Assembly: GCA_026993805.1 (NCBI GenBank)
Contig: JALWSA010000061.1
Location: 1 to 37,229, forward strand
Direction of reading: 5' to 3'
Length of the DNA: 37,229 bases
From: Thermotogaceae bacterium
GTDB taxonomy: Bacteria; Thermotogota; Thermotogae; Thermotogales; Thermotogaceae
Under the pieces are notes generated by a model. The model saw only the letters and a list, made by a program, of their open reading frames with translations. It was not told where the DNA came from and did no database searches. Position numbers and translations under genes: made by a program. This document shows positions 1 through 37,229 of the stretch, one piece after another (within the stretch, counting starts at the first letter, position 1; the number at the start of each line of letters is the position of its first letter).

Positions 1-508
1 TTCCAAAGGGCCATACAGAGCGGTTCAGGGAAGTCTTTCCCCTGGTGGTGGCCTGAAGATCCTTGCTCACGAGCGCATCGTTTGGCGCCACTCTCTTTGC
101 ACCAAAAAGCGAATTCCACACCTTCGGGCTTCCCACATTCGAATCCGTTGCAAGTATTGCAAGCGTCTCGGGGGTCATCAAAAAGGGAATATCCCAGGAA
201 AGCAAACCCGCAAGCCCCGTATGATCTGCATGAGCATGGCTCAAAAACACGAACTTGTACCTTCCATCATACACAAGTTCTCGCGGCGCCAGATCTTCTC
301 TGTAAACGGGAATCGGTGGGATCAGCTTCAGCTTCAAAAGATCTTCCACCGCTCTCCCTGCTCTCGGATTCAAAAACTCCTCAAAAAATTCCCCCCACCC
401 CGCAAAATTAAGCCCAAAATCGAGCAGGAAACACTCCCCGCTCCCCGCGCAAACACTTATCTTATTCCCACCTATCGTGCTGTGACCATCGTGTATGGTG
501 ATTTTCAA
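1..508 (-). CDS. Metallo-beta-lactamase-fold hydrolase, 3' end outside window
   Basis: About 169 N-terminal codons are present and the reading frame runs off the left edge with no stop. The translation has an early IGGNKI segment and an LLDFG strand, as in RNase J-like and related metallo-beta-lactamase proteins. It also carries the metal-binding HAHADHTG motif (HxHxDH, encoded at about 217-238). The family binds two zinc ions and hydrolyses phosphodiester or other ester bonds; the specific substrate cannot be read from this fragment. I chose the TTG at 508 because GGAGGTG lies 5 nt upstream; an in-frame ATG at 526 would place the ribosome binding site inside the gene. A nuclease (RNase J or CPSF-like) is likelier than a true beta-lactamase, but the C-terminal half that would decide is missing. 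Confidence 0.8.
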   Translation of the reverse strand, partial: MKITIHDGHSTIGGNKISVCAGSGECFLLDFGLNFAGWGEFFEEFLNPRAGRAVEDLLKLKLIPPIPVYREDLAPRELVYDGRYKFVFLSHAHADHTGLAGLLSWDIPFLMTPETLAILATDSNVGSPKVWNSLFGAKRVAPNDALVSKDLQATTRGKTSLNRSVWPFG

Positions 509-682
509 GGTGTCACCTCCTGCCATGATAATAGCCAAAAGGGCCGGAAAGAGCAAAACCATTAGAATTGTTAGGCAAATGCATTCTGCCCGAAATTCAA
601 TGGAAGAAATGATCGTGAGTTTCGGCAGCGGTGGATGGTAAAAGAGAAGCTTTTAGAACAAATGATGTAATACGAAATGTGA

Positions 683-688
683 TACAAT
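683..688 (+). promoter_or_regulatory. Putative -10 element of the brnT-like gene
   Basis: TACAAT ends 6 nt before the ATG at 695. No good -35 hexamer is visible. An AGGAG sits only 3 nt before the ATG. If this -10 is used, transcription would start at or within a base of the start codon, giving a leaderless or nearly leaderless mRNA. Confidence 0.35.
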
Positions 689-694
689 AGGAGC

Positions 695-988
695 ATGAGG
701 TTCAAAGAGATCGAGATCCGATGGACGCGTTCAAACATCAACCATATTGCTCGTCATGGCATTAAGCCTTTCGAGGTTGAGGAATGTATTTTTTCAAATG
801 ATCCCATAATTTTGCGAACAAAAAGTAAGAGAGAAAAACGCTACTTGGTATTATGCCAATGTCCCGTAAATGGTCGGTTCCTTCTTGTGGTTCTGACGCA
901 GCCAAATGAAAAAGGACAAGTTCGAGTTATAACGGCGCGAGATATGACTAAAGAAGAGCGAAAGTTTTACAAGAAAAGAAGGAGGTGA
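695..988 (+). CDS. BrnT-like type II toxin (DUF497)
   Basis: The 97-residue protein has the BrnT layout: an N-terminal W-(x)n-N-x-x-HI-x-RHGI-x-x-x-EVEE segment, central beta strands (RYLVLCQC, RFLLVVLT), and the C-terminal RVITARDMTKEERKFYKKRR tail. BrnT proteins are RelE-fold ribonucleases that cleave mRNA, and the C-terminal R-x-ITAR-D-M segment is the family signature. The length matches the family. It lies directly upstream of a CopG/BrnA-like gene 4 nt away, the usual toxin-first brnTA order. The start has an unusually close Shine-Dalgarno sequence. It appears complete, with no frameshift. Assignment is by recognised motifs only. Confidence 0.85.
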   Translation: MRFKEIEIRWTRSNINHIARHGIKPFEVEECIFSNDPIILRTKSKREKRYLVLCQCPVNGRFLLVVLTQPNEKGQVRVITARDMTKEERKFYKKRRR

Positions 989-992
989 AACG

Positions 993-1241
993 ATGAGGGT
1001 TCCAGAGTCCATCGAGGAAGAAAGAAAGTTCTGGGACACGCATAGCATCACAGAATTTTTAGACGAGCTGGAACTCACCGATGTCAAATTCGTCAAGAAA
1101 TCTCCCATGGTGACATTATCGTTCAGGATAGAAGAGGAAAAAGCCAAAGAGTTGAAAGCTCTGGCAAAAAAGATGAACATACCCTATTCAGCTTTCATCA
1201 GAAAGATCATCGACAAAGTCCTTGAGAAAGTTAGAGAGTAA
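993..1241 (+). CDS. BrnA/CopG-type antitoxin
   Basis: The 82-residue protein begins with a P-E-S-I-E-E-E-x-x-FWDTHSITEFLDEL stretch, typical of CopG-antitoxin/BrnA proteins and likely the toxin-binding part. It ends in a ribbon-helix-helix-like region, VTLSFRIEEEKAKELKALAKKMNIPYSAFIRKII, which would bind DNA as a dimer. It should neutralise the upstream BrnT-like toxin and repress the operon. The ATG at 993 follows GGAGGTG (981-987) by 5 nt, and the gene lies 4 nt after the toxin stop, so the two are very probably co-transcribed. No terminator is evident just after the stop. Confidence 0.85.
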   Translation: MRVPESIEEERKFWDTHSITEFLDELELTDVKFVKKSPMVTLSFRIEEEKAKELKALAKKMNIPYSAFIRKIIDKVLEKVRE

Positions 1242-1553
1242 AATTGCCGCTCTTTCCTTTCCACAAACCTTTCATGCCCCTTTGGTACCCGTTATGCCCA
1301 TTTGAGAGAATACCTATATACTTACTGATATGCTGAAATAGCACCAAAAGTTAGGTCATGTTAAAGCAGCTTTTTCATGCAGCAACAGACCCCTCCCCCG
1401 TAACATATCTCACCTGGCGTTTTGCATCACAGCCTTATGCTGCTTTCCACACGGCGCGGTGCGTAATTAAATTACACCCGATTGTTTGCTTCCCGCTTCA
1501 AGCAATCGCAGCAAACTTTTGCGCCTACGCGAGAATCGAAGAAGCCCAAAGCA
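1242..1553. other. Intergenic stretch with no recognised gene
   Basis: These 312 bp separate two TA remnants. Open frames on both strands have compositionally odd translations, lack a convincing Shine-Dalgarno sequence and resemble no family I know. The only ordered element I see is a perfect dyad, GTAATT-A-AATTAC, at 1463-1475. Confidence 0.5.
1463..1475. repeat. 13-bp inverted repeat in intergenic DNA
   Basis: GTAATT and AATTAC are perfect inverted arms around a single A. It could be an operator half-site pair, but no promoter is obvious beside it, so its role is unknown. Confidence 0.3.
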
Positions 1554-1766
1554 TTAAATACCACCCTTCTCCCACCACTCAAGGAATTCGGCGGGGGTGA
1601 ATATTTTTATTCCTGCCGCGCTTTCAAAATGCTTTTTGTTGCCCGTTATGATGGGCACTCCTTCTGAAGCGGCGACTTCCAGGAAAGGAAGATCTGAAGG
1701 ATCAGGAAGTTTCGTTTTTAAAGGAGAAGGTGAAACCAAAACATTTGTATCGACAACCACTCTCAT
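1554..1766 (-). pseudogene. PIN-domain toxin with a central deletion
   Basis: The 70-residue reading frame starts like a PIN ribonuclease (MRVVVDTNVLVS, first acidic residue D6). It then jumps to the C-terminal part of the fold (LPDPSDLPFLEVAASEGVPIITGNKKHF, then IFTPAEFLEWWE). PIN proteins of this group are usually about 130-145 residues, so roughly 65-70 central residues are missing, including the second acidic metal ligand. The usual Asp of the ITGD motif is Asn here. The frame stays open across the junction, so this looks like an in-frame deletion rather than a frameshift. The ATG overlaps the stop of the upstream antitoxin gene (ATGA), the usual antitoxin-toxin coupling. It is probably inactive as a nuclease. 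Confidence 0.75.
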
Positions 1767-2029
1767 TTCTCTTTTCTGACCTCTTCTATAATCTTTTCGA
1801 TTTCATCGCTTAAGAGCTTGTTCAGGCCTTTTTTCAAAGAAAACATCCTTAGCTCTTCAACAGCCATTTGGGCTTTCACCTTTTCTATTAGATCGAGCAC
1901 CATTTTTGGATCGCCATCTATTTTTATAACAACAGCTTTGGGTTCTCCATTAACTGTTAGGACTACTTCGTCGTTTTCCCACAAAAGTGCAGGATTGTTT
2001 CTGATCTCCCTGCTCGAGATGAAAACCAT
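1763..2029 (-). CDS. Phd/YefM-like antitoxin of a PIN toxin
   Basis: The 88-residue protein has an N-terminal MVFISSREIRNNPALLWENDEVVLTVNGEPKAVVIKI segment, like the Phd/YefM DNA-binding fold of TA antitoxins. It has a charged helical C-terminus ending IEKIIEEVRKEK, where the toxin would bind. I placed the start at 2029 because GGAGGTGATTAT lies just upstream; the longer open frame has no such site and reads into unrelated sequence. The stop overlaps the ATG of the degenerate PIN gene. With the toxin disabled, this is probably an orphan antitoxin that may still bind its own promoter. Confidence 0.75.
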   Translation of the reverse strand: MVFISSREIRNNPALLWENDEVVLTVNGEPKAVVIKIDGDPKMVLDLIEKVKAQMAVEELRMFSLKKGLNKLLSDEIEKIIEEVRKEK

Positions 2030-2257
2030 ATAATCACCTCCGCTTTGATCATACAATATGTCCTTCAGTGTGTCAGTTAAAACTGGAATGCAGGCTCTCT
2101 TTGAGCTTAGCTTCTTCGTTTTGTGCTGGCCTTCAAAACCTTTGAATGAATTTTTGATGAATGATCTCTTCCACATTTGGGGAGCATCTCACAAAAAAGC
2201 GGATGTTTCGTTTGATATACTTTTACACGAATTTGCCGGTTGGAAGGGTGATAAGTT

Positions 2258-2326
2258 ATGAAAATCAGGTATTCAAAAGAAGTGGATGCACTTTCCAGAA
2301 GGTTGAAGTTGTGGAGTGATGTTCAC
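2258..2326 (+). pseudogene. Remnant of a DUF2283-like protein
   Basis: From the ATG at 2258 the translation MKIRYSKEVDAL matches the highly typical start of DUF2283 proteins (MKIRYDxEVDAL...), small proteins often found beside TA genes. The family continuation is lost in this frame. The next frame briefly gives KVEVVE followed by a stop, which resembles the middle of the family. This suggests a small deletion plus frameshift. The open frame nominally continues to 2458, but with unrelated sequence. Only the first dozen residues are convincing. Confidence 0.45.
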
Positions 2327-2419
2327 CTGATCCCTTTCCGATCCCTTTATGATCCCATTGAACCCTTGTGCAACTTCTGTGCAATTCTCGGGCAATTTAT
2401 GCAATCCTCACACAAACAT

Positions 2420-2445
2420 AAGGCCGACAAGCTGCCGGCCTTTTT
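2420..2445 (+). terminator. Intrinsic terminator, possibly bidirectional
   Basis: AAGGCCG (2420-2426) pairs perfectly with CGGCCTT (2436-2442) around a 9-nt loop and is followed by a five-T run on the plus strand. It lies about 27 nt beyond the stop of the minus-strand hppA gene, so on that strand it may also help end the hppA transcript, although its T run there is poor. Confidence 0.65.
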
Positions 2446-2471
2446 ACCTTCACGCTAATTCAACACCGAAA

Positions 2472-4670
2472 TCAGAACAAATGATAGCGCGAGAATATGG
2501 AAGCAAGGAGTATGGAGACAACGGACATGATCTTTATGAGTATGTTTATAGACGGGCCTGCGGCGTCTTTCATCGGGTCTCCGACGGTGTCTCCTACGAC
2601 CAGAGATTTGTGCTCTTCACTTCCTTTGCCCGCTCCTTTGAGCTTTCCCTGCTCAAGGAACTTTTTCGCGTTGTCCCAAGCCCCACCGGAATTCGCCATC
2701 GTTATCGCAACGAGAGCCCCGCTTGCCGTAGCTCCAAGAAGGAGTCCCCCAACGAACTTGGGACCAAGGAGCAAGCCTGTGACCACGGGCGTGAAGAACG
2801 CTATCATGGCAGGAAGAACCATCTTCTTAAGAGCAGCCCTGTTGCTTATGGAGATACAAGAGTTGTAATCTGGCTTCTCCTGCCCGCTCTTTATCCCCGG
2901 CTTTTCCCGAAACTGCCTTCTTATTTCTTCTATCATCACCTTGGCAGAATCCGTCACGGCGTCCATAACGACGGAAGCGAAAAGATAGGGAAGAACCGCA
3001 CCGACCATTACGCCCGTTATTGTGCGCGGGCTCGTCAAAAAGAGCCTTGCCATATCACCGGCGGCTTCGAATATTCCCTTTCCAGAGAGAACCATCTTTG
3101 AAAGCTCTTCCATGTCCTTGGCGTTCATCTGTGAAAAGACATACGAGATGAAAAGAGAAAGCGCCGCCAAAACGGCAGAGCCTATGGCAAATCCCTTTCC
3201 TATTGCGGCGGTTGTGTTTCCAACGGAATCCAGTTTGTCCGTTATCTTTCTCACTTCTTCTTCAAGTCCCGCCATCTCGCTTATTCCGCCAGCGTTGTCC
3301 GCAATAGGACCATAGCTATCAACGGACACGGAAGTTGCAACGAAAGAAAGCATTCCAAGAGCGGCTATGGCAACGCCGTAAAGTCCAGATATGTGGGAAG
3401 AAAGGAGAATACCCACGACTATGGTTATCATGGGATAGAATGTGCTCCGCATCCCGAGCGAGATCCCACCGGTTATAACAAGTCCCACTCCGGAAAAGGA
3501 TCGCTCACTCAAAAGTTTCGTGGGCCGGTACTTGTCGCTCGTGTAGTATTCAGCCCAAAATCCCGTCAAAATCCCGATGATAACGCCAAGCGCAGCAGCA
3601 CCCCAAGGAGAATACCAGCCGTATCTAAATCCCATTTCTTTCAAGAGATATTCCTTTGGAAGGTCCGCAAACATCCAGTAAGTGGCAAGAAAACCCAAAA
3701 CGAGCGTTGAGAGAGCGGATACCCAGAGCCCGATGTCAAGCTCTCTCTGGGGCTCTTTTCCACCCACCCTGAAGATGACGAGAAGTATCCCGGCTATTGA
3801 AGAGAGAAGTCCCACCGTTGCAAGGACTATGGGGTATGTGAGAAGCCTTTCCGAAATTAGGAAATCTTTGTATATCGGGTACATGTAAGCGCCCAGTATG
3901 GCAGCGGCTACCATGGAACCGACGAAACTCTCGAGAAGGTCCGCCCCCAACCCTGCGACATCTCCAACGTTGTCACCGACATTGTCCGCTATCGTGGCCG
4001 GGTTTCTGGGATCGTCTTCTGGAAGGCCAAGCTCGGTCTTTCCGACAAGATCTGCTGCCATGTCAGCGGCTTTCGTGTATATACCCCCACCCACCCTATC
4101 GAACATAGCAACCATAGAACATCCAAGCGCATAGCCTGAAACTGTCATCGTGAATGGTATGAAGTTTATTCCAAGCCAGTTCGTCACAACCTTCATGCTT
4201 TCGGGCTCAAGCTGTCCAAGGAGTTTTCCAAAGAACGCATAAACAATACCGAGTCCCAAAAGCGCAAGCCCCGCAACCGAAAGTCCCATGACGCTCCCGC
4301 CCGTGTAAGCCACCCTGAGAGCTTTCGATATGTCTTTTGTTTTTCTGGCTTCTTCAGCCACCCTGACATTCGAAATGGTGGCAGCTTTCATACCTATAAG
4401 GCCTGCCAAAAAACTCATGAAAGCTCCGAGAAGGAAAGCCACTCCAACATACCAGCCTATGATTACGCCGAGCCCAAGGGCTATCCAAACCGCCGCTTTC
4501 AAAACCGCGCGGTTCTCATCTTTCAGAAATACTTCGGCACCCTCCCTGATTGCCCCCGAAATCTCTCTCATCTTCTCGTTTCCTTCGCTCAAACCCTTTA
4601 CCTTAGAAAAATTAACCGCGGCAAGAGCGAGAGAGAAGGAGGCAACGATGAGAACGGAAGCTATCAACAT
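2472..4670 (-). CDS. hppA: Membrane-bound ion-pumping pyrophosphatase, probably Na+-type
   Basis: The 732-residue, highly hydrophobic protein (about 16 membrane helices expected for the family) couples hydrolysis of pyrophosphate to cation export across the cytoplasmic membrane. Substrate and Mg-binding motifs are intact: a GGGIYTKAADMAADLVGK segment near residues 194-211, DDPRNPATIADNVGDNVGD near 219-237, and a C-terminal VGDTVGDPMKDAAGPS. GNTTAA near 484-489 has Ala where K+-independent enzymes carry Lys, so K+ dependence is predicted. Glu247 in DLLESFVGS occupies the shifted position seen in the Na+-pumping T. maritima enzyme rather than the plant H+-pump position. The ATG at 4670 follows AGGAGG by 8 nt. 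The gene is monocistronic, with its own promoter and a dyad in the promoter region. Confidence 0.95.
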   Translation of the reverse strand: MLIASVLIVASFSLALAAVNFSKVKGLSEGNEKMREISGAIREGAEVFLKDENRAVLKAAVWIALGLGVIIGWYVGVAFLLGAFMSFLAGLIGMKAATISNVRVAEEARKTKDISKALRVAYTGGSVMGLSVAGLALLGLGIVYAFFGKLLGQLEPESMKVVTNWLGINFIPFTMTVSGYALGCSMVAMFDRVGGGIYTKAADMAADLVGKTELGLPEDDPRNPATIADNVGDNVGDVAGLGADLLESFVGSMVAAAILGAYMYPIYKDFLISERLLTYPIVLATVGLLSSIAGILLVIFRVGGKEPQRELDIGLWVSALSTLVLGFLATYWMFADLPKEYLLKEMGFRYGWYSPWGAAALGVIIGILTGFWAEYYTSDKYRPTKLLSERSFSGVGLVITGGISLGMRSTFYPMITIVVGILLSSHISGLYGVAIAALGMLSFVATSVSVDSYGPIADNAGGISEMAGLEEEVRKITDKLDSVGNTTAAIGKGFAIGSAVLAALSLFISYVFSQMNAKDMEELSKMVLSGKGIFEAAGDMARLFLTSPRTITGVMVGAVLPYLFASVVMDAVTDSAKVMIEEIRRQFREKPGIKSGQEKPDYNSCISISNRAALKKMVLPAMIAFFTPVVTGLLLGPKFVGGLLLGATASGALVAITMANSGGAWDNAKKFLEQGKLKGAGKGSEEHKSLVVGDTVGDPMKDAAGPSINILIKIMSVVSILLASIFSRYHLF

Positions 4671-4709
4671 GAATCTCTACCTCCTGGGAAAGTATTTTTC
4701 ACAATTTGC

Positions 4710-4740
4710 ATTATATCGATTTGGCTCTGCCGGAGCCAAA
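4710..4740 (-). promoter_or_regulatory. hppA promoter with an operator-like dyad over the spacer
   Basis: On the minus strand TTGGCT (4739-4734) and TATAAT (4715-4710) are separated by 18 nt. An 8-bp inverted repeat, TTTGGCTC-tgccg-GAGCCAAA (4720-4740), covers the -35 and most of the spacer. That is a typical repressor position; its use as an operator is inferred. Confidence 0.6.
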
Positions 4741-4876
4741 AAATAAGATGGAATTTTAAAACGGTAAATTCGTGCTTTTTTGTATTTTTCAAAACCGATT
4801 TGCCCGTCATTTTCGACCTTAAACTCCCTGCCTCATGCTCGCAAATTCTCAATCTTTAAAAGCTATAAATCGAAAA

Positions 4877-4885
4877 TGTTATAAT
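4877..4885 (+). promoter_or_regulatory. Extended -10 promoter of the NifX-like gene
   Basis: TGTTATAAT is a perfect TGnTATAAT extended -10 element on the plus strand, with an AT-rich TTTAAA about 19 nt upstream. Initiation near 4892 would give a leader of about 37 nt before the start at 4929. Confidence 0.65.
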
Positions 4886-4928
4886 GGAGCATCCGAGAAA
4901 ACTTTCACATTTGAAAAGGAGGAAAAGC

Positions 4929-5294
4929 ATGAAAGTAGCCATTCCGGTTTTGCAAGACCTTGACATGGACTCGCCGATATCCGAGCATTTTGGCCATGCT
5001 CCGTATTTTGCGTTCGTGGAAGTAGCAAACGGAAAGGTCTCAGCAATAGAAATAATCCAGAACCCCTACATGGAGCACTCTCCCAGGACTATTCCCCAGT
5101 TCATATCAGAAAAAGGCACCAACGTTCTTATAGTCAGAGGCATTGGAAGGAGGGCTCTCGAGCACTTTTCCCGACTGGGAATTCAAGTTATAAGAGGAGC
5201 TTCCGGAACGGTGAAGGAAATCCTGGAAGCATTCACCGCCGGCAAGCTATCCGACACGCCCTATCAGGTCAAGGAGAAGTTTCACGAGCAGTGA
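4929..5294 (+). CDS. NifX/NifB-C-terminal-like (dinitrogenase iron-molybdenum cofactor family) protein
   Basis: The 121-residue protein has the family hallmarks: MKVAIPV, then SPISEHFGHAPYFAFVEV and a later strand-helix GTNVLIVRGIGRRALEHFSRLGIQVIRG. These are small RNase H-like-fold proteins related to NifX/NafY, which bind iron-sulfur or FeMo-cofactor precursors. In non-diazotrophs such as Thermotoga their role is unclear. No nif genes occur nearby. I start at 4929, where AAAAGGAGG lies 6-7 nt upstream, rather than at an upstream in-frame ATG at 4884 that overlaps the -10 element. The stop is one base from the stop of the convergent channel gene. Confidence 0.85.
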   Translation: MKVAIPVLQDLDMDSPISEHFGHAPYFAFVEVANGKVSAIEIIQNPYMEHSPRTIPQFISEKGTNVLIVRGIGRRALEHFSRLGIQVIRGASGTVKEILEAFTAGKLSDTPYQVKEKFHEQ

Positions 5295-5295
5295 T

Positions 5296-6090
5296 TCACT
5301 CTTTCTTCCAGTAATAGTACACGAAATAGTACGGAAGTACGGTGAAAATGATGGGACCCGTGATGTTTCCCAGAGTCACGGGAATTATGTTGGCTGTCCA
5401 CATCTGACCCCAGCCTACTTTTCCAAAGAAAGCCCCCATGGAGAGGAAGAACATATTTGCAACAGAGTGTTCGAAACCCGAAGCAACGAAAGCCGATATT
5501 GGAAAGAGTATCGCGAAAATCTTTCCTTCTATTGTCTGCGCGGCCATCGAAGTTATTATCGCAAGGTTAACCAAAATGTTGCAGAGCATTCCCCTCAAAA
5601 ACGCCTGCCAGAAGCCAAGAAAAACCTTGGAAGCGGCAATCGAGACCATAACATCTCCTGCCTGATTCGGCGCCATGGCGCTTCCCAAAATTCCGCTATG
5701 ATAAACCATCCAGGCAAGAACCACAGAACCAACGAAGTTTCCCAGATAGACGAAAAGCCAATTCCTTAAAACACCCTTTAGGTGTATCTTCCTCATTATG
5801 CATGTCAGGGACATCAGGACATTTCCTGTGAAAAGCTCAGCCCCCGCTATAACAACGAGCATAAGCCCGGTGGAGAAGACAACCCCGCCTACAAGCTTTT
5901 TCAGACCGAAAATCTCCACCCCGGACATAGCAAAACTCGCGAAGACCGCTCCAAAGCCTATGTACATACCCGCGAGGATAGCCAACACGAACTGCTTGGA
6001 CGGCGGCATAGCGGCCTTAACAGCACAAACTCTTGGGAGAACTTCGTTGTATATCTGTTTTGGCATGAGGAAGAGTCTGTTTGTGGACAT
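5296..6090 (-). CDS. Formate/nitrite transporter (FNT) family channel
   Basis: The 264-residue membrane protein has six hydrophobic segments and FNT signatures: AGAELFTGN in the first half, then GFEHSVANMFF, which carries the conserved central pore histidine, and NIIPVTLGNI near the end. FNT proteins form pentameric channels for small anions such as formate, nitrite, lactate or hydrosulfide. The anion here cannot be set from motifs; formate fits a fermentative anaerobe. The ATG follows GGGGGTGAT by a few bases. It is convergent with the NifX-like gene, with no room for a terminator between them. Confidence 0.93.
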   Translation of the reverse strand: MSTNRLFLMPKQIYNEVLPRVCAVKAAMPPSKQFVLAILAGMYIGFGAVFASFAMSGVEIFGLKKLVGGVVFSTGLMLVVIAGAELFTGNVLMSLTCIMRKIHLKGVLRNWLFVYLGNFVGSVVLAWMVYHSGILGSAMAPNQAGDVMVSIAASKVFLGFWQAFLRGMLCNILVNLAIITSMAAQTIEGKIFAILFPISAFVASGFEHSVANMFFLSMGAFFGKVGWGQMWTANIIPVTLGNITGPIIFTVLPYYFVYYYWKKE

Positions 6091-6128
6091 GAGATCACCC
6101 CCCGAGCTTTTGCTCTTTTCGTAAAAAT

Positions 6129-6156
6129 ATCATATTTTAGTGAAAGAGTTTGTAAC
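6129..6156 (-). promoter_or_regulatory. Putative promoter of the FNT channel gene
   Basis: On the minus strand a TATGAT -10 (6134-6129) has GTTACA 16 nt upstream (6156-6151). The spacing is acceptable but the -35 is only a moderate match. The predicted start lies about 30 nt upstream of the ribosome binding site. Confidence 0.45.
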
Positions 6157-6177
6157 GAATTTTATCACCCGGACGGA

Positions 6178-6570
6178 TTATCTCAAGGGACACCCGCTTT
6201 CAGCGTGAAAATCCCACTCTCCGCTACCTTTCAGGGTGAAAACAAAGGTGGCATCTGCAGTGAGATCACAGTTGATATCTCCATGATTCCAAAGGTCTCC
6301 GTTTTCGTCGTAAATCTCTATCTTTACATTGTGAACACCCGCCGAAACATCTGGCACGGTGAATTCGACGTCGTCAAAAACGAGATTTCCTTTCCATTCA
6401 TCGTCTATGTAAACTGATGCTTTGTAGCCCCAATAAGAGCTGTCCCACTCCGCCACCTTGAAAGAAACCGAATGCGTACCTCCCTCCAAAATCTCCACAG
6501 AGCAGCCTACCAAAGCCAGTGCCACAACCAATGCTACTCCAGCTGCCAAAAACGCCTTCCCTAACTTCAT
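6178..6570 (-). CDS. Small lipoprotein of unknown function
   Basis: The 130-residue product begins MKLGKAFLAAGVALVVALALVGC. This is a lipoprotein signal peptide with an ALVGC lipobox, so it should be lipid-anchored at Cys23. The mature part (about 108 residues) is rich in Val, Asp, Trp and Tyr with alternating beta-strand patterns (HSVSFKVAEW, YKASVYIDDE, HNVKIEIYDENGD, ATFVFTL), suggesting a beta-sandwich domain. I do not recognise the family. The start at 6570 has GGGAG 9 nt upstream; the ATG at 6579 directly abuts that site and is less likely. It is transcribed alone from its own promoter. Confidence 0.75.
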   Translation of the reverse strand: MKLGKAFLAAGVALVVALALVGCSVEILEGGTHSVSFKVAEWDSSYWGYKASVYIDDEWKGNLVFDDVEFTVPDVSAGVHNVKIEIYDENGDLWNHGDINCDLTADATFVFTLKGSGEWDFHAESGCPLR

Positions 6571-6604
6571 ATGTTCCATCTCCCTTCAAATAGTTTAAAA
6601 GCTA

Positions 6605-6633
6605 AGCATAACACGTCGCGCGGCAAAAAACAA
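6605..6633 (-). promoter_or_regulatory. Promoter of the lipoprotein gene
   Basis: On the minus strand TTGTTT (6633-6628) and TATGCT (6610-6605) are separated by 17 nt, upstream of the lipoprotein start at 6570. Confidence 0.5.
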
Positions 6634-6731
6634 CCGTAAATATAACCGTCCACGCTCTAATGCCCCGTGCAGATAGGGATAAAAATGGTAGGCAGATGCT
6701 GGATTAGAAAACCGTCATCAAACTGGTTTCG

Positions 6732-7030
6732 CTATTTCCATACCGTCACAACCTCTTTAATGTATGGTTTTATGAACGGAGTCTTGCTTTTCTAAGCGAG
6801 AAGATCCACCGCCAAGCCCAAAAGTTTTTCGAGATCCTCTTCAATTCTTACAAACTCAATAAATGTGGGAGTTTCTTCAAACTCAACAATTATGTCTATA
6901 TCACTCGACTCTTTCTGCTCTCCCCTGGCGTAAGAGCCGAATATTTTCATTTCCTTGATTTTGTATTTTCTTTTCAATACCTCTCTTTGTGGCTATTCAA
7001 TATTTCTATTATCTTTGACAGAGCCTTCAT
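6732..7030 (-). pseudogene. Broken MntA-like nucleotidyltransferase
   Basis: The pieces of a roughly 95-residue minimal nucleotidyltransferase are all present but in two frames. From the ATG at 7030 (GGGGGAG just upstream) the translation MKALSKIIEILNSHKER ends at a stop. A shift near 6975-6985 restores LKRKYKIKEMKIFGSYARGEQKESSDIDIIVEF, with the GSx10DxD catalytic motif intact. An in-frame TAG near 6793 then interrupts it, after which KSKTPFIKPYIKEVVTVWK (the expected C-terminal tail) continues in the same frame to 6732. It lies just downstream of HepT and resembles the intact MntA upstream, so it is probably a decayed paralogue. A sequencing error could explain one lesion but hardly both. 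Confidence 0.75.
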
Positions 7031-7075
7031 GCATTCTCCCCCACCTTGATGCTTCATCTGATAAAACTACATTTA

Positions 7076-7423
7076 CTATTCATCTCCTTCTATCTTCTTT
7101 AACATCTTCTCTATCTTTGCCTTCAAATCTGGTAATTCCGCCTTTATAGTATTCCATACAAGTTCGTGCTTTATGCCGAAGTAAAAATGTATAAGCTTAT
7201 CTCTAAAACCTGCCATTTCTTTCCAAGGAATATGAGAATACTTTTCTCTTATCTCATCAGGAATATGCTTTGCGGCTTCCCCTATTATTTCAAACTTCCT
7301 TATGACGGCGCTCGCAGTCTTATCATCCATTCTAAATTCCTCGAAATCCATTCCTTCCACAAACTTTTCAATTGCATGAATAGCTTCAAGAATGTCTTTA
7401 AGATACAGCTTAATATCCCTCAT
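7076..7423 (-). CDS. HepT-type toxin (DUF86, HEPN fold)
   Basis: The 115-residue, mostly helical protein has the HEPN RNase motif R-x4-H-x-Y as RDKLIHFYF (R74, H79, Y81), along with the family segments AVIRKFEIIGEAAKHIP and DIKLYLKDILEAI. HepT toxins are RNases or tRNA-cleaving enzymes. The cognate MntA silences them by transferring AMP to the motif tyrosine. Its ATG overlaps the stop of the upstream mntA gene (ATGA), the standard operon form. The gene is AT-rich (about 37% G+C in one sampled 60-nt block, against about 50% in one from asnS), which is consistent with acquired DNA. All active-site residues are present. Confidence 0.92.
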   Translation of the reverse strand: MRDIKLYLKDILEAIHAIEKFVEGMDFEEFRMDDKTASAVIRKFEIIGEAAKHIPDEIREKYSHIPWKEMAGFRDKLIHFYFGIKHELVWNTIKAELPDLKAKIEKMLKKIEGDE

Positions 7424-7713
7424 ATATAAACCACCTCTCGCTCTATCCTATCCCTTAGCTCATCTCTTATTGCGTCCCTGGGAACAATGTCCACGGGAAG
7501 ACCCAACTTCTCTTCCAAAAATAGAGAGAGCCCAACGAAATCGAAAAGTGTCGCATTTTCTTGAAAATTGACGAGTATATCCACATCACTCGCCTCTTTT
7601 TGCTCTCCTCTTGCGTAAGAGCCAAATATCCCGATTATCCTTGCTTTGTATTTTTTCTCGACTTCTTCCTTCAAACCCTTCACAACGCTCAAGACTTTCT
7701 CCAGAGTCACCAT
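7420..7713 (-). CDS. MntA-type antitoxin (minimal nucleotidyltransferase)
   Basis: The 97-residue protein has the minimal nucleotidyltransferase motif GSx10DxD (G31, S32, D43, D45, in IFGSYARGEQKEASDVDILV) and the later LGLPVDIVPRDAIRDELRDRIEREVVYI tail. MntA proteins AMPylate the tyrosine of HepT and so block toxicity. The ATG at 7713 has GAGGTGG 4 nt upstream. The frame extends upstream into asnS antisense-like sequence that is not part of the gene. It lies 38 nt after the asnS stop on the same strand, so readthrough from asnS is possible. Confidence 0.92.
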   Translation of the reverse strand: MVTLEKVLSVVKGLKEEVEKKYKARIIGIFGSYARGEQKEASDVDILVNFQENATLFDFVGLSLFLEEKLGLPVDIVPRDAIRDELRDRIEREVVYI

Positions 7714-7751
7714 CAAACCACCTCGGCGCGCGACACCCGAGCACTCCGGAG

Positions 7752-9050
7752 TCACGGGTAGACCCTGTACAGTGTTCTGGGGAAGGGTATCGCTTCTCTT
7801 ATGTGCTCGAGTCCCGCGATCCAGGCGATAGTCCTTTCGACTCCCAGGCCAAATCCGCTGTGCGGCACCGATCCCCATTTCCTAAGATCCAGGTACCAGT
7901 CATAGGCTTCAAGGGGCAATCCGAACTCTTTTATTCTTTCTACCAGAAGGTTGTAATCTGCTATACGCTCCGATGCTCCTATTATTTCCCCATACCCTTC
8001 CGGTGCCAGAAGGTCATCACACAAAACCACATCCGGATTTTCGGGATCCGGCTGCATGTAGAAAGCTTTCGCCTTTCTGGGGTAGTGCGTTACGAAGACT
8101 GGTTTTTCGAACTCTTCCGCTATAGCGGTCTCTTCGTCCCCACCGAAATCGTCTCCCCACTCTATGTCAAAGCCTTTTTTCTTCAAAAGCTTCACGGCTT
8201 CTGTGTAGGTTATCCTCGGGAAGGGTGGCTCGACCTTTTCGAGCTTTTTGATATCCCTTCCCAAGAACTCCAGATGCTCCAGTCCGTGCTCGAGCACATA
8301 CCTGACTATATAACTGACGAGATCTTCCTGCAGCTTCAGGTTATCCTCGTGCCCATAATAGGCAACTTCGGCCTCATTCATCCAGAACTCTATCAGGTGG
8401 CGCCTTGTCTTCGACTTCTCCGCTCTGAATGTGGGACCAAGGTTGTACACCTTTCCAAGCGCAAGAGCCGCTGCTTCCAGATAAAGCTGGCCGGTCTGCG
8501 CAAGATAGACCTTCCCGTAATCGAAGTAATCTAACTCAAAGAGATTTCCTGCTGCCTCACCAATGGCACCGGTGAAAATGGGAGTGTCTATAAGAACAAA
8601 GTTCCTCTCCCAGTAAAACTTCCTAATAGCCTGAATGACCTTATCCCTGAGCCGCAGAATGTGAAACTGCCGCCTCGATCTTATCCAAAGATGTCTCCGG
8701 TCGAAAAGGTAATCTATTCCATGATCGGGCTTTGTTATGGGATAAGGCTCATCCGGCTTGTGGACAACCTGAACATCTTCCGCCAGAATCTCCACGCCGC
8801 CAGGAGCCCTTTCTTCTTCTCTCACTTTTCCTCTGACTACGATAGAAGTCTCCATCGGAAGTCTTTTCACACTCTTGAACTTCTCGTCCCCGAGCGTCTC
8901 CCTTTCCAGGACAACCTGTACAAAGCCCGTCCCATCCCTGAATGTGACGAAGGAGATCTTTCCGCTCGATCTCGATCTCCAAACCCATCCCCGAAGCTCT
9001 ACACTCTCTCCAATGTGGTCTTTAAGATCCTCTACATAGACCCATTCCAT
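7752..9050 (-). CDS. asnS: Asparaginyl-tRNA synthetase
   Basis: The 432-residue class IIb synthetase charges tRNA-Asn with asparagine using ATP. The N-terminal OB-fold anticodon-binding domain covers roughly residues 1-105 (VELRGWVWRSRSSGKISFVTFRDGTG). The catalytic core has motif 2 around 204-226 (PTFRAEKSKTRRHLIEFWMNEAE) and motif 3 near 399-413 (GFGLGVERTIAWIAG). The FWMNEAE and PHSGFGLGVER forms and the absence of a bacterial AspRS insertion favour AsnRS over AspRS; the archaeal-type AspRS/AsnRS group is the alternative. The ATG follows AGGAGGGAAGGAG. It has its own promoter and is followed closely by mntA. Confidence 0.93.
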   Translation of the reverse strand: MEWVYVEDLKDHIGESVELRGWVWRSRSSGKISFVTFRDGTGFVQVVLERETLGDEKFKSVKRLPMETSIVVRGKVREEERAPGGVEILAEDVQVVHKPDEPYPITKPDHGIDYLFDRRHLWIRSRRQFHILRLRDKVIQAIRKFYWERNFVLIDTPIFTGAIGEAAGNLFELDYFDYGKVYLAQTGQLYLEAAALALGKVYNLGPTFRAEKSKTRRHLIEFWMNEAEVAYYGHEDNLKLQEDLVSYIVRYVLEHGLEHLEFLGRDIKKLEKVEPPFPRITYTEAVKLLKKKGFDIEWGDDFGGDEETAIAEEFEKPVFVTHYPRKAKAFYMQPDPENPDVVLCDDLLAPEGYGEIIGASERIADYNLLVERIKEFGLPLEAYDWYLDLRKWGSVPHSGFGLGVERTIAWIAGLEHIREAIPFPRTLYRVYP

Positions 9051-9072
9051 GCTCCTTCCCTCCTTGCAGTGA

Positions 9073-9101
9073 AGGATATCTCATAAGGTTGCGCTTGACA
9101 A
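9073..9101 (-). promoter_or_regulatory. asnS promoter
   Basis: On the minus strand TTGTCA (9101-9096) and TATCCT (9078-9073) are separated by 17 nt. The predicted transcript starts just before the AGGAGGG ribosome binding site, giving a very short leader. Confidence 0.55.
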
Positions 9102-9122
9102 GAAAGGCTTCGATCACTAACG

Positions 9123-9162
9123 GAAAAAGCGCGCGGCAGCTTCTCCTATGATCCTTCCGCGC
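9123..9162 (-). terminator. Terminator-like hairpin between clc and asnS
   Basis: On the minus strand GCGCGG (9162-9157) pairs with CCGCGC (9136-9131) around a 20-nt loop and is followed by GC and five T residues (9127-9123). It sits about 150 nt after the clc stop and upstream of the asnS promoter, so ending the six-gene operon is the simplest role. An attenuator in a longer asnS leader is an alternative; I see no T-box sequence. Confidence 0.5.
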
Positions 9163-9234
9163 CGCTGCACGGTATTTTTTTTAAACGGCACGGCACTTTC
9201 AACAGGAAAATCAGCGTGGTGAAATTGGTACTTA

Positions 9235-9262
9235 TTGACCTTCTATCGATAGAAATTATACT
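9235..9262 (+). promoter_or_regulatory. Promoter-like sequence antisense to the clc 3' end
   Basis: On the plus strand TTGACC (9235-9240) and TATACT (9257-9262) are separated by 16 nt. No plus-strand gene follows; transcription would run antisense into clc. The same bases give TATAAT on the minus strand (9260-9255), but with a poor -35. The function is uncertain. Confidence 0.4.
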
Positions 9263-9309
9263 CCCGCTCCAGAAAATATCTTGGCGTCGCTGCAAAAAAG
9301 CGCGGAGAG

Positions 9310-10410
9310 TTACTCCAGCCTAAATCTCTTGTAGAGCATGTAGGCAACGGAAGAGCCTATGGCGGCAGGTATGAGAGCTCCATGCCCGAAGAGTTCCATG
9401 GGAAAGAGCACAGCGGCTATCGGGACATTGAGCATCGAAGAAAGGAGCGCGGATATCCCGACAATAGCACCGATCTGGGCGTTCAATCCGAGTGGAGACA
9501 GAAGATAGCCCAGATTAACCCCTATTACCGTGAGCGGTGTGAAGTAGCCGCTGCTTCCCATGCTCTCTATTGTAAAGACGGTCGCCATCACTTTACCCGC
9601 AATGAAGAGATGCTCTTTTTCGCCGTAAACGATCTTCAGTCCCAGAACATTCCTGCCGAAAATAATTCCTACCAGAGAGACGAGAAGGCCGGAAAGAATC
9701 GTTTTCTGGAGCGGGGAAAGCCTTCCTGAAAACCGCCCGTACAGGACTTTCAAAAAGTATATGAGCATTCCAAAGCCGCCGAATATGGGGGCAAGGGCAA
9801 AAGCCGTTAAGACTTCACGGGTGCTTACATGCGGAAGCTGGCCTATGTTCAGCGCGTTCAGGAATATCGGCTCGAAGCCCAGAAGTCTGTAGTTGTAATA
9901 ACTTATAGTGGAAGCCAGAAATGCGGGCATCAAGTCTTCATAAGAGACCTTGTCTTTCTCGAAATACTCCACGGAAAGCAAAGCAGCAGAGAGCGGTGCT
10001 CCCAGGTAGAAAGTAAGCATCCCTGCCGCGAAGGCTATCGAGAATGTCCTCTCCCCTTTTCTGACGAAAAGCTCGGAGATTCCCTTTCCCATAAAAAGGA
10101 TTGGCGAGACAAGACCGCCGCTTCCCCCAAAGCCGAGCGTCACGGAAGTCGAGAAATACTTTAAAGCCAGATCCACAGGCCTTATCCTAACGGCTTCGTC
10201 TTTATAGGAATTAACGCCCGTTCCTAAAATCAATGGAGAGATTCTGGCGAAAAAGCCCACTATCCAGAAGCCGATTACAGGGGCAAAGATCAAAAAACCT
10301 CCCCAAAGGTCATTAAGAGACCTTATCATCCAGACCAGAGAACCCGCAAAAAACGGTGATATGAGTCCTGCAACCGCGCCCGCAAAGGCGACGAACAGAA
10401 GCTTTTTCAT
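9310..10410 (-). CDS. ClC-family chloride channel/transporter, divergent
   Basis: The 366-residue membrane protein has the duplicated ClC architecture. GTGVNSY (residues 63-69) stands for the GSGIP chloride-binding loop. GGSGGLVSP (95-103) occupies the GREGP position, and SSGYFTPLTVIG, about two-thirds along, matches the GxFxP motif. ClC proteins exchange Cl- for H+ or conduct Cl- passively. The gating glutamate of GREGP is replaced (G-L-V-S-P), which in other members gives uncoupled, channel-like chloride flux. It has no CBS domains and is shorter than typical (about 400-450). Its ATG overlaps the rsmD stop by 4 nt, so it is the last gene of the six-gene run. Confidence 0.85.
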   Translation of the reverse strand: MKKLLFVAFAGAVAGLISPFFAGSLVWMIRSLNDLWGGFLIFAPVIGFWIVGFFARISPLILGTGVNSYKDEAVRIRPVDLALKYFSTSVTLGFGGSGGLVSPILFMGKGISELFVRKGERTFSIAFAAGMLTFYLGAPLSAALLSVEYFEKDKVSYEDLMPAFLASTISYYNYRLLGFEPIFLNALNIGQLPHVSTREVLTAFALAPIFGGFGMLIYFLKVLYGRFSGRLSPLQKTILSGLLVSLVGIIFGRNVLGLKIVYGEKEHLFIAGKVMATVFTIESMGSSGYFTPLTVIGVNLGYLLSPLGLNAQIGAIVGISALLSSMLNVPIAAVLFPMELFGHGALIPAAIGSSVAYMLYKRFRLE

Positions 10411-10940
10411 ACCTTTCTTAAGATCACCACCCCGCTATCCCCGTAGTTTCTTTCCTCCAAAACTTCAAGAAACTCTGGAACAAAGATGCCTTCTTTCTTG
10501 AACTTCTCAACTATCACTATTCCCCCTTTTTTTAAAATATCCGGTCTCATTGCCTTCAAAACCTCCTCAACGAGTCCAAGCCCGTAAGGCGGATCCATGA
10601 AGATTATGTCAAAAGCCTTTCCCCTGCTCTTCACGAACCTGACCGCATCCGACTTGTATATAGTTACCTTTTCAAGAACGCCCAGACTCTCAAGGTTTTC
10701 CCTGCAAACGGATATCGCCTTTCTCGAGATGTCCACAACACTTGCGCTCTCAGCTCCCCTACTCAGGGCTTCTGCCGTCACTATACAGCTTCCGCAGAAA
10801 AGCTCCAGAAATCCCTTCCCCTTGACATCCACCATGTTAAAAATCGCCTGCCGCACCATGGAAGATGTGTAGCGCGTCCTTGGATCGGGAACGACTTTCA
10901 GGTTCCTTCCCTTGAAAATCCCGCCTGTTATCCTTATCAT
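10407..10940 (-). CDS. rsmD: 16S rRNA (guanine-966 N2)-methyltransferase RsmD
   Basis: The 177-residue protein starts with the RsmD signature MIRITGGIFKGRNLKVV...TRYTSSMVRQAIFN. It then has a SAM-binding loop FLELFCGSC (44-52), where most members have a DLFAGSG-like form. The N-methyltransferase motif DPPYG (116-120) is intact. The enzyme methylates G966 of 16S rRNA in the assembled small subunit. It overlaps both the upstream ogg gene and the downstream clc gene by 4 nt, so translation is probably coupled. The length is normal. Confidence 0.93.
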   Translation of the reverse strand: MIRITGGIFKGRNLKVVPDPRTRYTSSMVRQAIFNMVDVKGKGFLELFCGSCIVTAEALSRGAESASVVDISRKAISVCRENLESLGVLEKVTIYKSDAVRFVKSRGKAFDIIFMDPPYGLGLVEEVLKAMRPDILKKGGIVIVEKFKKEGIFVPEFLEVLEERNYGDSGVVILRKV

Positions 10941-11572
10941 TTGAACACCTCTCCAGTTTCTTTGTACCAGAGAACAAGGTCAAGAGCCGCGATGTCTATG
11001 CCAACACTCTTCGAAAAGTCTCTCATCTTCTCTTCTATCTCAAGGTACTTTCGCCTTGTAAGGCTCTTCGGGATCTCATCTATGACCCCTAAAGCCTTAA
11101 GGTTTTTGAGTATATGACGGTCAAGGATCGAAAGCGAAAGCCCTTTGCCGACATTTCTCAAAAAATGCGAAGCTTCTTTCATCCCGTAACCATCCACGAT
11201 CCTTATGAGCTCATCCCTTAGCTCCTGCTCGCTCCTGTCGCTTTCCAAAAAGCTCCTTACATCAAACCCCGAGCGAACCATTTCTCTTAACCGCACGATC
11301 CTTCCTGCTTTCGTCCTGTAAAATCTCACGCCTTTCAGGTAAGGCATTATCTCATCTTCGCTCCCAGAAAAAAGAAGGCCGCTGTCTCTTAAAGCCAGTA
11401 TGGCGTTCCATGAAACCCTGGCCTTGGACTGAGGAGTGAGAAGACAAAAGGCCATTTCCATGAAGAGCTCTTCATCTGAGTGATCGCTCAGAAAATTCCT
11501 GAACTCTTCTATCCTTGCGTTTATGATCTCTTCAACGCTTTTGTAAAGAGATATCAGATCCCGCTCATTCAT
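10937..11572 (-). CDS. ogg: N-glycosylase/DNA lyase, Ogg2 type (8-oxoguanine)
   Basis: The 211-residue HhH-GPD glycosylase removes 8-oxoguanine from DNA and cleaves the abasic site by beta-elimination. The helix-hairpin-helix and active site lie in IVDGYGMKEASHFLRNVGKGLSLSILDRHILKNL. K132 is the expected Schiff-base lysine and D151 the catalytic aspartate, as in the archaeal Ogg2 proteins and the T. maritima homologue. It lacks the N-terminal domain of eukaryotic OGG1, as expected for Ogg2. There is no Shine-Dalgarno sequence before the ATG at 11572; instead an extended -10 ends 7 nt upstream. It overlaps rsmD by 4 nt. Confidence 0.92.
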   Translation of the reverse strand: MNERDLISLYKSVEEIINARIEEFRNFLSDHSDEELFMEMAFCLLTPQSKARVSWNAILALRDSGLLFSGSEDEIMPYLKGVRFYRTKAGRIVRLREMVRSGFDVRSFLESDRSEQELRDELIRIVDGYGMKEASHFLRNVGKGLSLSILDRHILKNLKALGVIDEIPKSLTRRKYLEIEEKMRDFSKSVGIDIAALDLVLWYKETGEVFK

Positions 11573-11579
11573 GCAAAGA

Positions 11580-11588
11580 ATTATAGCA
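11580..11588 (-). promoter_or_regulatory. Extended -10 promoter placed for leaderless ogg mRNA
   Basis: On the minus strand TGCTATAAT (11588-11580) is a perfect TGnTATAAT element. Seven bases separate it from the ATG at 11572, so the predicted first transcribed base is the A of ATG. No ribosome binding site lies between the upstream stop (11597-11599) and this start. Confidence 0.6.
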
Positions 11589-11596
11589 TTGAAGGC

Positions 11597-12388
11597 TTAA
11601 AGAAGCCGTTCAAATCCGATTATTTCGAGTCCCTGGGTATCGTAATCCCTGAACTTGTCATCGCTCAAAATCGCCGCTCTCTTTTCTCTTGCAAGAGATA
11701 TTAAAAGCTCATCTGCCGGAGAGTGAAAGAAAACCCTGCTGCTTTTTGAAATCTGCTCGAAGACTTCCCTTTCGCTGGCGGGGATTATGTGCGGGGCGCT
11801 CCTGTCAAATACCACCCAGAAGGGAAAATAAAAGGGCTTCAATGTGGAAAGACAGTCGAAAAGATCGCCGAAAGCAGAAGGCGAAAGATCATGTTTCCAC
11901 AAAAAGTTGTTTCCATCTATCACCACTGGGCTTTTCGGTTTTCTTACCAAAGAGCTGAAAAGATAAGACTCCATGCATTCTGAGAGCTTCTGGCGAGCGC
12001 GCGTCGAAATTTCCGCCACCACCTTGCAATCCTGAAGAGCTTTTTCATCGAAATTCCAAACCGTGAAAGAGCAGCACTTTTCTATAACATCTTCGAAAAG
12101 CTCTTCTTCCTTCTCTGAAGCTTCCCTTTTTCTCTTTCTTCCTTTTAAAATTTCAAAAACTTCATCAAGCGCTTTTTCATCTATCCCAAGAATGAGCGAA
12201 GCTTCTCTTTTTCTTTTCTTCAGACTTCCCCTGCCGAAAACGAGTCTTTTGAGCGCAAGTTCTGCTATATCGGGTCCCGCCTTTGAAATGGCATCCGCAA
12301 TCCTGCCTTCGAATATGATCAAAAGATCCTCCAAATCTTCCTGATCCCATCCATCCTTTCTCAGGATCCTTAAAAGCTCTTCCTTCAT
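11597..12388 (-). CDS. Putative PIN-like (Zc3h12a/NYN-type) ribonuclease
   Basis: The 263-residue protein has a helical, basic N-terminal half (about 1-145) in which a KRKREAS element occurs twice (58-64 and 85-91). Its C-terminal half resembles PIN-like NYN/Zc3h12a nucleases. Strands ending in acidic residues line up: VVIDGNNFLW (155-164, D158), WVVFDRSAP (D195), SPADELLISLA (D226) and AAILSDDKFRDY (238-249, D243/D244). That last form closely resembles the VSNDNYRD motif of Regnase-like RNases. Four conserved acids suggest a metal-dependent endoribonuclease, but this is by motif only. It overlaps the upstream ABC permease gene by 4 nt. Its RNA target and any link to the transporter are unknown. 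Confidence 0.6.
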   Translation of the reverse strand: MKEELLRILRKDGWDQEDLEDLLIIFEGRIADAISKAGPDIAELALKRLVFGRGSLKKRKREASLILGIDEKALDEVFEILKGRKRKREASEKEEELFEDVIEKCCSFTVWNFDEKALQDCKVVAEISTRARQKLSECMESYLFSSLVRKPKSPVVIDGNNFLWKHDLSPSAFGDLFDCLSTLKPFYFPFWVVFDRSAPHIIPASEREVFEQISKSSRVFFHSPADELLISLAREKRAAILSDDKFRDYDTQGLEIIGFERLL

Positions 12389-13890
12389 GCCATCCCCTTC
12401 ATGAGCTCTTCGTACTTTTTTCTAACGCCTTTGATGGACTTGAAAATGAAGAAGGCCGTGAGGGATAGTGAACCTATGAGAATCAAAAGCCCCCACCATT
12501 TTTCCTTCACCGCAAGGCCGAAAATCGCGCCTCCCGCAAGTCCCATTATGGAGAAGGTGAGCCATGGGGACGCCTTCATGCTTTCTCTCGTAACATTCTC
12601 AGACCTTGGGGGATGCGCAAAAATGTATTCAACCCCCATCAAGGAAGCCGCTATGTGCTCAAAGAGGGCTATTCCAAGAAGCGGGAAAGCAAGCCAGCTG
12701 AAACCCTTGAAGATGGTCGAAAACAGAACCACACCGACGGCTAAAAGGAAATTAATAATCACGGGCGTGAACACCTTTCCCAAAACGATCTCTCTGAACT
12801 TGAGCGGCGCGGCTCTCGTAACCTGCCAGGCAATGAGATCTGGCGTAGTGGCAATGCTCGATTCCATCATGACGTAGAGAGAGCTTATGGGAATTGCCAC
12901 CAAAAGCGCGTAGACGGGCTCCTTAGAAGACCAACCCATGAAAGCCCCGAAGATGTACGGATAGAGCAAAAGGAAAAGGGAGTTCTCCGCCCTGAATATG
13001 GTCTTCAGGTCTTTGACGATTATCGCCATACCCTTCCCCATTCTGGAAAACTGGACCTTTCCCCTGCTCTTTCTGAAAACACTAAATCCCAGAGTTTTAG
13101 CTTCCCTTATGAACAGATAGCCAAATAAGGCTGCAAGAGCCAGAGAAAACAGTATGTAAGCGGGATTGTCCGCCCCCGTGATGGAATAACCAAGGACGTT
13201 CAAAGGACTTCTGAGAAGACCGTAAAGATTTGAAAGGCGCTTGAAAACTTCCTCAAAACCAGAAGCGTTTTCGAGATATGCGTTCATGGTGAAAACGAAT
13301 CCAATCACCGCAAGAGATTGAACGAGTATGAAGATTCTCCTCGCGACGCTCGTTGAAATTCTCTTGGCCGCGAATGTTGCGAGGTAAACTCCAAGGGCGA
13401 GCAAAAAGAGCGTATGAAAAACAGAGGAAACGGCAGCCCAGATGGCAAATGGGACACCGCCCTTGGCGTATCCGTAGGCCACAGCCACGGCCACGAGCAT
13501 TCCGAACATGGGAAGGTCGTATATGAAAGAGATGAATATCTGATACACCGTTATGGTCCATCTTCTCAGCGGGAGAGAGAGCAGAAACTCTATCTCTTCG
13601 TTCATCGAAAGGACATAAACAGCCGTTCCGATCGTTCCTATGACGAAAAATCCTCCCGCGAATACCATCCAGTAAAGTGCCGTGAGCTCGAGAAAATCAA
13701 CTCCGCCAACCGTGCTCCCCGCAAGCCTTGAAAAATTCATATCCATTATGAAAACAGTGAAGCCGAGAAAGTAAACGAAGATAAAAATCTGAACAAGCAG
13801 AGTCGTCCTTCTTGTGGCTCTGGCTTTTTTCTTTCTCGAACTCGTCTGAAGGAAAAGGCCGTATTTTAAGAAGAGCTTGAGCTCTCTCAT
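12385..13890 (-). CDS. ABC-2-type transporter permease
   Basis: The 501-residue protein has about 11-12 hydrophobic segments. After a basic N-terminus (SSRKKKARATRR) comes an LVQIFIFVYFLGFTVFIM helix. A typical cytoplasmic element, MNEEIEFLLSLPLRRWTITVYQI, matches the coupling region of ABC-2 exporters. It should form the membrane part of an exporter with the ATPase encoded immediately upstream, whose stop it overlaps by 4 nt. The substrate is unknown; bacterial relatives include drug, antibiotic and lipid exporters. No extracytoplasmic binding domain is present. Confidence 0.85.
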   Translation of the reverse strand: MRELKLFLKYGLFLQTSSRKKKARATRRTTLLVQIFIFVYFLGFTVFIMDMNFSRLAGSTVGGVDFLELTALYWMVFAGGFFVIGTIGTAVYVLSMNEEIEFLLSLPLRRWTITVYQIFISFIYDLPMFGMLVAVAVAYGYAKGGVPFAIWAAVSSVFHTLFLLALGVYLATFAAKRISTSVARRIFILVQSLAVIGFVFTMNAYLENASGFEEVFKRLSNLYGLLRSPLNVLGYSITGADNPAYILFSLALAALFGYLFIREAKTLGFSVFRKSRGKVQFSRMGKGMAIIVKDLKTIFRAENSLFLLLYPYIFGAFMGWSSKEPVYALLVAIPISSLYVMMESSIATTPDLIAWQVTRAAPLKFREIVLGKVFTPVIINFLLAVGVVLFSTIFKGFSWLAFPLLGIALFEHIAASLMGVEYIFAHPPRSENVTRESMKASPWLTFSIMGLAGGAIFGLAVKEKWWGLLILIGSLSLTAFFIFKSIKGVRKKYEELMKGMA

Positions 13891-14651
13891 TCTTTCAACT
13901 CCTCCACTATTCTCTTTATCTCTTCTTCCTGTCCAGTGAGCTTTAAGAAGAGATCTTCAAGCGTACCTTCTGTTCCCGCCTGCTCCCTTAGCTCTTCCAT
14001 CGTTCCCTGCGCTATGATCTTTCCTTTGTTTATAATCGCTATCTCGTCTGCCATCCTCTCTGCTATCTCCAGTATATGAGTCGTCATGAAAACGGTTTTT
14101 CCTTCCTGAGCGAGTCTTTGAAGGTAGAGCTTTAGTATCTTGGCGCTCTTTGCATCAAGCCCGACCGTTGGCTCATCTAAGAACATTATCTCTGGTTCTC
14201 TCATCAAAACCGAAACGAGAAGAAGCTTTTGCTTCATCCCGTGTGACATATCAGAGACATACTTGTCCAGATAATCGATGTTGAAAGCCTCCAGAAGCTC
14301 CTTCATTCTCTGCTCGACCCTGTCATCGACTTCATAAACCGCCATAATGAAGTTTAGAAACTCGTATCCCTTGAAATAAGGATATATCCTTGGCTCTTCC
14401 GGAATGAGCCCGAATCTTTTTTTAACTTCTATCTCCCTGTCCGGATACGGATTTCTCACACCCAGAATCTCAAGCTCTCCTTCATCGTGAAACAGAATCC
14501 CGGTGAGCATCTTTATAGTGGTGGTCTTCCCCGCACCGTTCGGCCCGAGGAAGGCGAATATCTTTCCCGATTTCACTTCAAGATCGATATGATCCACAGC
14601 GACGAAATCCCCGAAGCGCTTGGTCAGCCCCTTAGCCTTTATTGTCACCAA
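13887..14651 (-). CDS. ABC transporter ATP-binding protein (ABC-2 exporter type)
   Basis: The 254-residue ATPase has Walker A GPNGAGKTT (36-44), the signature MSHGMKQK (a variant of LSGGQ), Walker B IMFLDEPTVGLD and the H-loop MTTHI. It is the CcmA/NatA type that powers ABC-2 permeases. I take TTG at 14651 as the start because GGGGGTGAT lies 5 nt upstream; the adjacent GTG is an alternative. It is the first gene of a six-gene run and has a good promoter. Confidence 0.93.
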   Translation of the reverse strand: MVTIKAKGLTKRFGDFVAVDHIDLEVKSGKIFAFLGPNGAGKTTTIKMLTGILFHDEGELEILGVRNPYPDREIEVKKRFGLIPEEPRIYPYFKGYEFLNFIMAVYEVDDRVEQRMKELLEAFNIDYLDKYVSDMSHGMKQKLLLVSVLMREPEIMFLDEPTVGLDAKSAKILKLYLQRLAQEGKTVFMTTHILEIAERMADEIAIINKGKIIAQGTMEELREQAGTEGTLEDLFLKLTGQEEEIKRIVEELKE

Positions 14652-14688
14652 GACGAATCACCCCCTGAAAGCCAAAGCTCGGCGTTTT

Positions 14689-14718
14689 AGTATAAAATGA
14701 AGCATTAAAAACTGTCAA
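14689..14718 (-). promoter_or_regulatory. Promoter of the ABC-RNase-ogg-rsmD-clc operon
   Basis: On the minus strand a consensus TTGACA (14718-14713) is followed after 18 nt by TATACT (14694-14689). The predicted start is near 14682, about 30 nt before the ATPase start codon. Confidence 0.75.
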
Positions 14719-14903
14719 TTAAATTTGGGACTAAATTCACTTCTACGAAGACTTTCGAACCACCAAAGCTTTTCGAACATATCAAAACCTCTTGGATTTT
14801 TAATAAAATAAGATGTGATGAAAAAACAAAAGGTCTGGGAAGGTGAAAGTGGTGTGGATATATCATAGTCGGATGGACAGACTCAAACGACGGAGATATG
14901 AGA

Positions 14904-14936
14904 GGAAACCATGGAGAAACAAGCTCCATCACACTT
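14904..14936 (-). terminator. Weak hairpin after uvrB
   Basis: On the minus strand ATGGAG and CTCCAT form a 6-bp stem with a 7-nt loop at the end of uvrB, followed by a T/C-rich TTTCCTCTC. It could be a weak intrinsic terminator; stability is marginal. Confidence 0.35.
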
Positions 14937-16929
14937 TCGCTTTTCCTTTCTTTTTTAGCTCTTCTTTTGCGCGGAAGAGTTCGTCTCTGAGAAGGGCGGC
15001 GTCTTCGTAGCGAAGCTCTGAAGCAGCTTTGTACATCTCTTCTTCCAGAACGGATATGTACTCTTCAAGGGAGAGCTCTTCTTTGAGAGAGAGTACGCTT
15101 TCGACTTCTTCGGGATATTTCTCTTCCTTTTTCATGAACTCTTCGAAGACTTCTAACTGCATCGGTTTTATTATCGTCTTTGGCGTTATACCGTGCTTTT
15201 CGTTGTACTCCATCTGGATCTTCCTTCTTCTGTTCGTCTCGTCTATCGCCCTTTTCATGGAAGGAGTGAGACGATCCGCGAACATTATGACTTTGCCGTT
15301 CACATTCCTCGCAACCCTTCCTATTATCTGGATCAGCGTCGTCTCCGATCTCAGGAAACCTTCTACATCTGCGTCCATTATGGCTACAAGAGAGACTTCC
15401 GGAAGGTCCAGCCCTTCTCTCAGAAGGTTTATTCCAACGACTACATCCACATCTCCCCTTCTGAGCTTTTTCAGAACTTCGACTCTCTCTATCGCGTCTA
15501 ACTCGGAATGTATGTATATGGCCTTTATCCCAAGATCCACAAGGTATTCCGCAAGCCTTTCTGCCATTCTCTTCGTAAGGACTATGACCATGGCCCTCTC
15601 TCCGCGCTCTTTCACCTTCTTTATCTCCATCACAAGCCTGTCTATCTGACCTTCCGTCGGGTAAACTACGACTTCCGGATCGACGAGACCGGTCGGCCTT
15701 ATTATCTGCTCCACAACCTGCTCCGAAACCGATAGCTCGTAATCTCCGGGAGTTGCGGAAACGAATATGACCTGATCGACCCTTTCCAAAAACTCTTCGA
15801 ACTTTAGCGGGCGGTTGTCCAGGGCCGAAGGGAGCCTGAATCCGTATTCCACGAGGGTCTTCTTCCTCGACCTGTCCCCGTTGTACATCGCCCTGAGCTG
15901 CGGGATCGAAAGGTGTGATTCGTCTATGAAGAGGAGAAAGTCATCTGGGAAGTAGTCAAGAAGAGTGTATGGAGGCTGACCCGGAAGTCTTCCATCGAAG
16001 TGCCGGGAGTAGTTCTCTATTCCGGGACAGTATCCCATCGTCTCCAAAAGCTCTATGTCGTTCAGTGTCCTTCTCTCGAGCCGCTGGGCTTCTAACTCTT
16101 TGCCTTGTGATCGGATCTCTTTTAGCCTTTCGTAGAGTTCTTCTTTTATGGATTCTATTCCCCTTTTCAGCTTGTCTTCCGTTGTTACGAATTCCCTTGC
16201 AGGGTAAATCCAGATCCTGTCGACCTCTTCCACGACTGTCTTGTTCATCCTGTCTATCCTGTATATCGCTTCGACTTCATCCCCGAAGAGTTCTATCCTG
16301 TATGCGTCATCCATGTAAGTGGGATATATCTCAAGGACATCACCCTTCAGGTTGAAAGTCCCCTCGGGTCCTATCACTTCCGTTCTCTTGTAACCTATCT
16401 TGACGAGGTGCCTTGCAAGCTTCAAAAGATCTATTTCCATTCCCACTTCTATCATCACATTCAGACGGTCGAAATCCGCCGGATCTCCGCAGTTGTATAT
16501 AGCCGAGACGGAAGCCACGACTATGACATCTTCTCTCGTTTTCAGAGCCTCGAATGTGGACATTCTCATCCTCGCGATTATGTCATTTATCTTGGCGTCC
16601 TTCTCTATGTAAAGGTCCTTCTGGGGTATGTAGGCTTCTGGCTGGTAATAATCGTAGTAGCTTATGAAGAATTCGACCCTGTTGTATGGAAAGAAAGCTT
16701 TGAACTCGCTGTAAAGCTGCGCCGCCAAAGTCTTGTTCGGCGAAAGAACAAGAGTGGTTTTTCCGATCTCCTTTATCACATTCGCCATCGTAAAGGTCTT
16801 CCCGCTGCCCGTAACACCAAGCAGCGTTTGAAAACGGTATCCTTCCCTCAAGCCCTCGACGAGTTTTTCGATCGCCTGGGGTTGATCTCCGGTGGGCTCG
16901 TAGTCGCTGACCAATATGAACTCCGCCAT
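14929..16929 (-). CDS. uvrB: Excinuclease ABC subunit UvrB
   Basis: The 666-residue DNA-damage verification helicase-like subunit of nucleotide excision repair receives DNA from UvrA and recruits UvrC. Visible parts are Walker A GVTGSGKT (38-45), the DNA-inserting beta-hairpin region [26 protein letters not shown], the DESH Walker B box, helicase motifs V and VI ([33 protein letters not shown]), and a C-terminal UVR motif that contacts UvrC ([23 protein letters not shown]). I start at 16929, 6 nt after GAGGTG; the GTG three codons earlier lies inside that site. All motifs are intact and the length is normal. Confidence 0.97.
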
Positions 16930-16961
16930 ACTCAGCACCTCAAAGGTATTTTACACCAACA

Positions 16962-16986
16962 ATAAAAAGCCCGGGGACGCCCCCGG
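16962..16986 (-). terminator. Intrinsic terminator after the mannosidase operon
   Basis: On the minus strand CCGGGG-gcgt-CCCCGG is followed by GC and TTTTTATT. It lies about 240 nt beyond the alpha-mannosidase stop and just upstream of uvrB, separating the two units. Confidence 0.8.
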
Positions 16987-17117
16987 TCGACGAAAGGCCG
17001 TGGAGGTTCGAGGCCAGAGAAGACGGAGAAATGGTCGAGGAGAACAAGATACTTTATTCACAAATTATGAGATATTTTTCACATTAAAAAGAATACACCA
17101 CGCATATGGACATGTCA

Positions 17118-17129
17118 AGATTCGAATCT
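17118..17129. repeat. 12-bp perfect palindrome
   Basis: AGATTCGAATCT is self-complementary and lies in the AT-rich gap downstream of the mannosidase gene. It resembles a tRNA T-arm but has no tRNA around it. Its role is unknown. Confidence 0.3.
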
Positions 17130-17224
17130 ACCCATGAAATCACGGCGCAAAGACTATATACAAAAACCAAAAAGCATCTCTTTCCCCAAAGAACAGCATC
17201 GAAATGAACGTCCTTGATATTGAT

Positions 17225-19720
17225 TCAATTGCCGGCAGATTTTTGCAATTCCGAAGCGCTCTTATAAAGCTCCAAAATGTAATCGTAAGTTCTGCGGGCA
17301 GATCTGGCCTGATTGAGCTTCCACGCAACATCCCTTATATCGTCGTCCGTTACGGGATAGCCGAGCTTTCTCTTCACCATGAGAATGGACAGATCAAGCT
17401 CAAGGGTGGCTCTCTCTATACTGAGTATTCTGTGCTTTGCCCTGTGATAGTCAATCCCCTCAAGCTCCTGCAGTTTCTCTGAAAGCTCTTTCTTTTCGCG
17501 AAGGAGATTTTCCTTTATGCTCGAGAGAAGGTGGACCGTTTCGGGATCTGGAAGCGCTCCTTCCCTTGATACCGGGAAGAAGATGTTCAAAATCCTTACC
17601 TGCCCAGATGCTCTCTCAAAAACCGGGCTTTTCTCAACGATAACTTTCCTTGAATGCGGCTCAAAGAAAAGAATCTTCTGGCCGTGCGTTCCAAGGACTA
17701 TCTTTTCAAAGCCAAAGGGAAAGTCCTTGTCGCTGCTTCCTTCCATCTCAACCAAAACCGGCCAGTCCTGAAAGAATGCGCAAAGCTTTAAAAACTCTTC
17801 ATCTTCGGGGGAACCTTCGCGTTTGATGAAAGCCAGATCGTATATGACTTCCCTTTCGGCTCGCGCCCCAAATGCGTATATGAGCGGGCCTGCGTCTCCT
17901 ACCCTTCCCTTCACCGGCTTTGTGATCCACTCGACAGACCTTGTAAGCGTTACGAATGTTGCGTCTTCGCTCGCCTTGTACTCCCTAAGACCCCTTGCCA
18001 GGATTGCAAAAACGCTTTTTCCATCAAATCGTGCAACGAATCCCTGGAACGGGAACTCATCGACAGCTCCCGTCTCTCTTGCCGCAAGAAGAACCCGAGA
18101 AAGCGGCCCTTCGAGTTTTTCTGGCAAAAGATCCTCGTCCCTTAAGTTTCTCTTAACTACATCCGCGGGCATCCCGGCAAAAACCCGCCCGGTGCTCTCC
18201 ATCCCAAACCTTACCTTGAAGCAGCAACCAGAAGTCTTCATCTTAACTTTCCAGCGAACCATTGGAAGGTCATCGCAAAATACTGTCTCCTTTGTGTGAA
18301 CAGCCCCGCCTTTGAAGGTTATCCGCCTTTCAAATTCCACCTTGAAATTTCCGTTCCCTTCAAAAACTTCCACATTCTCGATGCTCTCTTCCAATGAAGT
18401 TTCCTTGGTCTTAGAAGAGTATGCATCCCCGAGCTCCCTTTCGACACGTATCATCCCTATCCTCTTTCCGTCAAGGAAGAAGTTTTTACCGTCAAACTTT
18501 AAAACGGCGCTTCCAACCTTTTTCTCAAAGCTTTTTACGTCAGTGCTCCTTAGCGGATGAGCCGATCTTTCCTTCCAAAGCCCCGCACCCTTTATATCCC
18601 ATTCCCTTACCATTCCGTCTTCTATCACTTTTCCAGAAAAAGCGCAGGGTTGGATTGAGAACACATACCTTCCAGAAAGTCCCGCGTGCGAAAGGAGCTT
18701 TTCTATCTGAAAGATCAGTTTTGAATGGAGATCTCTGTAGACATCTTCCATGCGGTCGTGTATTTCGTCCACACCGACCCCGCATATGTTGTCGTGAATA
18801 AGGGCCTTAAGATACTCTCTCCAGGTATCGTAATCAGGTTCCTGATCAAAAAGAACTCCAAGAACATCACGGATTTTCAGGAGTCTTCCAACATGACCTG
18901 CCATCACCTTGAGATAGCTCCTTGTTGAAAGGGTTCCTGGAAAAACGGACGCGAACTTCCCGGAAAGGAGCTCCCCTTCTATTTCGGTTTTTGCCTTATC
19001 TTTCAGGCTCTCGAAAAGCTCGTTTATGTCTTCGCTCACAGTCGCATGAAGGTAGTGAGTAGGGTCTTCGGGGTGAAGGTCAAGATCGTAGCCGTCAAGA
19101 AGAACGGCGACATCTGAGAAAGGCTTTTGCTTTTCTATCTCGTTTTCAAAGCGCTTTTGAGCTATATCCGGTGTGCTTCTGAGGTTGTAAAGGTTTCTGT
19201 AACCTGCGATGAGAAAGAGCGAAAGTACCTTCGAGCCGTCGGGAGACTTCCAACAGAAAGCCACATCACCTTTTCCACCGACGCCTCTCCAGATCGCTGC
19301 CCTTTCCACTCCGAAATGGCGCATAACTTGTGGGAGCTGGGAAACCTGCCCGAAGTTGTCCATGAACCATCCTACCTTCATTCCTCCGCCCCATCTCTCC
19401 ATGTCCATCTTCCCGATTTCGAAGTTCTTCCATATGGCAGCAAATGGCGCTATTCTCCAGTCTATCTGGCAGTAAACAGGCCCTATCAGGAGCCTTTCTT
19501 CTCTAACAAACTTTTTGATTCTCTCCTTCAGGTTTGGAGCCTGCGAAATTAGGTCTTCTACTATCAAAGTCTGGCCGTCCAGAATGAAGCGAAAGGAAGG
19601 ATGTTCCTCCATAGCGCGCAAAAGCTCGTAAAAGAGCTCAACGAGCCACTCCTTCGTGTATTTGGCGGACACAAACCACTCCCTGTCCCAGTGTGTGTGG
19701 CTCAAAACGAAGACTTTCAC
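17225..19720 (-). CDS. GH38-family alpha-mannosidase
   Basis: The 831-residue protein opens with the GH38 metal-binding motif LSHTHWDREWF (residues 6-16). It has GWFMDNFGQVSQLPQ (117-131), where D121 is the expected nucleophile and metal ligand (DSFG in many relatives). GH38 enzymes hydrolyse alpha-linked mannose with retention and need a divalent metal. The family segment usually read as W-Y-V-x-P-D is here PVYCQIDW, a divergent form. There is no signal peptide, so it should act in the cytoplasm on imported manno-oligosaccharides. It overlaps the upstream malK-type gene by 4 nt and ends the transporter operon, which supports a mannoside substrate for that importer. Confidence 0.88.
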   Translation of the reverse strand: MKVFVLSHTHWDREWFVSAKYTKEWLVELFYELLRAMEEHPSFRFILDGQTLIVEDLISQAPNLKERIKKFVREERLLIGPVYCQIDWRIAPFAAIWKNFEIGKMDMERWGGGMKVGWFMDNFGQVSQLPQVMRHFGVERAAIWRGVGGKGDVAFCWKSPDGSKVLSLFLIAGYRNLYNLRSTPDIAQKRFENEIEKQKPFSDVAVLLDGYDLDLHPEDPTHYLHATVSEDINELFESLKDKAKTEIEGELLSGKFASVFPGTLSTRSYLKVMAGHVGRLLKIRDVLGVLFDQEPDYDTWREYLKALIHDNICGVGVDEIHDRMEDVYRDLHSKLIFQIEKLLSHAGLSGRYVFSIQPCAFSGKVIEDGMVREWDIKGAGLWKERSAHPLRSTDVKSFEKKVGSAVLKFDGKNFFLDGKRIGMIRVERELGDAYSSKTKETSLEESIENVEVFEGNGNFKVEFERRITFKGGAVHTKETVFCDDLPMVRWKVKMKTSGCCFKVRFGMESTGRVFAGMPADVVKRNLRDEDLLPEKLEGPLSRVLLAARETGAVDEFPFQGFVARFDGKSVFAILARGLREYKASEDATFVTLTRSVEWITKPVKGRVGDAGPLIYAFGARAEREVIYDLAFIKREGSPEDEEFLKLCAFFQDWPVLVEMEGSSDKDFPFGFEKIVLGTHGQKILFFEPHSRKVIVEKSPVFERASGQVRILNIFFPVSREGALPDPETVHLLSSIKENLLREKKELSEKLQELEGIDYHRAKHRILSIERATLELDLSILMVKRKLGYPVTDDDIRDVAWKLNQARSARRTYDYILELYKSASELQKSAGN

Positions 19721-20790
19721 AGCTTTATTCTCTCCTCCGTTTCAGGATCGAAGACGTGAACCTTGTCGAGGTCTATGTAGAATTTCGTTTTCTGCCCTTC
19801 CTGGAAGCTCACATCACCTGGTATCTTAACGACGAGCCTCCCGCCTTCGGGAAGATTCGTGTGAACGATGGTCTCTGACATGAGCTTTTCAACGAAGTAC
19901 ACTTCCGCTTCGACTTCCTGTGTGCTGCCGGAAGCCTGATCGTAGATGTGCTCGGGTCTTATTCCCATGACGACCTGATCTTTTCTCGGATCTCCCTTAA
20001 GGGGTATCTTCATCCCGAAGCCAACGGCGAAATATTTCGTTCCTTCGGAGGAAACTCTCATCCTGAAGAAGTTCATCTGGGGCGAGCCGACAAAACCGGC
20101 GACGAAGATGTTCGCAGGCGTATGGTATATCTCGCTCGCCGTGCCGAACTGCTGGAGTTTTCCATCCTTCATAACCGCTATCCTGTCTCCCATCGTCATG
20201 GCTTCCACCTGATCGTGCGTAACATATATCGTCGTTACTCCAAGGCGCTCTTGGAGTTTCTTTAGCTCAGATCTCATCTTCACCCTCAGGAGCGCGTCAA
20301 GGTTCGAGAGCGGCTCGTCCATTAAAAGGACTCTTGGCTCCAGAACTATAGCTCTTGCAACTGCCACGCGCTGGCGCTGCCCGCCCGAAAGCTGCGCTGG
20401 GTATCTGTCAAGGAGCTCTGATATGTTGAGAAGCTCTGCTGCCCACTTCACTCTCTTTTCTATTTCATCTTTGGGGTACTTCTTTATCTTCAAGGGATAA
20501 CCTATGTTGTCGGCAACCTTCATGTGTGGCCAAACCGCATAGCTCTGAAAGACCATCGATATGTTCCTGTCCTTCGGTGGGAGATTTGTGACTTCCTGGT
20601 CGTCGAAAAAGACCTTTCCTTCGGTCACCTTCTCAAGCCCGGAGATGCTCCTCAAGAGCGTCGTCTTGCCGCATCCAGAGGGTCCAAGAAGGACCACGAA
20701 CTCCCCGTCTTCTATTTCAAGATCTATTCCGTCCAGGGCCTTTACCTTTCCGAAGTATTTCTTCAGGTTCTCTATCTTGACTCTCGCCAT
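19717..20790 (-). CDS. Sugar ABC importer ATPase (MalK/UgpC/MsmK type)
   Basis: The 357-residue protein has Walker A GPSGCGKTT (36-44), Q-loop VFQSYAVWP, signature LSGGQRQRVAVARA, Walker B VLLMDEPLSNLDA and H-loop VTHDQ. A C-terminal OB/TOBE regulatory domain of about 120 residues follows (VVMGIRPEHI). Such ATPases energise carbohydrate importers and are often shared among several permease sets. It is the only MalK-type ATPase in this window, which contains two permease pairs. The ATG follows AGGTGAAAGG. It lies between the permease and mannosidase genes. Confidence 0.95.
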   Translation of the reverse strand: MARVKIENLKKYFGKVKALDGIDLEIEDGEFVVLLGPSGCGKTTLLRSISGLEKVTEGKVFFDDQEVTNLPPKDRNISMVFQSYAVWPHMKVADNIGYPLKIKKYPKDEIEKRVKWAAELLNISELLDRYPAQLSGGQRQRVAVARAIVLEPRVLLMDEPLSNLDALLRVKMRSELKKLQERLGVTTIYVTHDQVEAMTMGDRIAVMKDGKLQQFGTASEIYHTPANIFVAGFVGSPQMNFFRMRVSSEGTKYFAVGFGMKIPLKGDPRKDQVVMGIRPEHIYDQASGSTQEVEAEVYFVEKLMSETIVHTNLPEGGRLVVKIPGDVSFQEGQKTKFYIDLDKVHVFDPETEERIKL

Positions 20791-20799
20791 CCTTTCACC

Positions 20800-21600
20800 T
20801 CACTTGAGTGATATTCCCCACATGCTCACAAGGTACTTCTTAGTGAAGAATATGAAGATCATTGCCGGAACCGCCATTATCATACCGGCGGCGAACTTGA
20901 AGTAGTCTGGAGATGTCATAGCCGTGTTCAAAATGTGCGCCGGGAGAGTTCTGTTGCTCAAAGTCAAGACAGATGCGACGAAGACTTCATTCCAAGACAT
21001 TATGAAAGAGAAAATAGCGCTTGCGGCAAGTCCCGGAAGGGCGAGGGGAAGAGTTATCCTGATGAAAGCTTTAAATCGTGTGAGTCCGAAGACCATGGCC
21101 GCTTCTTCGTACTCAACGGATATTCCAGAGAATATGCTCGATGTTATGAGCACGACAAAAGGAAGAATCATCGCCGTGTGAGCCAGAGCAACTCCCATCA
21201 CAGAATCCGCCAGGTTAAATCTCATGTAGATCACCATGAGCGGAACTGCCAGAACTATCAATGGGATCGATCTTGTCAGAAGAATCGAGAGCCTTATGGC
21301 GTTCTTTCCAGGGAATTTGTACCTTGTCATAGCGTAGCCCGCCGGAAGTCCCACCGCGAAGGATATTGCTATCGAGATGAGAGCTACTTCTATGCTTATT
21401 ATAGTTGCCTTCCAGCCGTCTAAAACGAAAAAGAGTTTGTAAAGGTGATCTAAAGTGAAATGGCTCGGAAATATCTTATGCGGGTTGTAATAGTCTTGAG
21501 CGGGCGTGAGAGCTGCAAGGAATATGAAGACAACTGGAGTTAAAAACCACGCTGCTACCAAAAAGACGACAAACCAAAACAGAATCTTTTTCACCATCAT
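20800..21600 (-). CDS. Sugar ABC importer permease (MalG type)
   Basis: The 266-residue protein has six predicted membrane helices. The EAA loop, EYEEAAMVFGLTRFKAFIRITLPLALPG, contacts the ATPase. Its start overlaps the stop of the preceding permease gene by 4 nt; either of two consecutive ATGs could serve. It should pair with the MalF-type permease to form the channel for a sugar delivered by the binding protein encoded at 22511-23770. The substrate is probably a mannoside, judging only from the linked GH38 gene. Confidence 0.92.
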   Translation of the reverse strand: MMVKKILFWFVVFLVAAWFLTPVVFIFLAALTPAQDYYNPHKIFPSHFTLDHLYKLFFVLDGWKATIISIEVALISIAISFAVGLPAGYAMTRYKFPGKNAIRLSILLTRSIPLIVLAVPLMVIYMRFNLADSVMGVALAHTAMILPFVVLITSSIFSGISVEYEEAAMVFGLTRFKAFIRITLPLALPGLAASAIFSFIMSWNEVFVASVLTLSNRTLPAHILNTAMTSPDYFKFAAGMIMAVPAMIFIFFTKKYLVSMWGISLK

Positions 21601-22448
21601 CTCACACCCTCTTCAAGGTGTTTTGACCTGAGCCCGAAAAGATAGATGTAGCTTATTATCAATGTTATAAGCGCAATTATCATCGCATATGCTGACGCCA
21701 TTTTCGGGTTGTTCAGGTTTATATACTGGTAGTAAGTCTCTCCCGCAAGAACGGGTATATCCCTTCCTGCGAGCATCCACACAACACCGAATATCTGGAA
21801 AGCAAAGAGCGTTCTCATCAAAAGAGCAGACATTATAGAAGGTTTCAGAAGAGGCAGAATTATCTTGAAGAGTTTCTGCGCTTTTGTGAAGCCGAATATG
21901 TCGGCCGCTTCAAGGTATTCCTTGTTTATAGACTGAAGACCAGCCAGTATTATCACGAAAACGAGCGGCGTCGCTCTCCATATCTCTGTCAAAGCTATTA
22001 CCCAAAACTCTCTGGTCTTGTACATGAATCCGAAAAAGTAAATGGGCCTGCTTATGAGCCCCAGATTCATCAAGAACTTGTTTATGTATCCCATAGGGGA
22101 GAACATCGTATAGCTCATGAGAGCCGCCGTTACATCGCTCAGAGCAAGCGGTATGGTGACTATGTAAAGGAGCGTCGAGTAGCCCTTGAATTTGGTGTTC
22201 ACCAAAAGTGCTAAAGCTATTGCGAGAACAAGCTGCACTGGAACTATCACACCCGCGAGCATGAGAGTGTACTTCAGAGCATCCCAGAATGTCTTGTCGT
22301 GAAACAAATTGAGGAAAGTATCGAAAGCCTTTTCTTCGCCTGAGAGTGCCATTACGAACGTCGAAAAGAGCGGATAGCCTATGAAGAACGCAAGGTATAG
22401 AATGGTCGGAAGAATCAAAAGCCATGCAACGGTTTTGGCTTCTGACAT
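21597..22448 (-). CDS. Sugar ABC importer permease (MalF/UgpA type)
   Basis: The 283-residue, six-helix protein has the EAA loop EYLEAADIFGFTKAQKLFKIILPLLKP. It lacks the large periplasmic P2 domain of E. coli MalF, as in most oligosaccharide permeases of this class. The ATG at 22448 follows GGGGTGAT. A strong hairpin between it and the upstream binding-protein gene should reduce its expression relative to that gene. Confidence 0.92.
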   Translation of the reverse strand: MSEAKTVAWLLILPTILYLAFFIGYPLFSTFVMALSGEEKAFDTFLNLFHDKTFWDALKYTLMLAGVIVPVQLVLAIALALLVNTKFKGYSTLLYIVTIPLALSDVTAALMSYTMFSPMGYINKFLMNLGLISRPIYFFGFMYKTREFWVIALTEIWRATPLVFVIILAGLQSINKEYLEAADIFGFTKAQKLFKIILPLLKPSIMSALLMRTLFAFQIFGVVWMLAGRDIPVLAGETYYQYINLNNPKMASAYAMIIALITLIISYIYLFGLRSKHLEEGVR

Positions 22449-22460
22449 GTCATCACCCCT

Positions 22461-22490
22461 TTAATATAAAGGGGGCGGAGTGCCGCCCCC
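22461..22490 (-). terminator. Intra-operon hairpin between binding protein and permeases
   Basis: On the minus strand GGGGGCGG-cact-CCGCCCCC is a perfect 8-bp GC stem followed by TTTATATT. Its position suggests partial termination or 3'-end protection of the binding-protein mRNA, keeping that protein in excess. Confidence 0.75.
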
Positions 22491-22510
22491 CGGGATCGAA
22501 AACGCAGGAA

Positions 22511-23770
22511 TCAGTACATGCTCGCATCCGGTTCGGGAAGCTGCGAACCCGTTTCTTTGAACATCTTTCTGAGCTTTTCTCCGAGTTCCTTCAGGACCTT
22601 AACTGGATCTTCTCCTTCAACGACTATCCTTCTGAACGCTTCCCTGTAGGTGTTGGTGAACTCACCGCCTTTTGGTCCAAGGTTGGGTATGAATGAGACA
22701 AGTCCATCTTTCGTTGCGGCCTGGTTTATGACTCCCTGTGCGAGTATCTTCAGAGCACCTTCGGGTATCTTTCCGGAAGCTTCCTTCACCACCGGGAAGA
22801 ATCCAACTTTCTGGAGTATCGCTACCTGTACATCCGGGGATGTCAGGTAGTCTATGAGCTTGACGATGTTGTCCTTTTCAGGAGCGTTGTTTGTCACAGC
22901 GAGTCCGACGAGAACTATGATGTAGCCCCTTCCCATGGGTCCGCGTGGAACTGGAACGACGACGAATTTATCGGGCATCGTGGCGATTGCGTTCTTTATT
23001 CTCGCGGTGTGGTCCCATGCTATGAGAACCTCTCCGCGAAGGAGTGGTTCATCCATCTTGTCCCATGTGGAGCTCGCAGGATGGACATAGCTCATGAGTT
23101 TTTTCAAGTATTCCCACATCTCAAGAGCTCTCACGCTGTCAAATTTCAGAGCCTGGGCTCCTGTGAAGGACGGATAGATGTATCCGTGGAGGAACCTGTG
23201 CCACAGACCTCCGGGTGCCATCGGGAATCCAAGCGGGTACATCATATCGGATTTCTTGGCTATGTTGCTAACCCACGCGAGTAGCGCGTCATAGGTCCAC
23301 TTCTCGGTTCCATAGATCACATCGTCTTTGGTAAGACCTTTTGGCAAGTACTTGAAAGCGTCTTTGTTTACCACCATGACATATGTCGCCTGCAGCCACG
23401 GTATGAATATCTTCTTGCCGTTCGCGTACGCGTACTTCTCCAGGAGGAACGTCCTGCCGGGTATCTTCACATCACTCAGATCTTGCAGATACCCTTTAGA
23501 AGCAAGCAGGTAGAGTCCGCCCTGCAGGTCTGCAACGAGCCCTAATTTCACCTTTCCAGTCTTCTGCTCTGACTCGACCCTCGTGAGAAGCGCAGCGTAG
23601 TCAAAATTGAGAAGTTCAACGTCTATGCCGGTTTTCTTGGTGAACTCCGCCAGTTTGGATTTCAAAAACGCCCTTTCCTCGGCGGGTGTCATCTGCGTGG
23701 AACCGAAGTACACCTTAGCGAAGCTCATCACGACGGCCACCAAAAGAAGTGCCACCAAGAGTTTCTTCAC
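22511..23770 (-). CDS. Extracellular sugar-binding protein of an ABC importer
   Basis: The 419-residue protein begins with a signal peptide (MKKLLVALLLVAVVMSFAKV, cleavage expected after SFA). It lacks a lipobox cysteine, so it is probably secreted to the periplasm-like space under the toga rather than lipid-anchored. The body has family 1 solute-binding features, such as an early TPAEERAFLKSKLAEFTKKTGIDVELLNFDYAALLTRVE segment and a late NAPEKDNIVKLIDYLTSPDVQVAILQKVGFFPV. I start at GTG 23770, which has GGGGGGTGAAGG at a suitable distance; an upstream in-frame GTG at 23779 abuts that site. It is the first gene of the mannosidase operon, with its own promoter. Confidence 0.88.
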   Translation of the reverse strand: MKKLLVALLLVAVVMSFAKVYFGSTQMTPAEERAFLKSKLAEFTKKTGIDVELLNFDYAALLTRVESEQKTGKVKLGLVADLQGGLYLLASKGYLQDLSDVKIPGRTFLLEKYAYANGKKIFIPWLQATYVMVVNKDAFKYLPKGLTKDDVIYGTEKWTYDALLAWVSNIAKKSDMMYPLGFPMAPGGLWHRFLHGYIYPSFTGAQALKFDSVRALEMWEYLKKLMSYVHPASSTWDKMDEPLLRGEVLIAWDHTARIKNAIATMPDKFVVVPVPRGPMGRGYIIVLVGLAVTNNAPEKDNIVKLIDYLTSPDVQVAILQKVGFFPVVKEASGKIPEGALKILAQGVINQAATKDGLVSFIPNLGPKGGEFTNTYREAFRRIVVEGEDPVKVLKELGEKLRKMFKETGSQLPEPDASMY

Positions 23771-23832
23771 AACCTTCACCCCCCTCTCCCTTAGTCGGTT
23801 TGTTCAAGAATAGAACTTATAGATCACGAAAT

Positions 23833-23862
23833 ATTATACCCCATCTGGGAATTTTTTTACAA
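23833..23862 (-). promoter_or_regulatory. Promoter of the mannoside importer operon
   Basis: On the minus strand TTGTAA (23862-23857) and TATAAT (23838-23833) are separated by 18 nt, about 55 nt upstream of the binding-protein start. Confidence 0.6.
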
Positions 23863-23899
23863 AACCCCTTGAAACGTGAACAAGTATCTACACAGGATT

Positions 23900-23911
23900 T
23901 TTTCAAGAAAA
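23900..23911. repeat. Dyad between divergent promoters
   Basis: TTTTC-AA-GAAAA lies between the minus-strand importer promoter and the plus-strand exporter promoter. It could be an operator, for example for the nearby ROK regulator, but AT-rich dyads of this length also arise by chance. Confidence 0.3.
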
Positions 23912-23924
23912 CATACTTTGTTCG

Positions 23925-23954
23925 TTGAGCAAAACCAAACGTGAGATTTATAAT
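23925..23954 (+). promoter_or_regulatory. Promoter of the MMPL exporter gene
   Basis: On the plus strand TTGAGC (23925-23930) and a perfect TATAAT (23949-23954) are separated by 18 nt. The predicted start near 23961 gives a 15-nt leader containing GGAGGCGG. This rules out the longer reading frame that would begin at 23925. Confidence 0.65.
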
Positions 23955-23975
23955 CAAAGACAGGAGGCGGTGGAT

Positions 23976-26051
23976 ATGTCAAGGAAAACCGCTATAGTGA
24001 TTCTCACCCTTGCCGGGATACTCACCCTTACAGGAACTATTCCCATGGGATTTCTTTTAAGGATGGAAACATCTGGAGAAGCTCTTCTATCCGAGAAAGC
24101 CGCAAAAGCTGCCTCAGCTCAGGACACCATCTTGCTAATATTGAAAAAGAAAGACGGCGATGTGTTCACAGATGAAGCTATAGAGAATATGCTCGAGCTT
24201 CAGAAAAAATTAGAGAAATTGCCGGAAGTTATTAAAGTAGATTCTATTCTGAAAGCAGAGAAGGTAAGGATATCTCTCTCCTTCAAAGGTGTGGATATAA
24301 AAGCCGTTCCTTACTTTCCAGAGGGGAAACTCTCCGAAACATCTCGTCAGATTCTGAAAGATAGTGTCTACGTCGGTAACCTTATAAATAACAACGGAGA
24401 TACAGTTGCTTTTGCAATAACACTGAAGGTCGATGATCCAAAAACCATCATAGATAAAATAAAAGCAGCTTCCTCCTTCTTGAAAAGAGACTTCGACGTA
24501 TATCTCACAGGCATGACCGTAGCCGATGCAGAAGTAGAGTCTTCGGTCACGATCGTTGCGCTCTTCTACCCACCGCTACTCTTTTTCCTCGTGTGGCTCA
24601 TATACTATCTCAGACTTGGCAGCGCCTCAGCCGCACTCGTTCCTCCCATAGTCGCTATAATTGCAACTCTTTGGAGCTATGAGGTTGCAGCGGTAGTTGG
24701 AATTCCCATAAACCTTCTAACTGCCACGGTCGGCATATTCGTGATAATAATAAGCTCCGCCTACGGGCTTCATTTCATAGATAGATACATAGCCTATAGA
24801 AAGACCTTGGATTTTCAGGAGGCAATCACTCTTGCCAGAAAAAGTGAAACCGTACCCATTTTGCTATCTGCTATCACCACAGCGGCGGCTTTCTTCTCAT
24901 TCTTGTTCACCCCTATAAGAGCTTTCAAACAGCTCGGAATACTCGTTGCCATAGGGGTTATGCTGAGCGCCGCGGCAACTCTCGTCATTATACCTGCAAT
25001 AGCCGCTCTGTTCGACATACATTCACACAAGAAAAAGTATTTACGGATAAAGCTTAGCTTTGGAAAATTCTGGGGGAGGCTCGCCTTCATAGTGAGCGGC
25101 ATCACAGCTCTTCTTTTTTTCATCTTCATCGGACACATTCAGGTGGGAATGGACGAATTCTCCTACTTCAAGAAAAGCTCTGATCTCAGGAAAGCTTCCA
25201 CCATTTCCAACGAAACCTTCGGCTGGACCCTGCCCGTTTATCTTTACATAGAAAAGGACAAACCTTTCACCACCAAGGATGAAAAGGCGATAAAGATGCT
25301 TCTTGAAAAAATAGAAAAAATACGAGGAGTAAACGGGACGATGAGTGCTATAGACCTTTGTGAAGCCTTCAAAGTGCCTTTGCCACTACTCCAGCTGGCT
25401 TCCGGAATGTCTGAGGAGCTCAGAGATTTGATAGAGAGAGGAAAGATGAAGATCATGATAAAGACACCGTACACCGATACTTTAAACACCGAGAGACTTG
25501 TCAGCGATATCGGAAAGGTTCTCAAAGAATTTCCAGAATATAGTTACAAAATAACAGGACCTGTCGTCGATATGTCATCCCTCAACACAAAAATGGTGAA
25601 GAGTCAATACATATCAATGGGTCTGGGATTGGCTTTCATCTTCGTGCTCCTTTTGGCCATATTTAAAAAACCCATCGTGGCCATAGTTGGAACCATTCCG
25701 GTCGTCCTGACAAGCCTTTTCAACTTTACGCTCATGGCAATCTCCAAGCTCAGACTTGACATAGCCACTTCCATTGTCTCTGGGCTTCTGATGGGACTCG
25801 TAATAGATTACGCCATACATTTCATAAGCAAATACCTGCGCTTGAAGAGCGTAAAGATGGTCATAGAGGAAGTCGGTGCCGTTATACTGAGTAACTCCAT
25901 AGGCCTCAGTGCCGGCTTCGCCACGCTGATACTCGCTCCTCTGCTCCTCTATGCACGGCTCGGTCTCTTATTGTCTCTCGGAATAATGGCTGGAACACTC
26001 TACACAATGCTCGTCATGCCTCCCATACTCGAAAAAATCCCAAGAAGCTGA
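23976..26051 (+). CDS. MMPL/RND-superfamily exporter (HAE3-like)
   Basis: The 691-residue protein has the doubled RND layout. A first helix is followed by an external domain of about 160 residues, then a five-helix sterol-sensing-like bundle (SSAYGLHFIDRYIAYRK). A second helix-domain-bundle unit ends with GLLMGLVIDYAIHFISKYLR. Each bundle carries the G-x-x-x-DY/AYG-x-H-F-x-x-Y signature of prokaryotic MMPL proteins; the first copy lacks the usual Asp. Such proteins move hydrophobic molecules or lipids with the proton or sodium gradient. No membrane-fusion partner or outer-membrane channel gene is nearby. The start at 23976 is set by GGAGGCGGTGGAT and by the promoter position. Confidence 0.85.
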   Translation: MSRKTAIVILTLAGILTLTGTIPMGFLLRMETSGEALLSEKAAKAASAQDTILLILKKKDGDVFTDEAIENMLELQKKLEKLPEVIKVDSILKAEKVRISLSFKGVDIKAVPYFPEGKLSETSRQILKDSVYVGNLINNNGDTVAFAITLKVDDPKTIIDKIKAASSFLKRDFDVYLTGMTVADAEVESSVTIVALFYPPLLFFLVWLIYYLRLGSASAALVPPIVAIIATLWSYEVAAVVGIPINLLTATVGIFVIIISSAYGLHFIDRYIAYRKTLDFQEAITLARKSETVPILLSAITTAAAFFSFLFTPIRAFKQLGILVAIGVMLSAAATLVIIPAIAALFDIHSHKKKYLRIKLSFGKFWGRLAFIVSGITALLFFIFIGHIQVGMDEFSYFKKSSDLRKASTISNETFGWTLPVYLYIEKDKPFTTKDEKAIKMLLEKIEKIRGVNGTMSAIDLCEAFKVPLPLLQLASGMSEELRDLIERGKMKIMIKTPYTDTLNTERLVSDIGKVLKEFPEYSYKITGPVVDMSSLNTKMVKSQYISMGLGLAFIFVLLLAIFKKPIVAIVGTIPVVLTSLFNFTLMAISKLRLDIATSIVSGLLMGLVIDYAIHFISKYLRLKSVKMVIEEVGAVILSNSIGLSAGFATLILAPLLLYARLGLLLSLGIMAGTLYTMLVMPPILEKIPRS

Positions 26052-26150
26052 TGAATGCCTGTGTTTTGACAAAAAGCAAAGCACCCATACTAAATTCCAA
26101 AAAGCAATTTCGCCCCTTCCAAAAGCGCTTCTCCATACCTTCATTTTTTC

Positions 26151-26180
26151 TTGACATGGTTTCCATTAAAAGTGTACTAT
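26151..26180 (+). promoter_or_regulatory. Promoter of the ROK-importer operon
   Basis: A consensus TTGACA (26151-26156) is followed after 18 nt by TACTAT (26175-26180). The predicted start is near 26187, about 44 nt before the TTG start codon. Confidence 0.65.
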
Positions 26181-26197
26181 AACGATTAGATAATTCC

Positions 26198-26207
26198 TTT
26201 AATTAAA
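26198..26207. promoter_or_regulatory. Possible operator in the ROK leader
   Basis: TTTAATTAAA is a perfect 10-bp palindrome 10-20 nt downstream of the predicted transcription start, within an AT-rich stretch. This position fits self-repression by the ROK protein. Inferred only from position and symmetry. Confidence 0.35.
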
Positions 26208-26230
26208 TAACCGCGGAAGAGGGGTATTCC

Positions 26231-27388
26231 TTGAGAAGATCGTCTTTGAACAGTCCTGAAGTGAGGAAATTCAATAGAACGCTTGTCTTGGAGATGCTCC
26301 ACCTCCATTCTCCAATTTCGAGGTCAGAGATTGCAAGGCGTACAGGGCTAACAAGAGTAGCGGTAACCAACATAATAAACGAATTCATTGAAGTGGGGCT
26401 TGTCGAAAGTGTGGGCTATGAAAGCACTTCTCTTGGGAGAAAAAAGGAGCTCCTTAGGCTCAAAGCTGACGCCTTTTACGTAATAGGCGTTGATCTTTCG
26501 AGAGACAGGATAAAAGTAGGACTCTTCGACACGAGAGCCGACGTCAAAAAACTGCTCAGCTCCAAAAATCCCGACAACAGAAAGAAACCCACTATAAAGA
26601 AGCTTTACGAAATGATCGAAGAAACTCTGAAGAGCGCTCCAAAAAGGGATCTGGTCTACGGGATAGGTATAGGTGCTCCTGGGCTGATAGATTACGATGC
26701 TGGTATTTTGGTTTCATCTCCGAAATTCAGCGACTGGAAAGACGTTCCTCTCCGAGATATGCTTTCTGAAAAATTCAACATGAAGGTGTGGATAGACAAC
26801 GATGCAAACGTATCGGCTCTCGGTGAAAAGTGGTTTGGCAGAGCGAAGGGATACGAAAACTTCGTCTTTCTCATCTCTGACATCGGTCTTGGAGCAGGTA
26901 TTGTGACCGACGGGAGGATCTACCGAGGATCTCTCCACTCAGCAGGAGAAATAGGTCACGTTCCCCTTTATACGGCAAATGGAACGGAAAAACTCGAAGA
27001 TCTATCCACCTTGCTGAGATTGCCAAAACTTTACAAGGAAAGAACGGGAAAAAGTTTGGATATAGATGAGATACTTTCGCTTGCAGAAAACGGAGAAACC
27101 GCTGCTCGAGAAGCGGTCAGGGAGCTTTCTAAACACTCCGCACTCGCCGTTCTCGCTTTAGTAAATCTGTTGAGCCCTGAAATGGTCGTTCTGGGTGGAA
27201 GGTTGGCTTACTGCTGTGATGTACTCTTGGAGGAGGTTAGAAAGGTACTTAAAAAATTCCTGTTTTCTCTGGAAAAACCAAAAATCGTTATAAGCAAACT
27301 CGGTGAAAACATAGAAGTTATGGGGGCAGCCGCCCTCGTACTTGAAAATCTGATATCGGATCCTTACGAGATGATACTGAAAAGATAA
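26231..27388 (+). CDS. ROK-family transcriptional regulator (NagC/XylR type)
   Basis: The 385-residue protein has an N-terminal winged helix-turn-helix (about 17-65, PISRSEIARRTGLTRVAVTNIINEF). A ROK sugar-binding fold follows, with GIGIGAPG (144-151), the DNDAN motif (189-193) and GEIGH (239-243). The cysteine cluster (CxCGxxGCxE) that binds zinc in ROK kinases and many ROK repressors is absent; H243 is kept. It probably represses sugar uptake genes until a sugar binds. I start at TTG 26231, 6 nt after GAGGGG. It leads an operon with the second sugar importer 31 nt downstream. Confidence 0.92.
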   Translation: MRRSSLNSPEVRKFNRTLVLEMLHLHSPISRSEIARRTGLTRVAVTNIINEFIEVGLVESVGYESTSLGRKKELLRLKADAFYVIGVDLSRDRIKVGLFDTRADVKKLLSSKNPDNRKKPTIKKLYEMIEETLKSAPKRDLVYGIGIGAPGLIDYDAGILVSSPKFSDWKDVPLRDMLSEKFNMKVWIDNDANVSALGEKWFGRAKGYENFVFLISDIGLGAGIVTDGRIYRGSLHSAGEIGHVPLYTANGTEKLEDLSTLLRLPKLYKERTGKSLDIDEILSLAENGETAAREAVRELSKHSALAVLALVNLLSPEMVVLGGRLAYCCDVLLEEVRKVLKKFLFSLEKPKIVISKLGENIEVMGAAALVLENLISDPYEMILKR

Positions 27389-27390
27389 TT

Positions 27391-27414
27391 CCCAAATCCA
27401 TCTTTGGGGAGGTG
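27391..27414 (+). promoter_or_regulatory. Hairpin overlapping the ribosome binding site of the second binding protein
   Basis: CCCAAA (27391-27396) can pair with TTTGGG (27403-27408). The second arm shares its G residues with the GGGGAGGTG Shine-Dalgarno sequence at 27406-27414. Folding would partly hide the site, perhaps tuning translation of this gene within the ROK operon. Confidence 0.4.
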
Positions 27415-27419
27415 TGGGT

Positions 27420-28676
27420 ATGAGGAAGTTCCTTTTTAGTGTTTTGCTGGTAGGAGTTTTGATTCTCTCGACAGTCGCCATAGCAAAGGAGAACGCTCTT
27501 GAGATCTTCAGCTGGTGGACGGGCGGAGGAGAAGAGGAAGGTCTGCAGGCACTGTTCAAGCTCTTCCACAAGTATTACCCGGACGTCAAGATAATAAACG
27601 CCGCAGTCGCAGGCGGCGCGGGAACGAACGCAAAGGCAGTTTTGAAAACCAGGATGCTCGGTGGAAATCCTCCTGACTCCTTCCAAGTCCACGCGGGTAT
27701 GGAGCTCATAGACACTTATGTGATCCCTGGAATGATGGAACCCATAACCTGGATACTCAAAGACATGGGGGCCCTCGACAAATTCCCGAAAGCCATCCTC
27801 GACATATGCAGCTACAAAGGCGAGGTTTACTCAATACCAGTGAATGTTCACAGAGCTAATGTGGTCTTCTACAACAAGAGAATAGCCTCTGAAATAGGGA
27901 TGGAAGAGCCGCCGCAGACATGGCATCAATTCGTTTACTACTTGAGAAAAGCTCACGAGAAAGGCTATGTTGGACTTGCTCTTGGAGACAAGAACAAGTG
28001 GACATCGCTGCACCTGTTCGAAAGCTTGATGCTCGCAGAGCTCGGACCGGAAGCATACAACGGTCTCTGGAAGAACAAGACTTCCTTCAACAACACGGGT
28101 ATAAAGAGAGCCCTCGAAATCATGAAGGAAATGCTCCAGTATGTGAATTCAGACCACGCCGCTATGACATGGCAGGATGCCGTCAGGCTCGTTTTCGAAG
28201 GAAAAGCACTTGCGACGGTCATGGGAGACTGGGCTGAAGGGTACCTAAAGACCCTGGGATGGAAGCCCGGAGTGGAATTCGGATGGTTCGCCGTCCCGGG
28301 AACCCAGGATGCGTTCATGGTAGTGTCGGATACATTCGGACTTCCGAAAGGTGCTCCTCATAGGGAGAACGCCATAAGATGGCTTAAACTCATAGCTTCC
28401 GTCGAGGCTCAGGACATCTTCAACCCGATTAAGGGATCCATACCCGCAAGACTCGACGCCGACAAGAGCAAATACGACGTTTACCTGAAGTGGTCCATGA
28501 ACGACTTCGCAACGAAATACCTCACTCCTTCCATCATTCACGGATCTGCCGCTCCTGAGAGCTTCGCAACGGCTCTCATGGATGCTATAAACAGTTTCGT
28601 CAGCACGAGAAATGTCGATAAGACCTTCAAAGAAATAATAATGATCGCGGAAGACAACGGATACCTCACGAAGTGA
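27420..28676 (+). CDS. Extracellular sugar-binding protein (second importer)
   Basis: The 418-residue protein has a signal peptide (MRKFLFSVLLVGVLILSTVAIAKE, cleavage expected after AIA) without a lipobox. It begins the mature part with LEIFSWWTGGGEEEGLQALFKLFHKYYP. This WWTGGGE opening and FQVHAGMELIDTYVIPGMMEPI resemble glucose/mannose-type binding proteins of thermophiles, such as the Thermus glucose-galactose-mannose binding protein. A monosaccharide such as glucose or mannose is therefore a plausible ligand. The ATG at 27420 follows GGGGAGGTG. The upstream regulator is 31 nt away with no promoter between. It shares little obvious sequence with the binding protein at 22511-23770. Confidence 0.88.
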   Translation: MRKFLFSVLLVGVLILSTVAIAKENALEIFSWWTGGGEEEGLQALFKLFHKYYPDVKIINAAVAGGAGTNAKAVLKTRMLGGNPPDSFQVHAGMELIDTYVIPGMMEPITWILKDMGALDKFPKAILDICSYKGEVYSIPVNVHRANVVFYNKRIASEIGMEEPPQTWHQFVYYLRKAHEKGYVGLALGDKNKWTSLHLFESLMLAELGPEAYNGLWKNKTSFNNTGIKRALEIMKEMLQYVNSDHAAMTWQDAVRLVFEGKALATVMGDWAEGYLKTLGWKPGVEFGWFAVPGTQDAFMVVSDTFGLPKGAPHRENAIRWLKLIASVEAQDIFNPIKGSIPARLDADKSKYDVYLKWSMNDFATKYLTPSIIHGSAAPESFATALMDAINSFVSTRNVDKTFKEIIMIAEDNGYLTK

Positions 28677-28681
28677 AGACA

Positions 28682-28705
28682 GGGGAGGGGCTCCCCTCCC
28701 CTTTT
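28682..28705 (+). terminator. Intra-operon hairpin after the second binding protein
   Basis: GGGGAGGGG (28682-28690) and CCCCTCCCC (28693-28701) form a long GC stem followed by TTTTC. It lies between the binding-protein and permease genes, the same position as the hairpin in the first importer operon. Confidence 0.75.
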
Positions 28706-28732
28706 CATTCATAAGATCCGGGAGTGATTGTC

Positions 28733-29659
28733 TTGAGAGCGAAAAAGGAGATAATTATAGGAATACTGATCGCTCTACCTTCTATTATCGCTATCGCTAT
28801 CTTCGTCTATGGGTTCATATTCTGGACCGTGCGCGTTTCCATGTCTAATTGGAACAGTTTCTCCGCTCTGATTCGCGGACAGTACCATTTCGTTGGACTT
28901 AGGAACTACATAAGACTATTTCAGGATGATAGGTTCATAACAGACCTCTGGAACACCCTCTTTTTCACCCTCTTCTTCCTCTTGGGCTCGATCGCTCTGG
29001 GACTGATTCTGGCTGTACTGGTCGACACGGGATTGAAAGGCTCCCAACTGTTTCAAAATATATACCTATTCCCCATGGCTGTGGCTTTCGTCGTCACGGG
29101 AACCGTATGGGGATGGATATTCGCCCCAGGAATAATCCCCAACGATCCTCAGGGAGTCAACCTCCTCTTCAAACAGCTTGGACTCGAAAAGCTCATATGG
29201 GGATGGTACACGAGCACCGACCATATAGGCACCTTCAACTTGGCATTGATCCCCGTGATAATAGCAGCGGTGTGGCAGATGTCTGGCTACACGATGGCGA
29301 TGTACCTTGCAGGACTGAGGAGCATTCCCCAGGACATCGAAGAAGCCGCGCGGGTAGATGGAGCCTCATCGTGGCAGGTTTTCTGGAGGATCAAATTCCC
29401 GCTGCTCAAACCCATAACATTCAGTGCATTGATAATCCTCGGGCATATCTCTCTGAAGATATTTGACCTCGTCTTCGCTATGACGGGAAGTGGCCCCAAC
29501 TTCGTGACCGATATGCCCTCTATATACATGTTCGAGCTCACCTTTAGGAGTAACAGGTACGCGCGTGGATCCGCCATAGCGATAATAATGCTCCTCATGG
29601 TCGCCGTCGTCATAATCCCATATCTGGTGAGTTCTATGAAAGAGGAAGTGAGAAGATGA
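28733..29659 (+). CDS. Sugar ABC importer permease (second importer, MalF type)
   Basis: The 308-residue protein has six hydrophobic helices. The EAA loop is [27 protein letters not shown], a near-consensus form. I prefer the TTG at 28733, which lies 7 nt after GGGAG and fits a GGAGTGAT Shine-Dalgarno sequence. The GTG at 28724 is contained in that site. The 3' end overlaps the next permease gene by 4 nt. Together with that gene and the binding protein it forms an importer lacking its own ATPase. Confidence 0.92.
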
Positions 29660-30465
29660 AGAAGATCGTGATATACACTCTCATGGTGATTTTTGCGCTC
29701 TTCTATCTTCTTCCCATATATGTATTGATAGTGACTTCTTTCAAGCCCTTGTCCGAGGTCGGAATTTCCACCATGTGGAATCCGCCCCACAGGTGGTCAT
29801 TAGAGGGCATGAAAAAGGCTTTTGAGAAGATAGGCAAGAACATGATCAACAGCTTTTACCTTACTATACCCGCAACGATTATTTCCTCGTTCCTGGGCTC
29901 GATAAACGGCTACATATTCTCAAAGGTGCGCTTTAAAGGTGACAAACTCATTTTCGCCCTCATACTATTTGGTATGTTCATCCCATATCAAAGCGTTCTG
30001 TTTCCGCTCATAAGATTTCTCCAGAGCATAAAACTCTATGGCTCCATTCCGGGGCTGATTCTCGTCCATGTGATATACGGAATTCCGATAACCACCCTAA
30101 TCTTCAGAAACTATTACATGGAGGTGCCGGATGAGCTGATAGAGGCGAGCAAGATAGACGGAGCTGGATTCTTCAAGAGCTACGCTAAGGTACTCCTCCC
30201 GCTCTCGATCCCGGCTTTCGTCGTTGTGGTGATATGGCAGTTCACCAACATTTGGAACGAATTTCTCTTCGCCGTGACTGTGACGAGCAATCCGGAAAAA
30301 CAGCCAATAACAGTTGCCCTTGTGAACCTTGCAGGTTCTCAGGTAATAGAATGGAACATACAGATGGCAGGGGCGCTCATAACGGCACTTCCCACTCTCC
30401 TCGTCTACATCTTCCTTGGTAGGTACTTCATAAGGGGACTACTTGCGGGTTCGGTGAAAGGCTGA
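29656..30465 (+). CDS. Sugar ABC importer permease (second importer, MalG type)
   Basis: The 269-residue, six-helix protein has the EAA loop [28 protein letters not shown] and a typical opening helix with [16 protein letters not shown]. It overlaps the preceding permease by 4 nt (ATGA). No ATP-binding gene follows; the next gene is the unrelated tldD. It presumably works with an ATPase encoded elsewhere, such as the MalK-type protein at 19717-20790. Confidence 0.92.
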
Positions 30466-30474
30466 CCCGAGAGT

Positions 30475-30505
30475 TTGCATCCCACTGGCTTTCAGGGTGT
30501 ACAAT
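30475..30505 (+). promoter_or_regulatory. Putative tldD promoter
   Basis: TTGCAT (30475-30480) and TACAAT (30500-30505) are separated by 19 nt, a little long. The predicted start is about 30 nt upstream of the GTG start of tldD. Confidence 0.4.
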
Positions 30506-30540
30506 CCTTTTTTGGAATGCGAGCGAAAGGAGGTGGAGGT

Positions 30541-31983
30541 GTGAAAGAGCTCCTAAAGGATGTCATGGAGTTTTTGAAATCGAAAGGTGCAAGCTACGCG
30601 GATGCGAGGTTTGAAGAGCATCAAGAGGAGAAGATAGAGGTCGAATCGACGAAGCTCAAGAAGTACTCTTACGATTCAAACAGAGGAGTTGGAATAAGGG
30701 TATTGAAGGGCAGTGGCTGGGGATTTGCAGCCACAGATGTTCTAACGAAAGACGGGGTTTTCAAAGCAGCGGAACTGGCGCTTAAGATAGCGGAAGAATC
30801 CGCAAAGAGAGCGGAAAAGCTTGAGCTTGCGGAAGAGCCGGCTCATGTGGACAAGTTCGAGTCTCCCGTGCAAAAGGATCCGTTTGAGATTTCAAAGGCA
30901 GAGAAGATAGAGCTTTTAAGAGAAGCAACTGCAAAGATGCTCAAAGTCGAGGGTATCAAAAGAGCCAGGGCAGTGATGGATTTCAGAAAGATAAGGAAGG
31001 TCTTCGTTAGCACAGACGGAAGCGACATAGAGCAACTCATAACGATCAGCGGGGCTGGGATAGAGGCTTTCGCGGTCTCCGAGAGCGATTTCCAGAGAAG
31101 GTCCTATCCTTCCAGCTTTGGAGGAGACTACGCAACGAGGGGCTGGGAATTCGTGCAGGAGATGAACCTTGTGGGAAACGCTGAAAAAGTCGCAAAAGAA
31201 GCTGCGGACCTTTTAAAAGCTCCTGAGATAGAACCTGGCAGCTACGACATAATAATAGACGGGCAGCAGATGGCCCTGCAGGTCCATGAATCCTGCGGCC
31301 ACCCCACAGAGCTCGACAGGGTCTTTGGAAGCGAAATAAGCTACGCCGGTGGATCATTCCTTCAGCCAGAAAAACTCAACAAGCTCAAATATGGAAGCGA
31401 CATAGTCAACATAACAGCTGACGCCACTATTCCGGGCGGGCTCGGATCGTTCGGCTACGACGATGAGGGAGTCAAGGCTCAGAAGAGCTATCTCGTTAAG
31501 GAAGGGCTCTTCGTTGGATACCTCATGGACAGGCAGACCGCGGCAAGGCTTGGCCTTCGCTCCAACGGAGCCGCAAGGGCGCAGAGCTGGCGCCACATAC
31601 CAATAATAAGGATGACGAACATAAACCTTCTTCCCGGCAACAAGACCTTAGACGAGCTCATAAGCGAGATAGACTATGGATTTTTACTTGCCACGAACAA
31701 GAGCTGGTCGATAGACGACATGAGGGTTAATTTCCAATTCGCAACGGAAATAGCCTACGAAATAAAAGCAGGGAAACTGACGGGAAGGATCTTCAAAAAT
31801 CCTGTGTATTACGGAAGAACGACGGAATTCTGGAATTCGTGTGATGGTATAGCGAATGAAGATCACTGGCACGTCTGGGGAGTTCCAAACTGCGGTAAAG
31901 GCCAACCTGGTCAGATAATGTACGTTGGACATGGGACATCTCCCGCCAGATTCAGAAATGTGAAGGTAGGTGTTGCCAAATGA
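30541..31983 (+). CDS. tldD: Metalloprotease TldD
   Basis: The 480-residue protein has the TldD zinc motif HESCGH (H249, E250, H254; HExxxH form) followed by PTELDRVFGSE. It also has the conserved C-terminal part, including GSFGYDDEGVKAQKSYLVKEGLFVGYL. TldD pairs with TldE to form a heterodimeric protease that degrades unfolded peptides and in other bacteria matures microcin B17 and clears the CcdA antitoxin. I start at GTG 30541, 4 nt after AAGGAGGTGG. An upstream in-frame start at 30475 would overlap the promoter. It overlaps the tldE gene by 4 nt. Confidence 0.93.
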   Translation: MKELLKDVMEFLKSKGASYADARFEEHQEEKIEVESTKLKKYSYDSNRGVGIRVLKGSGWGFAATDVLTKDGVFKAAELALKIAEESAKRAEKLELAEEPAHVDKFESPVQKDPFEISKAEKIELLREATAKMLKVEGIKRARAVMDFRKIRKVFVSTDGSDIEQLITISGAGIEAFAVSESDFQRRSYPSSFGGDYATRGWEFVQEMNLVGNAEKVAKEAADLLKAPEIEPGSYDIIIDGQQMALQVHESCGHPTELDRVFGSEISYAGGSFLQPEKLNKLKYGSDIVNITADATIPGGLGSFGYDDEGVKAQKSYLVKEGLFVGYLMDRQTAARLGLRSNGAARAQSWRHIPIIRMTNINLLPGNKTLDELISEIDYGFLLATNKSWSIDDMRVNFQFATEIAYEIKAGKLTGRIFKNPVYYGRTTEFWNSCDGIANEDHWHVWGVPNCGKGQPGQIMYVGHGTSPARFRNVKVGVAK

Positions 31984-33320
31984 GGAGCGATCAGTTTTAT
32001 AGGAACTTAATGAGACTCATGAGCGACACTTTCCCAGGTTACGAGTTTCTCGTAAACGCTCAATCGACAAAAAGAGATCTAACGAGATTCGCCAATTCCG
32101 AGATACACCAGAATGTGTCGAGCCAGGAGATGTCCTTTACCGCCATCTTCATGAAGAACAAAAAACTCGCTGTAGTTTCGAGCAACGACGATTCGCTTGA
32201 AGGTTTGAAAAGACTAAAAGAACAGGTTGATGAGATCATCGAGAGCTCTCCCGAGCTACCCTACGAATTCAAAATGCCGCCGCTGAGAATGGAATACCCA
32301 CATTACATGGAAGAGGAAAGCATGAAAGATGTGCACCCTTCAAAGAGAGCCGAGCTCTTCGACATGGTCAAATCCATAGCAGATGAGAAAAATCTGAAAG
32401 CCTTCGGATACGTTGCCAACACAGCTGGCGATGTTGCGGTCTTTTCCACAACCGGCCTTTTCCTTTACATGAGCTATACGAACGCGGATTTCAACGTCGT
32501 CCTTCTGAACGAGACTGGTTCAGGATCGTACGGCTCCGGAGTAGCTAAGAATTTCGAAGAGCTCGACATGGAAAGGAAGGTCAGGGAAGTCGCGGATCTT
32601 GCGGTGAAGAATGTCCCCAAAGTGGAGATAGAGCCCGGAAGCTACACAGTGATTTTAGGGCCTGAAGCCGTTGCTTCTCTTTTCATGTACTTTGCCTTTG
32701 GAGCTATCAACGGCTTCTGGCACGAACTCGGCACGAGCTCTTCCGTTAAATACCTTGGAAAGAAGATAGGCCCTGACTTTCTGTGCTTCAAGGACGATCC
32801 AGAAGATGAGAGACTTGTGAAAGTGCCGTTCGACATGGTTGGAACCAAGAGAGAGACATTCCCAATAATCGAAAACGGCGTTTTCAAGAACGTGCTCTAT
32901 TCATACGGAGCGGCTCTCATGTTCGGCAAGGAGCCAACTGGCCACACATTCAACCTGGAGCAGCTCGACTTTGCCTTCCCCGCAAACCCTGTTATCTGCG
33001 CAGGGGAAGTGAGCAAAGAAGATCTCTTTGCAAAAGTGGACAAAGGGCTTTACATTCACAGGTTCCACTACATGAACATAGTCGATCCGTCAAATCTCGT
33101 TCTAACTGGAATGACGAGGGACGGCCTCTATTTGATAGAGAAAGGCGAGATAGTAAGCGCTTCCAAAAACATGAGGTTCAACGTGCCGTTCTATGAATTG
33201 ATGGAAAGTCTCAAAGGTCTATCAAAAGAGCAGGAGACCGTGGGTGGGGCTTTCAGCGGAGCAGTCGCGCCCTATGCGCTGTTCGAAGGCTTCACCTTTA
33301 CTTCGAAGACAGATCATTGA
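31980..33320 (+). CDS. pmbA: TldE/PmbA, partner of TldD
   Basis: The 446-residue protein is homologous in fold to TldD but lacks the HExxxH zinc site, as expected for the TldE/PmbA subunit. Recognisable parts are the N-terminal helix with STKRDLTRFANSEIHQNVSSQE, the central EIEPGSYTVILGPEAVASLF (matching EIEPGSYDIIIDGQQMAL in TldD) and the glycine-rich C-terminal MTRDGLYLIEKGEIV. The two subunits form the active TldD-TldE heterodimer. Its ATG overlaps the tldD stop (ATGA). A strong terminator follows 25 nt after the stop. No RiPP precursor gene is visible nearby. Confidence 0.93.
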   Translation: MRSDQFYRNLMRLMSDTFPGYEFLVNAQSTKRDLTRFANSEIHQNVSSQEMSFTAIFMKNKKLAVVSSNDDSLEGLKRLKEQVDEIIESSPELPYEFKMPPLRMEYPHYMEEESMKDVHPSKRAELFDMVKSIADEKNLKAFGYVANTAGDVAVFSTTGLFLYMSYTNADFNVVLLNETGSGSYGSGVAKNFEELDMERKVREVADLAVKNVPKVEIEPGSYTVILGPEAVASLFMYFAFGAINGFWHELGTSSSVKYLGKKIGPDFLCFKDDPEDERLVKVPFDMVGTKRETFPIIENGVFKNVLYSYGAALMFGKEPTGHTFNLEQLDFAFPANPVICAGEVSKEDLFAKVDKGLYIHRFHYMNIVDPSNLVLTGMTRDGLYLIEKGEIVSASKNMRFNVPFYELMESLKGLSKEQETVGGAFSGAVAPYALFEGFTFTSKTDH

Positions 33321-33344
33321 TTTTTTAAAATTCCTGAACTCCTC

Positions 33345-33370
33345 ACCGGGAGCTGCTGCTCCCGGTTTTC
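33345..33370 (+). terminator. Intrinsic terminator of tldD-tldE
   Basis: ACCGGGAGC (33345-33353) and GCTCCCGGT (33358-33366) form a perfect 9-bp stem with a TGCT loop, followed by TTTC. Confidence 0.85.
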
Positions 33371-33390
33371 TAATCCAAAGGCAAACCACC

Positions 33391-33419
33391 TTGAAATGGA
33401 AAAGAAAAAAGTATAGTAT
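33391..33419 (+). promoter_or_regulatory. Putative promoter of the chemoreceptor gene
   Basis: TTGAAA (33391-33396) and TAGTAT (33414-33419) are separated by 17 nt, directly after the tldE terminator. This would leave a leader of about 225 nt. Confidence 0.5.
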
Positions 33420-33651
33420 ATTCCCTTGGCACTTAGGAATCGGTTCCATCAAAAGTTTTCAGATATGCCAATTTTTCCGCTTTCCATGTATTTTTGCATA
33501 TTCTCGTGTTTTTTCTTTAAAATGCAGGAACGCAGCGGACAAATTGGTGTGCTATATGAACTTTTTAAAAGCGGCAAAAAGGGTTAAAATAGGGTTTCAC
33601 TTCAGGCTATTATGTTTGATGGCAAGAATGGTAAGGAGGGAGGTTACTGGC

Positions 33652-35799
33652 ATGTTTAAAAGGAGCGTCGCAATGAAAATAGCGCTGCCACTGCTTCTGG
33701 TAATGGTGGCAGTTATGACGGTGGTACTCTGGATATCGCTGACACAAATAACAGACATTTTGCAGGAAAGGATTAAGTCCCACCTGCACGATGTGGCTGT
33801 GAGTGCCGTACGTATGGTTGATGACCACGAAAGGTATCTATCTTCTCTCAGGGATGCCCTTTTGGATGCGCACAAAAAGAAGATAGAAGCTGTCGTTAGC
33901 TCAGCCTATTCTGTAGCCCAATATTATTACAACGAATACAAAGCGGGAAAACTAAGCGAAGACGAGGCGAAAAAGCGCGCTTTGAATGCCCTCGCTTCCA
34001 TGATATATGAAGGTGGCGCTGGATATGTCTTCGTCTTTGACAGTAAGGGTATAACCTTGGCTCATCCCAAAAAATCCTTGATAGGTAAATCGTTGTGGGA
34101 CTTGAAAGATCCCAACGGAGTGATGATCATCCAGGAGCTCATGAAAGCCGCTAAAGCCGGAGGAGGTTTTGTGAGCTATCTCTGGCCGAAACCAGGAGAA
34201 GAAGAGCCCCAGCCGAAGCTCTCTTATGCAGAATACTTCGAACCCTGGGACTGGATGCTGGGAACAGGGGTTTATGTAGACGATGTCAACAAAGAAGTTG
34301 CTGCAAAGGAAAAAGAGCTATGGGAAGATTTCAGAAAAGCTTTGCTTTCAGTGAAATTTGGAGAAAACTCCTATCCGGCAATCTTGGGAGAAGATGGTAC
34401 TGTCATACTCTACATAAAGAGAGAACTTGAAGGAAAGAAAGTTACATTTAAAGATGCTAAAACTGGCGAAAATCTTATAAAGAAATTCGTGGAAAACAAA
34501 AACAAATTCGTGGAGTACTACTATCCAAAACCGGACATCGGCGGTGCTTACAAAAAGCTCGCTTACGTGGGATACGTACCTTCAAAGCACTGGCTCGTAC
34601 TCCTAACGGTGTATGAAGACGAGGTGTTCGGAGAGGTTAGGAGAGTATCATGGGTGTTCGCCGGAATACTCGTAGGTGGAGCCGTACTCCTCATTCTCAT
34701 AGTCTGGCTCATGATACGCTACATCCTCACGAAAGCCCTCGTAAAGGTCGGAGAATTCGCGGAGAAAGTCGGAGAAGGCGACCTTACCGTTGCACTTGAG
34801 TACGAGAGCGAAGACGAAATAGGAAGGCTCGCAAAAATAGTAGACAAGATGCGAGATGACATCGTGGATATAATAAAGAAGATAAAAACAGCGGGAGCAG
34901 ACGTTAATACTAAAGCCGAGGATATAACTGAAATAGCGGAAGATGTGAGTGCAAGAGTAGACGAAACCGTGAGAAGCGTCGATAGGGTCGTCGACATGGC
35001 AAATAACGTTGCTGCAGCAGTTGAAGAGACCACTTCCGGTGTCCAGGAAGTCGCTTCAAGTGCACAGATGGTTTCCAAGACAGCAGAGGAACTTTCCTCT
35101 CAGAGTGCCAACTTGAGAGAAGCAGTTGAGGAGGGAGAAGGAGCTCTCTCCACGATAATAGACAGAATAGAGACAGTCTCCCAGGAATCACAGAACGCAG
35201 TTAACAGCGTTAAGAACCTATCGGATTCCACAAAGAACATCGAGCAGATTGTCGAGACTATAAACTCCATAGCAGAACAGACTAACCTCCTGGCACTCAA
35301 CGCAGCGATTGAAGCCGCAAGAGCCGGCGAGGCTGGTAAGGGATTCGCAGTTGTGGCAGATGAGATAAGAAAGCTTGCAGAGGAATCGAGAAAATCCACA
35401 GAACAGATAGCACAGATACTCACTGGCATTAGAGAAGAGGCTTCGAGGGTGAGCGATATAACCACGCGGCTTGTGGAGATGATCCAGGAGGTAAGCGGGC
35501 AGAGTGAAAGCATCTCGCAGGTCTTCGCGAAGATAAAAGATCAGACATCGGCACTCGACAGTATGACCAACAACCTCGCAGCTTCCGCTGAGGAACAGAG
35601 TGCTGCTTCCGAAGAAATCTCCGCAGCCATGGACAACGCAACGAGAGCCGTCAACGAGGTTGTCGATGAGATACAGAAGGTTAAAGAGCAGATGAGTGGA
35701 CTCGAATCTCAGAAGGACCGGCTTGTAGATGCGGCTGAAACTCTGGCAAAACTCGTGGAAATATTTGGAGAGACTATCTCGAAGTTCAAAGTGGAATGA
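33652..35799 (+). CDS. Methyl-accepting chemotaxis protein with Cache sensor
   Basis: The 715-residue receptor has a first membrane helix (about 5-32) and an extracellular region of about 300 residues with two Cache-like repeats. The first includes GYVFVFDSKGITLAHPKKSLIGKSLWDL and WDWMLGTGVYVDDV, a Cache_2-type pattern. The second helix is near 332-358, followed by a HAMP domain and a coiled-coil signalling domain. The tip is almost consensus: EQTNLLALNAAIEAARAGEAGKGFAVVADEIRKLAEES. It would sense a small ligand and control CheA; lactate, acetate and amino acids are common Cache ligands, but none can be assigned. No C-terminal CheR-docking pentapeptide is seen. I start at 33652, after GGAGGGAGG. 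It lies alone between two terminators. Confidence 0.94.
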   Translation: MFKRSVAMKIALPLLLVMVAVMTVVLWISLTQITDILQERIKSHLHDVAVSAVRMVDDHERYLSSLRDALLDAHKKKIEAVVSSAYSVAQYYYNEYKAGKLSEDEAKKRALNALASMIYEGGAGYVFVFDSKGITLAHPKKSLIGKSLWDLKDPNGVMIIQELMKAAKAGGGFVSYLWPKPGEEEPQPKLSYAEYFEPWDWMLGTGVYVDDVNKEVAAKEKELWEDFRKALLSVKFGENSYPAILGEDGTVILYIKRELEGKKVTFKDAKTGENLIKKFVENKNKFVEYYYPKPDIGGAYKKLAYVGYVPSKHWLVLLTVYEDEVFGEVRRVSWVFAGILVGGAVLLILIVWLMIRYILTKALVKVGEFAEKVGEGDLTVALEYESEDEIGRLAKIVDKMRDDIVDIIKKIKTAGADVNTKAEDITEIAEDVSARVDETVRSVDRVVDMANNVAAAVEETTSGVQEVASSAQMVSKTAEELSSQSANLREAVEEGEGALSTIIDRIETVSQESQNAVNSVKNLSDSTKNIEQIVETINSIAEQTNLLALNAAIEAARAGEAGKGFAVVADEIRKLAEESRKSTEQIAQILTGIREEASRVSDITTRLVEMIQEVSGQSESISQVFAKIKDQTSALDSMTNNLAASAEEQSAASEEISAAMDNATRAVNEVVDEIQKVKEQMSGLESQKDRLVDAAETLAKLVEIFGETISKFKVE

Positions 35800-35826
35800 T
35801 AAAAGACTACATGGGTTATAATTTCT

Positions 35827-35856
35827 GCCGGGCGGTCTCGCCCGGCTTTTATTTTC
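35827..35856 (+). terminator. Intrinsic terminator after the chemoreceptor gene
   Basis: GCCGGGCG (35827-35834) and CGCCCGGC (35839-35846) pair perfectly around GTCT and are followed by TTTTATTTTC. Confidence 0.9.
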
Positions 35857-35875
35857 AAAGAATCGGGGGATGCAC

Positions 35876-36742
35876 ATGGACAGACTCATATATGGCCATG
35901 CTTTCGATGGAAAGCTTCGATTCTCAGCTGCAAGCATGAAAAACACCGTGGAGCAGGCAAGGCTCAGACATACGCTATCTCCAATAGCAACGGCTGCTCT
36001 TGGAAGAGCTTTGATAGGAGCAGCTCTTGCCATACCCTGGCTCGCCGAAACCGAAGTTCTAACGATAGATATAGAGGCAAAAGGCCCAATAAAGAGGATT
36101 GTTGCCCAGTCAAGGGGAAACTTCACCGTGAGGGGATACGTATCAAATCCGCTTGTTGAAGACAGGGTGAAAGACGGGAAATTCGATGTGGCGGCAATCG
36201 TAGGTGGTGGAGTTTTGAGAGTCGTCAGAGATTTGGGGCTAAAAACTCCCCATACTTCCCAGGTTCCCATAAGAAGCGGCGAGATAGCTCAGGATCTTGC
36301 ATATTACTACACAGTCTCGGAGCAGCTCCCAACTGCTATGGCTCTCGGGGTTTTAGTCGGAAGGAGTGGCGTGATTTCCGCCGGTGGATACGCGCTGCAG
36401 GTTATCGACCGAAGCCTGAGCGAGGATGTCCTAAACGAGCTGGAAAGGAGGGTAACTGAAACCGGGGCGGTTACGAAACATCTTTCAGAAGGCGAGACTA
36501 TAGTTGATGTGCTCTACGAGCTTCTTGGAAACGAGCTTGGACACTACGAAGAAAACGAAGTGAGCTACGAGTGCCAATGCACAAGGGAGAAAGCCAAGGA
36601 ATCTCTTATGGTCTTGAACATACAAGATCTCCAGGAAATGATAAAAGAGGGGGAAGCCGAAGTCACCTGCAAGTGGTGCGGAAAAAGGTACTACTTTGGC
36701 GAAGACGAGATAAGGGAAGTTTTGATGGGAAAGATGGGGTGA
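35876..36742 (+). CDS. hslO: Redox-regulated chaperone Hsp33
   Basis: The 288-residue protein is a cytoplasmic holdase chaperone, activated when oxidation releases its zinc. The zinc-binding C-terminal switch is intact: CxC at residues 233 and 235 (ECQC) and CxxC at 265 and 268 (CKWC). The N-terminal domain shows family elements such as VRGYVSNP, GGGVLRVVRDLGL and the Q-D-L-A-Y-Y-Y-T-V-S-E-Q-L-P-T-A segment. I start at 35876, 6 nt after GGGGG; the ATG at 35870 directly abuts that site. A promoter is not obvious in the short gap after the preceding terminator. Confidence 0.95.
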   Translation: MDRLIYGHAFDGKLRFSAASMKNTVEQARLRHTLSPIATAALGRALIGAALAIPWLAETEVLTIDIEAKGPIKRIVAQSRGNFTVRGYVSNPLVEDRVKDGKFDVAAIVGGGVLRVVRDLGLKTPHTSQVPIRSGEIAQDLAYYYTVSEQLPTAMALGVLVGRSGVISAGGYALQVIDRSLSEDVLNELERRVTETGAVTKHLSEGETIVDVLYELLGNELGHYEENEVSYECQCTREKAKESLMVLNIQDLQEMIKEGEAEVTCKWCGKRYYFGEDEIREVLMGKMG

Positions 36743-36822
36743 GCGGTGTAGTCGTCTCTTTGTTGTTACCATGGGTTTTGCCCATTACGGTACCGTTTCA
36801 GAGCAGATTCCTATGGAGAGTA

Positions 36823-36846
36823 AAGGGCCCGCCCATGCGGGCCCTT
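36823..36846 (-). terminator. GC hairpin between convergent hslO and argF
   Basis: AAGGGCCCGC (36823-36832) and GCGGGCCCTT (36837-36846) form a perfect 10-bp stem around CCAT. On the minus strand it is followed by TTTACTC just beyond the argF stop, and on the plus strand by no T run, so it best fits termination of argF. Confidence 0.7.
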
Positions 36847-36850
36847 GTGA

Positions 36851-37229
36851 TCAAAGAAGAGTCGCTATCATCACGGCTTTTATTGTGTGCTTTCTATTCT
36901 CTGCCTCATCCCAGACTCTGCTCTGCTTGCCTTCTATGACTTCGAAGGTTACTTCCTGTCCCTTTACTGCCGGCAGGCAGTGCATGAATATCGTATCCCT
37001 CTTTCCGGTCATCTCCATTACCCTCTCATTTACCTGATAGGGCTTCAAAAGCCTCATCCTCTCTTGCAGCTTATCCTCCTCTCCCATGGAAGCCCAGACA
37101 TCCGTGTATATAACGTCCGCTCCCTTCACGCCTTCCTCGACATCGGCCGTGAATTCTATCTTTGCTCCGGTTTCTTTTGCTATCTCCGTTACCTTCTCAA
37201 CGAGTTCTTTCCTCGGCCTGAGCTCCTCA
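36851..37229 (-). CDS. argF: Ornithine carbamoyltransferase, C-terminal part (start outside window)
   Basis: The 126 C-terminal residues are present and the frame is open to the right edge of the window. The ornithine-binding half is clear: [16 protein letters not shown], the active-site loop FMHCLPA with its conserved Cys, and the closing [26 protein letters not shown]. The enzyme makes citrulline from ornithine and carbamoyl phosphate, in arginine synthesis (ArgF) or in its catabolic mirror (ArcB). The two cannot be told apart from this part; no arc genes are visible. EELRPRKEL at the window edge belongs to the same protein. The aspartate carbamoyltransferase family is excluded by the HCLPA motif. 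Confidence 0.92.

Follow-up and report, generated by a model that had tools for sequence, protein, structure and literature searches.

The protein encoded on the minus strand at positions 11597-12388 of the window, by which we mean the whole stretch of 37,229 nucleotides that was analysed, is a member of the NYN/PIN-like superfamily. We regard it as a metal-dependent NYN (PIN-like) endoribonuclease, most likely a housekeeping enzyme that processes or degrades RNA in connection with translation and is not tied to the exporter encoded beside it (probability roughly 0.6). No description of the family was found in the open-access literature searched, and the family appears to represent an uncharacterised core gene for a predicted RNase.

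Family membership, predicted fold and active site

The open reading frame starts with ATG, and its coordinates and strand were verified. The features of the gene are as follows.

11597-12388, minus strand: gene for the NYN/PIN-like putative endoribonuclease, 263 amino acid residues
11945-12388, minus strand: N-terminal all-helical region (residues 1-148), family-specific, with no convincing known fold
11600-11944, minus strand: C-terminal NYN catalytic domain (residues 149-263), with pLDDT of 89-97 in the AlphaFold2 model except for the last three residues, and KHNYN and ZC3H12A-C as best VIA matches
11915-11917, minus strand: codon of D158, which lies in the D-G-x-N motif, aligns with DGSN of ZC3H12 and is predicted to be a metal ligand, 59/59
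11804-11806, minus strand: codon of D195 (FPFxIVFD motif), an extra invariant acid, 59/59
11711-11713, minus strand: codon of D226, in the SPAD motif, which aligns with the second Asp of 'DD' in ZC3H12, the first being Ala here
11657-11659, minus strand: codon of D244 (SxDxFRD motif), D243 being the adjacent variable residue

The earlier note, which was made from the DNA letters and their translations, had called the protein a PIN/Zc3h12a-like putative RNase, and this assignment is supported by sequence profiles, the predicted fold and the invariant acidic residues. The Pfam profile PF11977 (RNase_Zc3h12a) matched the window protein with E = 0.0017 (18.6 bits for the whole protein and 20.7 bits for the domain alone), in both cases under the curated cut-off of 23 bits, and an NCBIfam single-sequence scan of this protein gave nothing below E 0.34. 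Among the relatives, E values of 1 or less, down to 1.2e-6, were obtained with the same profile for 35 of the 36 aligned sequences, and 19 of 61 genomes had a score above the cut-off. When a profile of the 36 members was searched against all PDB sequences, the matches were ZC3H12A (9.1e-8), ZC3H12B/C (3e-7) and KHNYN (8.3e-7); a profile of the domain alone matched ZC3H12C (3.1e-8), followed after a gap by PRORP2 (0.025) and YacP (0.42). The YacP/Rae1 profile PF05991 matched 2 of the 36 members at E ≤ 1, with a best value of 0.087.

An AlphaFold2 model from 15 sequences had a mean pLDDT of 89.8, and residues 149-263 were modelled as an alpha/beta nuclease domain. In the VIA comparison, the top 11 rows were taken by KHNYN and ZC3H12A/B/C (Z 9.0-9.7, rmsd 2.4-3.0, 109-118 residues aligned), followed by ExoIX (Z 7.5), PRORP2 (7.4), FEN1 (6.8) and Rae1 (6.4), and further down by HARP (5.9) and VapC (5.0-5.6). 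Foldseek gave a probability of 1.00 for 6sjd, 3v34 and 3v32, with weak E-values (0.09 or worse) that we count against our reading. A PIN-like core is present according to all three programs. PIN-like domains are also found in DNases, as the ExoIX and FEN rows illustrate, and this counts against an RNase. A structure-specific DNase of the FEN/ExoIX type, acting in DNA repair, would agree with this common fold, with the Asp that ends the second strand (VFD), a feature of FEN-type nucleases that YacP also has, and with the presence of ogg downstream and uvrB upstream in the window. However, all significant matches of the sequence profiles are to RNases, VIA places ZC3H12/KHNYN ahead by some 1.5 to 2 Z units, and the adjacency to ogg is absent in 40 other loci; we consider a repair DNase improbable and the substrate probably RNA.

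For the comparison of single residues, we used a set of 59 sequences from among the 98 matching genomes, consisting of the window protein and the proteins of 58 loci, with two fetched copies fused to an L9 domain (L069 and L070, described below) left out; alignment A1 covered 35 of the 40 loci L031-L070, omitting L054, L058, L063, L067 and L068. Y142, D158, G159, N161, P189, F194, D195, A225, D226 and D244 are identical in 59/59, and the two L9-fused copies, which are part of A1, likewise keep the invariant residues. The four acidic residues D158, D195, D226 and D244 are thus retained in the homologues. In the HMMER alignment, D158, D226 and D244 correspond to the Asp of ZC3H12 DGSN, the second Asp of DD and the Asp of SND, respectively. 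D158 and D243 had been named in the earlier note as the residues to vary in a cleavage assay; D158 is invariant, whereas position 243 is variable (N in 22/59, Y in 9/59, also K, G and others) and it is the adjacent D244 that is invariant. The metal ligands of Regnase-1 are D141, D225, D226 and D244, and its D226N and D244N variants are inactive, according to a review (PMC12982082). Because the first Asp of the DD pair (Regnase D225) is replaced by Ala (A225) in 59/59, the metal site is not identical to that of Regnase, and is predicted from the alignment to be probably a variant of it. The Ala counts against our reading, and its occurrence throughout would suit a non-catalytic, RNA-binding relative. 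The four Asp and the asparagine of DGxN are nevertheless invariant at a mean column identity of 29% in the alignment, which would be unnecessary in an inactive protein, so that we give a dead nuclease little credence, somewhat less than a DNase.

The N-terminal domain had been described as basic and helix-rich. It is helix-rich in the AlphaFold2 model, but not basic, the first 140 residues consisting of 20% K+R against 23% D+E. A duplicated KRKREAS element, suggested to bind RNA, does occur twice (starting at residues 58 and 85), but it is present in 1/59 homologues, namely the window protein itself, so that such a role is not supported. Its second copy falls in residues 86-95, the sole segment with pLDDT <50. 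In the clade of the window (genera g1-g3), the protein is shorter, its N-domain being without a middle segment that is present in most others and that, in many of them, starts with an EILFWxxPxKxPxP motif. The N-domain had no relative among the PDB sequences (best, 0.17), its fold search gave no convincing match, and the whole protein had no PPR-like Pfam match.

A separate observation concerns the N-domain (residues 1-153) of the homologue at L078:7545-8171 (plus strand), for which the top VIA row was 3n0u (Z 6.3, rmsd 4.3, 138 aligned). This is Ogg of T. maritima (Tm1821), a homologue of which is encoded directly after the nuclease gene in the window; AGOG, MutY and OGG1 rows had Z 2.0-3.3. 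The Z of 6.3 is under the chance level stated for the tool, the best Foldseek E was only 1.6, and hhalign against 24 Ogg sequences gave a probability of 3.4, lower than the best of 33 controls (4.7). A degenerate Ogg/HhH-GPD fold is unlikely.

Gene neighbourhood and distribution

In the window, the gene lies in a run of closely spaced genes with the following further features.

14689-14718, minus strand: promoter-like TTGACA-18-TATACT before the ATPase gene, 11/12 bases, a consensus match only
13887-14651, minus strand: ABC ATPase gene, first of the run
12385-13890, minus strand: permease gene (PF09847, 12TM_1), overlapping the nuclease start by 4 nt
10937-11572, minus strand: ogg (8-oxoguanine DNA glycosylase), starting 24 nt downstream of the nuclease gene
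10407-10940, minus strand: gene for an rsmD-like methyltransferase (PF03602)
9310-10410, minus strand: gene for a CLC-type channel/transporter (PF00654), last of the overlapping run

The order is ATPase, permease, nuclease, ogg, rsmD and CLC channel, and the overlaps are mostly 4 nt. The TGA of the permease gene and the ATG of the nuclease gene share four bases as ATGA, with a Shine-Dalgarno-like AAGGGG just upstream of the ATG; a gap of 24 nt follows before ogg, and the pairs ogg/rsmD and rsmD/clc each share 4 nt. The adjacency to an ABC-2 exporter gene and the position ahead of ogg and rsmD, both given in the earlier note, are confirmed. Since the run is overlapping and a promoter-like site lies ahead of the ATPase gene, the nuclease gene is probably expressed together with the exporter genes in its own genome.

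The earlier note had suggested an RNase that works with the adjacent ABC exporter in stress response or self-protection, and a functional tie to DNA repair as well; the ATGA overlap and the single promoter-like site before the ATPase gene would suit a link to the exporter. The neighbourhoods in other genomes speak against both, since homologues of the permease, ogg, clc and uvrB genes adjoin the nuclease gene in 0/40 loci (L031-L070), several of which are truncated where the contig ends. At distances of kilobases, these loci contain a few ABC ATPases, some weak matches to methyltransferases and a single partial match to asnS. Homologues of the exporter permease exist in 41/41 genomes, and in 11 permease loci fetched from other genomes neither nyn nor ogg was seen within flanks of only about 1.5 kb. 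The loci of the closest permeases, in G001 (47% identity) and G005 (46%), are likewise without nyn or ogg, and the nuclease occurs phylum-wide irrespective of the exporter locus. The exporter adjacency is probably incidental in the window, and a joint function of the two is highly unlikely.

The gene neighbourhood is unstable across the phylum. The recurrent neighbour is a gene that, in 23 of 58 loci, immediately follows the nuclease gene in the same orientation; it overlaps the nuclease gene by 4 to 49 nt depending on the chosen starts, and we take it, by eye, to be queA (tRNA queuosine synthesis). Its absence from the adjacent position in the other 35 of 58, the window's own family included, is counted against a link to translation. 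Other neighbours vary by lineage, and no small partner gene recurs throughout. A large gene of the sister genus g2 (734 amino acid residues; L031:8210-10414, plus strand) is divergent from the nuclease gene at a distance of about 186 bp, and is presumably that of PNPase, as recognised by eye.

Some other genes of the window may be mentioned here. The window ogg shows 51-60% identity to ogg of genera g2-g3, with a sharp step down to the other Thermotogota (33-39%; 42% for one fragment). At 7076-7423 (minus strand) lies a gene for a HepT-like HEPN RNase (PF01934, 1.1e-32), overlapping an open reading frame at 7420-7878 (minus strand) in which a nucleotidyltransferase motif, GSYARGEQKEASDVDI, was spotted by eye; the two are a probable HepT/MntA toxin-antitoxin pair. 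An open reading frame of 61 residues at 6792-6977 (minus strand) contains another nucleotidyltransferase motif, GSYARGEQKESSDIDI, that closely resembles the first, and is perhaps a remnant or a second antitoxin.

The family profile matched 98/103 Thermotogota genomes (79/82 of the good ones, and 37/38 genera), nearly always in single copy, and gave no match in G044, G048, G075, G082 and G083. A near-universal gene of the phylum thus appears to encode an uncharacterised RNase whose nearest solved relatives are Regnase and KHNYN, RNases of animal immunity. The frames at G089:C9:191989-192952 and G029:C22:194886-195799 (upstream part) are broken by several in-frame stops and may be copies that are decaying or frameshifted. 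When contigs from 84,980 species (one genome per species) were scanned for conserved peptides, 14 loci were obtained, all of them labelled as Thermotogota and bearing the titles Thermotogota, Thermosipho, Fervidobacterium, Pseudothermotoga or Thermotogaceae, although the strict patterns, which required exact peptides, would miss distant relatives outside the phylum.

A VapC-like toxin of a toxin-antitoxin pair would have the PIN-like fold too, as the VapC rows indicate. Such a toxin would not be expected as a core gene of nearly always one copy with a large N-domain and without a constant small partner; PADLOC gave no match and PHROG no convincing match for 3 proteins, and we rate this alternative a shade below the exporter link. 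The plasmid search gave no match, and no relative was found among 31 pattern stretches of viral contigs; a defence or phage origin was rejected on these four results. RNase E/G (PF10150) is present in 61/61 genomes and bacterial RNase P RNA in the window's own genome (G000) and in 18/21 genomes searched, so that replacement of either enzyme by the family was rejected. This leaves a protein-only RNase P, suggested by the weak PRORP2 profile match and the PRORP and HARP rows, as the least probable of the alternatives.

L9-fused copies and the proposed function

Extra copies with a Ribosomal_L9_N domain before the nuclease domain were found at four places in three genomes, all of one family (f4).

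L069:1034-1801, plus strand: L9-fused paralogue
L070:6569-7372, plus strand: L9-fused paralogue
G045:C18: L9-fused paralogue
G057:C141: L9-fused paralogue

Two of these were tested in full and matched Ribosomal_L9_N with E of 6.1e-8 and 3.4e-5, both over the cut-off, and one aligned with a real L9 at 43% over 35 residues; the nuclease domains of the L9-fused copies matched the family profile at about 1e-42 to 1e-48. The N-domain of bL9 binds 23S rRNA. Although they are paralogues, these copies give the strongest hint of the site of action, and a concrete one that lends itself to testing. As only one of 11 families has such fusions, and the genomes concerned retain the ordinary copy, the fusions need not reveal the role of the latter.

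In the mechanism we propose, D158, D195, D226 and D244 would hold Mg2+ or Mn2+ and activate a water molecule to cleave the phosphodiester bond, and the nuclease domain would cut RNA endonucleolytically, most likely when single-stranded. The helical N-domain, in the lineage of the window without its middle segment, may position the RNA or a partner. Targets would be near translation, namely rRNA, tRNA or mRNA on the ribosome. A housekeeping role there is suggested because the gene is near-universal, usually single-copy and without a constant partner, and because its commonest neighbour is a tRNA-modification gene. The queA-like neighbour, the L9-fused copies and rsmD in the window's own run are the hints of translation, and the link to it is tentative. 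The YacP/Rae1 family (PF05991) was found in 0/61 genomes, so that the present family could fill an analogous role. A bolder and rather doubtful extension starts from Thermotogota apparently having no Rae1/YacP enzyme while keeping the present gene nearly everywhere: the family would be a phylum-defining, ribosome-directed NYN endoribonuclease, with extra copies in one family anchored to the ribosome via the bL9 N-domain. If true, RNA cleavage coupled to the ribosome would have arisen here independently of other bacteria, and the active site would stand between those of the Regnase and YacP/FEN types.

Comparison with known systems

VapC toxins are small PIN proteins with an adjacent antitoxin, whereas the present proteins have about 260-390 residues and varying neighbours. 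The CRISPR-associated and MARF1 NYN RNases belong to a superfamily with a set of Asp essential for activity (PMC11346440). In contrast to these RNases, the window family is phylum-wide and had no PADLOC match. The protein-only RNase P enzymes PRORP and HARP have a PIN-like catalytic domain in common with the window protein (Z 7.4 and 5.9), but differ in that an RNase P RNA is present in the window's own genome. As to a helical region of the PPR or HARP type, the window protein had no such Pfam match and its N-domain no convincing fold match.

Rae1/YacP, a known ribosome-dependent NYN RNase, is of the same NYN superfamily (fold Z 6.4), although its profile match was only 0.42 and its family was not found in the 61 genomes; the combination of VFD and AD in the window family appears to resemble that of YacP. 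Nearest by both profile and fold are Regnase (ZC3H12A-C) and KHNYN (PF11977), with which the DGxN motif, the (A/D)D pair with its helix and the S-x-D-x-F/Y-R-D motif align. Regnase (ZC3H12) has a CCCH zinc finger after the nuclease domain (compare PDB entry 3v33); in the window protein, D244 is followed by 19 residues, none of them Cys. Three of the four metal-binding Asp of Regnase are aligned in the window protein (D158, D226 and D244), the fourth, D225, being replaced by Ala. Because of this missing Asp, the missing zinc finger and the score under the Pfam cut-off, the protein is not filed as a Regnase, though its core would work like one, and the window family has in addition the extra invariant D195 and a helical N-domain of its own.
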